This document shows positions 1 to 64,000 of a stretch of DNA of 64,000 nt, in pieces. Both the position numbers and the translations under genes were made by a program. The stretch covers positions 1-64,000 of the forward strand of contig NZ_JAAIKO010000010.1 in NCBI RefSeq assembly GCF_016107395.1, in the 5' to 3' direction. This stretch comes from Streptomyces fildesensis. Lineage in GTDB: Bacteria > Actinomycetota > Actinomycetes > Streptomycetales > Streptomycetaceae. Position 1 is the stretch's first letter. Each line of letters opens with the position of its first letter. The notes under the pieces were generated by a model. That model saw nothing but the letters and a program-made list of their open reading frames with translations, was not told the DNA's origin and did no database searches.

Positions 1-37
1 GTACAAAGAGCAGTACGGAACCGGAGGTGCACTCCCT

Positions 38-895
38 GTGGTCGCCAATGCCAATCCCACTGTCAGGCGACGCCGACTCGGATCGGAGTTGCGCAAACTG
101 CGCGAACTGAGAGGAATGACGGCCGAGGAAGTCGCGGCCCGCCTGCTCGTTTCGCAATCCAAGATCAGCCGGCTGGAGAACGGGCGCCGCAGCATCAGCC
201 AGCGTGACGTCCGCGACCTGTGCAGCGTCTACGCGGTCGAGGACCACCGCATCGTGGACTCCCTGATGCAGATGGCCAAGGAGTCCCGCCAGCAAGGCTG
301 GTGGCACGCTTTCGGGGATGTGCCGTACAGCGTCTATATCGGCCTGGAGACCGAAGCCGCGTCGGTCCGGAACTACGAGTCCCTGCTCATCCCCGGACTC
401 CTCCAGACGCGCGAGTACGCGCACGCCGTCGTCACCGGCATGGAGCCCGAAGCCACGCCGGCAGAAATCGACAAGCGGACCGAGGTCCGGATGAAGCGGC
501 AGGACCGGGTCAACGATCCCGACAATCCGCTGCGCTTCTGGGCGGTCTTCGATGAATCCGCGCTGCGCCGAGTGGTGGGCGACCGACACGTGATGAGCGA
601 GCAGATCGAACGGCTCGTCGAACTCAGCCACGCGCCCAACGTCACGGTTCAGGTGCTTCCGTACGCCGTGGGAGCACATCCCGGAATGGTCGGCACCTTC
701 TCGCTCCTGGAGTTCGCCGAAGCCTCCGACTCCAGCGTGGTCTATCTGGAGGGCGTCACCAGCGACCTGTACCTGGAAAAGCCGATCGAAGTCCAGCAAT
801 ACAGCGTGATGTACGAGCATCTCAGAGCCCAGGCTCTGAACACCGATCAGACAAGGCAGTTCATGATCGATATCGCCAAGGAGTACACCCGCTGA
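38..895 (+). CDS. XRE-family helix-turn-helix regulator with DUF5753-type C-terminus
   Basis: 285-residue cytoplasmic DNA-binding protein. An XRE helix-turn-helix covers residues about 12-66 (the segment around VSQSKISRLENG is the recognition helix region). The rest, with a YESLLIPGLLQT-type stretch near residue 115 and a LPYAVGAHPGM stretch near 210, is the domain that follows the HTH in a large Streptomyces family. The GTG start at 38 is preceded by GGAGGT at 23-28. Members of this family are usually encoded next to a small DUF397 protein, as here (1076-1285), and are thought to act with it in developmental or antibiotic regulation. The DNA target cannot be read from the sequence. Confidence 0.9.
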   Translation: MVANANPTVRRRRLGSELRKLRELRGMTAEEVAARLLVSQSKISRLENGRRSISQRDVRDLCSVYAVEDHRIVDSLMQMAKESRQQGWWHAFGDVPYSVYIGLETEAASVRNYESLLIPGLLQTREYAHAVVTGMEPEATPAEIDKRTEVRMKRQDRVNDPDNPLRFWAVFDESALRRVVGDRHVMSEQIERLVELSHAPNVTVQVLPYAVGAHPGMVGTFSLLEFAEASDSSVVYLEGVTSDLYLEKPIEVQQYSVMYEHLRAQALNTDQTRQFMIDIAKEYTR

Positions 896-1075
896 CCAGC
901 GGTCGACGCGAGCGGGCCACAAGGTACACCCTGTACCCGTCGGCGTGGAAGAGATCAAGAAATATGCCATCCGGTCGAGTGAACGGCACCCTCCTGAAGC
1001 CGAGGTGACGCGTACCTTCGGGGATGTCTCGAGGCGCTAGCGCTTCACAAGCATCGGCACGGTTCAGGAGCGACC

Positions 1076-1285
1076 ATGACTACTCGGCACGGAATCACGA
1101 CAGAGTGGAAGAAATCTTCGTACTCTGGCAACAATGGGAATTGCGTGGAGGTTTCGGCCCCCACCGTCGATCGTGTCGCAGTGCGCGACTCGAAGGATCC
1201 CTACGGCCCGTCTCTCGTTTTCGATCCGGAGGTGTGGTCGGCGTTTGTGGACCACGTCAACCGGGGGACCTTCGATCGCGTCTGA
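1076..1285 (+). CDS. DUF397 small protein, partner of the upstream XRE regulator
   Basis: 69 residues. It shows the DUF397 signature: a W-KSSYSG stretch at residues 11-17, a GNCVEV segment at 21-26, a VAVRDSKDP segment at 34-42 and a terminal F-PEVW-AFVD helix. DUF397 proteins are small partners, often antitoxin-like or modulatory, of DUF5753 XRE regulators such as the one 180 bp upstream. The start ATG at 1076 follows a weak AGGAG at about 1066-1070. Confidence 0.85.
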   Translation: MTTRHGITTEWKKSSYSGNNGNCVEVSAPTVDRVAVRDSKDPYGPSLVFDPEVWSAFVDHVNRGTFDRV

Positions 1286-1306
1286 CAGCGGAACGCGAGA
1301 CGCACA

Positions 1307-1346
1307 GAGCCCTCTCGACTGGCCGCCGTCCGAGCCGAGAGGGCTC
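1307..1346. terminator. Bidirectional hairpin between DUF397 and NB-ARC genes
   Basis: Perfect 11-bp inverted repeat GAGCCCTCTCG (1307-1317) / CGAGAGGGCTC (1336-1346) with an 18-nt loop, in the 87-bp gap between convergent genes. There is no U-tract, as is common for Streptomyces terminators. Confidence 0.6.
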
Positions 1347-1372
1347 GCTGCCGAAGCAGCGGGGACCCGGGG

Positions 1373-3736
1373 TCATTCGCTCAGAATGCGCCGGGTCTCA
1401 ACGGTCACAGAATCCTGGAGTCCCAAAACCCTTTCACAGAGGGGGAGATTCCTTTCGGCCACCTCCCGCGCCTCTTCTGTCCGACCGAGGGCAGCAAGGC
1501 TTGTCGCCAGCCCCGCACGGTTGGTCAAGAGGTACGGGTGTTCATTGCCCAGGGCCCGCTCCTGCCCCACGACCACTCGCTGTGCGAGGACGATTGCCTC
1601 CTCCGGCCGACCGCACCTTTCGGCAATCCAGCCCAGCAGCAATGCCGCCGACAGCGTTTGGGAGTGTTCAGCGCCTTGGACACGCTCCCGATCCGCCAAC
1701 GTTCTTCTGGCCACAGGATCAGCCTCTTGCGGTTGCTCGCATTTGAACAGACCGAAAGCGTAGTTGTGGCGAGCCATGAGAGTCGTCGGATGGTCTGGGC
1801 CGAGCGCTCCTTCACAATCTTCGACCGTGATGCGGGCCGTTTGTTCGAACTCCTCCACCTCTCCGCAGAGAACGAGGAATTCCAGCAGCGCGGCACGGGC
1901 GTTGAGCGTCTTCGCATGGGTCACTCCCCATAGCCGCTCTCGCGTGGCGATGACACCGCGCAACAGGGAGACGCCCTCCTCCATCCTCCCGGTCTGACAA
2001 AGTGGCGCCTGCAGTGCACAACAGGTCTCCAGCGTTTCAGCGTGCTCAGATCCGAGCACTCGTTCACAGACTTCGAGAGTCTGTCGGTGCCACTGCGCTG
2101 CCTCTTCGAAGCGACCCATCCGGAACAACGCCCACCCGGCGCAGCGACGTGCTCGCAGCGTCCCGAGATTTTCGGAGCCGAGCAGCCGCTCCGCGGTCTG
2201 TACGGCCGTCTCTGCCAAAGCATAGGCAGCTGCGTAGTCGCCGGTCTCATGGACGCACAGGACCAGTCTCACCGCCATGGACACCGCTCGCTCCGCTGCC
2301 GCGGCCCCCTGCTGGCCCCGCAGCAATTTCATGGCATGCGGGAGGAACAGCCGATACTGCTCACCTCGCACGGGCTCCGCTTCATCCGCCGGCAGCTCCG
2401 CTTCGATCAGACCGACGGCGACATCGGTCAGGATCGGGCGCTGACCCGTCGGCACATCGGCGGCCACGCTGTCCAGCAGCACACCATGCGCTTGGAGACA
2501 GCGAATGCTCCCGGCCCCCACAGGGACGGGCACGATCGACACCAGCGAGTGAGCGAGCAGTGCCTGCAGGGCCGCCCCCACCTGGCTTTGGCCCAGCGGC
2601 GGATCCAGGGCCGTCAAGTCGGCCGCACCAGCAACCGCGGAGGACAGAAGTGTCAGTGGAACCGGGTCGGCACCCCAGCAGGAGAGCAGTCTCATGAGAG
2701 TAGCGGCCTCGGGCATCCCCTCATCGGCTATGGCCTCCAGGGACAGCTGCCAGGTACGGCTGACCAGCCGGCGAGGCTGGCTCCGCTTGCCGGCGGCAGA
2801 ATCCCCCTGATCGATAAGGTTCGTCGGGTCACTCTCCAAATGATGTTCGTAGTCCGCCATGGACCATGACTCCAATATTTGATGTGCCAGATACGAGCCG
2901 GCGAGGGTCAACGCGAGCGGTAGGCAGCCCAGTTTCTCCGCTACCCGCACGGACTCCGCTGTCGATCCTGCTTCAGGAGCCAGGTCGCGCAGAACTTGTG
3001 CTGCGTCATGAACCGGGAGAACACCTACTTCATGAAAGGTGACGTCCTGCCAGGCGGTCGATATGGCACGCCGCGTCGTCACCAGAGCGAGACCCCGGTC
3101 GCTTTCCCGCAGCCAATTTCCCTCGTACAGGAGAGCCGGATCATCCGCGTTGTCCAATACCAGAAGCCACGGAACCGAGGCCTGGTTCAGGTAGTGCCAT
3201 ACGAGATCCGAAGCGGCACGCAGACCGCTGTGCGCCGCTACCAGTTCCGTCGTCCCCGCACCCTGGTCAGCGGCGATGGCCAGCATCCCGGCACGCAGAG
3301 AACCGCGATCGGACGCGTTGACCCAGAACCCGATCCTTCGGCCCTCTCGTGTCACGTCTCGAAAGAATGCGTGCGCCAACGACGTCTTCCCGCATCCACC
3401 GAGCCCGTGGAGGACATGGATGCCACCGCCTTCGTTCTCAGCAGCTTCCAGGAGTGATTCCATCAACTCCGTACGGTCGCGCAGGATCTTCGGCGTGTGT
3501 CCGACCAGCGGGACGCGCACCGCGTCGGGTACGGGCACCTGGGCCAGTGGCCCCGGCGATCCTCTCCCCACGATCGACCTTTCGATCGCGGAGAGGGGCA
3601 GCAACTCCTCTTCCTGGCTTCCGTAGTGGTAGTGGTATTCGGAGATGTGCTGGTCGCCCACCGCCTGGTAGACCCGCCCCTGGCCTGATGCCCTTCCGTG
3701 CACGGAAGGCTCTGCCTGGTCCCCCGGGACGTTCAT
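1373..3736 (-). CDS. NB-ARC (STAND) NTPase with C-terminal tetratricopeptide repeats
   Basis: 787 residues from the ATG at 3736, which overlaps the stop of the upstream gene as ATGA; an in-frame extension further upstream is ignored because of this coupling. Visible parts in order: an N-terminal GRVYQAVGDQHISEYHYHY motif near residue 17; an NB-ARC domain with P-loop GLGGCGKTS near 110, Walker B LLVLDNADD near 190 and a GCLPLALTLAG (GLPL-like) motif near 285; then TPR-type helices from about 500 with repeated ALG.EHP.TL / LGSEHAETL elements. STAND NTPases of this build are signalling switches that oligomerise on ligand recognition; some act in phage defence or regulation. No effector domain is recognisable, so the output is unknown. 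It is probably co-expressed with the 3733-4158 protein. Confidence 0.85.
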   Translation of the reverse strand: MNVPGDQAEPSVHGRASGQGRVYQAVGDQHISEYHYHYGSQEEELLPLSAIERSIVGRGSPGPLAQVPVPDAVRVPLVGHTPKILRDRTELMESLLEAAENEGGGIHVLHGLGGCGKTSLAHAFFRDVTREGRRIGFWVNASDRGSLRAGMLAIAADQGAGTTELVAAHSGLRAASDLVWHYLNQASVPWLLVLDNADDPALLYEGNWLRESDRGLALVTTRRAISTAWQDVTFHEVGVLPVHDAAQVLRDLAPEAGSTAESVRVAEKLGCLPLALTLAGSYLAHQILESWSMADYEHHLESDPTNLIDQGDSAAGKRSQPRRLVSRTWQLSLEAIADEGMPEAATLMRLLSCWGADPVPLTLLSSAVAGAADLTALDPPLGQSQVGAALQALLAHSLVSIVPVPVGAGSIRCLQAHGVLLDSVAADVPTGQRPILTDVAVGLIEAELPADEAEPVRGEQYRLFLPHAMKLLRGQQGAAAAERAVSMAVRLVLCVHETGDYAAAYALAETAVQTAERLLGSENLGTLRARRCAGWALFRMGRFEEAAQWHRQTLEVCERVLGSEHAETLETCCALQAPLCQTGRMEEGVSLLRGVIATRERLWGVTHAKTLNARAALLEFLVLCGEVEEFEQTARITVEDCEGALGPDHPTTLMARHNYAFGLFKCEQPQEADPVARRTLADRERVQGAEHSQTLSAALLLGWIAERCGRPEEAIVLAQRVVVGQERALGNEHPYLLTNRAGLATSLAALGRTEEAREVAERNLPLCERVLGLQDSVTVETRRILSE

Positions 3737-4158
3737 CGTTCCGTGATGGTCTGGTCGCGCCCGGCCTGATAGACCCGACCGCTTCCACTCACTTCGGCGC
3801 GGAGATTGATCTCGGTACGAGCCCTCAGGTCCTCCTCCGCCCGAGCCGGTTCCAAGTCCAGCAGGATCTGCCGTAGTTCTTCCGCGACATCCGGCTGCTG
3901 GGCCAGGAGCCGGCGGACACGTCCGGACCACTCCGCACGCAACTCCTGCTCAGCCTCTTCGTCGCCCGTCCGGCGTGCCGCGATCAGTTCCTCCCGTGCC
4001 GAATCCATTTCACCGGCGATGCCGTCAGCCCGCGCCGGAAGCACCCGGCGCCACAGAGCGGTCATCCCGCTTCGGGCGCTCTGCCATGCGTCGGTGGCCA
4101 TCAGCGTGACCAACGTGGTCCCCGCCGCGCGCGCCAGATCTACGATCTCCGGTTCCAT
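3733..4158 (-). CDS. Small helical protein coupled to the NB-ARC NTPase
   Basis: 141 residues from the ATG at 4158 (MEPEIVDLAR...). The upstream in-frame extension to 4257 lacks a ribosome site, whereas this ATG follows a G-rich stretch. The protein is predicted to be mostly charged alpha-helix (Glu/Arg/Ala-rich from residue 40 to 110). It ends in SGSGRVYQAGRDQTITE, which closely matches the N-terminal motif of the adjacent NB-ARC protein. The stop overlaps the NB-ARC start (ATGA), so the two are translationally coupled. I do not recognise the family beyond this shared tail. The shared motif suggests the two proteins contact each other or a common partner. Confidence 0.7.
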   Translation of the reverse strand: MEPEIVDLARAAGTTLVTLMATDAWQSARSGMTALWRRVLPARADGIAGEMDSAREELIAARRTGDEEAEQELRAEWSGRVRRLLAQQPDVAEELRQILLDLEPARAEEDLRARTEINLRAEVSGSGRVYQAGRDQTITER

Positions 4159-4317
4159 TCCGCCCCCAGCTACGTAACGTGTCCGCCCAGTCGTTCCGGC
4201 TTCTACGCTACGGCTGACCTGGACCGGTTGCCCTCCGAATCCACACGATGACTGCATGCGGCGTCCCTCCGCCGCCCTCTTCTCGACGGCGACCGCTTCC
4301 CCGCCGCCGGGAACCGA

Positions 4318-5157
4318 TCAGCGCAGTTCGTTGACGTAGGTGTCCGTGCCGGGGACGGTGGGGACGAAGGGCGCTACCAGCTCGACGCGGCCCAGGCCGG
4401 AGGCGGCGACCTCGTCGTCCAGGCCGGTGAAATGGGCGTCCCACGCCTCGCGGGGATCCTGTTGCAGGAACCAGAGCAGCGTCAGACGGGTGTCGACCCC
4501 CTCGACCTGCTTCACGTACGTCATCCTGTCGCCGGGCAGCGGCGTCGGCTTGAAGATCGTCACCATCGCGGCCGGTGAGCCCGCGAGGCGCTTGGGCAGG
4601 TGCCGGGAGCGCAGCCACTCCAGCAGTTCCTCGCGCTGCTCGGCCGATTCGGCGTCGATGACCTCCACGACCAGCCCGGCGTAAGGGTGGTCGAGCGCGT
4701 GGAAGTCCCGGGGGCCGGCGGCGCCGTCGCGGTAGACGGTGGCGGAGTGGTCCTGGAAGGCCGTGAAGACATGGGTGCGGTCCTGGTAGACCCGGCCGTC
4801 CCGGTTGAGGCGCTTGTTGATGCCGACGGTCCACTTCATGTGGTCGTCGTAGCGGCCGGCGGTGACCCAGTAGGTGGAGATGTAGCAGCCCGCGGTGACG
4901 GGCTGGGCGACGGCGGACTTCTCCGGGTAGCGGAGCAGCTGCAGATCGCGGGTGGCGACCCAGCGGCGCCCGGCGTACATCCAGGGCATGGCCATCGCGC
5001 CCGCGATGAAGTGATCGTCCTCGTACCACCTGTTGTAGGCGTACTCATGGCCCGGCAGGGGTTCCACCATGGTGATCAGGGCGTGCCCGACCCGCACCCC
5101 GTACGGCCCGACGGAGGCCAGCTCCGCGTACACCTCGCTGCGCGTCTCATCTGTCAT
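4318..5157 (-). CDS. Conserved protein with EthD/dimeric alpha-beta-barrel-like features
   Basis: 279 residues. Two segments look like ferredoxin-like (DABB/EthD) units: HALITMVEPLPGHE...NRWYEDDHF near residues 25-50, where the N-RWY-DDH pattern recalls EthD proteins, and AMVTIFKPTPLP... near 195. Function is unknown. EthD-type proteins accompany oxygenases and degradative enzymes in actinomycetes. The start ATG at 5157 has no Shine-Dalgarno, and a CTGAC-N5-GTCAG operator (5172-5186) lies 14 bp upstream, placing the gene in the catabolic regulon of this window. It is divergent from the aminotransferase at 5331. Confidence 0.65.
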   Translation of the reverse strand: MTDETRSEVYAELASVGPYGVRVGHALITMVEPLPGHEYAYNRWYEDDHFIAGAMAMPWMYAGRRWVATRDLQLLRYPEKSAVAQPVTAGCYISTYWVTAGRYDDHMKWTVGINKRLNRDGRVYQDRTHVFTAFQDHSATVYRDGAAGPRDFHALDHPYAGLVVEVIDAESAEQREELLEWLRSRHLPKRLAGSPAAMVTIFKPTPLPGDRMTYVKQVEGVDTRLTLLWFLQQDPREAWDAHFTGLDDEVAASGLGRVELVAPFVPTVPGTDTYVNELR

Positions 5158-5171
5158 GCCTACAGGTGTAG

Positions 5172-5186
5172 CTGACGATACGTCAG
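5172..5186. promoter_or_regulatory. Operator copy 1 (CTGAC-N5-GTCAG)
   Basis: CTGACGATACGTCAG, a perfect 5+5 palindrome, 14 bp before the start of the EthD-like gene (minus strand) and about 145 bp before the aminotransferase gene (plus strand). Confidence 0.8.
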
Positions 5187-5330
5187 ATGGGGAGGGGTCG
5201 GTCGCGACCGCGCGACGGATCCGGCCGCGCGGGCTTGCCTGCCGAGCGGCACGCCGTCGCGAACCGTGCTCCTGTTTCGTATGTTGGTCAAATAGGTGGA
5301 CACGCCACCGATTATTCGTAGGCTGCGCGC

Positions 5331-6572
5331 ATGACGCGAATGCATCGAGCGAACCGAGCCGACGTCCCCGCCCTGGCCGCCCGCGCCGCTTCGGTCGGCG
5401 CGTCGCCGGTACGCGAGATCCTCGCGCTCACCGCGCGCCCCGAAGTGATCTCCTTCGCGGGCGGACTGCCGGCCCCCGAGCTCTTCGACGCCGAGGGGAT
5501 CCGCGCCGCCTACGACCAAGTGCTCGCCGAGGCGCCCCAGCGCGTGCTCCAGTACTCCACCACCGAGGGCGACCCGGCACTGCGCGGCGCCGTCGCCGCC
5601 CGGCTCGGGGCGCGCGGGCTCCCGACCGACGCGGACGACCTGCTCGTCACCGCCGGCTCCCAGCAGGGCCTGGCGCTCCTCGCCACCGCGCTGCTGGAGC
5701 CGGGCGACACCGTCCTCGTCGAGGACCCCACCTATCTGGCCGCGCTGCAGTGCTTCGGCTTCACGGGGGCGCGGGTGCTGCCGGTGCCGTCCGACGAGGA
5801 CGGGATCGATCCCGCCGCACTGGAGGAACTCGTCGTCCGCGAGCGGCCGAAACTGCTCTACCTGATCCCGAACTTCCAGAACCCCACCGGGCGTACGCTC
5901 CCGCTCGCCCGCCGGCAGGCGGTCGCCGAGGTCGCCGCACGGCACGGGCTGTGGATCGTCGAGGACGACCCGTACGGCGAGCTGCGGTTCGACGGGGAGC
6001 CCGTGCCGTGGATCGCCTCCCTGGAGGCGGCCGCCGACCGCACCGTCCTGCTGGGCTCGTTCTCCAAGATCATGGCGCCGGGCATGCGGCTCGGCTGGCT
6101 GCGGGCGCCGGAGGCGCTGCGGCGTGCCTGCGTCATCGCCAAGCAGGCCGCGGACCTGCACTCGTCCACCGTCGACCAGGCCGCGGCGGCGCGCTATCTC
6201 GCCGACCGCGACCTCGACGCCCATCTCCACCGCGTGCGCGGCGCGTACCGCCTGCGGCGCGACGCCCTGCTGGCCGGCCTGCCGGCCGCGCTCCCGGCGG
6301 GCAGCGCCTGGAACCGGCCCGACGGCGGGATGTTCCTGTGGGTCCGGCTGCCGGACGGCTTCGACGCCACCGCCCTGCTGCCGGTCGCCGTCGCGCACGA
6401 TGTCGCGTACGTCCCCGGTGCCCCCTTCTACGCCGGCCCCGGCGACCCGGCCACCCTGCGCATGTCCTTCACGACGCACACCCCCACCGAGATCACGGAG
6501 GGCCTGCGGCGCCTCGCCAATTCCCTGACCGCAACGTCGGCACCTACGGTGCGCCGACCCGTCCGAACGTGA
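5331..6572 (+). CDS. PLP-dependent fold-type I aminotransferase (2-aminoadipate/aspartate type)
   Basis: 413 residues, cytoplasmic. It transfers an amino group between an amino acid and a 2-oxo acid via pyridoxal phosphate. Hallmarks: FAGGLPAPELF near the N-terminus (substrate loop), VTAGSQQGLALL (PLP phosphate binding), PNFQNPTGRT, and LGSFSKIMAPGMRLGW carrying the Schiff-base Lys near residue 245. It resembles the aminotransferase half of MocR proteins and LysN-type enzymes but lacks the GntR DNA-binding domain. A TAGGCT sequence at 5319-5324 sits about 7 nt before the ATG with no ribosome site, so the message may be leaderless. The amino acid substrate cannot be inferred. Confidence 0.88.
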   Translation: MTRMHRANRADVPALAARAASVGASPVREILALTARPEVISFAGGLPAPELFDAEGIRAAYDQVLAEAPQRVLQYSTTEGDPALRGAVAARLGARGLPTDADDLLVTAGSQQGLALLATALLEPGDTVLVEDPTYLAALQCFGFTGARVLPVPSDEDGIDPAALEELVVRERPKLLYLIPNFQNPTGRTLPLARRQAVAEVAARHGLWIVEDDPYGELRFDGEPVPWIASLEAAADRTVLLGSFSKIMAPGMRLGWLRAPEALRRACVIAKQAADLHSSTVDQAAAARYLADRDLDAHLHRVRGAYRLRRDALLAGLPAALPAGSAWNRPDGGMFLWVRLPDGFDATALLPVAVAHDVAYVPGAPFYAGPGDPATLRMSFTTHTPTEITEGLRRLANSLTATSAPTVRRPVRT

Positions 6573-6585
6573 GGTGACCGGGGCC

Positions 6586-6709
6586 GGCTGGGGGCGCCCC
6601 CGGCCGGAGGTTGAGGGGAGGGGTTACTCGAAATGCTGCCGAGCTATTTGTGGGCCGCTGGGGGCGCCCCCGGCCGAAGGTTGGGGGACAGTAAACAGTC
6701 GATGTCGAA
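6586..6709. repeat. Dispersed palindromic element, copy A (with nested insertion)
   Basis: Core 6628-6709 matches the element at 35625-35682: a TCGAAATGCTGCCGAGC arm, CTATTTGTGGGCC, then a divergent loop, then AGTCGATGTCGAA. The loop holds an extra G/C palindrome (GGGGGCGCCCCCGGCCG, 6659-6675) that also occurs just upstream at 6589-6605. It follows the aminotransferase stop and precedes the SDR gene. This and the operator below account for the 266-bp gap. Confidence 0.75.
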
Positions 6710-6783
6710 GCCCCGCCCCGGAGGACCCCGGCACCGGCACCCGCCCGGCGCGAGGGTGGCGTTCTGGTCGACATGGCCCTAAC

Positions 6784-6798
6784 CTGACGATCCGTCAG
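6784..6798. promoter_or_regulatory. Operator copy 2 (CTGAC-N5-GTCAG)
   Basis: CTGACGATCCGTCAG, perfect 5+5 palindrome, 40 bp before the SDR start at 6839. Confidence 0.8.
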
Positions 6799-6838
6799 AA
6801 CTGCTCGGGTCAGAACTGGAACCGCGCCGGAGGCACGC

Positions 6839-7621
6839 ATGTTGCTGTCAGGAAAGACCGTGGTCGTATCCGGGGTCGGCGCCGGGCTCGGGCAGCGCGT
6901 GGCCGTCACCGCCGCGCGCGACGGCGCGAACGTGGTGCTCGGGGCGCGGACCGAGGCGCAGCTCGCGAAAGTGGCGGAGGAGATCGACCCCGAAGGGTCG
7001 AAGGTGGCGTGGCTCTCCACCGACATCGCCGAAGGCGACCAGTGCGAGGCGCTCGCGGCGCTGGCGGTCGAGCGGTTCGGCGGGATCGACGCGGTTGTGC
7101 ATGTCGCCGCCATGGACGGCTACTTCGGCGGTCTGGAGGACGCGGACTTCGCCTCGTGGCAGCGGGTCCTGGACGTCAATCTGCTCGGCACCCTGCGGCT
7201 CACCAAGGCGTGCCTGCCGGCACTGAAGGCGCACGGCGGTTCGGTGGTGATCATCGGGACGCAGTCCGCGGTGGCGGCGCCCTCGCAGGTGCGGCAGGCG
7301 GCGTACGCGGCGTCCAAGGGCGCTCTGACGTCGGCCATGTACTCGGTGGCGCGCGAGCTGGGCCCGTACCGGATCCGGGTGAACACGGTGCTGCCCGGCT
7401 GGATGTGGGGCCCGCCGGTGCAGGCGTTCGTCCAGTTCTCGGCACACACCGAAGGCGTGTCCGAGGACGAGGTGCTGGGCCGGCTCACCGAGCGGATGGC
7501 GCTCCCGGAGCTGGCGACGGACGGGGACGTGGCGGAGGCCGCGGTCTTCCTGGCCTCCGACCGGGCTCGTGCGATCACCGGGCAGTCGCTGCTGGTGAAC
7601 GCCGGCGAGCTGATGCGGTAG
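6839..7621 (+). CDS. Short-chain dehydrogenase/reductase (SDR)
   Basis: 260 residues, classical-SDR length, cytoplasmic NAD(P)-dependent oxidoreductase. It has a glycine-rich cofactor loop SGVGAGLGQ at 11-19 (variant TGxxxGxG), a D-N-LG segment (LDVNLLGTL) and the active-site YAASK near residue 154. The C-terminal AITGQSLLVNAGE matches the usual SDR end. The ATG at 6839 follows GGAGG, and operator copy 2 lies upstream, so it belongs to the catabolic regulon. The likely role is oxidation of a hydroxyacyl-CoA or other secondary alcohol; the substrate is unknown. Confidence 0.87.
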   Translation: MLLSGKTVVVSGVGAGLGQRVAVTAARDGANVVLGARTEAQLAKVAEEIDPEGSKVAWLSTDIAEGDQCEALAALAVERFGGIDAVVHVAAMDGYFGGLEDADFASWQRVLDVNLLGTLRLTKACLPALKAHGGSVVIIGTQSAVAAPSQVRQAAYAASKGALTSAMYSVARELGPYRIRVNTVLPGWMWGPPVQAFVQFSAHTEGVSEDEVLGRLTERMALPELATDGDVAEAAVFLASDRARAITGQSLLVNAGELMR

Positions 7622-8008
7622 CACTCGGCGGCAACGCGGCCCGGCGTCCCTCCAGGACGCGGCGGACACGCAGCGGCAATCGGCGCGACCGGCCCCCTCC
7701 TCTCTCTACCGCGCGGGATCCCGTTCCCGCGCGGTACTTCGTCATGCCCCGCAGGACGTCCAGCGAAGTGCCCGCTCATCGTGTGTTCGCGGTCACGGTC
7801 ACGACAATGCCAAGGAAGGTCAAGAACGAGTAAAATCGTTCGGCTTTCTGATTTCTGTTCAGACTCTTGAACGCGGAGACCCTTGACCGACCGCCCTGAC
7901 AGGGGGTTCAATCCCGGAAGTCCCCACTCCCGCACGGGGGCACCCGCCGCAGCGAACGTCACAGCGAAGTGCGTTTCACGTTCACAAGGCGGACCCCCTG
8001 GAGGGGAC
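7622..8008. other. Intergenic stretch with terminator and AT-rich element
   Basis: 387 bp. A perfect 11-bp hairpin TACCGCGCGGG (7707-7717) / CCCGCGCGGTA (7726-7736) should end the SDR transcript. Further on, GAACGA-GTAAAA-TCGTTC (7824-7841) is a small perfect palindrome around a TAAAAT sequence, possibly a promoter -10 with overlapping operator for the symporter. The regulon palindrome is absent here. Confidence 0.5.
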
Positions 8009-9589
8009 ATGAACAATCTCGACTGGGCCGTACTCATCGCCTACTTCGGCGTGATGATCGCGATCGGAGTCTGGTCGCACAAGCGCATCGACGATGTCGG
8101 CGACTACTTCACCGCCGGCGGCAAGATGCCCTGGTGGCTGGCGGGCATCTCGCACCACATGTCCGGTTACAGCGCGGTGATGTTCACCGGATACGCGGGC
8201 ATCGCCTACAAGTACGGGGTGACGTCCTACGTCACCTGGTCCTTCCCGATCGCGATCGGGATCGCCATCGGCGCCAACCTGTTCGCGCCCCGGATCAGCC
8301 GGCTGCGCTCCCGGCTGCATGTCGCCTCGCCGCTCGAATACCTCAAGAACCGGTACAACCTCACCACCCAGCAGGCGCTCGCCTGGTCCGGTGTGCTGCT
8401 GAAGATCGTCGACGTGGGCGCCAAGTGGGCGGCCATCGCGACCCTGCTGTCGGTGTTCACCGGCGTCACGATCACCCAGGGCATCGTCATCACCGGCGCG
8501 ATCACCGCCGTCTACTGCACCGTCGGCGGTCTGTGGGCCGACGCGCTCACCGAACTGGGGCAGTTCGTCATCCAGCTGCTGGCCGGTCTCGCCATGCTGG
8601 TGGCCGCCCTCAGCAAGATCGGCGGCATCAGCGGGATCTGGAACGTCTGGGACGACCCGAAGCTGCAGGGGCACACCAGCGGCACCGCGGGGCCGTACAC
8701 GCTGATCTTCCTGCTGGCGTATCTGTTCATCAAGACCTTCGAGTACAACGGCGGCATGTGGAACCAGGCCCAGCGCTACATGGCCACCGCCAACGCCAAG
8801 GAGGCCGTCCGCTCGGCCCGGCTCTCCGCCGCCCTGTGGTTCATCTGGCCGCTGGTGCTCTTCTTCCCGATGTGGGTCTCCCCGCTGCTGGTGACCGCCA
8901 AGAAGCCCGACGGGTCGGACTCGTACGGCCTGATGGTCGAGCAACTGCTGCCGCACGGACTGCTGGGACTGGTCGTCGTCGGCTTCTTCTCGCACACCAT
9001 GGCCATGTGCTCCTCCGACGCCAACGCCATCGCGGCCGTCGTCACGCGCGACATCGCCCCGGCGTTCTCCAAGACGGCACGGGCCTGGACCCAGCGCGCC
9101 GGACTGATCGCCGCGCGGCTCACCACGCTCGCCTTCCTCGGCCTGTCCATGGCGATCGCCACCCAGGTCAACTCGCCCACCTTCAAGGACATCATCACCA
9201 TCGTCATCAAGTGGGTGGCGGGACTGATGGGGCCGATCGCCATCCCCTTCATGCTCGGCCTGCTGCGACCGTTCCGTAAGTCCGGGCCGACCGCCGCGCT
9301 CACCAGCTGGGCGATGGGTCTCCTGGCGTTCTACCTGCTCAACTACCCGGTCAATGACGCGATCGACGGCGGGGTGAACCTGGAGTACCAGATCTCGGTA
9401 CCGCTCGCCGTCTCGCTCGTCCTGTACATCGTCATCGGCTTCATCAAGCCGGAGGACACCCCGGAGCGGGACGCGCTGCTGGAGAAGATCAACACGGACG
9501 GTGGCGGCGACAGCGGTTCCGCCGCGGCCGCGGCCGTCCCGGAGCCGGCCAAGCCGCAGGACACGGCGGCGGTCCCCGCCAACGACTGA
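8009..9589 (+). CDS. Sodium:solute symporter (SSF family)
   Basis: 526 residues from the ATG at 8009, which follows GGAGGGGAC; an in-frame extension to 7883 is rejected because it lacks a ribosome site. Integral membrane protein with about 13 hydrophobic segments. The N-terminal IAYFGVMIAIGVWSHKR...DYFTAGGKMPWWLAG is the SSF family opening, and GISHHMSGYSAVMFTG lies in the first core helices. The C-terminus is an Ala/Pro-rich cytoplasmic tail after residue 500. SSF transporters take up sugars, carboxylates or amino acids with Na+; substrate unknown. A hairpin separates it from the convergent gene downstream. Confidence 0.9.
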   Translation: MNNLDWAVLIAYFGVMIAIGVWSHKRIDDVGDYFTAGGKMPWWLAGISHHMSGYSAVMFTGYAGIAYKYGVTSYVTWSFPIAIGIAIGANLFAPRISRLRSRLHVASPLEYLKNRYNLTTQQALAWSGVLLKIVDVGAKWAAIATLLSVFTGVTITQGIVITGAITAVYCTVGGLWADALTELGQFVIQLLAGLAMLVAALSKIGGISGIWNVWDDPKLQGHTSGTAGPYTLIFLLAYLFIKTFEYNGGMWNQAQRYMATANAKEAVRSARLSAALWFIWPLVLFFPMWVSPLLVTAKKPDGSDSYGLMVEQLLPHGLLGLVVVGFFSHTMAMCSSDANAIAAVVTRDIAPAFSKTARAWTQRAGLIAARLTTLAFLGLSMAIATQVNSPTFKDIITIVIKWVAGLMGPIAIPFMLGLLRPFRKSGPTAALTSWAMGLLAFYLLNYPVNDAIDGGVNLEYQISVPLAVSLVLYIVIGFIKPEDTPERDALLEKINTDGGGDSGSAAAAAVPEPAKPQDTAAVPAND

Positions 9590-9605
9590 GGCGGCGGCTA
9601 CGAAA

Positions 9606-9641
9606 CGTAAGGGCCGGTCCTCCAGGGGACCGGTCCTTACG
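9606..9641. terminator. Bidirectional terminator hairpin
   Basis: 15-bp stem CGTAAGGGCCGGTCC (9606-9620) / GGACCGGTCCTTACG (9627-9641) with one G-U pair and a 6-nt loop, between the convergent symporter and ADP-ribosylglycohydrolase genes. It overlaps the latter's TAA stop. Confidence 0.8.
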
Positions 9642-10740
9642 CGTTCGGGTAGCGCTCCAGCCAGGACGGTGACGACCCGGCCGGGCCGTGCAGCGCCGGG
9701 GCCTGTGTCATCTCCATCGCGAAGTCGTCGGCGAGCTGCAGGATCGTGCCGCGCCCCTCCAGCTCCGCTATCCACGACGGCGGCAGCGCCGTCTCGCCGT
9801 GCTGCGCGCCCAGCAGGTTGCCGCAGACCGAACCGGTCGAGTCGCTGTCCCCGCCGTGGTTCACCGCCAGCAGCAGGCCGTGCCGGACGTCCTCGGCGAC
9901 GAGCGCGCAGTACACGCCGATCGCCAGCGCCTCCTCCGCCGTCCAGCCCTCCCCCAGCGACTCCACGCGCTCCGGTGACGGCATCCCCTGCCGGACGGCG
10001 CCCAGCGCCCGCTGCAGGGCGTCCGTGGTCTCCTGGTGGTCGGGGCGCGAGCCGAGCAGCGCCAGCGCGTGCTGCACGGCGCCGTCGAGCGCGTCGCCGC
10101 GCGCCAGCCCGTGCACGATGACGGCGAACGCACCCGCGGCCAGCTGCCCGGTGGGGTGGCCGTGGGTCTGCGCCGCGCACTCGACCGCGAGCTGGAACAC
10201 CAGCCCCGGCTCCCAGCCGACCAGCAGCCCGAACGGCGCCGAGCGCATCACCGTGCCACAGCCCTTGGAGTCGGGGTTCTTCGGATGCTCGACGGTGCCC
10301 ATCCGGTCGTCTCCGAGCCCGTTCAGGCACGCCCGGCCGGGCGCGCGGCGCGCGTACAGCCACTCCTCGCGCGCCAGCCAGCCGGTGTCCTTGCGGCGCT
10401 CGTCGGGCCCCCAGTCGCTCTGGGTGGCCGCCCAGCGCAGATAGGCGCGGTGCACGTCGGTGGGCGGATGCCAGGCGCCGCTGTCGCGCCGCACCTGGGC
10501 CCGTATCAAGCCTTCCGTGGTGAAAAGGGTCATCTGGGTGTCGTCGGTGACCGTGCCCCGGCGGCCGAACGCCGGCACGAAGTCCGTGACGCCGTCCGGG
10601 CCGTGCTCCGCCCGGATCGCCTTCAGCGAGTCGAACTCGATGCCCGCGCCCAGCGCGTCGCCGATCGCCCCGCCGAGCAGGCAGCCGCGTACGCGGCTGC
10701 GGAAATCCTGCTGCTGCGCCCGTCCCCAAACCGCCGTCAA
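9637..10740 (-). CDS. ADP-ribosylglycohydrolase family protein
   Basis: 367 residues. It has the DraG/ADP-ribosylglycohydrolase motifs that bind the two Mg ions: GGAIGDALGAG near residue 24, TVTDDTQMTLF near 63 and NHGGDSDSTGSVCGNLLGA near 295. The family hydrolyses ADP-ribose from proteins or small molecules. The TTG start at 10740 is supported by AAGGGG about 6 nt upstream. As far as I recall, the fbiC neighbourhood of Streptomyces coelicolor carries a similar gene, so this is probably core chromosome. The target is unknown. Confidence 0.88.
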   Translation of the reverse strand: MTAVWGRAQQQDFRSRVRGCLLGGAIGDALGAGIEFDSLKAIRAEHGPDGVTDFVPAFGRRGTVTDDTQMTLFTTEGLIRAQVRRDSGAWHPPTDVHRAYLRWAATQSDWGPDERRKDTGWLAREEWLYARRAPGRACLNGLGDDRMGTVEHPKNPDSKGCGTVMRSAPFGLLVGWEPGLVFQLAVECAAQTHGHPTGQLAAGAFAVIVHGLARGDALDGAVQHALALLGSRPDHQETTDALQRALGAVRQGMPSPERVESLGEGWTAEEALAIGVYCALVAEDVRHGLLLAVNHGGDSDSTGSVCGNLLGAQHGETALPPSWIAELEGRGTILQLADDFAMEMTQAPALHGPAGSSPSWLERYPNA

Positions 10741-10950
10741 AGCGAGCCCCTTCGGTCAGCAGCTGTCAGTCGCAGCACGATAGTCGACATTGCCGCTCAC
10801 GTCCCGTGTCCCCGACGGCACAGGGGGTGCACCGGCCAGGGCTCGTCGCACGCCCCCACGGCCCGTCGCACGCCCCCTGTCCGTACGCCGTCCGCCCCCA
10901 TCACGGATGCCGTCCGTCCCCTCCACCGCCGTCCCCTCCACCGCCGTCCC

Positions 10951-13539
10951 CTACGCGTCGAGCACCGGCAGCAACTCCGGCAGATGGCCGTCGGAGGCGA
11001 GGCCCGCCGCCTGGCGCTCCGCGGAGACCTCGCCGTACAGGGTGGTGCGCTGACGGGCCGGCCGGCCGGCCGATTCCGCGATGGCGACCAGGTCCTGGAT
11101 CGACCGGTAGGAGCCGTAACTGGAGCCGGCCATCCGGGAGATGGTCTCCTCCATCAACGTGCCGCCCAGGTCGTTCGCCCCGGAGCGCAGCATCTCCGCC
11201 GCGCCCTCCGCGCCCAGCTTGACCCAACTCGTCTGGATGTTGGGGATATGGGTGTGCAGCAGCAGCCGGGCCATCGCCGTGACCGCCCGGTTGTCCCGCA
11301 GCGTCGGGCCGGGGCGGGCGATACCGGCCAGGTAGACGGGCGCGTTGGTGTGGATGAAGGGCAGCGTCACGAACTCCGTGAAGCCGCCGGTCTCCTGCTG
11401 GATCTCGGCGAGCAGCCGCAGATGGCCCAGCCAGTGGTGCGGCTGGTCCACATGCCCGTACATCATCGTGGAGGACGAGCGCAGGCCCAGCGAGTGCGCG
11501 GCCTTCACGACCTCCACCCACGTCGCCGTCGGCAGCTTGCCCTTGGTGAGGACCCAGCGCACCTCGTCGTCCAGGATCTCGGCGGCCGTGCCGGGGATCG
11601 AGTCGAGCCCGGCCTCCTGGGCCGCCGCCAGCCAGTCGCGGATCGACATGCCCGTACGCGTCGCCCCGTTGGCGACCTCCATCGGCGAGAAGGCGTGCAC
11701 GTGCATGCCCGGCACGCGCTCCTTCACCGCCCGCGCGATGTCGAAGTACGCGGTGCCCGGCAGGTCCGGGTGGATACCGCCCTGCATGCACACCTCGGTC
11801 GCGCCGACCTCCCACGCCTGCTCGGCGCGGTCGGCGACCTGCGACAGGGACAGCGTGTACGCGTCCGCGTCGGTGCGGCGCTGCGCGAAGGCGCAGAACC
11901 GGCAGCCGGTGTAGCAGACGTTGGTGAAGTTGATGTTCCTGGTGACGATGTACGTGACCTCGTCGCCGACCGTGTCGCGCCGCACGTCGTCCGCGATCCG
12001 GCACAGCGCGTCCAGCGCCGGGCCGTCCGCGTGCAGCAGCGCGAGCGCCTGCTCGTCGGTGAGCTTCGTCGGATCGTCCGCGGCCGTCGCGAGCGCGGAC
12101 CGTACGTCCCCGTCGACGCGGTCCGGCACCATGCCGGGCGCCGCCTGCTCGCGCAGCGACTCCCAGTCGCCGTACACGTCGTCGAAGTCGTCCCTGCGGT
12201 CGCCGGTGCGCCCGGTGGTGTCGATCGTCGCGTGCAGGTCGGTGCGGCCGGTGGCCGTGAACGCCTCGTCCGGCTCCTGCCAGAGCAGCCCGACGGGCTT
12301 CGCGTCCTCGTCCGCCAGCGCCGTTTCGGGGTCCGCGAGGGCCCGGACGTGCGGCAGCAGCCGCGGGTCGAGCCACGGCTCGCCGCGCTGGATGAACTCG
12401 GGGTAGATCGTGAGCCGCTCGCGCAGCGTGAACCCGGCGGCGGCGGTCCTCTCGGCCAGCTCGTCGATGTTCGGCCACGGGCGCTCGGGGTTGACGTGGT
12501 CGGGGGTCAGCGGGGACACCCCGCCCCAGTCGTCGATCCCCGCGTCGATGAATCGCGCGTACTCCCCGTCCACCAGGTTCGGCGGCGCCTGGACGCGGGC
12601 CGCCGGGCCGAGGAGCAGCCGGGCGACCGCGATCGCCGCCGCCAGCTCCTCCAGCTCCGCGTCCGGCATGCCGCGCATCGCCGTGTCCGGCTTGGCGCGG
12701 AAGTTCTGGATGATCACTTCCTGGATGCCGTGGTACTGGCGGGCGATCTTCCGTATCGCGAACAGTGATTCGGCGCGCTCCGCGTATGTCTCCCCGATCC
12801 CGATCAGAATGCCGGTGGTGAACGGGACGTTGGAGCGGCCGGCGTCCTCGAGGACCCGCAGCCGTACGGCCGGGTCCTTGTCGGGCGAGCCGTAGTGCGG
12901 GCCGCCGGGCTCGGACCAGAGCCGGGTCGCCGTCGTCTCCAGCATCATGCCCATCGACGGCGCGACCGGCTTGAGACGCTGCAGGTCCTGCCACGACAGA
13001 ACGCCGGGGTTCAGGTGCGGCAGCAGTCCAGTCTCCTCCAGCACCCGGATCGCCATCGCGCGCACATACGCGAGCGTGTCGTCGTACCCGTGCGCGTCCA
13101 GCCACTCCCGCGCCTCGGGCCAGCGCTCCTCCGGACGGTCCCCGAGCGTGAACAGGGCCTCCTTGCAGCCCATTTCCGCGCCCTTGCGCGCGATGTCGAG
13201 GACCTCGTCGGGAGACAGGTACATCCCGTGCCCCTCGCGGCGCAGCTTGCCGGGCACCGTCACGAAGGTGCAGTAATGGCACTTGTCACGGCACAGCCGG
13301 GTCAGCGGGATGAAGACCTTCCGCGAGTACGTGATCACCCCGGGACGGCCGGCCGTCTCCAGGCCCGCGTCACGCACCCGGGCCGCGGTCGCGGACAGGT
13401 CCACCAGGTCGTCACCACGTGCCTGCAGCAGCACCGCCGCCTCGGCGGTGTCCAGCGCGACTCCGTCGCGGGCACGCTTCAGCGCGCGCCGCATGCCGTT
13501 GGTAGTGGGGGTCGGCTCCTCGGGGCGGGACAGGCTCAT
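10951..13539 (-). CDS. fbiC: FO synthase, fused CofG-CofH (coenzyme F420 biosynthesis)
   Basis: 862 residues from the ATG at 13539, which has GGGAG 6 nt upstream; the ATG six bases earlier overlaps that site and is unlikely. Two radical-SAM modules are seen: CofG with C-xxx-C-xx-C at about residues 83/87/90 (LCRDKCHYC), and CofH with CYTGCRFC near 542-549. The fusion makes FO, the deazaflavin chromophore of F420, from 5-amino-6-ribitylaminouracil and tyrosine, using two SAM-dependent radical steps. Fused length is normal for actinobacteria. F420 is the expected cofactor of the LLM oxidoreductases at 13.7 and 20.6 kb (and perhaps 18.5 kb) and of the Ddn-like protein at 39.7 kb, so context and function agree. 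Confidence 0.96.
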
Positions 13540-13657
13540 GGTCATCTCCCGAGCATAGGTCGCTGCCCGGCACGCGGGGTCATGGCATTTGCTATGGCGT
13601 TGGCCACCCGGGGGGCGGTGTGGGTCGCAGGGACCGCGCGTGGTCGTACGGCGCGGG

Positions 13658-14482
13658 TCACAGGAACCGCGCGTAGTCGTCCAGCACGCGCAGCACCTCG
13701 TCCTCGCCGGCCGGTGGCAGCTGGACCACGCACTCCTCGATGCCCAGCTCACCGAAGTGCGCGAGCTTTCCCTCGGTCGGGCGCACCGCCGACGGAACGA
13801 TCTGCGGCCCGCCCGGTCCGCGGCCCGCCCCGTCCCATACCTCCCGCAGCCGCGGCAGCGCGTCGGCGAGGCCGCCGCCCCCGATCGGCATCCAGCCGTC
13901 CGCGTAGTCCGCGATGTGTCCGAACAGTTTCGGCCCGGCGGCCCCGCCGACCAGCGTCCGCAGCGGACCCACCGGCTTCGGATGGGCCTGGCTCGCCGCC
14001 ACCGACGCGAACTCCCCCGCGTACGCCGTCGGCTCGGGCGCCCACAGCGCCCGCATCACCCGCATCCGGTCCCGTACGAGATCGCGCCGGCGCGCCCACT
14101 CCACTCCGTGGTCCGCCGCCTCCTCCACGTTCCAGCCGAAACCCACCCCGAGCGTGAACCGCCCGCCCGAGAGGTGGTCGAGCGTCGCGATCTGCTTCGC
14201 CAGCACGATCGGATCGTGCTGCGCGACCAGCGTGATGGCGGTCCCCAGCGCGATCCGCCGGGTGACCGCCGCGGCGGCCGCGAGCGCGGTGAACGGGTCG
14301 AGCGTCCGCCCGTACTCGCGCGGCAGCGGCTCCCCCATCGGCGCCGGCGTGGTCCTGGCCACCGGAATGTGCGTGTGCTCCGGCAGGAACAGCCCGGCGA
14401 ACCCGCGCTGCTCCAGTTCCTCGGCGAGGCGCACGGGGCCGATGGTCTCGTCGGTCAGGAAGATCGTGGTGTTGATCCGCAC
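13658..14482 (-). CDS. LLM-class F420-dependent oxidoreductase
   Basis: 274 residues, TIM-barrel luciferase-like monooxygenase fold. The start is GTG at 14482 with GGAGG exactly 6 nt upstream; a TTG two codons earlier overlaps the spacer. Family signatures: [19 protein letters not shown] (a short strand then E-H), [41 protein letters not shown] in the middle, and a [10 protein letters not shown] phosphate-binding segment. Such enzymes use F420H2 or reduced flavin for hydride transfer. It sits 118 bp downstream of the PHP gene (divergent) and next to fbiC, supporting F420 rather than FMN. No regulon operator is in front of it. Confidence 0.88.
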
Positions 14483-14646
14483 GGGCAACCTCCGGTTGAG
14501 GGTGGAGTCGAACTTCGTTCAGCTACGTGTGCGTTTGCATGCGATCCGGTCATCCGCCGGCCGCTCGCCGTTCCGGCCTCCGACGCTCCGGAGTAGAACA
14601 GTTCGCTGCGGAACCTCCCACCCCTCTCGCCCAGGAGGCACGACGG

Positions 14647-16209
14647 ATGGAACGACGCGAAGTTCTCAAGTTCACAGCGCTCGCGGGAGCCACCGGAGTG
14701 TTTACGCTGGCTCCTGTGAGCTTCGCTGGAGCCGAGCCCGCGGGCGCGGGTGCGCAGGACAGCGCCCCCGCGGCCGAGGAGACCCGTACCGTCACCGGGC
14801 ATCTGCCCACGGGTGTGGCGGACTTCGTCTACCTGCCCGTGAACGTGCCGCACGGCGTCCGTGAGATCGCCGTCTCGTACACCTACGACCGGCCGGCCGT
14901 GCCCGTCGGAACCGTCGGCAACGCCTGCGACATCGGCATCTTCGACCAGCACGGCACCGCGCTCGGCGGCAAGGGCTTCCGCGGCTGGTCCGGCGGCGCC
15001 CGCACCGCATTCACGATCAGCGCCGAGCAGGCCACGCCGGGGTATCTCGCGGGACCGGTCTCTCCCGGCACCTGGAACGTCGTCCTCGGGCCGTACACCG
15101 TCGCCCCACAGGGGCTGGACTACTCCGTCACCATCACCCTGCGCTACGGCCCGCGGGGCACCACCCCGGCGCCCACCTACCCGCCGCAGCACGCCAAGGG
15201 GCGCGGCCGCGCCTGGTACCGCGGCGACTGCCATCTGCACACCGTCCACTCCGACGGGCAGCGCACCCCGGCCGAGGTCACCGCCGCCGCGCGCGCCGCC
15301 GGACTCGACTTCATCAACACCAGCGAGCACAACACCACGTCCGCGCACTCCGTCTACGGGCCGCTCGCCGGCGACGACCTGCTCGTCCTCACCGGCGAGG
15401 AGATCACCACCCGCAACGGCCACTACCTGGCCATCGGCACGGACCCCGGCGTCTGGTTCGACTGGCGCTACCGCGCCCGCGACGACGCGTACGCGCGGTT
15501 CGCGCGCAAGATCCGCGGGGCGGGCGGCCTGGTGGTGCCGGCCCATCCGTACGGGATCTTCCCCGCCAGCCAGTGGAAGTTCGGCTACGACCAGGCGGAC
15601 GCCATCGAGGTCTGGAACGGCCCCTGGGGCCCCGACGACGAGCTCTCCCTCAACACCTGGGACAACCTCCTCACGGCGTCCACCCGCGGCGACGGTCACT
15701 GGATCCCCGCCATGGGCAACTCGGACGCCCACCGCGAGCCGCAGGTCGTGGGCCTCCCCCAGACGGTCGTCCTCGCGGACGGCCTTGACCGTGCGGCTCT
15801 GCTCGCGGGAATCCGCGCGGGGCGCAGCTGGCTCGCGGAGTCGTCCGACGTCCAGCTCGCTTTCACGGCCACCGGGCCGCATGGGGAGCATGCGGGGATC
15901 GGGGAGCGGCTGGTGGTGGGGGCGGAGGACGTCGTGACGGTGCGGCTGGAGGTGTCGGGGGTGCCGGGGGTGCCGGTTGGGGGCGGGGTGTTCGGGGCGC
16001 AGGTGCGGTTGATGACGGACGAGGGCCAGATGTTCGCCACGCAGCTTGCTCCCTCCGGCGGGGCGGGTTCCGTTGAGTGGCGGACGACGGCGTCGCTGGC
16101 GGCGTACGTCCGGGCGGAGGTGCGGCATCCGGTTACTGACGGTGGGGTGAGTGGGCTTCCGGGGGCGGTTGCTGCGCTGACGAATCCGATGTGGCTGAAC
16201 GTTCGGTAG
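14647..16209 (+). CDS. Exported CehA/McbA-type PHP-domain metallohydrolase
   Basis: 520 residues from the ATG at 14647 (MERREVLKFTALAG), after GGAGG. The N-terminal RREVLK plus hydrophobic stretch and AGA looks like a twin-arginine signal peptide. A beta-rich N-terminal region is followed by a PHP domain: GDCHLHTVHSDG near residues 193-204, a TSEHN motif near 225, a VPAHP segment near 297 and NSDAHRE near 357. These are the metal-binding motifs of the CehA/McbA carbaryl-hydrolase-like family. The role is probably extracytoplasmic hydrolysis of a phosphoester, ester or amide; substrate unknown. The gene ends at palindromic repeat copy B. Confidence 0.85.
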   Translation: MERREVLKFTALAGATGVFTLAPVSFAGAEPAGAGAQDSAPAAEETRTVTGHLPTGVADFVYLPVNVPHGVREIAVSYTYDRPAVPVGTVGNACDIGIFDQHGTALGGKGFRGWSGGARTAFTISAEQATPGYLAGPVSPGTWNVVLGPYTVAPQGLDYSVTITLRYGPRGTTPAPTYPPQHAKGRGRAWYRGDCHLHTVHSDGQRTPAEVTAAARAAGLDFINTSEHNTTSAHSVYGPLAGDDLLVLTGEEITTRNGHYLAIGTDPGVWFDWRYRARDDAYARFARKIRGAGGLVVPAHPYGIFPASQWKFGYDQADAIEVWNGPWGPDDELSLNTWDNLLTASTRGDGHWIPAMGNSDAHREPQVVGLPQTVVLADGLDRAALLAGIRAGRSWLAESSDVQLAFTATGPHGEHAGIGERLVVGAEDVVTVRLEVSGVPGVPVGGGVFGAQVRLMTDEGQMFATQLAPSGGAGSVEWRTTASLAAYVRAEVRHPVTDGGVSGLPGAVAALTNPMWLNVR

Positions 16210-16230
16210 GGGTCGGGGGCCGGGCCCTCC

Positions 16231-16305
16231 GGGGGAGGGGTCCGAAATCGTATATTTACGGGCCTGGCGGCCCACAAATACACGGCAGCATTTCGGACCC
16301 CTCCC
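16231..16305. repeat. Dispersed palindromic element, copy B (inverted orientation)
   Basis: Near-perfect 16-bp arms GGGAGGGGTCCGAAAT (16233-16248) and ATTTCGGACCCCTCCC (16290-16305) enclose TATTTACGGGCC-tggc-GGCCCACAAATA. It is the reverse orientation of the elements at 6628-6709 and 35625-35682. It lies between the convergent PHP hydrolase and amidohydrolase genes and could act as a bidirectional terminator. Confidence 0.85.
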
Positions 16306-16350
16306 CCTGCGGCCCCGTCCCCCTCACGTCACAACCGGCGCACTGGTGCG

Positions 16351-16640
16351 GGTGCCGATACACGTGCATCGGGTCCGTCCCCCGCCCCTTCACGTCCGCG
16401 GGTGCGGGGGCGGGTGCGCCACCGCCTCCGGATCCCTTGCGCCCGCGTCGAGTCTGCGGGCGGGTGCCGACGCTCGTGCATCTATGCCGGTATCGGGCGG
16501 GTGGGTGGGGAAAGCCCGCCGCAGGCGCAACGGCGGGCCAGGTGCCGACGCACATGCATCCGTACCGGCAAAGGGCGGGTGGGTGGGGAACCCGCCGCAG
16601 GCGCAACGGTGGGGCGGGCGCCGACGTACCGCACCCCGTC
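16351..16640. repeat. Imperfect tandem repeats, about 76-78 bp period, with internal hairpins
   Basis: GGTGCCGAYRC...GCATC motifs start at 16351, 16463, 16541 and (GGCGCCGACG) 16617. Two full units also share GGGCGGGTGGGTGGGGAA and GCAGGCGCAACGG. Each full unit contains a small hairpin, for example GCCCGCC (16514-16520) / GGCGGGC (16532-16538). With copy B this fills the 439-bp gap between 16210 and 16648. No credible gene was seen here. Confidence 0.7.
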
Positions 16641-16648
16641 AGTGCCCG

Positions 16649-18388
16649 TTACACCGTGTGGACGGATGCCGTGTCGCGGCCCGACCGCAACACCGTTCCG
16701 GGGACGGCGCCGGTGATTTCGTCGTCTCTGATCGTCTCGACGCCGTTGACCCGTACGGAGACGATGCCGATCGCGCGCGAGTCGAGTCGGGGGCTATTGC
16801 CCGGGAGGTCGTGGACGAGGGTGGCGATGCCGGCGTCGATGCGGGTGGGGTCGAAGAGGACGAGGTCGGCGTAGTAGCCCTCGGTCACCCGGCCTCGGCC
16901 GCGGAGGCCGAAGAGCTGGGCGGGGTCGTCGGTGAGCATGCGGACGGCCTGTTCCAGGGGGACCAGGCGGCGGCCCCGGAGGCAGTCGCCGAGGAAGCGG
17001 GTGGTGTAGGGGGCGCCGCACATGCGGTCGAGGTGGGCGCCCGCGTCGGAGCCGCCGAGCATGACGTCCTCGTGTTCCCAGGTGCGGGCGCGGAGCGCCC
17101 AGCTGTCCGGGTCGTTGTCGGTGGGCATCGGCCACAGGACGGTCCGCATGTCGTCGTTGGCGCAGATCTCGACGATGGTCTCGAACGCCTCCTGGCCGCG
17201 TTCGGCGGCGATGTCCTTGACGACGCGGCCGCTGACGCCGGTGTTGGCCTCGGAGTAGGTGTCGCCGATGACGTAGCGGCCGAAGTTGGCGAGGCGGCGG
17301 AAGACGCCGGCTTCGGGGCTGTTGGCGCTGCGGAGCATTTCGGCGCGGACGGCGGGGTCGCGGAGTTTCGCGATGCGTTCGGGGATGGGGAGGTTGAGGA
17401 TCTCGCCCCAGCCGGGGATGAGGTTGAGGGCGCAGAACGTGCCGAGGGACATGTTCATGGGCGTGAGGATCGGCATGGTGAGGGCGACGATGCGGCCGCC
17501 GGCCTTGCGGGCGCGTTCTGAGGCGGCGAGCTGGCGGGGGACGCGGGCCGGGACGGCGGCGTCGATGGTGAGGACGTTCCAGTTGAGGGGGCGTCCGGCG
17601 GCGGCGCTCATGTCGACGAAGAGGTCGATCTCCTCGTCCGCGAACTGGTCGAGGCAGCCGGCGACGATCGCCTCGATCTGGGTGCCCTCGTGTTCGCCGA
17701 CGGCGCGGGACAGGGCGATGAGTTCGTCGCGGCCGGCGTGCCGGGAGGCGACGGGTCGGCCGTCGCCGTCGGAGTGGGTGGAGGACTGGGTGGTGGACAG
17801 TCCCCAGCCGCCGGCGGCCATGGATTCGTGGAAGAGCTGGAGCATCTGCTCCAGCTGCTTCCCGGTCGGCTGTCCGCCGACGGCGTCCGGGCCCATGACG
17901 TGCCGGCGGAGCGCGCAGTGGCCGACCATGAAGCCGGCGTTGACGGCGATCCGGCCTTCGAGGGCGTCGAGGTACTCGCCGAAGGAGGACCAGGTCCAGT
18001 CGACGCCCTCCTCCAGGGCCTTGAGGGACATGCCCTCGACCTTGGACATCATGCGGCGCGTGTAGTCGGCGTCCTCGGGGCGGGCGGGGTTGAGCGGGGC
18101 CAGGGTGAAGCCGCAGTTGCCGCCCGCGATGGTGGTGACGCCGTGGTTCATGGACGGGGTGGCGAAGGGGTCCCAGAACAGCTGGGCGTCGTAGTGGGTG
18201 TGGGGGTCGACGAAGCCGGGGGTCAGGACGAGGCCGGTGGCGTCCTCTTCGGTCCTGGCGGGCTCCGTGACGGTGCCGGGTTCGGCGATGGTGGCGATCT
18301 TGCCGCCGCGCAGACCGACATCGGCGGTGTACGCGGGGGCTCCCGTGCCGTCCACCACGGTGGCGCCCTTGATCAGGTGGTCAAGCAT
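16649..18388 (-). CDS. N-acyl-D-amino-acid deacylase-like amidohydrolase
   Basis: 579 residues from the ATG at 18388, preceded by GGAGAGGTGAG; a GTG 12 bases earlier sits on that site. Amidohydrolase superfamily: an N-terminal beta sandwich, GFVDPHTHYD with the HxH metal motif at about 63-65, GVTTIAGGNCG near 87, and late GSDAGAHLD near 450. Family members hydrolyse N-acyl-D-amino acids or cyclic amides with Zn in the cytoplasm. No regulon operator is seen upstream, and a hairpin at 18499-18527 insulates it from the LLM gene before it. Membership in the catabolic system is by position only. Confidence 0.87.
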   Translation of the reverse strand: MLDHLIKGATVVDGTGAPAYTADVGLRGGKIATIAEPGTVTEPARTEEDATGLVLTPGFVDPHTHYDAQLFWDPFATPSMNHGVTTIAGGNCGFTLAPLNPARPEDADYTRRMMSKVEGMSLKALEEGVDWTWSSFGEYLDALEGRIAVNAGFMVGHCALRRHVMGPDAVGGQPTGKQLEQMLQLFHESMAAGGWGLSTTQSSTHSDGDGRPVASRHAGRDELIALSRAVGEHEGTQIEAIVAGCLDQFADEEIDLFVDMSAAAGRPLNWNVLTIDAAVPARVPRQLAASERARKAGGRIVALTMPILTPMNMSLGTFCALNLIPGWGEILNLPIPERIAKLRDPAVRAEMLRSANSPEAGVFRRLANFGRYVIGDTYSEANTGVSGRVVKDIAAERGQEAFETIVEICANDDMRTVLWPMPTDNDPDSWALRARTWEHEDVMLGGSDAGAHLDRMCGAPYTTRFLGDCLRGRRLVPLEQAVRMLTDDPAQLFGLRGRGRVTEGYYADLVLFDPTRIDAGIATLVHDLPGNSPRLDSRAIGIVSVRVNGVETIRDDEITGAVPGTVLRSGRDTASVHTV

Positions 18389-18498
18389 GGTCGATCTCAC
18401 CTCTCCGGGTTGTGAAGTCGTGCGGGCGTGGTTGCGCCTCCGGTCCGGACAGGTCGGCAGACCGCTGCCGTATGACGCCCTGTCCCGGCCGGAGGCGC

Positions 18499-18527
18499 GG
18501 GGCGGCGGTCCGGGAAGACGCCGCCCC
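18499..18527. terminator. Hairpin after the LLM oxidoreductase gene
   Basis: Perfect 9-bp stem GGGGCGGCG (18499-18507) / CGCCGCCCC (18519-18527) with an 11-nt loop, just past the stop of the gene at 18533-19660 on the minus strand. Confidence 0.5.
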
Positions 18528-18532
18528 CGCTT

Positions 18533-19660
18533 CTACTGGCCCGCCGCCTGGCGGAACCGGGTGGTGCGGTGCACCGGGTCCGTGTCGATCTTCGGGATGA
18601 CGTGCTCACCGATGAGCTTGATCGTGTTCATCGTGTCCTCGTACGAGATCCCGATCGGCAGCCCGAAGGAGAGCTGGTCGGCGCCGGCCTGCTCCCAGCG
18701 CTTGCACTGCGCGGTGACCTCGTCCGGGTCGCCGCAGATCATCAGCTCCTCGGCGATGAGGAGTTCGATGATCTCCTCGCTGTACTCGGGGAGCAGTTCC
18801 GGCCACTCGGGGATGCCCTCGGGCCGGGGGAAGGTGTCGTGGTAGCGGAAGACCAGCGACTGCAGCCGGTTGAGGCCGCCCTTGGCGGCGATCTCGACGG
18901 CCTTGGCGTGCGTCTCCGCGCAGATGGCGGTGGACGTCACCATGACGTTGTCGTTGACGAAGTCGCCGATCGGCTCGGCCTCCTGGATGCCGTTCTTGTA
19001 CTGCTCCAGCACCCACTCCATGTCGGAGACCTTCTGGACGCTGAAGCCGAGTACGCCGAGGCCCTTCTTGGCGGCCATCGCGTACGAGGAGGGCGATCCG
19101 GCGGCGTACCACATGGCCGGGTGCGACTTCCCGTACGGCTTGGGGAAGATCTTGCGCGGCGGCAGTGACCAGTGCTTCCCCTGGAACCCGACGTACTCGT
19201 CCTGGAGCCACATCTTGGGGAACTCGGCGATGGTCTCTTCCCAGATCTCCTTGGTGTGGTTCATGTCGGTGATGCCCGGCATGAACCCCAGGATCTCGTG
19301 GCTGCCCGCGCCGCGTCCCGAGCCGAACTCGAACCGGCCCTCGGAGAGGTGGTCGAGCATCGCGACCTTCTCGGCGACCTTCACCGGGTGGTTGACGGGG
19401 GCGAGCGGGTTGAAGATGCCGGATCCGAGGTGGATGCGCTCGGTGGCGTGGGCGAGGTAGCCGAGGAAGACCTCGTTCGCCGACAGGTGCGAGTACTCCT
19501 CCAGGAAGTGGTGCTCGGAGGCCCAGGCGTACTTGAAGCCGGACTTGTCCGCCTGGATGACGTACTCGGTCTCCTCCAGCAGCACCTTGTGCTCCGCCTG
19601 GGGGTCGACCGCGGAGCGCGCGACAGGCACATATCCCTGTACAAAGAGCCCGAATTCCAA
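18533..19660 (-). CDS. LLM-class flavin- or F420-dependent oxidoreductase
   Basis: 375 residues, bacterial luciferase-like TIM barrel. The conserved opening MEFGLFVQGYVP begins at a TTG codon (19660) with GGTGA 6 nt upstream. Signatures: FKYAWASEHHF near 42-53, LGSGIFNPLAPVNHPVKVAEKVAMLDHLSEGRFEFGSGRG in the core, and a C-terminal VTAQCKRWEQAGADQLSF substrate region. Its length and the EHH motif are closer to flavin-using monooxygenases than to short F420 reductases. Two regulon operators (19685-19699 and 19741-19755) stand in its promoter, so it is a clear regulon member. Likely step: oxygenation or dehydrogenation of the catabolic substrate. Confidence 0.88.
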   Translation of the reverse strand: MEFGLFVQGYVPVARSAVDPQAEHKVLLEETEYVIQADKSGFKYAWASEHHFLEEYSHLSANEVFLGYLAHATERIHLGSGIFNPLAPVNHPVKVAEKVAMLDHLSEGRFEFGSGRGAGSHEILGFMPGITDMNHTKEIWEETIAEFPKMWLQDEYVGFQGKHWSLPPRKIFPKPYGKSHPAMWYAAGSPSSYAMAAKKGLGVLGFSVQKVSDMEWVLEQYKNGIQEAEPIGDFVNDNVMVTSTAICAETHAKAVEIAAKGGLNRLQSLVFRYHDTFPRPEGIPEWPELLPEYSEEIIELLIAEELMICGDPDEVTAQCKRWEQAGADQLSFGLPIGISYEDTMNTIKLIGEHVIPKIDTDPVHRTTRFRQAAGQ

Positions 19661-19684
19661 GGAGGTTCACCGTCCTAAAGTTTT

Positions 19685-19699
19685 CTGACACTCCGTCAG
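19685..19699. promoter_or_regulatory. Operator copy 3 (CTGAC-N5-GTCAG)
   Basis: CTGACACTCCGTCAG, 24 bp before the TTG start of the LLM gene (minus strand). Confidence 0.78.
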
Positions 19700-19740
19700 A
19701 TACGAACGACTCTGGCACCGCCTCGGCGGAGCGTCAATAG

Positions 19741-19755
19741 CTGATGATGTGTCAG
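19741..19755. promoter_or_regulatory. Operator copy 4 (CTGAT-N5-GTCAG)
   Basis: CTGATGATGTGTCAG, one mismatch in the left arm. It lies 56 bp (centre to centre) upstream of copy 3, in the same LLM promoter region and just past the stop of the upstream SDR gene. Confidence 0.7.
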
Positions 19756-19764
19756 ATTTAGCGA

Positions 19765-20547
19765 CTAGAAGACCGAGACCCCGGCGAGCCAGCCACCGTC
19801 GATCACGAACGGCTGCCCCGTGATGTACGACGAGTCATCGCTGGTCAGGAACAGTGCGAGCTTCGCCACCTCGGCCGGCTGACCGATCCGGCCCAGCGGT
19901 ACGAGCTTCTTGTAGAACTCGTCCAGCGCGGCCGTGGACTCCGCCGGGTCCGCCTCCGGATCGAGCTGGGAGGGGTTGGACATGGGGGTGTCGATGGCGC
20001 CGGGGCACATCGCGTTCACCCGGATCCCCTTGGGCGCGCCCTCCATCGCGGCCACCCGCGTCATCCCGACGATCGCGGCCTTCGTGGCGGCGTACGACGT
20101 CAGCAGCGCCATACCGGTCAGCGCGGTGTACGAGGCGGTGTTGACGATCGTGCCGCCGCCGGCCGCCTCGATGGCGGGGATCGCCGCCCGCATCCCGAGG
20201 AACGCGCCGACCTGGTTGACCTGCACCACCAGCTGGTACTCCTCCAGCGGGGTGCTCGCCAGCTCGTTGAAGCGCAGGATGCCCGCGTTGTTGACCAGGC
20301 CGTCGAGCCGGCCGAAGGCCTCCGTCGTCGCGGCGACGGCCGCCGCCCAGTCCTCCTCGCGGCTCACGTCCAGATGGACGTAGCGGGCGCTGTCCCCTAT
20401 CTCCTTGGCCAGCGCCTCGCCCTGCTCGTCGAGCACATCCGCGAGGACGACGTTCGCCCCCTCGGCGGCGAACAGCCGCGCCTCCTGCTCGCCCTGCCCG
20501 CGCGACGCGCCGGTGATCAGCACCACGCGCCCGTCCAGCTTGCCCAT
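19765..20547 (-). CDS. SDR-family dehydrogenase (hydroxysteroid-dehydrogenase-like)
   Basis: 260 residues from the ATG at 20547 (MGKLDGRVVLITGASRGQG), with AAGGGG upstream; the longer in-frame extension is repeat DNA. It has TGASRGQG at about 12-19, NNAGI near 89, the catalytic Tyr/Lys pair as YAATKAA, and a C-terminal DGGW-AG. The overall pattern is like 3-alpha/20-beta-hydroxysteroid dehydrogenases and other NAD-dependent classical SDRs. It follows the LLM gene at 20606 across the 24-bp repeat and may be transcribed from its promoter (operator copy 5). Confidence 0.86.
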   Translation of the reverse strand: MGKLDGRVVLITGASRGQGEQEARLFAAEGANVVLADVLDEQGEALAKEIGDSARYVHLDVSREEDWAAAVAATTEAFGRLDGLVNNAGILRFNELASTPLEEYQLVVQVNQVGAFLGMRAAIPAIEAAGGGTIVNTASYTALTGMALLTSYAATKAAIVGMTRVAAMEGAPKGIRVNAMCPGAIDTPMSNPSQLDPEADPAESTAALDEFYKKLVPLGRIGQPAEVAKLALFLTSDDSSYITGQPFVIDGGWLAGVSVF

Positions 20548-20557
20548 GTGTGTCCCC

Positions 20558-20629
20558 TTACTCGTTGAGGTGCGGAGCGACCTACTCGTCGAGGTGCGGC
20601 GCGACCTACTCGTCGAGGTGCGGCGCGAC
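20558..20629. repeat. Three tandem 24-bp units that each contain a stop codon
   Basis: Units 20606-20629, 20582-20605 and 20558-20581. Read on the minus strand each is the last seven codons plus stop of the LLM gene (V-A-P-H-L-D-E-stop; the third copy has two substitutions). The first stop encountered ends the real gene; the others are non-coding duplicates before the SDR start. Confidence 0.85.
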
Positions 20630-21526
20630 ATCGGAGGCGAACGCCTCCATCTGCTCGATCAGCTCGGCCCTGCTACGGCTGCGGAACCGGACCTGGATCT
20701 GCCCGACCCCCATCGCCCGGTACTCCCGCAGGCTCGCCGCGAGCGCGTCCGGCTTGCCGTGCAGCGTGCGCCGCCCGACCTCCCATGCCGGCGCCCCGAC
20801 GTACAGCGGCTCGGCGATGGTGCCGATCTCGATCGGCGTGGTGACGCCCGCCTGCTCGCGCAGTTCCCGGATCCGGGCGATCTGCTGGGGCAACTTGTCG
20901 CGCGGGTCGCCCTGCGGCAGCCACCCGTCGCCCCGGACGGCGGCCCGGCGCACGGCGGCGGGCGACGACCCGCCGACCCAGATCGGCGGCCCGCCCGGCC
21001 GGGCGGGGCGGGGGCGCTGCCCGAGGCCGCTGAAGTCGAAGAACTCCCCGTGGTGCTCGGGGAACTCCTCGGCGAACGCCGCCCGCAGCGCGTCGATCGT
21101 CTCGTCCAGCACGGGGCCGCGCCGCGCGAAGTCGGCGCCGACCGCGTCGAACTCCTCCGCCACATGACCCGCCCCGACCCCGAGGATCAGCCGGCCTCCG
21201 GAGAGGTGGTCGAGCGTCGCGTACGCCTTGGCGGTGACCAGGGGGTGGCGCAGGCCGACGACGGCGACATGGCTGAGCAGCCGGACGTTCGTCGTGACGG
21301 CGGCGAGGTAGGCGAGGGTCGCCACCGGGTCGTACCAGGTGGTGCTCATCGCGTCGGCCAGGCGTCGCGGGATCGCGACGTGGTCGCACGAGGCGATGTA
21401 GTCGAACCCGGACCGGTCGGCGGCCCGGGCGATCTCGACGAGGTCGGCGGGGCCGGCCTGTCGTTCCCACGGCTCGGCGTACATCGTGCTCAGCGACTGG
21501 ACGGGCAGTTGCATCCCGTAACGCAC
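20606..21526 (-). CDS. LLM-class F420-dependent oxidoreductase
   Basis: 306 residues from the GTG at 21526 (MRYGMQLPVQSL), with GGGAG about 9 nt upstream; the ATG four codons on is the alternative. TIM-barrel luciferase-like fold: SGFDYIASCDHVAIP near 35-50, [42 protein letters not shown] in the core, and PIWVGGSSPAAVRRAA (cofactor phosphate loop) near 165. This matches short F420-dependent enzymes of actinomycete degradation clusters. Operator copy 5 is about 66 bp upstream. The 3' end is triplicated as a 24-bp tandem repeat. Confidence 0.88.
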   Translation of the reverse strand: MRYGMQLPVQSLSTMYAEPWERQAGPADLVEIARAADRSGFDYIASCDHVAIPRRLADAMSTTWYDPVATLAYLAAVTTNVRLLSHVAVVGLRHPLVTAKAYATLDHLSGGRLILGVGAGHVAEEFDAVGADFARRGPVLDETIDALRAAFAEEFPEHHGEFFDFSGLGQRPRPARPGGPPIWVGGSSPAAVRRAAVRGDGWLPQGDPRDKLPQQIARIRELREQAGVTTPIEIGTIAEPLYVGAPAWEVGRRTLHGKPDALAASLREYRAMGVGQIQVRFRSRSRAELIEQMEAFASDVAPHLDE

Positions 21527-21591
21527 GGCGCGGCTCTCCCTTGGTCGACGGGGCGGGCCTGCGGCCCGGGCTTCGCGGCCCATCGTCGTAT

Positions 21592-21606
21592 CTGACGGTG
21601 TGTCAG
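21592..21606. promoter_or_regulatory. Operator copy 5 (CTGAC-N5-GTCAG)
   Basis: CTGACGGTGTGTCAG, perfect 5+5 palindrome, about 66 bp before the LLM start at 21526 (minus strand). Confidence 0.78.
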
Positions 21607-21813
21607 TAAAGGGGTACGCGGGGTTTTCTGGGCCGGCCTGCCGTCGCCGGTGTCACACAACGACCCGTTGCCCACGTCGTACGACAGGCCGCCGCCCGCG
21701 TCGTACGGGCGCCCGGCGCCCGCGTCGTACAACCGTCCGCACCTTTCGGCAGTCGGACACGTAACACCATGACCAGAAGGACCAGTACTCACACCAGACA
21801 ACAGGAGCACCAC

Positions 21814-23244
21814 ATGCGGCACCGGATATCACCCATCGCCGCAGCCGTGCTGCTGGCCGGCATCGCGGGCTGCTCCGGCACCGACGCGCCCACCCCCGTG
21901 CACACCCCTCCAGCCGCCAAGGCGGCCGGGGGCCCGCGTGCCGACTTCAACGGCGACGGGTACAACGACCTGGCCGTCCGTGTGAACGGTCTCCGCGTCG
22001 AACTGGAGACGAAACCCGGCGCGATCGTGGTGACCTACGGCGGAAAGGACGGGCTGGACGCCGCCCGCAGAACCGTCATCGACCAGGACACCGACGGCAT
22101 TCCCGACGGACATCTCGACGGCGTCATGACCTACGGCGACCTCGACAACGACGGTTACACCGACCTGGTCTTCAGCGATGTCGTCGTGTGGGGCGGCGCC
22201 GACGGCCTGTCCGGCGGCACGGCGTTCGACCTGCCCGGCCAGCCGTCCGACTCCTCGGGCGGAGCCGGCGCCCTGGCGGTCGGCGACTTCAACGGCGACG
22301 GGAAGGCCGAACTCGCCGCCTTCATCGGCACCAAGAAGAACCCCCGTATCTCGGTCCTCGCGGGCGGCTTCACCCGCAAGGGGCCCCGCTCCGGCACCTA
22401 CGACCTCGCATTCTCGTCCGTATTCGCGAACGCCGGCGGGCTGGGCCCGCTGGAGACGCACCTCACGGCGGGCGACCTCACCGGCGACCACATCAGCGAC
22501 CTGATCGTCGGAACCCGTTGGTACACCGACAACGACAAGCCCCCGGGGAACACCTTCTTCCAGGGTTCCCGGCAGGGCCTGGCCGACGTGGAGGGCAAGG
22601 ACGTCGCCGCGGGGCATGTCACCGCGATCGGGGACATCGACCATGACGGCTACGGCGACCTCGCCATCGGCGACTCCTCCAGCCACCAGTTCGACGGACA
22701 GGAGAGCCGCGCCGGCTTCGTCACCGTCACCTACGGCAGCAAGGACGGCCCCGGCGACGGCCGCCCCGACCAGGTCATCAGCAAGGACACCCCCGGCCTC
22801 CCCGGCCCCCCTCCCCGCGGCCCGTTCGCCGACAGCGTCGCCCTCGGCGACGTCAACGGCGACGGCTTCGCCGACCTCGCCATCGGCGACGGGGCGGAGC
22901 CCTTCGGGACGACCATCAACGCCGGGAGGGTCATACTCCTGCGCGGCTCGGCGAAGGGCCTCACCACGGCCGGCGGCCAGTACTTCACCCAGGAGACCCC
23001 CGGCATCCCCGGCGACAGTGTCGAGCGGGACCGTTTCGGGGAGCGGCTGACCCTCAGCGACCTCAACAACGACGGCAAGGCCGACCTCACCGTCTGCGGC
23101 CCGGAGGACGACAGGAACATGGGATCCGCCTGGATCCTCCCCGGCACCGCCGAGGGCCTGCGCGCCACCGGCACCGTGCGCTTCGGGCCCGCCGACTTCG
23201 GCCTGAAGGACAAGCGGGCCTACGGCGGGGACCTCATCGGCTGA
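21814..23244 (+). CDS. Secreted lipoprotein with FG-GAP (integrin-like) repeats
   Basis: 476 residues from the ATG at 21814, preceded by CAGGAG. A lipoprotein signal (AAAVLLAGIAGC, lipobox IAGC, Cys near 22) predicts anchoring to the outer face of the membrane. The mature part is a beta-propeller of FG-GAP/VCBS-type repeats, each with a Ca-binding loop: DFNGDGYND, DLDNDGYTD, DFNGDGKAE, DIDHDGYGD, DVNGDGFAD, DLNNDGKAD. Such proteins are common in Streptomyces, often of unknown role (adhesion or binding). There is no regulon operator; it seems unrelated to the catabolic genes. Confidence 0.88.
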   Translation: MRHRISPIAAAVLLAGIAGCSGTDAPTPVHTPPAAKAAGGPRADFNGDGYNDLAVRVNGLRVELETKPGAIVVTYGGKDGLDAARRTVIDQDTDGIPDGHLDGVMTYGDLDNDGYTDLVFSDVVVWGGADGLSGGTAFDLPGQPSDSSGGAGALAVGDFNGDGKAELAAFIGTKKNPRISVLAGGFTRKGPRSGTYDLAFSSVFANAGGLGPLETHLTAGDLTGDHISDLIVGTRWYTDNDKPPGNTFFQGSRQGLADVEGKDVAAGHVTAIGDIDHDGYGDLAIGDSSSHQFDGQESRAGFVTVTYGSKDGPGDGRPDQVISKDTPGLPGPPPRGPFADSVALGDVNGDGFADLAIGDGAEPFGTTINAGRVILLRGSAKGLTTAGGQYFTQETPGIPGDSVERDRFGERLTLSDLNNDGKADLTVCGPEDDRNMGSAWILPGTAEGLRATGTVRFGPADFGLKDKRAYGGDLIG

Positions 23245-23251
23245 CCCCCCG

Positions 23252-23302
23252 CTCTCGCGGTGCTGTGCTCCCCGCCCCCCGGGGAGCACGGCACCGCGAG
23301 AG
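23252..23302. terminator. Strong bidirectional terminator hairpin
   Basis: 22-bp stem (23252-23273 / 23281-23302) containing one T-G wobble, with a 7-nt all-C/G loop, filling the gap between the convergent lipoprotein and amidohydrolase genes. Confidence 0.85.
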
Positions 23303-23307
23303 ACGGA

Positions 23308-24525
23308 TCAGCCCGCCCAGAGGCCGTCCGGGGTGAGGCCGAGGAGGTCGATCGCGTTGCCGCGGACGATGCGGTCGACGACGTCCGGGGCCAGATGCCC
23401 CATCTGCGCCTCGCCGACCTCCTTCGACTTGGGCCACGTGGAGTCGGAGTGCGGGTAGTCCGTCTCGTACAGCACGTTGGGCACGCCGATGGCGTCGAGG
23501 TTCTTGAGACCGAAGGCGTCGTCGAAGAAGCACCCGTAGACGTGCTCGGCGAACAGCTCGGACGGCGGCCGGAACACCTTGTCGGCCACGCCGCCCCAGG
23601 CCCGGTTCTCCTCCCAGACCACGTTCGCGCGCTCCAGGATGTACGGGATCCAGCCGATCTGGCCCTCCGCGTACATGATCCTGAGGTTCGGGAAGCGCTC
23701 GAACTTGCCCGACATCAGCCAGTCGACCATCGAGAAGCAGCAGTTGGCGAAGGTGATCGTCGAACCCACCGCGGGCGGCGCGTCCGCCGAGGTGGAGGGC
23801 ATCCTGCTGGACGAGCCGATGTGCATCGCGATGACGGTGCCGGTCTCGTCGCAGGCCCGCAGGAACGGATCCCACGCGTCGGTGTGGATGGAGGGCAGCC
23901 CCAGGTGCGGCGGGATCTCCGAGAAACAGACGGCCCGCACACCGCGCGCCGCGTTCCTGCGCACCTCGGCCGCCGCCAGCTCCGCGTCCCAGAGCGGGAC
24001 GAGGGTGAGCGGTATGAGGCGCCCGTGCGCCTCAGGGCCGCACCACTCCTCCACCATCCAGTCGTTGTACGCCCGCACCCCGAGCAGCCCGAGCTCCCGG
24101 TCCTTGGCCTCGGTGAACGTCTGGCCGCAGAACCGCGGGAAGGTCGGGAAGCAGAGCGCGGACTGGACGTGGTTGACGTCCATGTCGACCAGCCGCTCGG
24201 GCACGCTGAAGGACCCCGGACGCATCTGCTCGTAGGTGATCACCTCGAGCTTGATCTCGTCGCGGGAGTAACCGACGGCGGTGTCGAGGCGGGTCAGCGG
24301 CCGGTGCAGATCCTCGTAGATCCACCAGTCGCCGATCGGCCCGTCATCGCCCGGCTGCCCCATGACGGGGGCGAACTTGCCCCCCATGAAGGTCATTTCC
24401 TTCAGGGGGGCGCGGACGACGCGCGGGCCGATGTCGTGGTACTTGGACGGGAGCCGGTCCCGCCAGACGTTGGGGGGCTCAACCGTGTGGTCGTCCACCG
24501 AGATGATCTTCGGGAAGGTCTCCAT
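23308..24525 (-). CDS. Amidohydrolase-2 (TIM-barrel metal-dependent hydrolase) family protein
   Basis: 405 residues from the ATG at 24525 (METFPKIISVDDHTVEPP); a GTG three codons earlier is possible and no ribosome site is visible for either. A SVDDHTVEP motif near residues 9-17 takes the place of the canonical HxH. Later metal/active-site segments include MHIGSSSRMP and YAEGQIGWIPYILERANVVWEE, and the end has ETDYPHSDSTWP. The family includes hydrolases and decarboxylases acting on aromatic or ring-opened acids. Operator copy 6 lies 22 bp upstream. It is closely similar to the partial gene at 63208-64000. Confidence 0.85.
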   Translation of the reverse strand: METFPKIISVDDHTVEPPNVWRDRLPSKYHDIGPRVVRAPLKEMTFMGGKFAPVMGQPGDDGPIGDWWIYEDLHRPLTRLDTAVGYSRDEIKLEVITYEQMRPGSFSVPERLVDMDVNHVQSALCFPTFPRFCGQTFTEAKDRELGLLGVRAYNDWMVEEWCGPEAHGRLIPLTLVPLWDAELAAAEVRRNAARGVRAVCFSEIPPHLGLPSIHTDAWDPFLRACDETGTVIAMHIGSSSRMPSTSADAPPAVGSTITFANCCFSMVDWLMSGKFERFPNLRIMYAEGQIGWIPYILERANVVWEENRAWGGVADKVFRPPSELFAEHVYGCFFDDAFGLKNLDAIGVPNVLYETDYPHSDSTWPKSKEVGEAQMGHLAPDVVDRIVRGNAIDLLGLTPDGLWAG

Positions 24526-24546
24526 GACGACCACGGTAGCGCCGAT

Positions 24547-24561
24547 CTGACGATCCGTCAG
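24547..24561. promoter_or_regulatory. Operator copy 6 (CTGAC-N5-GTCAG)
   Basis: CTGACGATCCGTCAG, identical to copy 2, 22 bp before the amidohydrolase start (minus strand). Confidence 0.8.
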
Positions 24562-24601
24562 CTAAGTGAACGGCCTTCTGTTCACGGCCCACCCCCGCGC
24601 G

Positions 24602-25465
24602 CTACAACGCCACATGCGTAGGAAGCAGAATCCGCCACACCGCGTCCTCCACCCCGTGCACCGCCGCGATCCACCCCACGTTCTCCTCCTCCGTCCCCAG
24701 CCGCACCGCCTGCGCCAGTTCCGCCACCACGTCCGCCAGGTCCCCGTGCCCCATCGCCGGCTCCAGCCGGCCGCCCGCCGGCCCGTCGTCCAGGTAGCGC
24801 TGGTAGCCCGGCGCGGTGCGCAGGACGCCCACCGGGCGCCAGCTCTCGGCCAGGCTCCACACCGGCTCACCGCCGACGAGGGTGCCGTCCGCCTCCACCA
24901 CCTGCGTACGGGACCGGTCCACCGCCAGCGCGGTCCAGCCGTCGCCACCCGTCAGTACCGCGGCCGGCGCGCAGCGCTCGACGCAGCGGGCCACCGCCGA
25001 TGTCACGCCCGGCGCGGGCAGCACGAGCGGTACCGCCGTCATCCCCGCGTAGAGGCAGCCGAAGAACGCCCCCGCGAGATCGGCCCCTTCGGGGTAGGCG
25101 AGCAGCACCCGGCTGCCGGGCGGCAGCAACTGCCCCAGCCGCGCGGCCACCGCCCGCGCCCGGCGGTCCAACTCCCGGTAGCTGCACCCGGCGGTGCCCG
25201 CCGTGGCGCCGTCGGGGAACGGCAGCACCGGCACCGACTGCGGTGCCCACGCCGCCCGTCGCCGCAACCACGGTCCGGGCAGCCGGTCGACGGCCGCCAG
25301 GCCCCTGGCTCCGCTCCGGGGGCGAGATCCGGACCCCGGACCATGGCCGGAACCCGACCCTGACCCTGAACCCGGTCCTGAACCGCTTCCCGAACCGGAT
25401 CCGGTCCCGGAACCGGATCCGGACCCACCTCTTGTCACCGCCACCGGTACGCATTGTGAACACAT
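24602..25465 (-). CDS. Truncated AMP-binding (acyl-adenylating) domain protein with Gly-Ser repeats
   Basis: 287 residues from the ATG at 25465, with GAGAGG 6 nt upstream. After a short head come about 35 residues of GS/GP repeats encoded by GGTTCCGGxTCCGGx units. Then comes a segment like the N-terminal part of fatty-acyl-AMP ligases: CSYRELDRRARAVAARL, PPGSRVLLAYPEG, FFGCLYAGMTAVPLVLP. The phosphate-binding and later core motifs of a complete ligase (about 550 residues) are missing. The last 60 residues resemble a short carrier or helical tail. Probably catalytically dead, perhaps a regulatory or relic protein. It is divergent from afsR with about 300 bp between. Confidence 0.6.
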   Translation of the reverse strand: MCSQCVPVAVTRGGSGSGSGTGSGSGSGSGPGSGSGSGSGHGPGSGSRPRSGARGLAAVDRLPGPWLRRRAAWAPQSVPVLPFPDGATAGTAGCSYRELDRRARAVAARLGQLLPPGSRVLLAYPEGADLAGAFFGCLYAGMTAVPLVLPAPGVTSAVARCVERCAPAAVLTGGDGWTALAVDRSRTQVVEADGTLVGGEPVWSLAESWRPVGVLRTAPGYQRYLDDGPAGGRLEPAMGHGDLADVVAELAQAVRLGTEEENVGWIAAVHGVEDAVWRILLPTHVAL

Positions 25466-25766
25466 GACTGACCTCTCACCTCCCTCGCACCAGGAAACAC
25501 ACCGGCACCACCGAAATTCACACAGCACAATCCGCGGGCAGACACAGACGGAACCTCAAATTCAGCACAACTTTCCCCGTAACGCCGGGTCGGGCCCCAG
25601 CACGGGGTGACCCCGGCCCTCCGACACGGCAAACTGGCACGGGACGGGGGGCTGAGCGATCGGCCCCACCCGTCATGCGGACACTGTTCCGGTACGCGAT
25701 GAACGATAGATATACGCGCGTCGTGCCGATTGACACCGCATCGGCCGGCACGCCTCAGGGGGCAGC
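25466..25766. promoter_or_regulatory. Divergent promoter region, adenylation fragment / afsR
   Basis: 301 bp, less GC-rich than its surroundings. TTGACA at 25730-25735 and a GATAGATATACG stretch at about 25705-25716 are promoter-like, but I cannot pair them convincingly into -35/-10 boxes with standard spacing. The regulon palindrome is absent, so afsR is not expected to be controlled with the catabolic genes. Confidence 0.4.
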
Positions 25767-28697
25767 ATGGACAGCGCGACAGGGCCCGACCGGGGACTGC
25801 GGTTCGCAGTTCTCGGTCCGGTACGGGCATGGCGCGACGACCAGCCGATCGTCACCGGGTCGCCGCAGCAGCGGGCGCTCCTGGCCGCGTTGCTGCTGCG
25901 CGGCGGCCGGACCGCGACCGCATCCGAACTCCTCGACGCCCTGTGGGGCGAGACGGCACCCACCACCGCGCTGGCCGCGCTGCGCTCGTACGCGTTCCGG
26001 CTGCGCAAGGCGCTCGGCGCCGACGCGCTCGTCACCGAATCCGGCGGCTACGCCCTGCATGTGGCGCCCGACGGGCTGGACTTCGCCGCGGCGGAGCGGC
26101 TCGCCGCCGAGGCCGAGAAGGCCCGGGGCGCGGGCGACCCGGTCCGGGCCCGCGAGTTGCTCGCGACGGCGCTGGGCATGTGGAACGGCGAACCGCTGGC
26201 CGGACTGCCCGGCCCGTACGCGGAGGCCCAGCGCAACCGGCTGGAGGAGTGGCGGCTCACCGTCACCGAGACCCGCCTGGAGTTGGACCTGGAGCTGGCC
26301 GCGCACGCCGAGGCCGTCTCCGAACTGACCGCGCTCTCCGCCGAGCAGCCGCTGCGCGAACGGCTGCGCTGCCTGCTGATGCTCGCGCTCTACCGCAGCG
26401 GCCGGCAGGCCGAGGCGCTCGGTGTGTACGCCGACACCCGCCGGCTGCTCGCCGACGAGCTGGGCGTCGACCCCTGCGCCGAGCTCAGCGAACTCCACCA
26501 GCGGATCCTGGAGGCCGATCCGGGCCTGGCCGCCCCCGCCGGGCCCGGCGCGCACACCGCCGAGGTGGTCCGGCCGGCCCAGCTTCCCGCGACCGTCGCC
26601 GACTTCACCGGCCGCGCCGCCTTCGTCCGGGAACTCGGCGCCCAGCTCACCGAGGCCGACAAGGGCGTCATGGCCGTCTCCGCGCTGGCCGGCATCGGCG
26701 GCGTCGGCAAGACCACCCTCGCCGTCCATGTCGCCCACGCCGCCCGCGAGGCCTTCCCCGACGGGCAGCTCTACGTCGATCTGCAGGGCACCGACGCCAG
26801 GCCCGCGGAACCCGAAGCCGTCCTCGGCTCGTTCCTGCGGGCGCTGGGCCTGTCCGACAGCGCGATCCCCGACTCGCTCGCGGACCGCGCCGCGCTCTAC
26901 CGCTCCACCCTGGACGGCCGCCGGGTGCTGGCGCTGCTCGACAACGCCCATGACGCCGCCCAGGTCCGGCCGCTGCTGCCCGGCACGCCCGGCTGCGCCG
27001 CGCTGATCACCAGCCGGGTCCGGATGGTCGACCTCGCGGGCGCGCATCTCGTCGACCTGGACGTGATGAGCCCCGAGGAGGCGCTGCAGCTCTTCACCCG
27101 GATCGTCGGCGAGGAGCGCGTCACCAGCGAGCGCCAGTCCGCGCTCGACGTCGTCGCCGCCTGCGGTTTCCTGCCGCTCGCCATCCGTATCGCCGCCTCC
27201 CGGCTGGCCGCGCGCCGCACCTGGACCGTCGCCGTCCTGGCCCGCAAGCTCGCCGACCAGCGCCGCCGCCTCGACGAACTGCGCGCCGGTGACCTGGCCG
27301 TCAAGGCCACCTTCGAACTCGGCTACGGCCAGCTCGAACCGCTCCAGGCCCGCGCGTTCCGCCTGCTGTCGCTGCCCGACGGCCCGGACATCTCGCTGGA
27401 CGCGGCCGCCGCCGTCCTGGACATGGACCCGTACTCGACCGAGGAACTGCTCGAAGCCCTCGTCGACATCAGCCTCATCGAGTCCGCCGCCCCGGCCCGC
27501 TACCGCTTCCACGACCTGCTGCGGCTGTACGCCCGCGAGTGCGCCGACCGCGACGAGACCGACGAGGCCCGCTGCCGGGCGCTGTCCCGGCTGCTCGACT
27601 TCTACCTCTCCTCCGCCGCGTGCGCGTACGAGCTGGAGAACCCCGGCGACCGCGTCCTCGACCACCTCGCCCCGACCGAACGGACCGGCCTGGCCTTCGG
27701 CACCCGCGAAGAGGCCCTGGAATGGCTCTTCTCCGAGGCCCAGGGCCTGCTCGCCGCCGTGCAGCAGGCCGCCGGCGGCGGCTGCGAGGGCCCGATGCGG
27801 CGCGCGGTCGACCTGCTGTGGGCGGCCCAGGATCTGATGGAGTCGGGCGTCTACGCGCGGCAGTACGAGCAGGGTGTGCAGGCGCTGGTGACGACGGCGG
27901 GCGACTGCGCCGAGCATCTGGTCGAGGGCCGGGCCCGCGTCCTCCTCGGCCAACTCCACCGGCTGTCCGGGCAGTTCGTGGCCGCGGACATGGAGGCGCA
28001 GCGCTCCTTCATCCTGGGCATGGCCGCGGAAGACCCGCTGACCCGCAGCTACGCCCTCAACCTGCGGGGCGGGATCGCCCTGCAGGGCCACCGCTTCGAC
28101 GAGTGCGCCGAGTACCACAGCAACGCGCTGGAAGCGTTCCGCGAGGACGGCAACCGGCACGGCGAGGCCGCCGCGCTCAGCAACCTCTCCCGGGCCCAGC
28201 TGGAGCTGGGCGACACCGACGCCGCGGTGTCCGCCACCGAGCAGGTCGTGGCGATCTACCGCGGACTGGGCGCCGGCTTCCGGCTCGGCAACGGCCTGTA
28301 CGCCATGGGCATCGCCCTCACCACGACCGACCGGCTCGACGAGGCGACCGTCTGCCTGACCGAGGCCCTGGGCATCTTCCACGAAGCGCGGCAGCGGTTC
28401 TGGGAGGGCATGACGCTCTTCCGGCTCTCCAAGGTCCACCTGGCGGGCGGCCAGTGGCGCCAGTCCGCGTCCCACGCCGAGCAGGCCCTCGTCATCCTCC
28501 GCGAGGTCGGCGGCGAATGGCGCACCGCGAACGCCCTCACCGTCCTGGGGCGAGCCCTCGCCGGCTTCGGCCAGACCATCCGTGCCCGCGCCTGCTGGCA
28601 CGACGCCCTCGGCATCTTCACGGCGCTCGGATCCCCCGAGGCGGACGAGGTCCGACGGCTCATCGACGACCGGTCGTCCCCCGCCGTTGCCATATAA
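25767..28697 (+). CDS. afsR: AfsR: SARP-NB-ARC-TPR global regulator of secondary metabolism
   Basis: 976 residues, close to the 993 known for S. coelicolor AfsR. Domains: OmpR-type winged helix (about 10-100, FAVLGPVRAWR...GSPQQRALLAALLLRGGR), bacterial transcriptional activation domain (about 110-255), NB-ARC ATPase with P-loop GIGGVGKTTLA (308-318), Walker B LALLDNAHD near 388 and GFLPLAIRI near 466, then TPR-like helices to the end. In S. coelicolor, AfsR is phosphorylated on Ser/Thr by AfsK and activates transcription of afsS. Here an AfsS-like gene lies 152 bp downstream on the same strand and an AfsK-like kinase at 35.7-38.2 kb, which makes the assignment firm. Start ATG 25767. Confidence 0.93.
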   Translation: MDSATGPDRGLRFAVLGPVRAWRDDQPIVTGSPQQRALLAALLLRGGRTATASELLDALWGETAPTTALAALRSYAFRLRKALGADALVTESGGYALHVAPDGLDFAAAERLAAEAEKARGAGDPVRARELLATALGMWNGEPLAGLPGPYAEAQRNRLEEWRLTVTETRLELDLELAAHAEAVSELTALSAEQPLRERLRCLLMLALYRSGRQAEALGVYADTRRLLADELGVDPCAELSELHQRILEADPGLAAPAGPGAHTAEVVRPAQLPATVADFTGRAAFVRELGAQLTEADKGVMAVSALAGIGGVGKTTLAVHVAHAAREAFPDGQLYVDLQGTDARPAEPEAVLGSFLRALGLSDSAIPDSLADRAALYRSTLDGRRVLALLDNAHDAAQVRPLLPGTPGCAALITSRVRMVDLAGAHLVDLDVMSPEEALQLFTRIVGEERVTSERQSALDVVAACGFLPLAIRIAASRLAARRTWTVAVLARKLADQRRRLDELRAGDLAVKATFELGYGQLEPLQARAFRLLSLPDGPDISLDAAAAVLDMDPYSTEELLEALVDISLIESAAPARYRFHDLLRLYARECADRDETDEARCRALSRLLDFYLSSAACAYELENPGDRVLDHLAPTERTGLAFGTREEALEWLFSEAQGLLAAVQQAAGGGCEGPMRRAVDLLWAAQDLMESGVYARQYEQGVQALVTTAGDCAEHLVEGRARVLLGQLHRLSGQFVAADMEAQRSFILGMAAEDPLTRSYALNLRGGIALQGHRFDECAEYHSNALEAFREDGNRHGEAAALSNLSRAQLELGDTDAAVSATEQVVAIYRGLGAGFRLGNGLYAMGIALTTTDRLDEATVCLTEALGIFHEARQRFWEGMTLFRLSKVHLAGGQWRQSASHAEQALVILREVGGEWRTANALTVLGRALAGFGQTIRARACWHDALGIFTALGSPEADEVRRLIDDRSSPAVAI

Positions 28698-28711
28698 TCG
28701 CAGGTCACCTC

Positions 28712-28815
28712 AATCAACGCGCTCGTTTATCTGTTGATTATCTCGGGATGCCAGGATTCCATTCATTGCACGAGCTACCCACCCGGTGGCGCACGGGGGT
28801 CGCCACCGGGTGGGT
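28712..28815 (+). promoter_or_regulatory. afsR-afsS intergenic inverted repeats (terminator or afsS leader)
   Basis: Two structures. AATCAAC (28712-28718) / GTTGATT (28733-28739) is an AT-rich inverted repeat, unusual for this DNA. A perfect 15-bp stem ACCCACCCGGTGGCG (28777-28791) / CGCCACCGGGTGGGT (28801-28815) has a 9-nt loop, 34 bp before the afsS ATG. The hairpin may end afsR transcripts or shape an afsS leader. AfsR is known to bind the afsS promoter; its exact site here is not certain, although ATTCCATTCATT at 28757-28768 has a short repeat typical of SARP targets. Confidence 0.5.
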
Positions 28816-28849
28816 GCAACACAGGACCGACAAAACCTGGGGAGTCCAT

Positions 28850-29014
28850 ATGACCACCGAGATCCCGAAGCCAAAGAACGACGGCGGCACCGTCAAGCCG
28901 GACAACTGGCACAACGACAGCACGACGGAGCCCATCCCCGACGTCCTCCTCGCCGACGGTGGCCCCGAGACCAAGCCCGACAACTGGCACAACGACTCCG
29001 AGCCCGCCAAGTAA
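28850..29014 (+). CDS. afsS: AfsS-like small regulator with repeated KPDNWHNDS motif
   Basis: 54 residues, start ATG 28850 with GGGGAG just upstream. The protein contains two copies of a T-x-KPDNWHNDS motif (about 14-24 and 41-50). As I recall, repeats ending in PDNWH are the hallmark of S. coelicolor AfsS (63 residues, three repeats). AfsS is a sigma-factor-like small protein that stimulates antibiotic production downstream of AfsR. Position straight after afsR on the same strand supports the call. This copy is shorter with two clear repeats. The mechanism of AfsS is not settled. Confidence 0.9.
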   Translation: MTTEIPKPKNDGGTVKPDNWHNDSTTEPIPDVLLADGGPETKPDNWHNDSEPAK

Positions 29015-29123
29015 CAGGCCGGGCCGGCGAATCGGGCCCCGCCCGCTCGGGGGAGCGCCAGGGGTGACCGGGGGGAACCACAAAGCACGGGGAAGCACGG
29101 GGGAACGACGGGGGAACGCTCAG

Positions 29124-29296
29124 GAGCTCGGGGGAGCTCAGGAGCGAACGGGCTCGGGGGGCCCATGGTCCGGGGGGACCGCACGGGGGAAGCTCAGGGG
29201 TTCGGGGGAACTCAGGAGTGCACGGGGCTCGAGGGAGCCCACTGGTGAACGGGTCCGGGGGGACCCGGCACGAATCCGGAGTCCGGGGGGACTCAG
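29124..29296. repeat. Array of mini-palindromes with poly-G loops
   Basis: At least seven short inverted repeats share a G-run centre, including GAGCTC-GGGG-GAGCTC (29124-29139), GGTCC..GGACC (29167-29180), GTTC..GAAC (29200-29211), GGGCTC..GAGCCC (about 29225-29239), GGGTCC..GGACCC (about 29251-29266) and GAGTCC..GGACTC (about 29278-29294). The G-runs of four to six on the plus strand could also form quadruplexes. With the terminator below this fills the 426-bp gap between afsS and the convergent CoA-ligase gene. Confidence 0.7.
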
Positions 29297-29327
29297 CGGA
29301 ACGATCGGGACCGCACAGGGGGAACGC

Positions 29328-29372
29328 GAGAGACCGACCATGGCGTGGAGGGGGCGCCGTGGCCGGTCTCTC
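29328..29372. terminator. Strong 18-bp hairpin between afsS and CoA-ligase genes
   Basis: Left arm 29328-29345 and right arm 29355-29372 pair over 18 bp with two wobble pairs and a 9-nt purine loop. It serves as a terminator on either strand between the convergent genes. Confidence 0.85.
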
Positions 29373-29440
29373 TTCCTGTGCGGGACCGGCTCTACCGCCG
29401 CGAGGGGAGCGGTCGACGTCCCCTTCGCACTTTTGCCCGG

Positions 29441-31015
29441 CTACGCGGGCGGCGTCCGCGCCGCCCCCCGCAGCTCCGCCTTCATCACTTTGCCGCTCGC
29501 GTTCCGCGGCAGTTCCGTCAGGAAGTTCACTTCCCTCGGGACCTTGTAGTTGGCCATTTCGCGGCGGGACCAGGCGATGAGGTCGTCCGCGGAGAGGGTG
29601 GAGTCGCGGCGGCGGATGACGTAGGCCTTGCCCACCTCGCCGAGGCGGGGGTCGGGGATGCCGATGACGGCGGCGTCCGTGACGTCGGGGTGGTGGCGCA
29701 GGGCCTGTTCTATCTCGGCGGGGTAGGCGTTGAATCCGCCGACGATGAACATGTCCTTGATGCGGTCGGTGATGCGCAGGTTGCCGTCGGCGTCCATGAC
29801 GCCGACGTCGCCGGTGTGGAGCCAGCCGTCGGCGTCGATCGCGCGGTCCGTCTCGTCGGGGTCCTCGAAATAGCCGCGCATGACGTTGTAGCCGCGGACC
29901 AGGACCTCGCCGGGTTCGCCGGGCCCTGCGGACAGGACGCGTACCTCGGTGTCGGGGATGGCGCGCCCCGATGTGGAGGCGATGACTTCGGCGGGGTCGC
30001 CCTGGCGGCACATCGTGACCGTGCCGCCGGCCTCGGTGAGGCCGTACGCCGTCAGGACGGTGGCGATCTTCAGCTCGGAGCGCAGCCGTTCCACGAGTTC
30101 GAGCGGGACGACGGCGGCGCCGGTGACGACGAGGCGCAACGCGCTCAGGTCGTGCTTGGCGCGGGCCGGGTGGTCGAGGATCGACTGGTGGAGGGTGGGC
30201 GGGCCGGGGAGGACGCTGATGCGTTCCGCGGCGATGTTGGCGAGCGCGGTGTCGACGTTGAAGACGGGCTGCGGCACCATCGTGGCGCCGCGCATGAGGC
30301 AGGCGATGATGCCCGCCTTGTAGCCGAAGGTGTGGAAGAACGGGTTGATGATCAGGTAGCGGTCGCCCTCGGTGAGGCCGGCCAGTTCGCTCCAGACGCT
30401 GTAGACGCGCAGCGTCTGGGCGTGGCTGATGACGGCGCCCTTGGGGTGGCCCGTGGTCCCGGAGGTGAACGTGATGTCCGAGGGGTCGTCCGGGCGCAGC
30501 GAGTCCGCCCGGCGGCGCACCGCCTCGCGGGAGACCGTCCCGCCGCCCGCCAGGAAGTCCCGCCAGGTGCGGTAGCCCTCGGGGGCGGTGTCGGAGAGGA
30601 CGACGACCTCTTGCAGGTGCGGCAGTTCGGCGTCGGCGCGGCGCAGCGAGGCCACGTAGGACGTGCCGAGGAAGGTGCCGGTGACGAAGAGCAGTCTGGC
30701 GCGGGTCCGTTCCAGGACGTAGGCCGCCTCGGCGCCCTTGAAGCGGGTGTTGAGGGGGACGAGGACGCCGCCCGCGGACACGGCGCCGAGCGCCGCGACG
30801 ATCCAGTCGAGCGTGTTGGGCGCCCAGATGGCGACACGGTCGCCGGCTTCGACGCCCGCCGCGATCGTGGCGGCGGCGGCCCGCTCGACGCGCTCACCCA
30901 GCTCCGCGTAGCTGATGCGGGTCCGGCCGTCGACGACCGCCTCGCGGTCGCCGTACTGTCGTACCGCCGCTCGTACCAGCCCCGGGATGCTGCCCCAGTC
31001 CAGGTCACCGCGCAT
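29441..31015 (-). CDS. FadD3-like acyl-CoA synthetase
   Basis: 524 residues, class I adenylate-forming enzyme (acid + ATP + CoA to acyl-CoA). Motifs: TFTSGTTGHPKGA (P-loop-like A3) near 180, INPFFHTFGYKAGI near 225, TAYGLTEAGG (A5) near 310, GWLHTGDVG (A7) near 400, DRIKDMFIVGGFNAYPAEIE (A8 hinge) near 420, and NASGKVMK with the catalytic Lys near 512. The NPFFH.FGYKAGI.A stretch and overall order strongly resemble mycobacterial FadD3, the CoA ligase for the steroid C/D-ring propionate HIP, as far as I remember that protein. ATG 31015 has GGGGAG upstream. Two regulon operators lie in the shared divergent promoter. The substrate is probably a bulky cyclic acid, but this is inference. Confidence 0.88.
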   Translation of the reverse strand: MRGDLDWGSIPGLVRAAVRQYGDREAVVDGRTRISYAELGERVERAAAATIAAGVEAGDRVAIWAPNTLDWIVAALGAVSAGGVLVPLNTRFKGAEAAYVLERTRARLLFVTGTFLGTSYVASLRRADAELPHLQEVVVLSDTAPEGYRTWRDFLAGGGTVSREAVRRRADSLRPDDPSDITFTSGTTGHPKGAVISHAQTLRVYSVWSELAGLTEGDRYLIINPFFHTFGYKAGIIACLMRGATMVPQPVFNVDTALANIAAERISVLPGPPTLHQSILDHPARAKHDLSALRLVVTGAAVVPLELVERLRSELKIATVLTAYGLTEAGGTVTMCRQGDPAEVIASTSGRAIPDTEVRVLSAGPGEPGEVLVRGYNVMRGYFEDPDETDRAIDADGWLHTGDVGVMDADGNLRITDRIKDMFIVGGFNAYPAEIEQALRHHPDVTDAAVIGIPDPRLGEVGKAYVIRRRDSTLSADDLIAWSRREMANYKVPREVNFLTELPRNASGKVMKAELRGAARTPPA

Positions 31016-31092
31016 GATGCTCCCCTCAACGGGCTTACCGACTGCCTGACCACCGCTACCGGAATACCCGGATACCTCTGACCCACCACTAC

Positions 31093-31107
31093 CTGACTAC
31101 CCGTCAG
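31093..31107. promoter_or_regulatory. Operator copy 7 (CTGAC-N5-GTCAG)
   Basis: CTGACTACCCGTCAG in the 146-bp divergent promoter between the CoA ligase (minus) and the thiolase-like operon (plus). Confidence 0.78.
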
Positions 31108-31119
31108 ATTAGCGGTACC

Positions 31120-31134
31120 CTGACTGGCTGTCAG
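31120..31134. promoter_or_regulatory. Operator copy 8 (CTGAC-N5-GTCAG)
   Basis: CTGACTGGCTGTCAG, 27 bp from copy 7 (centre to centre), 27 bp before the thiolase-like start. Confidence 0.78.
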
Positions 31135-31161
31135 CAGTGATGACCATGCCGGGAGGTGTCC

Positions 31162-32313
31162 GTGAGCGCTGCCCTGAAGGACGCGACAGCGATCGTGGGA
31201 ATAGGCCAGACCCCGTTCGCCAAGAACCTTGTGGAGTCCGAACGCGCCCTGGCCTGCCGCGCGATCATCGCGGCACTCGACGACGCCGGGATAGCACCCG
31301 CCGAGGTCGACGGCTTCGCCTCCTACACGATGGAGGAGACCGACGAGGTCGAGGTGGCGAAGTCCATCGGCGCCGGGGACGTCACCTTCTTCTCCAAGGT
31401 CGGGTACGGCGGTGGCGGCTCCTGCGCGACGGTGGCGCACCTCGCGGCGGCCGTCGCCACCGGGCAGGCGACCGTGGGCGTGGCCTGGCGGTCCCGCAAA
31501 CGCGGCAGCGGCAAGCGCCCCTGGACCAACACCGCGGTCCAGCTCCCCACCCCCGGCCAGTGGACCCGGCCCTTCGGGCTGCTGCGTCCCGCCGACGAGA
31601 TCGGGATGCTCGCCCGCCGCTACATGCACGAGTTCGGCGCGACCCGCGATCACCTGTTCAACGTCGCCCTCGCCTGCCGTAACCGCGCCAACCAGAACCC
31701 GGCCGCGATGATGTATGAGCGCCCGCTGACCCGCGAGATGTACATGACGTCCCGCTGGATCAGTGAACCGCTCTGCCTCTTCGACAACTGCCTGGAGACC
31801 GACGGGGCGCTGGCCTGCGTCGTCGTCAGCGCCGAGCGCGCCCGCGACTGCCGCCGCAAGCCCGTCTACGTGCACTCCGCCGCCCAGGGCCTGCCCGCCC
31901 AGCACCACGGCATGGTCAACTACTGGAACGACGACCCGCTGACCGGCCCGTCCTGGGCCACCGCGCGCCATCTGTGGAAGAACTCCGACCTCACCCCTGA
32001 GGACGTCGATGTCGCCCAGATCTACGACGCGTTCACCCCGCTCATCCCGCTCTCCCTGGAGGGCTACGGCTTCTGCGGCCGCGGCGAGGGCGCCGCGTTC
32101 ACCGAGGGCGGCGCCCTGGAGATCGGTGGCCGGCTCCCCATCAACACCGGCGGCGGCGGGCTCAGCGAGGCGTACGTCCACGGCTTCAACCTCATCAACG
32201 AGGGCGTCAAGCAACTGCGCGGCGACTCCACCGCCCAGGTCCCCGACGCCGCGACCTGCCTGGTCACGGCGGGCGAGGGCGTACCGACATCCGCGCTGCT
32301 GCTGCGAAGCTGA
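31162..32313 (+). CDS. Thiolase-fold lipid-transfer-like protein (Ltp2-type candidate aldolase)
   Basis: 383 residues from the GTG at 31162, with GGGAGG 5 nt upstream. The thiolase superfamily fold is visible in IVGIGQTPFAKN, GGGGSCATVAHLAAAVATG near 95, VDVAQIYDAFTPL near 290 and INTGGGGLSEAYVHG near 335. It lacks the strict thiolase Cys/His signature context and matches the SCP-x/Ltp subgroup. Family members such as Ltp2 work with a DUF35 partner as retro-aldolases in steroid side-chain removal. The adjoining DUF35 gene (32327) and enoyl-CoA hydratase (32818) form one operon with it. A C-C cleaving role is inferred. Confidence 0.84.
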   Translation: MSAALKDATAIVGIGQTPFAKNLVESERALACRAIIAALDDAGIAPAEVDGFASYTMEETDEVEVAKSIGAGDVTFFSKVGYGGGGSCATVAHLAAAVATGQATVGVAWRSRKRGSGKRPWTNTAVQLPTPGQWTRPFGLLRPADEIGMLARRYMHEFGATRDHLFNVALACRNRANQNPAAMMYERPLTREMYMTSRWISEPLCLFDNCLETDGALACVVVSAERARDCRRKPVYVHSAAQGLPAQHHGMVNYWNDDPLTGPSWATARHLWKNSDLTPEDVDVAQIYDAFTPLIPLSLEGYGFCGRGEGAAFTEGGALEIGGRLPINTGGGGLSEAYVHGFNLINEGVKQLRGDSTAQVPDAATCLVTAGEGVPTSALLLRS

Positions 32314-32326
32314 GGAGCTGACCGCC

Positions 32327-32821
32327 ATGACCGCCCTGCCCACCGAGCCCGCCAGGACCGTCGAGTCCGCCACCGCCACGACCGGCGACGGCCTGCTGCT
32401 GCCCGTGCCCGACGACGACGGCGCGCCCTTCTGGGAGTACGCCCGCCGTGGCGAGCTGCGCGTCCAGGCGTGCGCCGCCTGCGGCGTCCTGCGCTTCCCG
32501 CCGCGCCCCTGCTGCCCGCACTGCCAGTCCTTCGACAGCGAGTGGCGGCGGATGAGCGGCCGCGGCCGCATCTGGTCGTACGTCTTCCCGCACCCGCCGC
32601 TGCTGCCCGCCTACGCGGAACAGGCGCCGTACAACGCGATCGTCGTGGAGCTGCTGGACGCCCCGCGGATCCGTCTGGTCGGCAACCTCGTCACGTCGGC
32701 CGACGCCCCGCTCGACTCCGTCGATCCGTCGAGGCTCCGCATCGGCGCCGGGGTGAAGGTCGCCTTCCACGCGATGGCGGACGGCGTCACCGTGCCGCGC
32801 TGGCTGCTGGAGCGGCCATGA
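32327..32821 (+). CDS. Zn-ribbon OB-fold (DUF35) protein, partner of the thiolase-like protein
   Basis: 164 residues, start ATG 32327 after GAGGAG. A rubredoxin-like Zn ribbon (C49-xx-C52 ... C63-xx-C66 in CAACGVLRFPPRPCCPHC) is followed by an OB fold (SGRGRIWSYVFPHPP, YNAIVVELLD). DUF35 proteins bind thiolase-fold enzymes and complete or stabilise their acyl-CoA site, as in the ChsH2-Ltp2 complex. The stop overlaps the next gene's start (ATGA), so it is coupled to the hydratase. Confidence 0.9.
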   Translation: MTALPTEPARTVESATATTGDGLLLPVPDDDGAPFWEYARRGELRVQACAACGVLRFPPRPCCPHCQSFDSEWRRMSGRGRIWSYVFPHPPLLPAYAEQAPYNAIVVELLDAPRIRLVGNLVTSADAPLDSVDPSRLRIGAGVKVAFHAMADGVTVPRWLLERP

Positions 32822-33582
32822 GCGTCACCTGTACGTCGAAGGACGGCGTCGCCGTCGTCACCCTGGACCGCCCGCGGCGCCTCAACGCGATCGACCTCGA
32901 CACCGTCACCGAACTCACCGCCTTGTGGCGGGAGTTCCGGATGAACGACGACGTCCGCGCGATCGTCCTCACCGGCGCCGGCGACAAGGCGTTCTGCACC
33001 GGGATCGACCGCTCCGTCGACGTCCCGCAGCCGCCGTCCCCGTATTCCATCGACGATCCGCTGCTGCGCCTCGGCCCCAAGTCCAACGACCTGTGGAAGC
33101 CGGTCGTCGCGGCCGTCAACGGCATGGCCTGCGGCGGCGCCTTCTATCTCCTGGGCGAGGCCGAGTTCGTCATCGCCGCCGAGCACGCCACCTTCTTCGA
33201 CCCGCACACGACGTACGGCATGGTCAGCGCCTACGAGTCCGTCCTCATGGCGCAGCGCATGCCGTACGGCGAGGTCATGCGGATGTCGCTGATGGGCACG
33301 GCGGAGCGGGTCGGCGCGCGACGGGCCCACGAGACCGGTCTCGTGTCGGAGGTCGTCCCGGCGGACGAGCTGCTCGACGCGGCCCTGCGCGCCGCCGCCG
33401 TCATCGCCTCCTACCCGACGGAAGCGGTCCAGGGCACTGTCCGCGCCGTCTGGTCCGCCCGCGAGGCGGCCCGCGCGCACGCACTGGCGCAGGCCCCGCA
33501 CCTCATCGCGCTCGGGAACCTGCCGCCGGAACGTCAGGCGGGACTGTTCACGTCGCGCAGCGGAGAGTTCCGGGTGCGCTGA
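32818..33582 (+). CDS. Enoyl-CoA hydratase/isomerase family protein with atypical active site
   Basis: 254 residues, crotonase fold, starting inside the DUF35 stop codon. Oxyanion-hole segments are present (AFCTGIDRS near 60 and NGMACGGAFYLL near 100). The segment that usually carries the catalytic Glu reads FFDPHTTYGMVSAYE, and the Glu-rich PE-N-G-P consensus is absent. It may therefore be an isomerase, hydrolase or retro-Claisen-type member rather than a standard hydratase. Third gene of the operator 7/8 operon, so it is predicted to act on the same acyl-CoA as the thiolase-like protein. Confidence 0.84.
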   Translation: MSVTCTSKDGVAVVTLDRPRRLNAIDLDTVTELTALWREFRMNDDVRAIVLTGAGDKAFCTGIDRSVDVPQPPSPYSIDDPLLRLGPKSNDLWKPVVAAVNGMACGGAFYLLGEAEFVIAAEHATFFDPHTTYGMVSAYESVLMAQRMPYGEVMRMSLMGTAERVGARRAHETGLVSEVVPADELLDAALRAAAVIASYPTEAVQGTVRAVWSAREAARAHALAQAPHLIALGNLPPERQAGLFTSRSGEFRVR

Positions 33583-33601
33583 CGGTCACCCACCCATGAG
33601 C

Positions 33602-34249
33602 TCAGCTGCGGTTGGCACTCGCGATGACGCAGTCGGTCCACTCCCCGCTCGCGACGCCCGAGTCGAGCGTCCCGATGGCGTCGACCGTCTTCGTCGAGCG
33701 GGCCTTCACCAGGGTGCGGGCCAAGGTGGAGCTGCCGATCTGCACGCCCTGCGCGTTCTTCAGGCGCACCACGGCGGAGAAGTAGTACGACTTGGTGCCC
33801 CGGCTGTTGTCGATCCGCAGCTGCGACGTGGGCCGCGCGGCGCTGGAACCGGAGCCGTGGCACTGCACGACGGACACTTGGTCGATCGCGGCCGGCAGCC
33901 CCGTCGGACTGGCCGAACCGGAGGACGTCGGCGAGCTGGTGCTCCGGCGGTAGGTGCTGGTGGACTGCGGTCGCGGGCTGTACGTCGAATCAGAAGTGGA
34001 ACCGGAACTCGAGCCCGAGCCGGAACTGGAGCCGGAACTGGAGCCGGAACTGGAACCGGAACTGGAACCGGAGCCGGAGTTCGAGCTCGAGGAACTGCTG
34101 CTGCTGTGACTACTGCTGCAACCGCCCCCCTTGCTGTGGCTCTTGCTCTTGCTCTTGCTCTTGCTCTTGCTCTTGCTCCCGCTGAAACCGGTGAGCGAAA
34201 GAACGACGACGGCGAGTACCGCGACAAGGCGCAGTTGACGGAGCTGCAA
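33602..34249 (-). CDS. Exported Ser-rich low-complexity protein
   Basis: 215 residues. The N-terminal LRLVAVLAVVVLSLTGF is a signal-like hydrophobic stretch without a clear lipobox. Next come six Ser-Lys dipeptides (encoded by GCAAGA hexamer repeats seen from the plus strand as CTTGCT), then about 75 residues of Ser/Gly repeats, then a folded C-terminal domain of about 90 residues with Cys near 128 and 207. The C-terminal part (LRIDNSRGTKSYYFSAVVRLKNAQG) looks like a beta-sandwich of the FxLYD type. Function unknown; probably a cell-surface protein. Repeat-based length variation is likely. Confidence 0.7.
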   Translation of the reverse strand: MQLRQLRLVAVLAVVVLSLTGFSGSKSKSKSKSKSKSHSKGGGCSSSHSSSSSSSSNSGSGSSSGSSSGSSSGSSSGSGSSSGSTSDSTYSPRPQSTSTYRRSTSSPTSSGSASPTGLPAAIDQVSVVQCHGSGSSAARPTSQLRIDNSRGTKSYYFSAVVRLKNAQGVQIGSSTLARTLVKARSTKTVDAIGTLDSGVASGEWTDCVIASANRS

Positions 34250-34296
34250 GGCTGACCATCCCCAGTGGTTGGCAGGAGCGCGTCAGGCTAGCAGCC

Positions 34297-34950
34297 TCAT
34301 CGCCCCGCCCGGAGCGCCGCGATCCGCGGCGCCCGGCTCTTCGGCGAGTCCAGGCTGAAGCTGCGGGCGTCGCCCAACTGGTCACGGACGCATGCCTCCG
34401 CCGACGCGACGGCGGCCCGCAGTTCCGCGTCCCGCGGCACCCACGGCTGCCGGACGAGCTCCTGCGCCTCCGTGTCGAACTCCCACAGCCCGACCAGCCG
34501 CCCCCGGTCCACGATCATGTGCGCGGGCGAGTCCGACAGGGCGCCCAGCGCCTTCGGCCCGGTGAGGTCCGGGCGCCGCGCGTCCGCCGGATCGAGCAGC
34601 CGCCCGAAGTCGCGGTGCAGCAGATGGATCCCGTCGATGCCCGCGACCAGCGCGTACGAGGGGTCCTTCGGCACGGTGAACCGCGCGTACTCCGCCGCCG
34701 TCCCCTCCGTCCACAGCAGGCCGGGCTCGACCTGCGGTCCCGGCCCGCGCGTGGAGCCCCAGATACAGCCCGGACCCGCCCACGGACCGCGCCCACCCGG
34801 TACGCCCCAACGTCCCGGCCGCGTCGTCCGCAGCCACCGACCCGTCAAGACCCTGACGGTGCGACCACCAAGCGCGCGGCTTCCCGATGTCCATGCGGCA
34901 GCGTCTGCCCCGCGTGGCGAGCTCACGCCGACCGGCATAGCGTGGGCCAC
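34297..34950 (-). pseudogene. Remnant of a winged-helix/AlkZ-type DNA glycosylase-like gene
   Basis: About 140 C-terminal residues (PSYALVAGIDGIHLLHRDFGRLLDP... HMIVDRGRLVGLWEFDTE...) match the last part of the winged-helix DNA-binding family to which AlkZ/YcaQ crosslink glycosylases belong. The preceding in-frame sequence is Gly/Arg/Pro-rich and unlike the family, and the protein would be about half the usual 350-400 residues. I see no good start near the conserved part. Best read as a 5'-truncated pseudogene, though a short divergent protein is not excluded. Confidence 0.5.
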
Positions 34951-34979
34951 ACGGGGGCGCCGAGATTGGACGACGCACG

Positions 34980-35576
34980 ATGATCCGCAACGTCTTCGGG
35001 TCCCTCATCGCCCTCATCGGAGCGGCGGCCGCCGTCTGGAGCCCCTTCCGTGCCTGGTACGACGGCCGTCACGGCTCCGAGATCCGCATCGAAGACCTCT
35101 TCGACGGGATCACCACCGACCGGGCCGCCGTCATGGGCTCCCTGTTCCTCCCCATGCTCTTCGCCACCCTGATCACCCTCCTGGGGATCCTGCTGCGCTC
35201 CCGGCTCCTCGTCGCCTTCTCCGGTGTCCTGGTCCTCGGCTTCACCATCCTGTGGATGGTCCGCCAGGGACTGGCCGCCGGCTCCCTCACCGCGGGCGGC
35301 AACGGCCTCGGCATCGGCGTGGCGAACGCCCTCGGCGGCGGCATCCTGCTCCTGATCGGCGCCGCCACCATGTCCGGCCGCCACCACCCGCACTACGGCA
35401 CCCCACCGCCCCACCCCATCGACACCGTCGCCCCCGTCGAGCCCGTGGAAACTCCCCCCACCTGGCCGACCCCGCCCGAGACCCCACCCGAACCGGCCGA
35501 ACCCCCACTCGAGGACACCCGGACAGCAACCTGGATCCCACCGGAGCACCGACCGACACCGGAACGTCCGGACTAG
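34980..35576 (+). CDS. Small integral membrane protein with Pro-rich tail
   Basis: 198 residues. Four hydrophobic segments (about 5-20, 51-70, 76-92, 108-128) are separated by short loops; residues 135-198 are rich in Pro, Thr and Glu. I do not recognise a family with confidence. It sits between the AlkZ remnant and afsK (convergent), a position where S. coelicolor has small uncharacterised membrane genes as far as I recall. Function unknown. Confidence 0.75.
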   Translation: MIRNVFGSLIALIGAAAAVWSPFRAWYDGRHGSEIRIEDLFDGITTDRAAVMGSLFLPMLFATLITLLGILLRSRLLVAFSGVLVLGFTILWMVRQGLAAGSLTAGGNGLGIGVANALGGGILLLIGAATMSGRHHPHYGTPPPHPIDTVAPVEPVETPPTWPTPPETPPEPAEPPLEDTRTATWIPPEHRPTPERPD

Positions 35577-35599
35577 GACGGCAGGGGTTGGAACGCGAG

Positions 35600-35707
35600 G
35601 TGCCCGGGGCCGGAGGGGTGGGGGTTCGAAATGCTGCCGAGCTATTTGTGGGCCGCCAGGCCCGTAAATAGTCGATTTCGAACCGCCGCCCCGCAGGACC
35701 CGGGCAC
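35600..35707. repeat. Dispersed palindromic element, copy C
   Basis: Nested inverted repeats: GTGCCCGGG (35600-35608) / CCCGGGCAC (35699-35707), TTCGAAAT (35625-35632) / ATTTCGAA (35675-35682), and CTATTTGTGGGCC (35642-35654) / GGCCCGTAAATAG (35659-35671) around a 4-nt loop. The core is the same as copies A and B. It lies between the convergent membrane-protein and afsK genes. Confidence 0.88.
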
Positions 35708-35733
35708 CGGAACCACGAACAAACCCGCAACCG

Positions 35734-38241
35734 CTAAGGCCGCCTCGCAGCAGCGCCCGTTCCCTTCACCGCGTCCAGTGCGTAGACGCAGCGGTCCTTG
35801 CTGCACGCGTACACGACCCCGTCCGCCGCCACCGGCGACCCCGTGATCTCGCCGCCCGTTTCGAGCTTCCAGCGCAGCTGGCCGCCCCCGGCGTCCACCG
35901 TGTACAGGCAGTGGTCCTTCGAGCCGAAGTGGACGCGTCCGTCCGCCACGACCGGCGATCCGACGATCTCGCCCTGGGCGGCGAAGCGCCACTTCGGATT
36001 GCCGGTGACGGCGTCGAGCGTGTAGAGCGCGCTGCCCGCGCCCAGGAGCACGTCGCCGCCGGCGACGAGCACCGGTTCGAGGGACTGCCGGGGCTCCGTG
36101 GCGACGCGCCAGCGGTCGCGGCCGGTGTGCGGGTCGAGGGCGTAGACCGTGCCGAGGTGGTCGGCGATGTAGATGCCGCCGCCCGCCGCGCCGGCGCCCG
36201 GAACGTGGGCCGGCGGCCCGAACATGACGGCGGGGGCGTCGAAGCGCCAGCGCTCCGCCCCGGACCTGGCGTCGAGGGCGAGGACACGCGTGCCCGCGGT
36301 GACGTAGACGATGCCGTCGGCCACGACCGGCCGCGTCGGGACGCTGCCGGTCGCGCCGGGGACGCCGGACGCCCCGACCGGGTAGGACCAGCGCTCGGCG
36401 CCGGACCCGGCGTCGATGGCGTAGAAGCGGCCGCCGCCCTGGAAGTAGACGGTGCCGGCGGCGATCGAGGGCCCCGACTCGGGGGACTCGAACTCGGTCT
36501 GCGCGCCGCCGCGCTCCCAGCGCAGCAGTCCGCGGTCGGCGTCCCAGGCCTGGACGCCGCCGCCCCGCGTGCCGGTGACGACCGTGCCGTGTTCGGCGCG
36601 CAGCGAGTAGATCCAGCCCTCGACGCCGGTGCGCCAGAGGTCGCCGCCGTCGGCCGTGTCGAGGGCGTAGAGGCTCGGTCCGTCGGAGGCGTGGATGCGG
36701 CCGTCGGCGACGGCCATCGTCCAGGCGACGTCGCGGGTCTTGAACTGCCGCCGCCCGCTGGCGATGTCGAGCGCGTGCACCTCGAAGGAGGTGACGTACA
36801 GGCGCCCGTCGGAGACGACGGGCGTGCCCCACACGTCGTTGGACATACGGAAGCGCCAGGGCCGCCACTCCCCCGGCGGGGCCGGCGGCTGGAGCTGCTG
36901 CACGGGGAGCGCGCCGGGCCCGTTGGCCCGGTGGGAGCCACCGCGCCGCACCCAGTCCGTGCCGGGGGCGCCCTCCGGCGGTCGCGCACCGTGGTCGGCG
37001 TCCGCGACGCGCAGGCCCGGCCCTATCGGAGCGGAACCGGCCAGCCGGACGGGCCCGTGGGTGTGCGGCTCGGACACGGCACCACCTCGCCCGCCGACCG
37101 GCGCGTTCAGACCACCGGCGTTCCGACCACCAGGGTTCGGACCGCCCGCGTTCAGACCACCGGGGCCGTTGTTCAGCCCGCCGGGACCGTTGAAACCGCC
37201 GGGACCGTTCAGCCCACCGGCGCCGCCGGGGCCCTGTCGGCCGTCCACACCGTGCCGGCCGTGCCCGACCGGTTCGGGGTCCGGGGTGCGCGGCGGCACG
37301 GGAGGCCGTGGCGGCGGTGCGGTGCCGGCGTTGACGGCGACGGCCGGCCGCCCGCTGCGGCGCTGCTCTATCAGCGCGACCGCCCCGGGCGGCAGCCACG
37401 CGGACGCCGTACCCGTGTCGTCGCTGCCGGTGGAGAACAGATGCGGGGCGAGCTGGGCCTGGAGCTCCGCGGGCGTGGGCCGCTGGTCGGCTTCCATCCG
37501 CATGCAGGACTCGATGAGGGGCCGCAGCTCGCTCGGCAGACCCGCCAGGTCCGGGCCCTCGCGGAGCAGCATGAAGACCGTCTCGACGGGGTTCGCGCCG
37601 TGGAAGGGGGCGTGCCCCGTCGCGGCGAACACCAGCGTCGAGCCGAGCGAGAACACGTCGCTGGCGCCGCGCACGCTGCGCGAGTCGCGGGCCTGCTCGG
37701 GCGACATGTAGGCGGGGGTGCCGACGGCGACGTTCGTCATGGTCAGCCGGGTGTTGGACACCCCGCTGGCGATACCGAAGTCGATCACCCGGGGCCCGTC
37801 CTCGACGACCAGGACGTTGGACGGCTTCATGTCACGGTGCACGAGCCCCGCGCCGTGGATGGACTGCAGCGCCTCGGCGACGCCGGCGGCGAGCCAGCGG
37901 ACGGCCTGGGCGGGCATCGGCCCGGCCTCGTTGATGATCTCTTCGAGGGAGGGGGCGGGGACGTACGCGGTGGCCAGCCATGGCACGGCCGCGCGCGCGT
38001 CCGCGTCCACGACGGCGGCCGTGTAGAAGCCGCTGACCGCGCGGGCCGCCTCGACCTCACGGCTGAAGCGGACCCGGAACAGCTGGTCCTCGGCGAGCTC
38101 GGCGCGCACCGTCTTGATCGCGACCCGGCGGCCGGAGGCCGACCTGGCGAGATAGACCAGCCCCATGCCGCCGGCACCGAGCCGGGCCAGCACCTCGAAA
38201 GGGCCGATCCGTCGCGGGTCGTGCTGCGTCAGCTGCTCCAC
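35734..38241 (-). CDS. afsK: AfsK: Ser/Thr protein kinase with PQQ-type beta-propeller
   Basis: 835 residues from the GTG at 38241 (VEQLTQHDPRRIGPFEVL), chosen because it reproduces the N-terminus of S. coelicolor AfsK (799 residues) as I recall it; GGGAGG lies upstream. Kinase domain about 14-270: P-loop GAGGMG 22-27, Lys-43, HRD 135-137, DFG 154-156, activation-loop TMTN with Thr-167, probably the counterpart of the autophosphorylated Thr-168, and GTPAYMSPEQ. A linker (about 300-450) has Gly-Pro-Asn repeats. Residues 460-835 carry repeated YALD-GxxRWR PQQ-like blades. AfsK autophosphorylates, is restrained by KbpA in S. coelicolor, and phosphorylates AfsR. It is mainly cytoplasmic, partly membrane-associated. 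Confidence 0.94.
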   Translation of the reverse strand: MEQLTQHDPRRIGPFEVLARLGAGGMGLVYLARSASGRRVAIKTVRAELAEDQLFRVRFSREVEAARAVSGFYTAAVVDADARAAVPWLATAYVPAPSLEEIINEAGPMPAQAVRWLAAGVAEALQSIHGAGLVHRDMKPSNVLVVEDGPRVIDFGIASGVSNTRLTMTNVAVGTPAYMSPEQARDSRSVRGASDVFSLGSTLVFAATGHAPFHGANPVETVFMLLREGPDLAGLPSELRPLIESCMRMEADQRPTPAELQAQLAPHLFSTGSDDTGTASAWLPPGAVALIEQRRSGRPAVAVNAGTAPPPRPPVPPRTPDPEPVGHGRHGVDGRQGPGGAGGLNGPGGFNGPGGLNNGPGGLNAGGPNPGGRNAGGLNAPVGGRGGAVSEPHTHGPVRLAGSAPIGPGLRVADADHGARPPEGAPGTDWVRRGGSHRANGPGALPVQQLQPPAPPGEWRPWRFRMSNDVWGTPVVSDGRLYVTSFEVHALDIASGRRQFKTRDVAWTMAVADGRIHASDGPSLYALDTADGGDLWRTGVEGWIYSLRAEHGTVVTGTRGGGVQAWDADRGLLRWERGGAQTEFESPESGPSIAAGTVYFQGGGRFYAIDAGSGAERWSYPVGASGVPGATGSVPTRPVVADGIVYVTAGTRVLALDARSGAERWRFDAPAVMFGPPAHVPGAGAAGGGIYIADHLGTVYALDPHTGRDRWRVATEPRQSLEPVLVAGGDVLLGAGSALYTLDAVTGNPKWRFAAQGEIVGSPVVADGRVHFGSKDHCLYTVDAGGGQLRWKLETGGEITGSPVAADGVVYACSKDRCVYALDAVKGTGAAARRP

Positions 38242-38915
38242 CGGTGCCCGTCCCTCCCCGTGGGGTGTTCCCCATATGGAAGCTGATTCTTCCTGGCGGA
38301 GGGTCCAGTTGCGAACCCGGGGGCGTAACGACACGACATCTGTCGATTCTGTCGGTACGGACCCCCGGTCCTGACCGCTGTGAACAGAGGGCTGACCGGA
38401 GCCGGAAGCGACCCGGAACCGGGCCCGAACCGGGCCGGAACCAGGCCCGAACCAGGCAAAACCCGGGCCGGGGCTCCGTGGGGCGGGCTGTCGCGTCATC
38501 CACGGCGGACCGGAGTGCGGCCGGCCGCGAACCGACTCATCAAAGAAGTCGGGACGGCGTGTCGCGGGCCCTGTTCGTCACGCCAAGGACGACGAATACG
38601 GCACTTCGGCCACTATTCGAACATATGCGCCCTTCCTGGGCCCCGCAGAGCACTGCCCACAGAAGTTATCCACAGGCTGTTGATAAGATGATTCGCTCGA
38701 ATGGCGGACCGGGGACAGACCGGAGGCGGACCGGGGACGATCAGGCGCGGCAGCGCCGGGGCCGACCGGAAAGCCTGCCGGACCAACGTCCCCCGCATCG
38801 CATCCGACGCCGTCGGGACCGCATTCGACGCAGTCGGGACCGCACCCGGAATCCGGTCGAACCCATTTGCACGAGGCCGAATCGCGCGCTGATCACCCGC
38901 CGGTAAACTGACGGC
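38242..38915. other. 674-bp gap upstream of afsK and the TetR gene
   Basis: No convincing gene. Contents: the afsK promoter side; degenerate CCGGAACCNGGCCCGAACC repeats at about 38398-38475; a TTATCCACAG-G-CTGTTGATAA palindrome at 38666-38686; and 20-bp direct repeats (CGACGCCGTCGGGACCGCAT-type) at about 38808-38850. The large size and the AT-rich palindrome suggest regulatory use. Confidence 0.5.
38666..38686. promoter_or_regulatory. 21-bp palindrome resembling two opposed DnaA boxes
   Basis: TTATCCACAG-G-CTGTTGATAA, ten-base arms with one mismatch. Each arm resembles a DnaA box (TTATCCACA, TTATCAACA), yet the symmetry also fits a TetR-type operator, 230 bp before the TetR gene. The two readings cannot be separated by eye. 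Confidence 0.4.
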
Positions 38916-39563
38916 ATGACAGGACAAGTTCGCACCGTCGACGGCCGTGTTGCCGGTCGTCGAGGTCAGGCGACGCGGCAGAAGCTGCTCGACTGCCTCG
39001 GCGAGATGCTCAGCACCTCGCCGTACCGGGACGTCAAGGTCATTGACGTGGCCCGGATGGCGGGCACCTCCCCCGCAACGTTCTACCAGTACTTCCCCGA
39101 CGTCGAGGGCGCGGTCCTCGAACTCGCCGAGGAAATGGCCAAGGAAGGAGCGAGCCTCACCGACCTGGTCGCCGGACGCTCCTGGATCGGCAAGTCCGGC
39201 GCCCTGGCGGCGGAGGAACTGGTCGACGGCTTCCTCTCCTTCTGGCGGAAGAACGACGCGATTCTGCGCGTCGTCGACCTCGGAGCGGCAGAAGGGGACA
39301 AGCGGTTCTACAAGATCCGCATGAAGATCCTCAACGCCGTCACCAACTCGCTCACGGATTCCATCAAGGATCTGCAGAGCAAGGGCAAGGTCGACAAGGA
39401 GGTCAGCCCGGCCGCCATGGCCGGCTCACTGGTCGCCATGCTGGCCGCCGTCGCGTCGCACCAGAAGGGGTTCACCAGCTGGGGCGTGAAACAGGCCGAG
39501 TTGAAGCCGAACCTCGCACTGCTGGTGCATCTCGGCGTCACCGGAAAGAAGCCCGTCAAGTAA
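38916..39563 (+). CDS. TetR-family regulator, candidate repressor of the catabolic regulon
   Basis: 215 residues. The N-terminal helix-turn-helix (about 20-66) contains VIDVARMAGTSPATFYQYFPD, a clear TetR signature; the C-terminal ligand domain has no identifiable pocket motif. As far as I recall, S. coelicolor carries a similar TetR gene beside afsK. It is the only TetR-type protein in the window, and the CTGAC-N5-GTCAG palindromes are the right size for a TetR dimer, so I propose it as their repressor. The ATG at 38916 has no ribosome site; a half-site CTGACGG (38908-38914) touches the start codon. A strong terminator follows. Confidence 0.88.
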   Translation: MTGQVRTVDGRVAGRRGQATRQKLLDCLGEMLSTSPYRDVKVIDVARMAGTSPATFYQYFPDVEGAVLELAEEMAKEGASLTDLVAGRSWIGKSGALAAEELVDGFLSFWRKNDAILRVVDLGAAEGDKRFYKIRMKILNAVTNSLTDSIKDLQSKGKVDKEVSPAAMAGSLVAMLAAVASHQKGFTSWGVKQAELKPNLALLVHLGVTGKKPVK

Positions 39564-39633
39564 CTCATCAGGCCCCAAGCGGCCCTTGGCGCGCTCCTGT
39601 TCATGTGTCCATCCGTCCTGCCACGTCACGCCC

Positions 39634-39688
39634 AACGCGGGCGCCGTCCGGTCCTCGGGGGAGGTAGCCGGTACGGCGCCCGCGTTTT
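39634..39688. terminator. Terminator with U-tract between TetR and Ddn-like genes
   Basis: Perfect 14-bp stem AACGCGGGCGCCGT (39634-39647) / ACGGCGCCCGCGTT (39673-39686), with TTTT at 39685-39688. It is the most classical terminator in the window. Confidence 0.85.
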
Positions 39689-39727
39689 CGTACGTGCGGA
39701 TGCCATGGCTCGATACGTCGTCGGTGG

Positions 39728-40234
39728 TCAGTCCGCCGCCGGTTCCTCACCGCGCGGTACGAGACGGAAGAGCCGGATCTGCCGGTCCACGCGTGCCGCG
39801 TAGGACGCGTAGGGCGGCCAGAACTTCAGGACCGCCGCCCAGGCCGCCTCGCGCTCGGCCCCTTCGAGGAGCCGGGCGACGACGAGCAGGTCCTTCCCCT
39901 TCCAGTTGATCTCCGCATCCGGATGCCTGATCAGATTGCCGGTCCACGCCGGGTGGTCGGTCCGCCCGAAGTTGCTGCCGATGAGGACGAACGTGCCGCC
40001 GTCCTCGGGCATGCACGCCAACGGCGTACGGCGCGGCTGCCCGCTCTTCGCGCCGGTCGCCGTCAGGACGACGCCGGGTAGCATCTGGGCGCTGAGCAGC
40101 ACCTTTCCCTTCGTCAGCCGGTGCACCACCTTGTCCATGGCCGGGACGACGTACGGCGCGACCTTCGCGAAGCCGCGGGTGGACGACACCTTCTGGACGA
40201 GTGGCTTCGAACGTTCCATCAGCGTCTTCTTCAT
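39728..40234 (-). CDS. Ddn-like F420H2-dependent nitroreductase/quinone reductase
   Basis: 168 residues of the deazaflavin-dependent nitroreductase (Ddn) family, a split beta-barrel that binds F420H2. Family features are LTATGAKSGQPRRTPLACMPEDGGTFVLIGSNFGR near 57-90 and HPAWTGNLIRHPDAEINWKG near 93-112, then FWPPYASYAARVDR. These enzymes reduce quinones or activated alkenes. The ATG overlaps the stop of the acyl-CoA dehydrogenase gene (ATGA), so it is in the operon of operator copy 9. It links F420 directly to the CoA-dependent pathway. Confidence 0.9.
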   Translation of the reverse strand: MKKTLMERSKPLVQKVSSTRGFAKVAPYVVPAMDKVVHRLTKGKVLLSAQMLPGVVLTATGAKSGQPRRTPLACMPEDGGTFVLIGSNFGRTDHPAWTGNLIRHPDAEINWKGKDLLVVARLLEGAEREAAWAAVLKFWPPYASYAARVDRQIRLFRLVPRGEEPAAD

Positions 40235-41508
40235 GCCGCGCTCCCGGCGGCCGTCGACTCAGCGGCGGGTTCCACGATCGGAGCGGCCGGAGCCGTCGCA
40301 ACCACGGGAACCACGGGAACCGCCGGCCCGAAGAGCCCCGCCCGGTCCGCGGCGCGGGCGCGCAGCAGGTGTACCGGGCCGAAGAGCAGCTCGTCGGACG
40401 CGGCGCGCTTGAAGTACAGGTGCGCGTGGTGCTCCCAGGTGAAGCCGACGCCGCCGTGCAGCTGGATCGCCTCACCCGCGACGGACCGCAGGGCCTCCAG
40501 GGCTTGTGCGAGCGCGAGCGGCCCGGCGACCGGCAGGTCGCCCTCGGAGGCGGCGGCCGCCCAGGCGGCGTAGTAGGCGGCGGAGCGCGCCGCCTGGACC
40601 TGGACGTAGAGGTCGGCGAGCCGGTGCTTGACCGCCTGGAAGGAGCCGACGGGACGTCCGAACTGCTCTCTGACCTGCACGTACTCCACGGTTGAGGCGA
40701 GCGCCTGGTCCGCGGCGCCGACCGCCTCCGCGGCGAGCGCGGCGGCGGCGAGTTCACCTGCCCGGGCGAGCGCGGGCCCCGGGTCGGCCGCTTCGTCGCC
40801 GCCGAGCGGCACGGCGGCGACGTCGCGCAGCTCGATGCGGGCCTCGGGGCGGGTCTCGTCGAGCGCGGTGAGGCGGGTGCGTACGACGCCGGCCGCGTCG
40901 CCGTCGACGAGGAAGAGCCGGGTGCGGGCGGCCGCGTAGCCGCCCGCGTGGGCGGCGACGAGCAGCAGGCCTGCGCTGTGCCCGCCCAGTACCTGGTCGG
41001 CCTGCCCGTAGAGCCGCCAGCCGGCCCCGTCCGGATCCTGGCGGGCCTGGATGCCGCCGGCGCGGCCGCCGCCCGCCCAGCTGCCGTCGTTCGGGCCGGT
41101 CAGGCCCAGGGCCGTGCCGAGGCCGCCCGGCAGCGCGAGCGCCACCGTGACGGCGCCGGCGGCGATCCTGGGCAGCAGGTCGGCGCGCTGCTGCTCGGTG
41201 CCGAGGTCGGCGATGAGCGGAGCGGCCAGCACCGCGGTGCTGAACAGGGGCGACGGCAGCAGCGTGCGGCCCGCCTCCTCGCAGGCCAGCACCAGTTCGG
41301 TCGGCCCGCAACCGGCGCCGCCGTACTCCGTCGGCAGCCCGAGTCCCGGCAGGCCGAGCTGTTCGGCGAGCTGGCGCCACAGGGGCTCGTCGTATCCCGC
41401 GGTGGTACCGACCGCGGCCTTGACCTCGTCCGGCCCGCAGCGTTTCTGCAGTACCTCTCGCAGGGTGCGCCGGATCTCGTCCTGCTCCTCGGTGAACGCG
41501 GCATCCAT
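40231..41508 (-). CDS. Acyl-CoA dehydrogenase family protein
   Basis: 425 residues from the ATG at 41508 (MDAAFTEEQDEIRRTL), with GAGGAG 6 nt upstream. FAD-dependent acyl-CoA dehydrogenase fold: PTEYGGAGCGPTELVLACEEAGR near 65-90, VREQFGRPVGSFQAVKHRLADL near 310, and LHGGVGFTWEHHAHLYFKRA near 375. The usual YEGT-type catalytic Glu motif at the C-terminus is absent, as in FadE subunits of actinobacterial heteromeric enzymes. Operator copy 9 is 24 bp upstream; it is coupled to the Ddn-like gene. Confidence 0.9.
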   Translation of the reverse strand: MDAAFTEEQDEIRRTLREVLQKRCGPDEVKAAVGTTAGYDEPLWRQLAEQLGLPGLGLPTEYGGAGCGPTELVLACEEAGRTLLPSPLFSTAVLAAPLIADLGTEQQRADLLPRIAAGAVTVALALPGGLGTALGLTGPNDGSWAGGGRAGGIQARQDPDGAGWRLYGQADQVLGGHSAGLLLVAAHAGGYAAARTRLFLVDGDAAGVVRTRLTALDETRPEARIELRDVAAVPLGGDEAADPGPALARAGELAAAALAAEAVGAADQALASTVEYVQVREQFGRPVGSFQAVKHRLADLYVQVQAARSAAYYAAWAAAASEGDLPVAGPLALAQALEALRSVAGEAIQLHGGVGFTWEHHAHLYFKRAASDELLFGPVHLLRARAADRAGLFGPAVPVVPVVATAPAAPIVEPAAESTAAGSAA

Positions 41509-41531
41509 CGGCGGGCTCCTCACAGGCTAAT

Positions 41532-41546
41532 CTGACGGTCCGTCAT
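41532..41546. promoter_or_regulatory. Operator copy 9 (CTGAC-N5-GTCAT)
   Basis: CTGACGGTCCGTCAT, one mismatch in the last base, 24 bp before the acyl-CoA dehydrogenase start (minus strand) and about 60-70 bp before the small membrane gene (plus strand). Confidence 0.75.
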
Positions 41547-41603
41547 CTTAGGGAGCGGCAGTCCAGATGCACAGGGCCGGGGAGCACCCATTCCCGACCG
41601 GGC

Positions 41604-41894
41604 ATGATGTCCGGCATGAGCCAGAACTCCAGCCAGGACGGCAAGACCCCGCGCCCGAAGCCGCAGCGCCCGCGCAGCACCACGCTGCGCTTCCTCTCCC
41701 CAGGGCCGGACACGTCGACGACACAGCTCAAGGTCTACATCGCGATCTGGGCCGCGCTGCTGGTCCTGTGGATCAGCGCACAGTTCTGGATGAGCGACAT
41801 CTCGGGCTTCCAGCGGGTGCTGTACATCCTGCTCGCGCTCGTCGCCCTGACGCAGATGTCCTCGGCGGCCGCCCAGCTGCGCAAGAGGCGCTGA
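41604..41894 (+). CDS. Small two-helix membrane protein
   Basis: Up to 96 residues; starts at 41604, 41607 and 41616 (MSQNSSQDGK) are all possible and none has a clear ribosome site. A basic, Pro-rich head is followed by two hydrophobic helices (about 43-62 and 68-88) and an RKRR end. Function unknown. The position beside operator copy 9 may be chance. Confidence 0.6.
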   Translation: MMSGMSQNSSQDGKTPRPKPQRPRSTTLRFLSPGPDTSTTQLKVYIAIWAALLVLWISAQFWMSDISGFQRVLYILLALVALTQMSSAAAQLRKRR

Positions 41895-41963
41895 GGCACC
41901 ACCCCTCCCTATCGCCCCCTCTCGCCGCCCCCTCGCCGCATCCCCTGTTCCGGGCTTCCGAAT

Positions 41964-41978
41964 CTGATGTACCGTCAG
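41964..41978. promoter_or_regulatory. Operator copy 10 ending 4 bp before a start codon
   Basis: CTGATGTACCGTCAG, one mismatch. With flanks the symmetry extends (AATCTGAT...GTCAGATT, 41961-41981), ending one base before the ATG at 41983. TACCGT (41970-41975) sits at -10 distance from the ATG. Confidence 0.8.
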
Positions 41979-41982
41979 ATTC

Positions 41983-43152
41983 ATGGCTGCTGCTGCTCGC
42001 AAGGTCGCCGTCGTCGGCGTGGCGCTGTCCGACTGCGGACGGGTCGACGAGGCCACCCCGTACGCCCTCCACGCCCAGGCCGCCCGCCGGGCGCTGGCCG
42101 ACTCCGGGCTCGACCGGTCGGTCGTCGACGGCCTCGCCTCGGCCGGTCTCGGGATCCTCGCGCCCGTCGAGGTCGCCGAATACCTCGGCCTGCGCCCCAC
42201 CTGGGTGGATTCCACCGCCGTCGGCGGCTCCACCTGGGAGGTCATGGCCGCGCACGCCGCCGAGGCGATAGCCGCCGGCCACGCCAACGCCGTCCTGCTC
42301 GTCTACGGCTCCACCGCGCGCGCCGACATCAAGGCGAAGCGGCGCACCGCGAACCTCTCCTTCGGCGCCCGCGGCCCGCTGCAGTTCGAGGTCCCGTACG
42401 GCCACACCCTGATCTCCAAGTACGCGATGGCCGCGCGCCGCCACATGCACCAGTACGGCACGACGCCGGAGCAGCTCGCCGAGGTCGCCGTGCAGGCCCG
42501 CGCCAACGCCGCCCGCAACCCCGACGCGATGTACCGCACCCCGATCACCGTCGACGAGGTGCTGTCCGGGCCGATGATCGCCGACCCGTTCACCAAGCTG
42601 CACTGCTGCATCCGCTCCGACGGCGGCGGCGCGGTGCTGCTGGCCGCCGAGGAGTACGTGGCGGACACGGCGAAGACCCCCGTCTGGATCCTCGGCTCGG
42701 GCACCTCGGTCTCGCACACCACGATGTCCGAATGGGAGGACTTCACGGTCTCCCCTGCGGCGGTCTCGGGCCGGCTCGCCTTCGAGCGGGCCGGGGTGAC
42801 CCCCGCCGACATCGACCTCGCCGAGATCTACGACGCCTTCACGTACATGACGCTCGTGACGCTGGAGGACCTCGGTTTCTGCGCCAAGGGCGAGGGCGGC
42901 GCCTTCGTCGAGAAGGGCCGGCTCACGATCGACGGCGATCTGCCCGTCAACACCGACGGTGGCGGCCTGTCCGCCTGCCACCCCGGGATGCGCGGTCTGT
43001 TCCTGCTCATCGAGGCCGTCCGGCAGCTGCGCGGCGAGGCGGGCGACCGGCAGGTGCGCAAGTCCGGCGGACGGCTGCCACGGCTGGCCGTCGCCTCCGG
43101 GACCGGCGGCTGGTTCTGCTCCTCGGGAACGGTGATCCTCGAACGCGGCTAG
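41983..43152 (+). CDS. Thiolase-fold lipid-transfer-like protein (second copy)
   Basis: 389 residues. Same family as the 31162 gene: VAVVGVALSDCGRVD, GGSTWEVMAAHAAEAIAAGHA near 83-103, a mid-region Cys (KLHCCIRSDGGGAVLLA) near 205-221, IDLAEIYDAFTYMTLVTLEDLGFC near 270, and VNTDGGGLSACHPG near 325. The canonical thiolase Cys region is altered, so retro-aldol or transfer chemistry is more likely than beta-ketothiolysis. There is no ribosome site; the operator abuts the ATG, suggesting a leaderless message. The probable DUF35 partner is the gene at 44858-45337. Confidence 0.85.
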   Translation: MAAAARKVAVVGVALSDCGRVDEATPYALHAQAARRALADSGLDRSVVDGLASAGLGILAPVEVAEYLGLRPTWVDSTAVGGSTWEVMAAHAAEAIAAGHANAVLLVYGSTARADIKAKRRTANLSFGARGPLQFEVPYGHTLISKYAMAARRHMHQYGTTPEQLAEVAVQARANAARNPDAMYRTPITVDEVLSGPMIADPFTKLHCCIRSDGGGAVLLAAEEYVADTAKTPVWILGSGTSVSHTTMSEWEDFTVSPAAVSGRLAFERAGVTPADIDLAEIYDAFTYMTLVTLEDLGFCAKGEGGAFVEKGRLTIDGDLPVNTDGGGLSACHPGMRGLFLLIEAVRQLRGEAGDRQVRKSGGRLPRLAVASGTGGWFCSSGTVILERG

Positions 43153-43349
43153 GGCGTGCGGTGGCCGGGCCGGACGGAGTGGCCGGACCGGGAGCATTTG
43201 TCCCGTCGGTCAGGTTGTAGCGTCGGTCGGATTGCCTCGCCGGTCGGAAGAATCATGAAGATCGAAGATCACGAAAGGCCTCTTCGCGGCGGGCGTGAGT
43301 ACGCTGGCCCGGTCAGTGGATCTACCGGCGGCCCGGAGAGGGGTATCGC

Positions 43350-44249
43350 GTGGTCAAGCGCTTCGCCCTACCCCTGGCCTGCACGCTCGTGCTGACCGCC
43401 GCCGCGCTGTGGACGCCGTGGGCCAGCCCGCAGCCGAGCGCCCGGGAGGGCTGGACGAACCAGGCCGCGGCCCAGTTCTGGACCCCGGAGCGGATGGCGA
43501 ACGCCATGCCGCAGACCGCTCCGTTCGGGCCGGAGGAGCTGCCCCTCCCCAACGCGAACGTCAGCACCACCATCGCCCCGGCCGGGGCCGCCCGGCACAT
43601 CAGCGGTATCCCGACCGTCGGCGTGCTCTTCTCCGTCGACGAGTCGGCCGAGGCCCACTTCTGCTCGGCGAGCGTCGTCCACAGCCCGTCCCGCAGCCTC
43701 CTGCTGACCGCCGCGCACTGCGAGGCGGGCACGGACGTCGTCTTCGTCCCCGACTACGTCAAGGGCTCGAAGACCCAGCCGTACGGGACCTGGGCCGTCG
43801 ACCAGGTCTTCACCGACCCGCGGTGGGCGGACTACGACACCGGCTCCGACTACGACTTCGCCTTCGCGCGGGTGAAGAAGAACGACCAGGGCCGGAGCAT
43901 CGAGGACATCACCGGCGCCAACGTCCTGGCCCGGACACCCGGCTGGACCAACAAGGTCACCGTGATCGGCTACCCCGGCGAGGCCTTCGACCCGACGGGC
44001 CGGGCGATCAGCTGCACGACGGCCACCTCCCGGCTGTCCGGCCTGCGCCAGCTGCAGATGGACTGCGGCGGCTACTACGACGGCACGTCCGGCAGCCCCT
44101 GGCTGCTGGACTTCGATCCGAAGACGAAGACCGGCAAGGTCATCGGCCTGGTGGGCGGCCTGGACGGCGGCGGCCCGGACGACAGCGTCTCGTACAGCCC
44201 GCTCTTCGAGGACGCCCTCTTCACGCTCTACCGGACGGCGGGCGGCTGA
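43350..44249 (+). CDS. Secreted trypsin-like serine protease
   Basis: 299 residues. GTG start at 43350 with GGAGAGGG upstream. A signal peptide (ALPLACTLVLTAAALWTPWA) is followed by a chymotrypsin-fold peptidase with His in LTAAHC near residue 123, Asp in DYDFAFAR near 168 and nucleophile Ser in GTSGSPW near 248; two Cys pairs are likely. No regulon operator. Extracellular; substrate unknown and probably unrelated to the catabolic genes. Confidence 0.9.
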   Translation: MVKRFALPLACTLVLTAAALWTPWASPQPSAREGWTNQAAAQFWTPERMANAMPQTAPFGPEELPLPNANVSTTIAPAGAARHISGIPTVGVLFSVDESAEAHFCSASVVHSPSRSLLLTAAHCEAGTDVVFVPDYVKGSKTQPYGTWAVDQVFTDPRWADYDTGSDYDFAFARVKKNDQGRSIEDITGANVLARTPGWTNKVTVIGYPGEAFDPTGRAISCTTATSRLSGLRQLQMDCGGYYDGTSGSPWLLDFDPKTKTGKVIGLVGGLDGGGPDDSVSYSPLFEDALFTLYRTAGG

Positions 44250-44309
44250 GGGACCTGCCCGGCGCCCGCCGGCTGGTCGGCCAGGGTCGTCCCGTGTTCC
44301 GGCCGGACA

Positions 44310-44864
44310 CAACAGCGTGGTCGGGGCGCGCGACGCGGGCAGGGCGGCCGGCCTCGCGGCCCGGCTCGGCGCCCGCGCAGGCACGCTCGCGGACGCCGCC
44401 GAGCACGGTGAGACGGTGCTCGCCGCGCTTCCGCACGCCGCGATGAGCGACGTGATCACCTCGCTCGCCGACCCGCTCGCGGGACGAGCGGTGATCGCTG
44501 CTCGAACCCGATCGTTCCGGGGCCCGACGGCCTCGTGCTCACCACCGACGGCGGCCCGTCCGCGGCCCGCCGGATCGCGGCCGCGGCACCCGGCGCACAC
44601 GTGGTCAAGGCGTTCAACCTGTGCGCTGCCGGGGTGTGGGCCGCACCCACGGAAGGCCTGGCCGTCCCCCTGTGCGGGGACGACGCGAACGCCCTCGCCC
44701 TGGTGCGCACCCTCGTGACCGACCTGCGCGCGGTCCCCCTGGACGCGGGCGGCCTGGACCGCGCCGGCTACCTGGAGGCCACCGCCGCGTTCGTGATCGG
44801 CATATGGTTCGCCGGCGGCGACCCACGCACGGTCCTGCCACCCCTGGAACACTCAACTCACTGA
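44310..44864 (+). pseudogene. Decayed F420-dependent NADP oxidoreductase (Fno-like)
   Basis: Two reading frames together give a broken NADPH:F420 reductase-like protein. Up to about 44505 frame 1 reads VVGARDAG...ETVLAALPHAAMSDVI; from there the match continues in another frame as CSNPIVPGPDGLVLTTDGG...GAHVVKAFNLCAAG...LPLAVPL-type C-terminus to the stop at 44864. The N-terminal Rossmann GxGxxG segment is missing. So there is a 5' truncation plus a frameshift near 44500. Confidence 0.6.
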
Positions 44865-45337
44865 GCAGGCAGCGGGGTACCGGAGACAGGAGATGTATCG
44901 GGTGCGGCGGGTGCGAAGACGGCGACGGCCGGAGCGTGGGAACTAGCCGGTGCCTCCGGGTTGGCTTCTTCGGTGCGGAAGCGTACGTGCAGGTCCATGC
45001 CGATCCGCAGGGCGGACGCTTCGCAGTCGACGACCTCCGTCATCATCCGCGGGCCCTCGGCGAGATCGACGACGGCGGCGACGTACGGCACCCGGGTGCC
45101 GAAGGGCGGCAGGTCGTTGAGGTGGACGACCGACCAGGTGTAGAGCGTGGCGCGGCCGCTCGCCTGCTCCCAGGCGACGTCCTCGCTCCAGCAGGACGGG
45201 CAGAACTCGCGCGGATAGTGGTGCGCGGTCCCGCAGGCGGCGCAGCGCCGGATCAACAGCCGGCCGTCGGCGGCGGCCTCCCAGTACGGGCGGGTGAAGG
45301 CGTCGATGTCGGGAAGGTCGAAGCGCTGCGCCGTCAC
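44858..45337 (-). CDS. Zn-ribbon OB-fold (DUF35) protein
   Basis: 159 residues from a GTG at 45337 that overlaps the upstream stop as GTGA. Zn ribbon C32-xx-C35 ... C46-xx-C49 (RCAACGTAHHYPREFCPSC), then OB fold (SGRATLYTWSVVHL, YVAAVVDLAEGPRM). Probable partner of a thiolase-fold enzyme; the nearest is 41983-43152, or the protein may serve both copies. Operator copy 11 controls the operon it shares with the DoxX-like gene. The last 25 residues are Ala/Pro-rich. Confidence 0.9.
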   Translation of the reverse strand: MTAQRFDLPDIDAFTRPYWEAAADGRLLIRRCAACGTAHHYPREFCPSCWSEDVAWEQASGRATLYTWSVVHLNDLPPFGTRVPYVAAVVDLAEGPRMMTEVVDCEASALRIGMDLHVRFRTEEANPEAPASSHAPAVAVFAPAAPDTSPVSGTPLPAQ

Positions 45338-45786
45338 AGGAACAGCCCCCACAGGTTGTCGAGCGACCAGGCCTGCCAGCTCATCGCGAAGAGCGCGACG
45401 AGCGATATCAGCGCCATCATGGCGTTCTGGCCCTGCTCGGCCCAGTCGTGGATCATCAGGACGAGATAGAGCAGGTTGAGGAGCAGCCCGCCGACGAGCG
45501 CCACCGGTGTCAGCAGGCCGACCGTCAGACCCAGCCCGAGCGCCAGCTCGGCGTACACGACGATGTACGCCATCAGCTTGGGCCGTGGCGCGACGACGGT
45601 GGTGAAGCCGCCCTGCACAAAGCTCCAGCGGTGTTTGTCCGCGACGCTCTTGGCCCAGGCGATGCCGGTGCCGCGCTCGAACCAGCCCTTCTTGTCCTTG
45701 TGCCGCCAGCTCTCCAGCCACCACAGACCGAGGCCTATGCGCAGCACGGCGAGCCATTCGGCTCCGGTGAGCCAGATCGTCTGCAT
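45334..45786 (-). CDS. DoxX-like four-helix membrane protein
   Basis: 150 residues from the ATG at 45786 (MQTIWLTGAEWLAVLRIGLGLWWLESWRHKDKKGW), with GGGAGG upstream; the longer extension runs through the operator. Four hydrophobic helices with the WLES.RHK motif of DoxX/DoxD-related proteins, which are linked to quinone or thiol redox reactions in the membrane. First gene of the operator 11 operon; its stop overlaps the DUF35 start. The link to acyl-CoA metabolism is by operon only. Confidence 0.82.
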   Translation of the reverse strand: MQTIWLTGAEWLAVLRIGLGLWWLESWRHKDKKGWFERGTGIAWAKSVADKHRWSFVQGGFTTVVAPRPKLMAYIVVYAELALGLGLTVGLLTPVALVGGLLLNLLYLVLMIHDWAEQGQNAMMALISLVALFAMSWQAWSLDNLWGLFL

Positions 45787-45807
45787 CGTGGGCCTCCCTC
45801 TCGAAAT

Positions 45808-45822
45808 CTGACGGTACGTCAG
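45808..45822. promoter_or_regulatory. Operator copy 11 (CTGAC-N5-GTCAG)
   Basis: CTGACGGTACGTCAG, perfect, 22 bp before the DoxX-like gene (minus strand); about 150 bp from the FAD monooxygenase gene (plus strand), which it may also serve. Confidence 0.8.
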
Positions 45823-45970
45823 TTCATCGGATGGAGACTGATCCGCGCAAGAGTCCGGCGCCAAACGCTCTCGGATTGATCGCTTCCGGGACTACTCTCA
45901 CTCCCGCGCCACCTGTCACCTTCCGGTACGTCCCTCCGACAGCCACTCCGCCAGGCCCCGGGAGCACCTC

Positions 45971-47239
45971 ATGGTCGACCACCCCACCTCCTCCGTCCCG
46001 CCGGCCTCCCCCGCGCCCGCCGCGGCCACCGCCTCCCCCGACGCGATCGTCATCGGCGCGGGACCCGGCGGCCTCGCCGCGGCGGCGGCGCTGAGCCGGC
46101 GTGGCGTCCGGACGCTCGTACTGGAGCGGTCGGACGCGGTCGCCGCGTCCTGGCGCGGCCACTACGACCGGCTGCATCTGCACACCACGCGACGACTGTC
46201 CGGCCTGCCCGGCTTCGCCATCCCGCGCGCGTACGGACGCTGGGTCGGCCGCGACGACGTCATCCGCTACCTGGAGCGCTACACCGCGCACCACCGGATC
46301 GACGTCGCCACCGGCATCGAGGTGTCCCGGATCGACCGCGTCGACGGCGCCCACATCGCCGCGGGCAGCCCTGGAGGAGCCGGCGGGCGCGGCGGCAAGG
46401 GCAGCGGAACGGGCGGTGGCACGTGGCAGCTGCCCGCCACCGGCGGACGGCTGCTCACCGCCTCCGTCGTCGTGGTCGCCACCGGCACCAACCACGTGCC
46501 CCACCTCCCGGACTGGCCCGGCCGCGACAGCTTCTCCGGCGAGCTGCTGCACGCCGCCCACTACCGCAACGCCCAGCCCTACGCGGGCCGCGACGTGCTC
46601 GTCGTCGGTGTCGGCAACACCGGCGCCGAGATCGCCGTCGACCTCATCGAAGCAGGCGCCGCCCGCGTGCGGATCGCCGTCCGGACGCCGCCGCACATCC
46701 TGCGCCGCACCACGGCCGGCTGGCCCGCCCAGGCCACCGGCATCCTCTGCCGCCGGCTGCCGACCGCGGTCGTCGACCGGGTCGCCCCGTACGTGGAGCG
46801 GCTCAGCGTCCCCGACCTGTCCGCCTACGGACTCGCCCGCCCCACCACCGGCCTCTACTCCCGCGTGCGCGACGACGGAGCCATCCCGGTACAGGACGTC
46901 GGCCTGATCGACGCGATCCAGGCACGGCGGGTGGAACCCGTCGCCGCCGTGGAGAGCTTCGACGGCGACAAGGTCGTGCTGGCCGACGGTTCGAGCATCG
47001 GTCCGGAGGTCGTCATCGCCGCCACGGGATACCGGCGCGGCCTCGAACCCCTCGTCGGCCACCTGGGCGTCCTCGACAGCGACGGCCGCCCCGTCGTGCA
47101 CGGCCCGCACACCCCGCCGGGCGCTCCCGGCCTCTACTTCACCGGCTTCACCAACCCCATCAGCGGCATGTTCCGCGAACTCGCCATCGACGCCCGGCGT
47201 ATCGCCCGCGCGGCCGCCCGAACCTCCCGGCGGCCGTGA
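45971..47239 (+). CDS. FAD/NAD(P)-binding monooxygenase-like protein
   Basis: 422 residues, two-dinucleotide-binding-domain flavoprotein. FAD site IVIGAGPGGLAAAAALSRRG near 27-46, W-RGHYDRLHLHT near 63, NADP site LVVGVGNTGAEIAVDLIEAGA near 213-233, and ATGYRRGLEPLVG near 352, the pattern of flavin-containing and YUCCA-type monooxygenases. Such enzymes oxygenate ketones or N/S atoms. It may be controlled from operator copy 11 in the divergent region. The Gly-rich loop near 140-155 looks inserted. Starts at ATG 45971 without a strong ribosome site. Confidence 0.86.
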   Translation: MVDHPTSSVPPASPAPAAATASPDAIVIGAGPGGLAAAAALSRRGVRTLVLERSDAVAASWRGHYDRLHLHTTRRLSGLPGFAIPRAYGRWVGRDDVIRYLERYTAHHRIDVATGIEVSRIDRVDGAHIAAGSPGGAGGRGGKGSGTGGGTWQLPATGGRLLTASVVVVATGTNHVPHLPDWPGRDSFSGELLHAAHYRNAQPYAGRDVLVVGVGNTGAEIAVDLIEAGAARVRIAVRTPPHILRRTTAGWPAQATGILCRRLPTAVVDRVAPYVERLSVPDLSAYGLARPTTGLYSRVRDDGAIPVQDVGLIDAIQARRVEPVAAVESFDGDKVVLADGSSIGPEVVIAATGYRRGLEPLVGHLGVLDSDGRPVVHGPHTPPGAPGLYFTGFTNPISGMFRELAIDARRIARAAARTSRRP

Positions 47240-47425
47240 CCGACCGCTGTCCGATCCGTTCTTGTACGTACCCCTTCCTCCCCCGTCCGCCCCGGACCCC
47301 GCTCTGGCCGTTTCCGGCCAAAGAAGCCACCGACCGGGTCCGCCGGTGTCCGTTCGCGCGCCCAAAACCCCCTGAATAGCGGCCCAGTTGGCCTCCTTCA
47401 CATCTTTCACATGCCCGCACTGTTC

Positions 47426-47440
47426 CTGACACGTCGTCAG
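47426..47440. promoter_or_regulatory. Operator copy 12 (CTGAC-N5-GTCAG)
   Basis: CTGACACGTCGTCAG, perfect, 60 bp before the NDP-forming CoA ligase start. Confidence 0.78.
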
Positions 47441-47449
47441 TTCAGTAAT

Positions 47450-47464
47450 CTGACTATGCGTCAG
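47450..47464. promoter_or_regulatory. Operator copy 13 (CTGAC-N5-GTCAG)
   Basis: CTGACTATGCGTCAG, perfect, 24 bp from copy 12 centre to centre, 35 bp before the ATG at 47500. Confidence 0.78.
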
Positions 47465-47499
47465 TTCTGTATACCTTCGAGCAGGAGCGGGCGAGACCG

Positions 47500-49677
47500 A
47501 TGCTTGGATCGACATACAGCACCCGCAGCCCCGGCCCCGGGCCCGCCGCACGCGGCGCGTCCGACACCGACGTCGGTGGCCGTCCGCTGCACAACACCGT
47601 CCCGGACCTCGACCGGTTCTTCCGGCCGGAGACCGTGGCGGTGGTCGGCGCGTCCGACACGGAAGGACGGCCGAACACCGGCATCACCAGACAGCTCATC
47701 GCCTGGTCGCAGCGGGTCGGGGCCCGGCTCTTCCCGGTCAACCCCGGCCGCGAGACCGTCTTCGACCTGCCCTGCTATGCCTCGGTGACGGATCTGCCGG
47801 AGACCGTGGACCTCGCGGTGCTCCTCGTCGGTGACCCCCTTCCCGTCATCGAGCAGTTGGGCGAGGCCAAGGTCCGGTTCGCCGTCGCCTTCGCCTCCGG
47901 ATTCGCCGAGACCGGTGAGGAGGGCGCCGCCGCGCAGACCCGGCTCGCCGAGGTCGTCGCCGCCTCCGGCATGCGGCTGCTCGGCCCGAACACCAACCTC
48001 AACGCCTTCGAGAAGTTCCGCGAGGACCTGACCGGGCCGGCCATCGCGCTGATCACCCAGTCGGGCCACCAGGGCCGGCCCCTCTACACGCTGCAGGAAC
48101 TGGGCATCCGCATCAGCCACTGGGCACCCACCGGCAACGAGGCGGACCTCGAAACCGCCGACTTCATCTCGTACTTCGCCGAGCAGCCCGAGGTCGGGGC
48201 CATCGCCGCGTATGTGGAAGGGCTCAGGGACGGCCGCTCGTTCACCCTCGCCGCCGACCGCGCGGCCCGCAACAAGGTGCCGGTGGTGATGGTGAAGGTC
48301 GGCCGCACCGAGACCGGCGCCCGCATGGCCGCCTCCCACACCGGCAAGCTGACCGGCTCCGACGCCGTCGTCGACGCGGCCTTCAAGCAGTTCGGCGTCA
48401 TCCGCGTCGACGGTCTCGACCAGCTCCAGGACACGGCGACCCTGCTCGCCCGGGCCAAGCCGCCCACCGCGGACGGCGTCGTCGTCTATTCCATATCCGG
48501 CGGCACCGGAGCCCACTTCTCCGACCTCGCCACCGCCGCCGGACTCGATATCCCGCGCCTGTCCGACGAGAAGCAGACCGAACTCCACCAGTGGATCCCC
48601 GACTACCTCAACGTCGCGAACCCCATCGACAACGGCGGTCACCCGGTGGGCGACTGGCGCGGCCGGAAGATCATCGACGCGATCCTCGCCGACCCGTCCG
48701 TCGGCGTCCTCATCTGTCCGATCACCGGTCCGTTCCCACCCATGAGCGACAAGCTCGCGCAGGACCTGGCCGACGCGGCGGAGAGCACGGACAAGCTGGT
48801 GTGCGTGGTGTGGGGCTCGCCGCTGGGCACCGAGGACGCCTACCGCACCACGCTCCTCGGCTCGTCCCGGCTCGCGACCTTCCGCACCTTCGGCAACTGC
48901 ATCAGCGCCGTCAAGTCCTACCTCGACCACCACCACTTCGCCGCCGCCTACCGCTCCCCCTTCGACGACGCCCCGCGCACCCGCTCCTCCTCGGCCCGCA
49001 AGGCGCAGGCCCTGATGCGCGCGGGCCACCAGCTCAGCGAGCACGCGGCGAAGCAGATGCTGCGCGCGTACGGGATCCGGGTGCCGCGCGAGCAGCTGGT
49101 CACCAGCGCGGCCGGATCCGTCCGGGCCGCGGGCCTGGTGGGCTACCCCGTCGTCATGAAGGCGTCCGGCGCGCAGCTCGGCCACAAGACCGAACTCGGC
49201 CTGGTCAAGATCGGTCTGACCTCCGCGAGCCAGGTCCGCGACGCCTATCGCGACCTGACCGACATCGCCCGCTACGAGGGCGTGGAACTCGACGGCATCC
49301 TCGTCTGCCAGATGGTCGAACGCGGCGTCGAGATGGTCGTCGGCGTCACCCACGACCCCCTCTTCGGCCCGACCGTCACCGTCGGCCTCGGCGGGGTCCT
49401 CGTCGAGATCCTCGCCGACGCCGCCGTCCGCGTACCGCCGTTCGGCGAGGACATGGCCCGCGACATGCTCGGCGAACTGCGCGGCCACCGGCTGCTCGAA
49501 GGGGTCAGGGGGGCGCCCCCGGCCGACGTCGACGCGCTCGTCGACGTCGTCATGCGCGTACAGCGGATGGCGATGGAACTCGGCGGCGATCTCTCCGAAC
49601 TCGACATCAACCCGCTGATGGTGCTGCCGCGCGGCCAGGGTGCGGTGGCGCTCGACGCACTCGCGGTCTGCCGGTGA
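47500..49677 (+). CDS. NDP-forming acyl-CoA ligase (acetate-CoA ligase family)
   Basis: 725 residues with fused alpha and beta regions. CoA-binding Rossmann domain (FFRPETVAVVGASDTEGRPN near 40), succinyl-CoA-ligase-like alpha domains (ALITQSGHQG near 183, ASHTGKLTGSDAVVDAAFKQFG near 280, whose His is the phosphohistidine candidate), and a C-terminal ATP-grasp (YGIRVPREQLV, YPVVMKASGAQLGHKTELG, VGVTHDPLFGPTVTVGLGG). The enzyme makes acyl-CoA from acid, CoA and ATP with ADP release, or the reverse to gain ATP. Two operators lie upstream. Probably handles a small acid or the end product of the pathway. The 3' end is a 15-bp tandem array. Confidence 0.9.
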   Translation: MLGSTYSTRSPGPGPAARGASDTDVGGRPLHNTVPDLDRFFRPETVAVVGASDTEGRPNTGITRQLIAWSQRVGARLFPVNPGRETVFDLPCYASVTDLPETVDLAVLLVGDPLPVIEQLGEAKVRFAVAFASGFAETGEEGAAAQTRLAEVVAASGMRLLGPNTNLNAFEKFREDLTGPAIALITQSGHQGRPLYTLQELGIRISHWAPTGNEADLETADFISYFAEQPEVGAIAAYVEGLRDGRSFTLAADRAARNKVPVVMVKVGRTETGARMAASHTGKLTGSDAVVDAAFKQFGVIRVDGLDQLQDTATLLARAKPPTADGVVVYSISGGTGAHFSDLATAAGLDIPRLSDEKQTELHQWIPDYLNVANPIDNGGHPVGDWRGRKIIDAILADPSVGVLICPITGPFPPMSDKLAQDLADAAESTDKLVCVVWGSPLGTEDAYRTTLLGSSRLATFRTFGNCISAVKSYLDHHHFAAAYRSPFDDAPRTRSSSARKAQALMRAGHQLSEHAAKQMLRAYGIRVPREQLVTSAAGSVRAAGLVGYPVVMKASGAQLGHKTELGLVKIGLTSASQVRDAYRDLTDIARYEGVELDGILVCQMVERGVEMVVGVTHDPLFGPTVTVGLGGVLVEILADAAVRVPPFGEDMARDMLGELRGHRLLEGVRGAPPADVDALVDVVMRVQRMAMELGGDLSELDINPLMVLPRGQGAVALDALAVCR

Positions 49678-49740
49678 GCGGCCTGCCGGTGAGCCGTCCG
49701 CCGGTGTCCTGTCTGCCGGTGTCCTGTCTGCCGGTAAGCG
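49666..49740. repeat. Five 15-bp tandem units spanning the CoA-ligase stop codon
   Basis: Units like GTCTGCCGGTGAGCG at 49666, 49681, 49696, 49711 and 49726, with drift (GTGTCCT variants). The first unit contains the TGA stop (49675-49677); the others fill the gap to the next gene. Confidence 0.85.
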
Positions 49741-49786
49741 GTCCGATCCGCCCTCAGCCCTACGTACAAATAGGAGCCACTCCCCC

Positions 49787-50632
49787 ATGACGCCCACCCC
49801 CCGTGAAGATTCCGTCGACCCGATCAGTCCGATCGATCCGGTTGATTTATTGGTACTTCACGCCACTGACAACGGCGTCTCATGGATCACTCTCAACCGC
49901 CCAGAAGCGATGAACGCCGTCACCTGGGACCAGCGCGAACGCATCATCGCGCTGCTCGACGCGGCGTCCGCCGACCCCGCCGTCCGGGCGGTCGTCATCA
50001 CCGCCACCGGCCGCGCGTTCTGCGCGGGAGCCGACCTCAGCGGCGGCGCGGCCGCGCCCGGCGAGCGCGTCGCGGGCGATGTCGCCCGGACGATCCGGCG
50101 CGGCGCGCAGCGCCTCGTCTCCGCCGTCCTGGACTGCGAGAAGCCGGTGATCGCGGCGGTCAACGGCACCGCGGCCGGCATCGGCGCGCACCTCGCCTTC
50201 GCCTGCGACCTCGTCCTCGCCTCCGACCGCGCGAAGTTCATCGAGGTCTTCGTCCGCCGCGGCCTCGTGCCCGACGGAGGCGGGGCGTATCTGCTGCCGC
50301 GGCTCATCGGCCCGCAGCGCGCGAAGGAGCTCATGTTCTTCGGCGACGACCTCCCGGCCGCCGCCGCGGAACGCCTCGGTCTCGTCAACCGCGTCGTCCC
50401 CGCCGAGGACCTGGAGAAGACCGCCCGCGAATGGGCCGAACGCCTCGCCGCCGGCCCGACCCGTTCCCTGGCCCTGACGAAGCAACTGGTCAACGCCTCA
50501 CTGGACGCCGACCGTTCGACGGCCTTCGCCGCGGAGGCGGCCGCCCAGGAGATCAACATGACGACGGACGACGCCCAGGAAGGCGTCCGGAGCTTCGTGG
50601 AGCGCAGGTCCCCGGAGTTCGGGGGGCGATGA
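49787..50632 (+). CDS. Enoyl-CoA hydratase/isomerase with a TTA codon
   Basis: 281 residues, crotonase fold. Oxyanion-hole parts AFCAGADLSGG near 81-91 and NGTAAGIGAHLAFACDL near 127-143. FIEVFVRRGLVPDGGGAYLLPRLIG near 155-178 has the DGGG variant seen in PaaG-type isomerases. Starts at ATG 49787 after AGGAG. Codon 21 is TTA (49847-49849), the rare Leu codon read by the bldA tRNA in Streptomyces, in a short run of rare codons (TTA TTG GTA CTT). It lies downstream of the CoA ligase and may share its promoter. Translation could therefore be delayed to late growth. Confidence 0.88.
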   Translation: MTPTPREDSVDPISPIDPVDLLVLHATDNGVSWITLNRPEAMNAVTWDQRERIIALLDAASADPAVRAVVITATGRAFCAGADLSGGAAAPGERVAGDVARTIRRGAQRLVSAVLDCEKPVIAAVNGTAAGIGAHLAFACDLVLASDRAKFIEVFVRRGLVPDGGGAYLLPRLIGPQRAKELMFFGDDLPAAAAERLGLVNRVVPAEDLEKTAREWAERLAAGPTRSLALTKQLVNASLDADRSTAFAAEAAAQEINMTTDDAQEGVRSFVERRSPEFGGR

Positions 50633-50806
50633 CGGCGGGGCGGTCCCCGCGGCGATCGGTATGCACCAGAGCCACCACGTACGCCCCTGACGTCCGGCCG
50701 CCCACGCGGAGAGCGCGAGGACCGGCAGCACGTGCAGGACCGCGCCGCTGATCGCGAGGAGTTCGAGAAGAGGGGGCACGATCCGCCGCCGGATCCCTCT
50801 TCCCAT

Positions 50807-50821
50807 CTGACGCACCGTCAG
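50807..50821. promoter_or_regulatory. Operator copy 14 just before a start codon
   Basis: CTGACGCACCGTCAG, perfect, ending 6 bp before the ATG of the flavin reductase at 50827 (the flanking TCTGAC...GTCAGGTTC stretch reaches almost to the ATG). Confidence 0.8.
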
Positions 50822-50826
50822 GTTCA

Positions 50827-51471
50827 ATGGTCGATGTGATGGGACACGCAGGGATGGCGGCCACCGCCGTCCGGTACCTCAGGTCGGTAGGGGCCGCCAC
50901 AACGGCGGGGCCCGTGGAACCGCTGCCGCGCCCGGACTTGCGGGCCGTGGGGCCGGACGAACGGGCGCCGGTCGATCCGGCGGTGTTCCGGAAGGTGCTG
51001 GGTACGTTCGCGTCCGGGGTGACGATCGTCACCGCTCCCGGGGCGGAGGGCCCGACGGGGTTCGCGTGCCAGTCGTTCGCGTCGCTGTCGCTCGATCCGC
51101 CACTGGTCGCGTTCATGGTGGCGCGTACGTCCACGACCTGGCCGAAGATCGCGCGCGCCGGTGTCTTCTGCGTCAACATCCTCAGCGACGAACAGGGCAC
51201 CCTGTGCCGTGGCTTCGCCGTGAGCGGGGCGGACAAGTTCGCGGGGGTCGACTGGACGCCGGCGCCCGTCACCGGGTCGCCGCGGCTGGCGGGCATACCC
51301 GCGTGGATCGACTGCACGATCCACGCGGTGCACACCGGTGGCGACCACTTGATCGTCGTCGGCCGGGTCAACGAACTCGGCTGCGCGGAGCCCGATGACG
51401 CGGACGGGACCACGCCCGAGGCCGGGCCACTGCTCTTCTACCGTGGACGTTTCGGCCGGTTCGCCCAGTAG
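50827..51471 (+). CDS. HsaB-like flavin reductase component
   Basis: 214 residues. After an N-terminal extension of about 50 residues, the flavin-reductase fold shows VLGTFASGVTIVTAPG, GFACQSFASLSLDPPLVAFMVA, FCVNILSDEQ, DKFAGVDWTP and a final IDCT-HAVHTGGDHLIVVG...PLLFYRGRFG. This matches, as I recall, HsaB, the reductase that feeds reduced flavin to HsaA oxygenase in steroid ring cleavage. No HsaA-like oxygenase is in the window; the LLM proteins could use the reduced flavin. No ribosome site; an internal start near residue 48 (after DERAPVDP) is conceivable. Operator copy 14 abuts the start. Confidence 0.84.
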   Translation: MVDVMGHAGMAATAVRYLRSVGAATTAGPVEPLPRPDLRAVGPDERAPVDPAVFRKVLGTFASGVTIVTAPGAEGPTGFACQSFASLSLDPPLVAFMVARTSTTWPKIARAGVFCVNILSDEQGTLCRGFAVSGADKFAGVDWTPAPVTGSPRLAGIPAWIDCTIHAVHTGGDHLIVVGRVNELGCAEPDDADGTTPEAGPLLFYRGRFGRFAQ

Positions 51472-51542
51472 TTGACGTCACCCTGTAGTCAACACAGAGG
51501 GTCGAGCCAGGACGCTCGGTTCACGTCGTCGCACGCACCCAC

Positions 51543-52931
51543 TCACGCCGCCGCTATGGCCGGGATTCCCGTCGAGCGCCCCCGCCGGATGACCAGGACC
51601 ATCAGCGCGGCGACCGCGCACAGCGCGCCCGAGCTGTACCAGACGAGGTCGTACGAGCCGAAGGCGTCCCGCGCGACACCGCCCAGGAAGGCCACGACGG
51701 CGGCACCTATCTGGTGTGCGGCCAGGACCCAGCCGAAGACGATGGCGCTGTCGTCGCCGTAGTACTCACGGCAGAGGGCGATGGTCGGCGGGACGGTGGC
51801 GACCCAGTCGAGGCCGTAGAAGACGATGAAGACGATCATCGGCGGGTGCACCGTGTTCGCCATCAGCTGGGGCAGGAACATCAACGACAGTCCGCGCATC
51901 CCGTAGTAGACGGCGAGCAGCCGGCGCGGCTCGAAGCGGTCGGTGAACCAGCCGGAGGCGATGGTTCCGGCGATGTCGAAGACGCCGATGACGGCGAGCA
52001 GTGACGCGGCGGCCGTGACCGGCATGCCGTGGTCGTGGGCGGCCGGTACGAAGTGGGTTCTGATCAGGCCGTTCGTGGAGGCTCCGCAGATCGCGAAGGA
52101 TCCGGCGAGCAGCCAGAAGGGGCCCGTACGGGCGGCGACGGACAGTGCCTTGAGCGCCCGCCGGGCGGCTCCGCGCACCGGGGCCGGCTTGGCGGTGAAC
52201 TCCGGCGCCCCGTAGGCCGACAGGCCGACGTCCGCGGGGTGGTCGCGCAGCAGCAGCCAGACGAACGGGACGACGGCGAGCGCCGAGAGGGCGACGGTCG
52301 CGGCGGCGGGCCGCCAGCCGTGCTGCTCGACGATCCAGGACAGCAGCGGCAGGAAGACCAGCTGTCCGGCCGCGCCGGCCGCCGTCAGGATGCCGGTCAC
52401 CAGTCCACGGCGGGTGACGAACCACCGGTTGGCGACGGTGGCGGCGAAGGCGAGCGCCATGCACCCGCTGCCGGTGCCGACGAGGATGCCCCAGCACAGG
52501 ATCAGCTGCCAGGTCTGCGTCATGAAGATGGTGAGGCCGGCGCCGAGCGCGATGGTGGTGAGCGCGGCGGCGACGACACGGCGGATGCCGAATCGATCCA
52601 TGAGGGCGGCGGCGAACGGTGCGGTGATCCCGTACAGCGCGAGGTTGATGGAGACGGCGAAGCCGATCATGCCGCGTGACCAGCCGAATTCCGCGTGCAA
52701 GGGCTCGATCAGCAGACCGGGCAGGGAGGCGAACGCGGCCGCGCCGATGATCGTCACGAAGGTGACGGCCGCTACGAACCAGGCACGGTGAACCCTCGAC
52801 CGCCGGCCGGGAACGGGCACCGCGCCGGCCGATATCCCGGCGTCCGGCGCCTCGGGGACCGGAACGTCCTGTGCCTCGGAGACCGGGACGTCCTGCGGAT
52901 TCTGCGTCGGGGCTTGAGGTGTCTGCGTCAC
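51543..52931 (-). CDS. MFS transporter (monocarboxylate/OFA-like)
   Basis: 462 residues with 12 hydrophobic segments after a 45-residue Pro/Val-rich head. EFGWSRGMIGFAVSINLALYGITAPFAAALMDRFGIRRV near residues 80-118 is the MFS A-motif region, and WRPAAATVALSALAVVPFVWLLLRDHPADVGL is typical of the oxalate/monocarboxylate group. Substrate unknown. It is divergent from a GlxA-type regulator, 70 bp apart, which may control it. No regulon palindrome. Confidence 0.87.
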   Translation of the reverse strand: MTQTPQAPTQNPQDVPVSEAQDVPVPEAPDAGISAGAVPVPGRRSRVHRAWFVAAVTFVTIIGAAAFASLPGLLIEPLHAEFGWSRGMIGFAVSINLALYGITAPFAAALMDRFGIRRVVAAALTTIALGAGLTIFMTQTWQLILCWGILVGTGSGCMALAFAATVANRWFVTRRGLVTGILTAAGAAGQLVFLPLLSWIVEQHGWRPAAATVALSALAVVPFVWLLLRDHPADVGLSAYGAPEFTAKPAPVRGAARRALKALSVAARTGPFWLLAGSFAICGASTNGLIRTHFVPAAHDHGMPVTAAASLLAVIGVFDIAGTIASGWFTDRFEPRRLLAVYYGMRGLSLMFLPQLMANTVHPPMIVFIVFYGLDWVATVPPTIALCREYYGDDSAIVFGWVLAAHQIGAAVVAFLGGVARDAFGSYDLVWYSSGALCAVAALMVLVIRRGRSTGIPAIAAA

Positions 52932-53001
52932 ACGATCAGCTTCGGGCCTGCTTCAACACTGAACGAGTGGCCGGATGGCCATGATGTGAAAGAATCGGGC
53001 C

Positions 53002-54093
53002 ATGACGACTCCGGACCAGGCCGGGAAGCAGCACACCGGAACGCGCACCGGAACGCGAGAGACGGCGTTCCGGCATCAGGACCGGCACCGGGTGGCGGTC
53101 CTGGTCATGCCCGGTGTGATCCCCTTCGAGCTGGGGATCCCCGCCCGGATCTTCGGCGGCGCCCGCACCCAGGAGGGTCGCAACCTCTACGAGGTCGTGA
53201 CCTGCTCGGCCGTGCCGGGGCTCGTCCAGACCGACGCGGACTTCCCGATCCTCGTCGAGAACGGGCCCGAGGTCCTGGAAGCGGCCGACACCGTCGTCGT
53301 CCCCGCCACGCACGAGCTCGACGACATCTACGTCTCGGGCCGGCTGAGCGGCCCGCTGGCCGCCGCCTTCGCACGCATCAGGCCCGGCACCCGCGTCGTG
53401 TCGATCTGCACGGGCAGCTATCTGCTGGCCGCCGCGGGGCTGCTGGACGGCCGGCCCGCCACCACCCACTGGGACAGCGCCGACCACTTCCAGCGGCTCT
53501 TTCCGCAGGTCAAGGTCGATCCCGACGTGCTCTACATCGACGACGGCGACATCCTCACCTCGGCCGGCGTCGCCTCCGGAATCGATCTCTGCCTGCACAT
53601 CGTCCGCCGCGACCACGGAACGGCCATCGCGAACGCCGTCGCCCGCCGCACCGTCGTCCCCCCGCACCGCGACGGCGGCCAGGCGCAGTACATCCAGCGG
53701 CCGCTCCCCGAACCGCAGCTGGCCAGCACCACGGCCGCCCGCGCCTGGGCGCTGGGCAGGCTCGACCGGCCGCTCACGCTGCGCGAACTCGCCGAGCGCG
53801 AGTCGATGAGCGTACGGACCTTCACCCGGCGGTTCCGTGAGGAGGTGGGGATCAGCCCCGGGCAGTGGCTCGTGCAGCAGCGCGTCGAACGCGCCCGCCA
53901 TCTGCTGGAGTCCAGCGATCTGAGCGTCGACCAGGTCGCGCACCGGGCCGGATTCGGTACGGCGACCTCCATGCGGCAGCGCCTGCACGCGGCGCTGGGC
54001 GTCTCACCGTCCGCCTACCGCCGCACCTTCAACGCCAACGCAAACGCAAACAACAACGCCACGGCCACACCCGCCGCCGCACCCACCGCCTGA
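53002..54093 (+). CDS. GlxA-family regulator: DJ-1/PfpI-like domain plus AraC helix-turn-helix
   Basis: 363 residues. Residues about 30-195 form a DJ-1/PfpI-like domain (VAVLVMPGVIPFELGIPARIFGGA, and VSICTGSYLLAAAGLLDG with the nucleophile-position Cys near 136). Residues about 245-345 are an AraC-type DNA-binding domain (LTLRELAERESMSVRTFTRRFREEVG, SVDQVAHRAGFGTATSMRQRL). The C-terminus is an Asn/Ala tail coded by AACGCAAAC repeats. Probably an activator or repressor of the divergent MFS transporter gene. Confidence 0.9.
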   Translation: MTTPDQAGKQHTGTRTGTRETAFRHQDRHRVAVLVMPGVIPFELGIPARIFGGARTQEGRNLYEVVTCSAVPGLVQTDADFPILVENGPEVLEAADTVVVPATHELDDIYVSGRLSGPLAAAFARIRPGTRVVSICTGSYLLAAAGLLDGRPATTHWDSADHFQRLFPQVKVDPDVLYIDDGDILTSAGVASGIDLCLHIVRRDHGTAIANAVARRTVVPPHRDGGQAQYIQRPLPEPQLASTTAARAWALGRLDRPLTLRELAERESMSVRTFTRRFREEVGISPGQWLVQQRVERARHLLESSDLSVDQVAHRAGFGTATSMRQRLHAALGVSPSAYRRTFNANANANNNATATPAAAPTA

Positions 54094-54203
54094 ACCGACC
54101 GATCCCACCTCCGACCGACCCCACCTCCGACGCCCGGATCGGCAACGACGTCGCCGGGCTGCCGGAAGGTGGGTGACTCCTGGACTCCCGCCCGTTCGGA
54201 CCG

Positions 54204-55271
54204 TCAGAAGGTGAGCACCCCCCGTGCCACCCGGCCGTGGTGGGCGTCGTCGGCGGCCTTCGCGAAGTCCTCGACGGGGTAGGTCTCGGTGACCAGTTCG
54301 TCGAGCAGCAGCCTGCCCTGGCGGTAGAGCTCGGCGTAGAGCGCGATGTCGCGCTGTGGGCGGGACGAACCGTAGCGGCAGCCCAGGATGGACTTGTCCA
54401 GGTACATGGACGACACCAGGAAGCTCGCTTCGGCGTCGGCCGGCGGAACGCCCAGCAGGACGGCCTGGCCGTGCCGGTCGAGCAGGTCGATGGCCTGGCG
54501 GATGAGTTTGACGTTGCCGACGCACTCGAAGGTGTGGTCGGCGCCGGTCGGCAGCAGCTCGCGGACGGCCGCGACGGTGTCGTCCACGGCGGACGCGTCG
54601 ATGAAGTCGGTGGCGCCGAACTGCCGTGCCACGTCCCCCTTGGCGGGGTTGGCGTCCACGGCGACGATCCGGGTGGCGCCCGCTATCCGGCACCCCTGGA
54701 GGACGTTGAGGCCGATTCCGCCGGTGCCGATGACGACGACCGTGTCGCCGCGGTCGACCTTGGCGCGGTTGAGCGCGGCGCCGACGCCCGTCAGGACGCC
54801 GCAGCCGATCAGGGCGGCGGACGTGAAGGGGATCTCCTTCGGGATCTTGACCGCCTGGACCGCCTTGACCACGGTCTTCTCCGCGAAGGCCGAGTTCGAG
54901 GCGAAGTTGAACAGGTCCTTGCCCTGCCGGGAGAAGGGCCTGCCCGGGTAGCCGATCGCCTTGCGGCACATGGTCGGGCGGCCGCGGTCGCACTGCGCGC
55001 ACGTGCCGCAGTTGGCGAGGGTCGACAGCGACACGTGGTCGCCGGGTTCGACATGGGTGACCCCGGGGCCGACCGCCTCGACGATGCCGGCGCCCTCGTG
55101 GCCGAGGACCACGGGGACGGGGAACGGGATCGTGCCGTCGATGACGGACAGATCGCTGTGGCACAGGCCCGCGGCCTGGATGGCGACCAGCACCTCGCCG
55201 GGGCCGGGGCCGCGGACCTCCAGGTCGTCGACCACCTGGGGCTGTGTGCCGTCGAAAATGACGCCTCTCAT
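54204..55271 (-). CDS. Zn-dependent alcohol dehydrogenase (MDR family)
   Basis: 355 residues, medium-chain dehydrogenase. Catalytic Zn ligands Cys-37 and His-58/Glu-59 (GLCHSD, LGHEGAGIV), structural Zn Cys at 88, 91, 94 and 102 (NCGTCAQCDRGRPTMC), NAD Rossmann GTGGIGLNVLQG near 184, and the LDKSILGCRYGSSRP substrate-lid element of class III-like enzymes. NAD-dependent oxidation of an alcohol to an aldehyde, which the adjoining aldehyde dehydrogenase would take to the acid. Fourth gene of the operator 15 operon. Confidence 0.92.
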   Translation of the reverse strand: MRGVIFDGTQPQVVDDLEVRGPGPGEVLVAIQAAGLCHSDLSVIDGTIPFPVPVVLGHEGAGIVEAVGPGVTHVEPGDHVSLSTLANCGTCAQCDRGRPTMCRKAIGYPGRPFSRQGKDLFNFASNSAFAEKTVVKAVQAVKIPKEIPFTSAALIGCGVLTGVGAALNRAKVDRGDTVVVIGTGGIGLNVLQGCRIAGATRIVAVDANPAKGDVARQFGATDFIDASAVDDTVAAVRELLPTGADHTFECVGNVKLIRQAIDLLDRHGQAVLLGVPPADAEASFLVSSMYLDKSILGCRYGSSRPQRDIALYAELYRQGRLLLDELVTETYPVEDFAKAADDAHHGRVARGVLTF

Positions 55272-55303
55272 GAACTGTCCTGTTCCCTCAAGGGCCTTCG
55301 GTT

Positions 55304-56782
55304 TCAGGAAGGCCAGACGACCGATTGGAGTTCGCTGTACGCGTGCAGTCCGAACGAGCCGCCGTCCCGGCCGACCCCGCTCTCCTTGAAGCCGCCGAAC
55401 GGCGTCTCGGGGTGGCGCTGAACCGTGTTGATGCCGACGTTGCCGCTGCGCAGACGGGCGGCGAGCGCCCAGGCGCGGCCCGCGTCGTCGGAGAAGACGT
55501 AGTCGTAGAGCCCGTACGGGGTGCCGTTGGCGATCTCGACGGCCTCGTCCTCGGTGTCGTAGGCGAGGGCGACGACGACCGGGCCGAAGAGTTCCTCCTG
55601 GGCGACGGTCATGTCGGGGGTGACGTCGGCGATGAGGGTGGGGGCGACGTAGAAGCCGGGCTTGAGGTCGGGGCGTTCGCCGCCGGTGACGACGCGGGCG
55701 CCCTGGGCGCGGGCGCCCGCGATGTACGCCTCGACGCGATCACGCTGGGCGGCGCTGATGAGCGGGCCGACGACGGTCGAGTTATCCACAGGGTCCCCGG
55801 TGGTCAGCGCTCCGGCGTACTGTGCAAGGGCAGTGATCACCTGCTCGTACTGGTCGCGGTGGACCAGTACGCGGGTGGGCGCCGTGCAGATCTGACCGCT
55901 GTGGAAGGCCCAGGTGGAGGCGACCGCCCCGACCGCCGTCTTGAGGACCGCTCCACCCGATTCCGGCAGGACGATCGCCGCACCCTTGCCGCCGAGTTCC
56001 ATCAGCGTGCGCTTCAGCGTCCGGCCGGACGCTGAAGCGATCGCCTTCCCGACCGCCGTCGACCCGGTGAAGCTGATCATGTCGACGCCCGGGTGCGCGA
56101 CGAGTGCCTCGCCCGCCGCCGCACCCGATCCGGCGACCACGTTGAACACGCCGTCGGGCAGGCCCGCCTCCTTGAAGATCTCACCGAGCAGCAGGCAGGT
56201 CAGCGGGTCCTGCGGGGCGGGCTTGGCCACCACCGTGTTGCCCATCGCCAGGGCGGGGGCGACCTTTCCCGCGAGGTTGGCGAGCGGGAAGTTGTACGAG
56301 GTGACGCAGCCGACGACGCCGACCGGGCGGCGTACGGCGGCGGCGCCGATCAGTCCACCGGGTGCGAGAGGAGAAGCTTTGACGGGTTGTGGAGCGAGCG
56401 GGATGACATCGGGCTCGACCGCGCCGCGGGCGTAGCGGCGGAATCGGTCGGCGGCCGGCGGGAGTTGCAGGGCGGAGGCGACGCGCGCGGTGGCGCCGGT
56501 CTCGGCCTGGAGGAGGGGGACGAGTTCGGCGGCGCGGGCGGAGATCGCGTCGGCTATCCGGTCGAGGACGGCGGCACGTTCGCGTGGGTCGGTGCGCGAC
56601 CAGCCGTCGAAGGCGGCGCGGGCCGCCCGGACGGCCGCGTCGACGTCGTCGGCGGTCGCTTCGGGGGCGTGCCCGACGGTTTCCTCGGTGGCCGGATTGA
56701 TGATCGCGTAGTGGCCCTGGGCGGGTTCGTGCCACTGACCGTTGATCCAGTGCGCGTAGGTCGGGGGTACAGGTCGGCTCAT
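55304..56782 (-). CDS. Aldehyde dehydrogenase family protein
   Basis: 492 residues from the ATG at 56782, which overlaps the stop of the upstream acyl-CoA dehydrogenase (ATGA). NAD(P)-dependent ALDH: TSYNFPLANLAGKVAPALAMGNTVVAKPAPQDPL near 155-190, the FTGSTAVGK nucleotide loop near 235, Glu in MELGGKG near 262, Cys in SGQICTAP near 297 and PETPFGGFKESGVGRDGG at the end. Most similar in pattern to benzaldehyde/aromatic or vanillin-type ALDHs. Oxidises an aldehyde from the ADH step. Part of operon 15. Confidence 0.92.
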   Translation of the reverse strand: MSRPVPPTYAHWINGQWHEPAQGHYAIINPATEETVGHAPEATADDVDAAVRAARAAFDGWSRTDPRERAAVLDRIADAISARAAELVPLLQAETGATARVASALQLPPAADRFRRYARGAVEPDVIPLAPQPVKASPLAPGGLIGAAAVRRPVGVVGCVTSYNFPLANLAGKVAPALAMGNTVVAKPAPQDPLTCLLLGEIFKEAGLPDGVFNVVAGSGAAAGEALVAHPGVDMISFTGSTAVGKAIASASGRTLKRTLMELGGKGAAIVLPESGGAVLKTAVGAVASTWAFHSGQICTAPTRVLVHRDQYEQVITALAQYAGALTTGDPVDNSTVVGPLISAAQRDRVEAYIAGARAQGARVVTGGERPDLKPGFYVAPTLIADVTPDMTVAQEELFGPVVVALAYDTEDEAVEIANGTPYGLYDYVFSDDAGRAWALAARLRSGNVGINTVQRHPETPFGGFKESGVGRDGGSFGLHAYSELQSVVWPS

Positions 56783-57921
56783 GGCCGCGGCTCCTTCGGG
56801 AGGCCGAGCACCCGCTCGGCGATGATGTTGCGCTGGATCTCGTCCGAGCCGCCGTAGATCGTGTCGGCACGGCTGAAGAGGAACATCCGCTGCAGCGTGT
56901 CGAGTTCGTAGGGCCGGGACGGGGTCCAGGCGGTGGGGCCGGTGGCGGCCGCCGGGCCCCGGACCGCCATGGCCAGTTCGCCGAGCCGCTGGTGCCAGCC
57001 GCCCCAGAGCAGCTTGGCGACGCTGGGGGCGCCGGGCGAGTCGGTGCCCAGGGTGCGCAGGGCGTTCCAGCGCATCGTTCTGAGCTCGGCCCACTGGCAG
57101 ACGATCCGGGCCCGCAGGACGGGTTCTGTGTCGGCGCCGGTGGTCCGGGCGAGGTCGGTGATCTCGCGCAGTTCCTGCTCGAAGCCGATCTGCTGGACGA
57201 GGGTGGACACCCCGCGCTCGTAGCCGAGCAGGGACATGGCGACGGTCCAGCCGCCGCCCTCCGTTCCGACGAGGTGGTCGGCGGACGCGTGTGCCGCGTC
57301 GAAGAAGACCTCGTTGAACTCGGCGTCGCCCGACATCTGGCGGATCGGCCGGACCTCGATCCGGCCGGGCTGGTCCATCGGCACCAGCAGGAAGCTGAGG
57401 CCGTGGTGCCGGCGGGAGCCGGGTTCGGTGCGGGCCAGGACGAAGCACCAGTCGGCGTCCTGGGCGAGCGACGTCCAGATCTTCTGGCCGGTGATCCGGT
57501 AGCCGCCGCCGTCGTCCCGGACCGCCGCGGTGCGGATCCCGGCCAGGTCGGATCCGGCGTCCGGTTCGCTGTAGCCCTGGCACCACAGTTCCTCGCCGCG
57601 GGCTATCGAAGGAAGGAAGCGGTCCCGCTGCGCGGGGGTGCCGTGGGCGAGGAGGGTGGGTGCGAGCAGGTTCTCGCCGATGTGGCCGGACCGGCCGGGG
57701 GCGCCGGATCTCGCGTACTCCTCACCCCAGACGACCTGCTGGGCGAGGGTCGCCCGGCGGTTGCCGTAGTCCCCGGTCCAGCCGAGCCCTATCCAGCCGG
57801 CCGCACCGAGGGTGCGCTCCCAGCCGCGCCCGCCCGCCGGCCACCCGTCACGGTGTTCGGCGAGCCAGGCCCGCGCCTGGGCGCGGAAGGATTCGGCCTC
57901 CGGGCCGAACGTAAAGTCCAC
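56779..57921 (-). CDS. Acyl-CoA dehydrogenase family protein
   Basis: 380 residues from a GTG at 57921 (MDFTFGPEAESFRAQARAWL), with GGAGG 4 nt upstream; a GTG 17 codons earlier lacks a ribosome site. FAD site segments LWCQGYSEPDAGSDLAGIRTAAV near 120-142 and QKIWTSLAQDADWCFVLART near 157. The C-terminal IYGGSDEIQRNIIAERVLG has Gly where the catalytic Glu of YEGT-type enzymes stands, as in FadE subunits of actinobacterial steroid enzymes. Coupled to the ALDH gene; second in operon 15. Confidence 0.9.
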   Translation of the reverse strand: MDFTFGPEAESFRAQARAWLAEHRDGWPAGGRGWERTLGAAGWIGLGWTGDYGNRRATLAQQVVWGEEYARSGAPGRSGHIGENLLAPTLLAHGTPAQRDRFLPSIARGEELWCQGYSEPDAGSDLAGIRTAAVRDDGGGYRITGQKIWTSLAQDADWCFVLARTEPGSRRHHGLSFLLVPMDQPGRIEVRPIRQMSGDAEFNEVFFDAAHASADHLVGTEGGGWTVAMSLLGYERGVSTLVQQIGFEQELREITDLARTTGADTEPVLRARIVCQWAELRTMRWNALRTLGTDSPGAPSVAKLLWGGWHQRLGELAMAVRGPAAATGPTAWTPSRPYELDTLQRMFLFSRADTIYGGSDEIQRNIIAERVLGLPKEPRP

Positions 57922-57975
57922 GGATCCTCCGTCATCGGGCCGATCATGAAGAGCCGGACGGTCGTCAGACACGGC

Positions 57976-58884
57976 CTAGGCGTTGGGCCGCTCGGCGGCG
58001 GCCGCTGCCGCGCGCATCGCCTCCAGTTGTTCGAGCATCGGCATCGGGTCGACGCCGATGGTTCCGGGCAGGACGTCCGCGATGCGTTCCGGCGTCCAGG
58101 GCCCGTCGCCCCAGGCCGACCGCAGTTCCCGCGGCTGCGCCCAGACGGCGATCTTCGGTCCGGCGACGGTGTAGACCTGCCCGGTGATGGCGGAGGCGCG
58201 CTCGGAGAGCAGGAAGACGACCATGGCGGCCACGTCCTCCGGTTCGCCGATCTCCTTGAGCTCCATGGGCACGTTGGCGGACATGCGGGTGCGGGCGACC
58301 GGGGCGACGCAGTTCGCCGTCACCCCGTACTTGTTGAGGCCGAGTGCGGCGCTGCGCACCAGCGAGATGATGCCGCCCTTCGCCGCCGAGTAGTTCGGCT
58401 GCGAGACGCTGCCCTGGTGGTTTCCGCTGGTGAAGCCGATCAGGGTGCCGGCTCCCTGCTTGCGCATGACCGCGGACGCGGCCCGGAAGACGGTGAAGGT
58501 GCCTTTCAGGTGGGTGGCGATGACCGGGTCCCACTCCTCCTCGGCCATGTTGAAGAGCATCCGTTCGCGCAGGATGCCAGCCACGCACACGACGCCGTCG
58601 ATGCGCCCGTACGTCTCGACGGCCGTGGTGACGATGCGCGCGCCGCCCGCCATCGTCGACACGTCGTCGGCGACGGCGACGGCTTCACCGCCCGCCGCCT
58701 GGATCTCCTTGACGACCGACTCCGCGATCTCGCTCGCCGGTTCGCTCGCGCCGTCGATCGAGACCCCGTAGTCGTTGACCACGACCTTGGCCCCCTCGGC
58801 GGCGCAGGCGAGCGCGACCGCGCGCCCGATGCCACGCCCGGCACCCGTAACAGCGACGACTTTTCCGGTCAGGAAGTTGCCCAC
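57976..58884 (-). CDS. SDR-family dehydrogenase, multifunctional-enzyme-2-like
   Basis: 302 residues, start ATG 58884. Classical SDR: VTGAGRGIGRAVALACAAEGAKVVVNDYG at 13-41, VCVAGILRERMLFNMAEEEWDPVIATHLKGTFTVFRA near 97-133, and catalytic Tyr/Lys in QPNYSAAKGG near 166. The NDYGV.IDG and AGILRERM.FNM patterns are those of peroxisomal-type (3R)-hydroxyacyl-CoA dehydrogenases (MFE-2/HSD17B4, mycobacterial Hsd4B and IpdF-like). A 50-residue C-terminal extension follows the core. First gene of the operon driven from operator copy 15. Confidence 0.9.
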   Translation of the reverse strand: MGNFLTGKVVAVTGAGRGIGRAVALACAAEGAKVVVNDYGVSIDGASEPASEIAESVVKEIQAAGGEAVAVADDVSTMAGGARIVTTAVETYGRIDGVVCVAGILRERMLFNMAEEEWDPVIATHLKGTFTVFRAASAVMRKQGAGTLIGFTSGNHQGSVSQPNYSAAKGGIISLVRSAALGLNKYGVTANCVAPVARTRMSANVPMELKEIGEPEDVAAMVVFLLSERASAITGQVYTVAGPKIAVWAQPRELRSAWGDGPWTPERIADVLPGTIGVDPMPMLEQLEAMRAAAAAAERPNA

Positions 58885-58906
58885 GTCCCGCCCCTTCTCA
58901 TGGTTT

Positions 58907-58921
58907 CTGACGGACCGTTAG
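58907..58921. promoter_or_regulatory. Operator copy 15 (CTGAC-N5-GTTAG)
   Basis: CTGACGGACCGTTAG, one mismatch, in the 90-bp divergent promoter between the SDR operon (minus, 23 bp away) and the cyclase gene (plus, 54 bp away). Confidence 0.75.
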
Positions 58922-58974
58922 ATTCTAGGAGTGAGTACACACCCCAGCACAAGCCCTACGACCAGGAGGCCGCT

Positions 58975-59901
58975 GTGACGCTTCCCGCCGAGTTCCACGA
59001 CATCGCCAAACGGATCAACAACTGGGGGCGGTGGGGCGAGGGCGACGAGATCGGCACGCTGAACCTGATCACCGACGAAGTGGTGCGCATCGCGGCCGGG
59101 ACCGTACGCAGTGGCCGGCGCGTCCCGCTGGCCCTGCCGCTGCAGCAGGACGGGGTGCAGACCGGCATGATCCCCGGCCGGGTCAACCCGCTGCGCACCA
59201 TGGTCGCGCTCAACCTGGAGATGTTCGGCCCGGGAACCATCGCCACCAGCGACGACGCCGTCACCATGGGCCTGCAGGCGGCCACCCACTGGGACGGCCT
59301 GACCCATGTCTCGCACTCCGGAAAGATCTACAACGGCCGTCCCGCCGACTCCGTCACCGCGCACGGCGGCGCCGCCTTCAGCGGCATCGAGAAGGTGACG
59401 ACCCTGGTCTCACGCGGCGTGCTGCTCGACGTGGCCGCGGCCCGGAAGCTGGACCGGCTGCCCGGCGACCACGCGGTCACCCCCGAGGACCTGGAGGCGG
59501 CCGAGGAGCTGGCGGGGACCACGGTGCGCGCCGGGGACATCGTGCTGGTCCGCACCGGTCAGATGCGCTCCTACCTGGGCGGCGACAAGCACGGCTACGC
59601 CTTCCCGTCCCCCGGGTTGTCCATCAGGACGCCCGAGTGGTTCCACGCGCGTGATGTGGCGGCGGTCGCCAACGACACGCTCACCTTCGAGATCTTCCCG
59701 CCGGAGATCGAGAACCTCTGGCTGCCGGTGCACGGACTCGATCTCGTGGAAATGGGGATGCTGCAGGGCCAGAACTGGAACCTGGAGGAGTTGTCAGAGG
59801 CCTGCACCGAGGCGGGGCGGTACGAGTTCTTCCTGGATGCCACGCCCGAGCCCTTCGTGGGCGGGGCAGGCAGTCCGGTCGCACCGGTCGCAGTGCTCTA
59901 G
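58975..59901 (+). CDS. Cyclase family protein (kynurenine-formamidase-like metal hydrolase)
   Basis: 308 residues from the GTG at 58975, with AGGAGG 5 nt upstream; a longer upstream extension is antisense to other genes. Family features: INNWGRWGEGDEIGTLNLIT at the N-terminus, ATHWDGLTHVSHSGKIYNG near 104-122 (variant of the HxGTHxD-type metal motif), and a DIVLVRTGQ strand near 193. Cyclase-family proteins are Mn/Zn hydrolases of formamides, lactones or similar; here it may open or close a ring product. A short frame (58931-58978, GTG to TGA) overlaps the start codon and could be a leader peptide. Under operator copy 15. Confidence 0.85.
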   Translation: MTLPAEFHDIAKRINNWGRWGEGDEIGTLNLITDEVVRIAAGTVRSGRRVPLALPLQQDGVQTGMIPGRVNPLRTMVALNLEMFGPGTIATSDDAVTMGLQAATHWDGLTHVSHSGKIYNGRPADSVTAHGGAAFSGIEKVTTLVSRGVLLDVAAARKLDRLPGDHAVTPEDLEAAEELAGTTVRAGDIVLVRTGQMRSYLGGDKHGYAFPSPGLSIRTPEWFHARDVAAVANDTLTFEIFPPEIENLWLPVHGLDLVEMGMLQGQNWNLEELSEACTEAGRYEFFLDATPEPFVGGAGSPVAPVAVL

Positions 59902-60507
59902 GCGCTTCAGGCTGATCCGCTGCTCGGCGAGGGTCCGGTCGGCGAGGGTCCGGTCGCCGATGGTCCGGTCGGTCAGGGTCCGGTCGGCGAGGGGGGTCCG
60001 GTCCGTGAGGGCCAGGGGCCGGTCGGCGGCCCGGTGTCCAGCGCTCTGGCGCTCACCGGGCCGCTGGTCCACGGCCTCCAGACAGGCGATCCGCTCGGCG
60101 CGGTCCACCTCGCACCAGATCCGCTTGCCGGCTCCTTCGGGCTGCCAGCCCCACCGGTCGGCCAGCCCGTCCACCAGCTCCAGGCCGCGGCCCCCGGTCT
60201 CGTCCCGGTGCGCGTGCCGCGGGGTGGGCGGGCGGGCGCTGGTGTCCGCCACCTCGACCCGGACCGTCGAGTCAGAGGTGCCCGAGGCATCCGAGGTGTC
60301 CGGGAAGAGCATCCGCAGCACCGCCGGACAGCCGGTGTGCACGACCGCGTTCGTCACGAGCTCGGAGATCAGCAGAATCAGCGTCTCGGCGAGCGGTTCG
60401 TCGGCCCCTATGCCGGAGCCCAGAAGCCGTGAGCGCGCCCATCGCCTGGCCCGGCCCACTTCCGCGGGATCCGCGCCGACCTCGAGCTGAACCTGAAGCA
60501 CCTGCAC
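59794..60507 (-). CDS. Anti-sigma-factor-like ATP-binding protein with tandem-repeat tail
   Basis: 237 residues. GHKL ATPase fold like RsbW/SpoIIAB anti-sigma kinases: ELVTNAVVHT (N box) near 49-58, a VEVADTSARPP-type G1 segment near 84-94, and GGRGLELVDGLADRWGW (G2) near 104-120. Such proteins in Streptomyces regulate sigma factors. From about 155 the tail is pentapeptide repeats (LTDRT/LADRT) from 15-bp DNA repeats at 59926-60003. The last 36 residues are antisense to the cyclase gene (108-bp convergent overlap), which suggests that repeat expansion displaced the original stop. Confidence 0.75.
   Translation of the reverse strand: MQVLQVQLEVGADPAEVGRARRWARSRLLGSGIGADEPLAETLILLISELVTNAVVHTGCPAVLRMLFPDTSDASGTSDSTVRVEVADTSARPPTPRHAHRDETGGRGLELVDGLADRWGWQPEGAGKRIWCEVDRAERIACLEAVDQRPGERQSAGHRAADRPLALTDRTPLADRTLTDRTIGDRTLADRTLAEQRISLKRLEHCDRCDRTACPAHEGLGRGIQEELVPPRLGAGL
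59926..60003. repeat. 15-bp tandem repeats in the 3' end of the anti-sigma-like gene
   Basis: Units GGCGAGGGTCCGGTC at 59926, 59941, 59956 (GCCGATGGTCCGGTC), 59971 (GGTCAGGGTCCGGTC) and an 18-bp variant from 59986. They code for the DRT repeats of the gene on the minus strand. Confidence 0.85.
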
Positions 60508-60881
60508 CGCTCACACCATCCGAACCGGCGGACACATCGCCTCGCGCCACAGCGGAGTCACCCTACGTGACGTCCATGTAGCACAGCATGATTGACCTAC
60601 AGTCACCCCAACAAGCGCTTCGGGCATATTCCAGCGCAAAGGAGTACGCGTACCGCATACTGTGCGAAGCACATTTGGGGGCGTGTGGGGAGGATTCGAA
60701 CATCCAGGCGTCCCAGGCGCGGCGCCCGCCCGGCTCCGCCGGGCGGCGACCACTCGGCGCCTCTGTACCTCTCGCACCCGATGGAGCGTACCCGAGCCGG
60801 ACGCCGACTCCGGTCCGTCACGAGTAACGCGTAGGACACAACCCGATATCAACGCAGCGTCACTGATCATTCACGCGGCCT
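60508..60881. other. 374-bp gap between the anti-sigma-like gene and the acyl-CoA dehydrogenase
   Basis: No convincing gene. Moderately AT-rich near 60580-60680. A perfect 8-bp stem CGCCCGGC (60727-60734) / GCCGGGCG (60738-60745) could end the acyl-CoA dehydrogenase operon or form a leader. GTTCGAAT on the minus strand near 60690 recalls a tRNA T loop, but no tRNA can be folded. Confidence 0.4.
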
Positions 60882-62003
60882 TCACTGGAGCAGTTCCCCG
60901 GCCAGCTCTTCCTCGTGGCGCTCCGTGTCCCCCCGCCCGGCGGCGAGCACCCAGGACCGCTTGATGTGGAGGTGTACGTCGGCCTCCCAGGTGAAGCCCA
61001 TCCCTCCGAAGACCTGCAGGCAGTCACGTGCGTTGCGGGAGGCCGCGTCGTCGGCGAGCAGCCGCGCCGCGGCCGTCTCGAAGCCGTCGCCGGACACCGC
61101 CGCCGCGTAGACGGCCGTGCGGGCCATCTCCAGCCGTACGAGCATGTCCGCACACAGGTGCTTCACCGCCTGGAACGCCCCGATCGGCCGCCCGAACTGC
61201 TCACGTTGCCGGGCGTGTTGCACGGCCATCGCGAGGGTCCTTCCGGCGCTGCCGACCTGCAGGGCCGCGGTCAGCAGCGCGGCTTCCCGCCGCAGCAGGA
61301 CCGGGTCGGCGCCCGCGAGGACCGGGTCGGCGCCTGCGGAAGCAGCTTCGACGCCCGCGCCACCGTCGAGTGCGCGGGCCGGGGGCAGAACGCTGCCGGG
61401 CAGGTGAAGGGGGGTGAGGGGGTCGACGGAACGGATCTCCGCCGCCGGATATCCGTCCGCGGCGAAAAGCCCGACGCCCGTCCCGCCGAGCTCCCCGGAC
61501 CCGAACTCCTGGGACCCGGGCTCTCCGGCCCCGAGCTCCTGGGACCCGGGCTCCCCCAGCACCAGGACGGCGTCCGCGGCGCCCAGGTGGCCGACCGGGG
61601 CGGGCGGCAGCGCCAGGGCCACCAGCAGCTCCCCCGCCGCCGCGCCCGCCGCCACCGGCCCGGTCAGATGGGTCGCCGCCAGATGCGTACCGACCAGCGG
61701 CCCCGGCAGCAGGACGCGGCCGGCCTCCTCGAAGACGAGCACGGCCTCGGGCAGCCCGAGGCCCACCCCGCCGTCCGCCTCCGGCAGCCTGAGGGCGAAG
61801 AACCCGGCCTCCCCCAGCTCACGCCACAGCACCCGGTCGACCACCGGCGGGCCTCCCACCACGGAGGCACCGCCTGAGCCGGTCTCCAGGGCGTCGCCCG
61901 CGTCGACCGCCGCGCGCAGCGCCTCGCGAGGGAACCGCCCGGCGAGCAGCTCCCGCACACCCGTCCGCAATGCCTCTTGATCTTCTGTCGGTTGGAAATC
62001 CAC
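60882..62003 (-). CDS. Acyl-CoA dehydrogenase family protein with repeat insertion (FadE pair, second subunit)
   Basis: 373 residues, ATG 62003. Acyl-CoA dehydrogenase fold: FALRLPEADGGVGLGLPEAVLVFEEAGR near 65-92, REQFGRPIGAFQAVKHLCADM near 268-288, QVFGGMGFTWEADVHLHIKR near 330-349. A central region (about 148-172) carries GEPGSQELGA-type decapeptide repeats from a 30-bp DNA repeat, and a second place (about 225-235) repeats AGADPVL from a 21-bp unit. These lie in the middle domain, where insertions are unusual. It follows a longer acyl-CoA dehydrogenase by 30 bp, as in the two-subunit FadE pairs of actinobacteria. Confidence 0.85.
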   Translation of the reverse strand: MDFQPTEDQEALRTGVRELLAGRFPREALRAAVDAGDALETGSGGASVVGGPPVVDRVLWRELGEAGFFALRLPEADGGVGLGLPEAVLVFEEAGRVLLPGPLVGTHLAATHLTGPVAAGAAAGELLVALALPPAPVGHLGAADAVLVLGEPGSQELGAGEPGSQEFGSGELGGTGVGLFAADGYPAAEIRSVDPLTPLHLPGSVLPPARALDGGAGVEAASAGADPVLAGADPVLLRREAALLTAALQVGSAGRTLAMAVQHARQREQFGRPIGAFQAVKHLCADMLVRLEMARTAVYAAAVSGDGFETAAARLLADDAASRNARDCLQVFGGMGFTWEADVHLHIKRSWVLAAGRGDTERHEEELAGELLQ

Positions 62004-62033
62004 GGTCGGCCCCCGCTCCTCGGCCCTCGGCCC

Positions 62034-63200
62034 TCAGCCCTTCGGGAGGCCGAGGATGCGCTCGGCCACGATGTTCTTCTGGATCTGCGATGTGCCGGCG
62101 GCGATCGTGTACGAGAGCGACGACAGCCGCTCCGCCGTCCACGGATGCCCGGTGTCCTGCGCGAGCGGCCCCAGAACCTCGGCGGCCGTGTCGTAGAGCT
62201 CCTGCCGGGCGTGCGAGTAGCGCAGCTTGAAGACCGACCCGCCGGTCCCGGGCACGCCCGTGCCGCCCGCCCGCAGCGAGCGCTCCGCCTCGCTGACGTT
62301 CCACTGGGTGAGCCGCCACAGGACGGAGAACTCGGCCGCGAGCCGGCCCAGCCCGCGCCGCAGCGCCGGATCGTCCCAGCTGCCGTTGGCCTTGGCGGCG
62401 CGCGCGACCTCGCCCAGGACGCGGCGGCAGGCGACGACCTCGCCGACGAAGGCGGTGCCGCGTTCGAAGGAGAGGGTGACCATGGTGACGCGCCAGCCGT
62501 CGTTCTCCTCCCCCACCCGGTTCTCGACCGGCACCCGCACCTCGTCGAGGAACATCTCGGCGAACTCCGTCGACCCCGCGAGGGTGCGCAGCGGCCGTAC
62601 CGTGACGCCCGGGGCGTCCATCGGCATCGCGAGCCAGGAGATGCCGCGGTGCTTGGGCGCCTGCGGATCGGTGCGGACCAGCAGTTCGCACCAGTCCGCG
62701 ACCTCCGCGTGCGAGGTCCAGATCTTCGAGCCGGTCACCACGTACGCGTCGCCGTCGCGCACCGCGCGGGTCCGCAGCGAGGCCAGGTCGGAGCCGGCGC
62801 CGGGTTCGCTGAACCCCTGGCACCACACCTCGTCGCCGCGCAGCACCGGCGGCAGCCAGCGCCGCCGCTGCTCGTCGGTGCCTTCGGCGGCGATGGTGGG
62901 CCCGGCGTGCAGCAGCCCGACGAAGTTGGCGCCCACATAGGGCGCGCCCGCCTTCTCCGTCTCCTCCAGGAAGATCAGGTGCTGCACCGGCGTCGCGCCC
63001 CGCCCGCCGGCGTCGACCGGCCAGTGCAGGCCCGCGTAGCCCGCGTCGTACAGCATCCGCTGCCAGCCGGCGTCGTACGCACGCCGCCCCGGCCAGTCGC
63101 GCGGGTCCGGCCGGGGCGGCAGCTTGGGCAGTACGTCGCCGAGCCAGGACCGCAGTCCGGCCCGGAACTCCTCCTGCTCCGCGGTGTACGTCAGATCCAC
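62034..63200 (-). CDS. Acyl-CoA dehydrogenase family protein (FadE pair, first subunit)
   Basis: 388 residues, ATG 63200. FAD site: VWCQGFSEPGAGSDLASLRTRAV near 122-144, SKIWTSHAEVADWCELLVRTDP near 153. The C-terminal YTIAAGTSQIQKNIVAERILG has Ala in place of the catalytic Glu of YEGT-type enzymes. With the next gene it would form an alpha2beta2 enzyme in which one subunit carries the active site, known for FadE pairs acting on bulky substrates. The upstream amidohydrolase gene ends 7 bp before its start; its promoter is beyond the window. Confidence 0.9.
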   Translation of the reverse strand: MDLTYTAEQEEFRAGLRSWLGDVLPKLPPRPDPRDWPGRRAYDAGWQRMLYDAGYAGLHWPVDAGGRGATPVQHLIFLEETEKAGAPYVGANFVGLLHAGPTIAAEGTDEQRRRWLPPVLRGDEVWCQGFSEPGAGSDLASLRTRAVRDGDAYVVTGSKIWTSHAEVADWCELLVRTDPQAPKHRGISWLAMPMDAPGVTVRPLRTLAGSTEFAEMFLDEVRVPVENRVGEENDGWRVTMVTLSFERGTAFVGEVVACRRVLGEVARAAKANGSWDDPALRRGLGRLAAEFSVLWRLTQWNVSEAERSLRAGGTGVPGTGGSVFKLRYSHARQELYDTAAEVLGPLAQDTGHPWTAERLSSLSYTIAAGTSQIQKNIVAERILGLPKG

Positions 63201-63207
63201 GCTCGCC

Positions 63208-64000
63208 TCACCTACCGGATCCGCCGGCCGCGGGCGCGGGCGCGGGGCTCTGCCGTGCGAAGGACGAGAGGTCGAGACCGCGGTCGAAGTCGAGATCGAG
63301 CATCCGGATCGCGTTGCCGCGCATGAGCTTGTAGACGGTCTCGTCGTCGAGCCCCTTCATATGGTCCTCGGCGACCGCCTTGGTGTGCGGGAAGGTCGAG
63401 TCCACATGCGGGTAGTCCGTCTCGAAGGTCGCGTTGTCGCGGCCGACGACGTCCAGCGACGCGACCCCGTGCTTGTCGCGGAAGAAGCAGCAGAAGATCT
63501 GCCGGTAGTAGTACGTCGACGGCGGCTCGGGGATGATGTCGCGCACCCCGCCCCAGGCCCGGTGCTCCTCCCAGACGGTGTCGGCGCGCTCCAGGGCGTA
63601 CGGGATCCAGCCCATCTGGCCCTCGCTGTAGGCGAGTTTGAGCGTCGGGAACTTGACGAGGACCCCGCTGAAGAGGAAGTCCATCATCGAGGCCATCGCG
63701 TTGTTGAAGCTGAGCGCGGCCTGGACGGCGGGCGGCGCGTCCGGGGAGGCGGCGGGCATCTGCGAGGACGAGCCGATGTGCATGTTCACGACCGTGCCGG
63801 TCTCCTGGCACACCGCGAAGAAGGGGTCCCAGTAGCCGGAGTGGATGCTCGGCAGGCCCAGGTGCGTCGGGATCTCGCTGAACGTGACGGCCTTGACGCC
63901 GCGGGCGGCGTTGCGGCGGATCTCGGCCACGGCCAGGTCGATGTCCCAGAGCGGGATGATGCACAGCGGGATGAGCCGGCCGCCGCTGTCACCGCACCAC
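63208..64000 (-). CDS. Amidohydrolase-2 family protein, 5' end outside the window
   Basis: The last 264 codons are present; the start lies beyond 64000. It is closely similar to 23308-24525: NAARGVKAVTFSEIPTHLGLPSIH, MHIGSSSQMP, YSEGQMGWIPYALERADTVWEEHRAWGG, ETDYPHVDSTFP and the final RGNAIRMLDLD match. Metal-dependent TIM-barrel hydrolase or decarboxylase. It heads the visible part of the operon with the two FadE-type genes, so it probably works on a product of that pair. No operator is visible because the promoter is off the edge. Confidence 0.87.
   Translation of the reverse strand, partial: WCGDSGGRLIPLCIIPLWDIDLAVAEIRRNAARGVKAVTFSEIPTHLGLPSIHSGYWDPFFAVCQETGTVVNMHIGSSSQMPAASPDAPPAVQAALSFNNAMASMMDFLFSGVLVKFPTLKLAYSEGQMGWIPYALERADTVWEEHRAWGGVRDIIPEPPSTYYYRQIFCCFFRDKHGVASLDVVGRDNATFETDYPHVDSTFPHTKAVAEDHMKGLDDETVYKLMRGNAIRMLDLDFDRGLDLSSFARQSPAPAPAAGGSGR

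Follow-up and report, generated by a model that had tools for sequence, protein, structure and literature searches.

Conserved G-run arrays in the mRNAs of the antibiotic regulators afsS and sigQ: candidate docking sites for a C-loop small RNA

The 64,000-nucleotide stretch of DNA analysed here (the window) contains an afsR-afsS locus. The 976-residue product of the first gene scored 1525.8 bits against the AfsR equivalog of NCBIfam (NF053617, cut-off 1430), carried BTAD, NB-ARC and TPR domains according to Pfam and matched the solved AfsR 8k60 with 1198 bits by phmmer. A small open reading frame of 54 codons, with two PDNWHND repeats, begins 152 bp 3' of afsR. No Pfam or NCBIfam family was assigned to its product. 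Since it lies directly downstream of an AfsR equivalog it is called afsS by position, and position and repeats together mark it as AfsS-like; the AfsS of S. coelicolor has 63 residues and three repeats in the available text of PMC2267785. The locus thereby holds both parts of the AfsR-AfsS module, an AfsR orthologue upstream and a small repeat protein downstream, which supports the placement in the preliminary description of a hairpin array in the 3' region of afsS. Between the two genes, two 11-bp direct repeats (GTTTATCTGTT and GATTATCTCGG) resembling an afs box and a -10-like CAGGAT 3' of them were recognised by eye. From this layout, transcription of afsS would start at about 28764; the same arrangement is described in the accessible part of PMC10936776.

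25767..28697, + strand: afsR, SARP regulator of 976 aa with NB-ARC and TPR (NCBIfam, Pfam, phmmer)
28725..28746, + strand: afs-box-like pair of 11-bp direct repeats
28752-28757, + strand: -10-like CAGGAT
28777..28815, + strand: afsS leader hairpin, loop 28792-28800 CACGGGGGT (49-row alignment)
28850..29014, + strand: afsS-like small ORF, 54 aa
29044..29323, + strand: 3' UTR array of G-runs, partly in hairpin loops
29327..29373, + strand: terminator-like hairpin, loop TGGAGGGGG, no U-tract (47-row alignment)

Relatives of the afsS-like protein (E up to 1e-4) were found in 26 of 35 genomes of the same genus and in 1 of the 359 other genomes searched elsewhere in the family (G292). Named records of the window's genus are Streptomyces sp. 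SPB162, H39-S7, PH10-H1, CBMA29 and DvalAA-14, Actinacidiphila alni and A. epipremni; the second genus used for comparison (g9) is probably Streptomyces proper. Two loci, L057 and L009 (after position 1948), encode 3' of afsS another small secreted protein whose repeats are of the same DNxH type (PDNNHVD). From the 30 afsS loci collected we dropped L063 and L088 (contig ends) and L083 and L085 (small ORF misassigned).

The preliminary description had reported at least seven palindromes with G4-G6 centres at 29124-29296. Seven were indeed found there and an eighth lies upstream, all on the + strand:

29044..29057: CGCTC[gggg]GAGCG, the eighth palindrome
29124..29139: GAGCTC[gggg]GAGCTC
29150..29164: GGGCT[cgggg]GGCCC, with one T-G pair
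29166..29181: TGGTCC[gggg]GGACCG, core 29167-29180 GGTCC[gggg]GGACC
29198..29213: GGGTTC[gggg]GAACTC, core 29200-29211 GTTC[gggg]GAAC
29225..29240: GGGCTC[gagg]GAGCCC, loop GAGG rather than all G
29250..29267: CGGGTCC[gggg]GGACCCG
29279..29294: GAGTCC[gggg]GGACTC

The centres are thus mostly as described, the exception being the GAGG loop of 29225-29240, which is GGGG in the relatives G018, G019 and G020. Bare G-runs lie between the mini-hairpins, and the array as a whole (29044..29323) holds 12 runs of at least five G and 16 of at least four, with no C5 run. The palindromes do sit where they had been placed; the whole feature is wider, extending from the leader hairpin at 28777-28815 to the terminator-like hairpin at 29327-29373. 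Seven perfect palindromes with arms of at least 4 and exactly GGGG at the centre occur in the 64-kb window, six of them at 29044-29294 and the seventh at 39653. For the RNA 29015-29385 the folding z-score is -4.9.

When the linkers were shuffled with the G-runs held fixed, 0.52 G-loop hairpins were expected against the 4 observed, a number reached in 0 of 300 shuffles. Permuting the right arms of the window's 11 C-preceded G5 units gave the same expectation of 0.52 for perfect 4-bp arms, of which there are 4 (0/500); paired positions, a weaker measure, numbered 25 against 19.4 (p 0.036). Given these shuffled-linker and permuted-arm controls, G-richness by itself does not account for the arm symmetry. 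The earlier view that the arms differ each time needs correction, as some of them are not independent: several units are copies that have diverged, with 71-80% identity and a step of 74 bp.

Complementarity of the arms, on which that view had been staked, was preserved in close relatives. The unit GAGCTC/GAGCTC of the window reads GGGCTC/GAGCCC in G019, G020 and G021, and a few changes do cost a pair (in G019, unit 29166-29181 has C-A at its outermost position). As repeat number differs between genomes, our five-genome alignment of the array (A3) was misregistered for G020 and G021, and the permutation test was used in its place. Pooled over the window's clade, five genomes in all, 32 of 57 units had perfect 4-bp arms against 4.5 expected (0/500). 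The proportion was 3 of 78 (0.52 expected) at the other same-genus afsS loci and 0 of 54 (0.5 expected) at those of g9. Likewise, the five genomes held 4, 10, 8, 6 and 4 mini-hairpins where 0.5-0.8 were expected (0/300 each); in 25 other loci they were sporadic, two having p<0.05 (L079, G032). Clear enrichment of mini-hairpins is limited to the window's clade of five genomes.

The hairpins that flank the array are conserved far more widely. In the leader alignment (A2, 49 rows), 11 of 14 pairs changed on both sides and 97.3% of cells were paired, against 31-52% when the alignment was slid by up to 3 columns. CGGGGG was kept in all 49 rows, the base 3' of the run being usually T, not A, in the window's genus. 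In four g9 rows (L066, L069, L071, L077) a different G-run hairpin had the highest score, and these were left out of A2. The terminator-like hairpin (A4, 47 rows, picked by a GGAGGGG loop) showed changes on both sides in 11 of 12 pairs and 97.8% paired cells. Both sets of segments were chosen round a G-run, so that the G-core is conserved partly by choice and the stems are not. A model of the leader hairpin (R1) gave a strong match in each of 16 same-genus genomes searched, 12 of the 16 at a known afsS and that of G025 beside a weak AfsS-like match; in 10 genomes of other families no match had an E-value under 0.03. The genome of the window has an extra copy (L108, G000:C470:28941-28997; E 4.9e-6 with R1) that stands without an adjacent afsS, next to a GNAT-like gene of opposite orientation. 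Rfam gave no match at gathering score in L135, L165, L035, L073 and L174, and nothing meaningful for 28600-29600 at E up to 5.

Among 160 strong hairpins in 51 afsS zones, 102 had G5 in the loop and none had C5, against 0 and 3, respectively, among 266 in the rest of those loci. The window has 114 strong hairpins, and a G5-run loop on the + strand occurs only in the afsS leader and terminator. A 23-bp hairpin with a nearly perfect stem lies between convergent genes at 23250-23304; its C5 loop on the + strand means G5 on the - strand.

The 3' UTRs were counted in 25 same-genus and 23 g9 loci, excluding L062, L069, L077, L087 and G015 (no recognised GGA-type terminator) and including L067, whose weak terminator of 11 pairs was kept out of A4. 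The same-genus set contained 219 runs of at least five G and 0 C-runs, where dinucleotide shuffles gave 130 G5 runs (maximum 141 in 50 shuffles). All 25 loci had at least one run and 23 at least four. The g9 3' UTRs, mostly short, held 74 G5 runs and 1 C5 run (shuffles, 41), with at least one G5 run in 16 of 23 and at least four in 7. Every leader had a G5 run (26/26 same-genus, 27/27 g9), the totals being 27 G5 to 0 C5 and 56 to 3. Runs are mostly 5 or 6 long, preceded by C or A and followed mostly by A: directly 3' of the run stood an A in 168 of 219 same-genus cases (77%) and 56 of 74 in g9, against 414 of 1658 (25%) in 0.8 Mb of G018. GGGGGA reached 32.1 per kb in the 25 same-genus 3' UTRs, with a background of 0.26 per kb; the preference for A may partly reflect duplicated units. 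The conserved afsS feature is a sense-strand G5-A motif, with or without hairpins, present at all 25 same-genus loci. The structure that the preliminary description took as the repeated entity has this role in the clade of five genomes, and the genus-wide constant is the motif.

Strand bias together with stem covariation suggests that the feature acts as RNA, as had been proposed, and the RNA-level, conserved nature of the afsS feature is well supported by the computations. An element acting as DNA (operators for proteins, a curved or slipped structure, or a replication feature) could draw on the start-to-start spacing of same-genus runs, most commonly 10 nt (24 intervals), but the spacing spreads from 7 to 54 nt, and the bias of 219 to 0 and the covarying stems speak against it; we disfavour it as very improbable. 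RNA G-quadruplexes, whose formation the preliminary description had considered possible, might stabilise the mRNA or stall polymerase. The motif (G3+, loops 1-7) is present once in the window's 3' UTR and in 21 of 25 same-genus loci, with 0 on the opposite strand, but in 5 of 23 g9 loci. A quadruplex does not require that each run be exactly 5 or 6 long with an A behind it. Nor do they explain why leader and terminator loops with a single run are conserved on covarying stems, and the stems that evolved round the runs in the window's clade would compete with them. As the function of the array we consider them decidedly unlikely. The observation of a poly-G-loop hairpin array is confirmed, and its earlier interpretation partly supported.

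To look for the motif elsewhere, three GGGGGA separated by short gaps were sought in the 9.39-Mb genome of the window. There were 4 hits at afsS, 6 in the region that follows a sigma-factor gene and three more, each at an isolated site; with the pattern reversed as a control, 3 hits were obtained. In 8 further genomes the pattern was found on the afsS 3' side in 6 and at the sigma-factor gene in 7, along with many other clusters, of which L205, L206 and L207 were examined. The pattern is insensitive, and a stricter CGGGGGA x3 (gaps up to 35) missed afsS, recovering the sigma-factor gene and one other place (C238:3861). Multi-hit arrays confined to these two loci are hence a statement about the window's own genome and the GGGGGA x3 pattern alone. 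The pattern GTCCGGGGGGAC had 13 hits (control, 2), four at the same two loci and nine isolated, several of the nine in a different dispersed CCCCC...GGGGGG element. This intergenic element (L125, L128, L131, L132), a C-rich stretch followed by GTCCGGGGGGACC, is unlike the afsS units; several copies lie upstream of ORFs.

The sigma-factor gene is divergent to genes for a response regulator and a histidine kinase, which matches the sigQ-afsQ1-afsQ2 layout as given in the available text of PMC6988585, and it is probably sigQ. Its 3' region held 163 G5 and 12 C5 runs in 30 same-genus loci and 241 and 3 in 30 g9 loci, with at least four G5 runs in 24 and 27 of them; the 27 in g9 all have at least five. 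A later sigQ set left out L137, L152, L192, L193, L194, L146 and L163, and the arm permutation also omitted L162 and L184. The array was missing or weak in 6 same-genus and 3 g9 loci; four of these nine, including two of the three in g9, are cut by contig ends. Perfect arms numbered 6 of 113 (0.77 expected) and 15 of 186 (0.95 expected) in the two genera (0/500 each), and an A followed the run in 117 of 163 and 158 of 230 cases.

The 400 nt upstream of the sigQ match start showed no bias (12 G5 against 12 C5, and 15 against 10), so the leader feature seemed peculiar to afsS; a hairpin within the sigQ coding sequence changed this. The coding linker carries 51 G5 against 5 C5 runs in 28 same-genus loci and 107 against 3 in 26 g9 loci; the sigma body has 4 of each. 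Some 630-710 nt before sigQ ends, L135 and further loci contain a hairpin with a CGGGGG loop in which 6 of 17 pairs covary. Some loci have insertions there (e.g. L156, L187, L190), and the conservation may be partly that of the protein. In the sigQ linker the RNA motif appears powerful enough to mould a portion of the coding sequence.

A termination or 3'-end-protection element, made of a U-less terminator hairpin and a G-rich pause region, would account for the array always ending, in the aligned loci, at a strong hairpin without a U-tract, and Term-seq of Streptomyces commonly shows such 3' ends, highly structured and poor in U, in the available parts of PMC8269248 and PMC8914203. A general terminator class sits poorly with multi-hit clusters at two loci only in the own genome and with the lack of G5 loops in the 266 other strong hairpins of the afsS loci, and both the leader hairpin and the sigQ linker carry the motif away from 3' ends. 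Among the alternatives we regard this as the leading one, and as unlikely.

A third array was found in g9, in an intergenic region beside a phytoene-desaturase-like gene (L215-L229; first seen as L206 and L207). Fourteen of the 15 stretches, the remaining one (L216) being misplaced, had no obvious ORF and together contained 88 G5 and 3 C5 runs, with a final G5-loop hairpin. This apparently non-coding array is possibly a free sponge RNA.

If the runs are docking sites, a C-rich partner RNA is required. A scan for paired C-loop hairpins in 0.8 Mb of the close relative G018 gave six candidates, one of which is the 6C RNA (Rfam RF01066, 49.1 bits, gathering 47). By sequence, G020, also a close relative, has the same double C-loop hairpin; none of this type was found in 200 kb of G407. 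The two 6C loops are cUCCCCCCCC and cUCCCCCCC. Since both read cUCCCCC, the predicted site is GGGGGA, in which the A would pair with the U that precedes both C-runs; the T that usually follows the leader run in the window's genus speaks against this. A G-run complementary to UCCCCC loops, as in known 6C targets, was found at the afsS 3' UTRs. The best single-site duplex energy of the array was equalled by 14 of 199 random 371-nt stretches of the window: what stands out is the number of sites, not the strength of a single one. B11, the 6C homologue of M. abscessus, acts as a repressor by means of either C-loop, which base-pairs with a tract of six G in a 5' UTR, as compensatory mutations showed (accessible text of PMC10470900). 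A member of the scr5583 family, another C-loop sRNA in the portion of PMC3765725 available, could be the partner in place of 6C. The accessible parts of the literature surveyed name no Streptomyces targets of 6C RNA and, with a small reach into subscription papers, describe no G5 arrays at afsS or sigQ.

These data are consistent with a model in which the array provides RNA docking sites on the afsS and sigQ mRNAs, most likely for 6C RNA, a reading that we put at slightly under one in two (about 0.48). The afsS mRNA would display G5-G6 runs, usually followed by A, in its leader loop, its 3' UTR and its terminator-like loop, those of the 3' UTR being offered bare or within mini-hairpin loops. 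The runs would pair with C-rich loops of a trans-acting sRNA, most probably the actinobacterial 6C RNA, either between two hairpin loops or between a loop and a linker. With so many copies, the afsS and sigQ mRNAs would be multi-site targets or sponges; the level of 6C might then determine mRNA stability, attenuation in the leader or translation for two antibiotic regulators. Alternatively, the two mRNAs might draw 6C away from its other targets and compete with each other for it. In S. coelicolor a short transcript has been seen between afsR and afsR2 (= afsS) and is suggested in the available text of PMC4681348 to be riboswitch-like, which fits leader attenuation. Binding of 6C and its effect are predictions here.

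The G5 loops and runs might instead be bound by an RNA-binding protein, the 3' array being a CsrB/RsmZ-like protein sponge. Repeated small hairpins with a purine motif, strand-specific and covarying, would suit such a sponge; the motif differs from the CsrA consensus except for a shared GGA, and base pairing gives a better account of the A that follows the run. We judge a protein sponge unlikely, a little more so than a termination element and a little less so than quadruplexes. RNA-RNA docking thus ranks above a CsrA-type sponge, quadruplexes, a general terminator class and a DNA operator array.

A wider proposal, more tentative than docking itself and in our view less likely than not, is that in Streptomycetaceae the mRNAs of afsS (AfsR pathway) and sigQ (AfsQ1 pathway) would each offer many sites to a single C-loop sRNA (6C), as its targets or as sponges for one another, together with the G5 loops of the afsS leader and sigQ linker and the apparently non-coding array of the sister genus, coupling both pathways post-transcriptionally. 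The array matters for the study of AfsS action and of the post-transcriptional tuning of the AfsR and AfsQ pathways; if the reading is true, the afsS and sigQ arrays would link an actinobacterial sRNA to the control of antibiotic production, and they are directly mutable.

Sequestering RNAs of the CsrB/RsmZ type consist of many small hairpins that present one short purine motif. Many small hairpins are common to both, whereas the afsS array is part of an mRNA 3' UTR and its motif is G5A; an RNA appears a more likely partner than CsrA. Staphylococcal RNAIII and RsaE are sRNAs whose C-rich loops pair with G-rich targets. The C-loop/G-rich pairing is alike, and afsS differs in its multi-copy arrays and loop-loop presentation; C-rich-loop sRNAs of staphylococci are mentioned in the accessible text of PMC3765725. 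With the U-poor (I-shaped) terminators of GC-rich bacteria the afsS transcript shares a final strong hairpin without a U-tract, and unlike them it has a conserved G5 loop and an upstream array. The mycobacterial 6C/B11 targets are similar in that they, too, have a UTR G-tract complementary to the C-rich loops of 6C. In those targets, according to the part of PMC10470900 available, one G-tract lies near the ribosome-binding site, whereas the mRNAs of two antibiotic regulators carry as many as about 20 runs here, the majority within the 3' UTR and often in hairpin loops.
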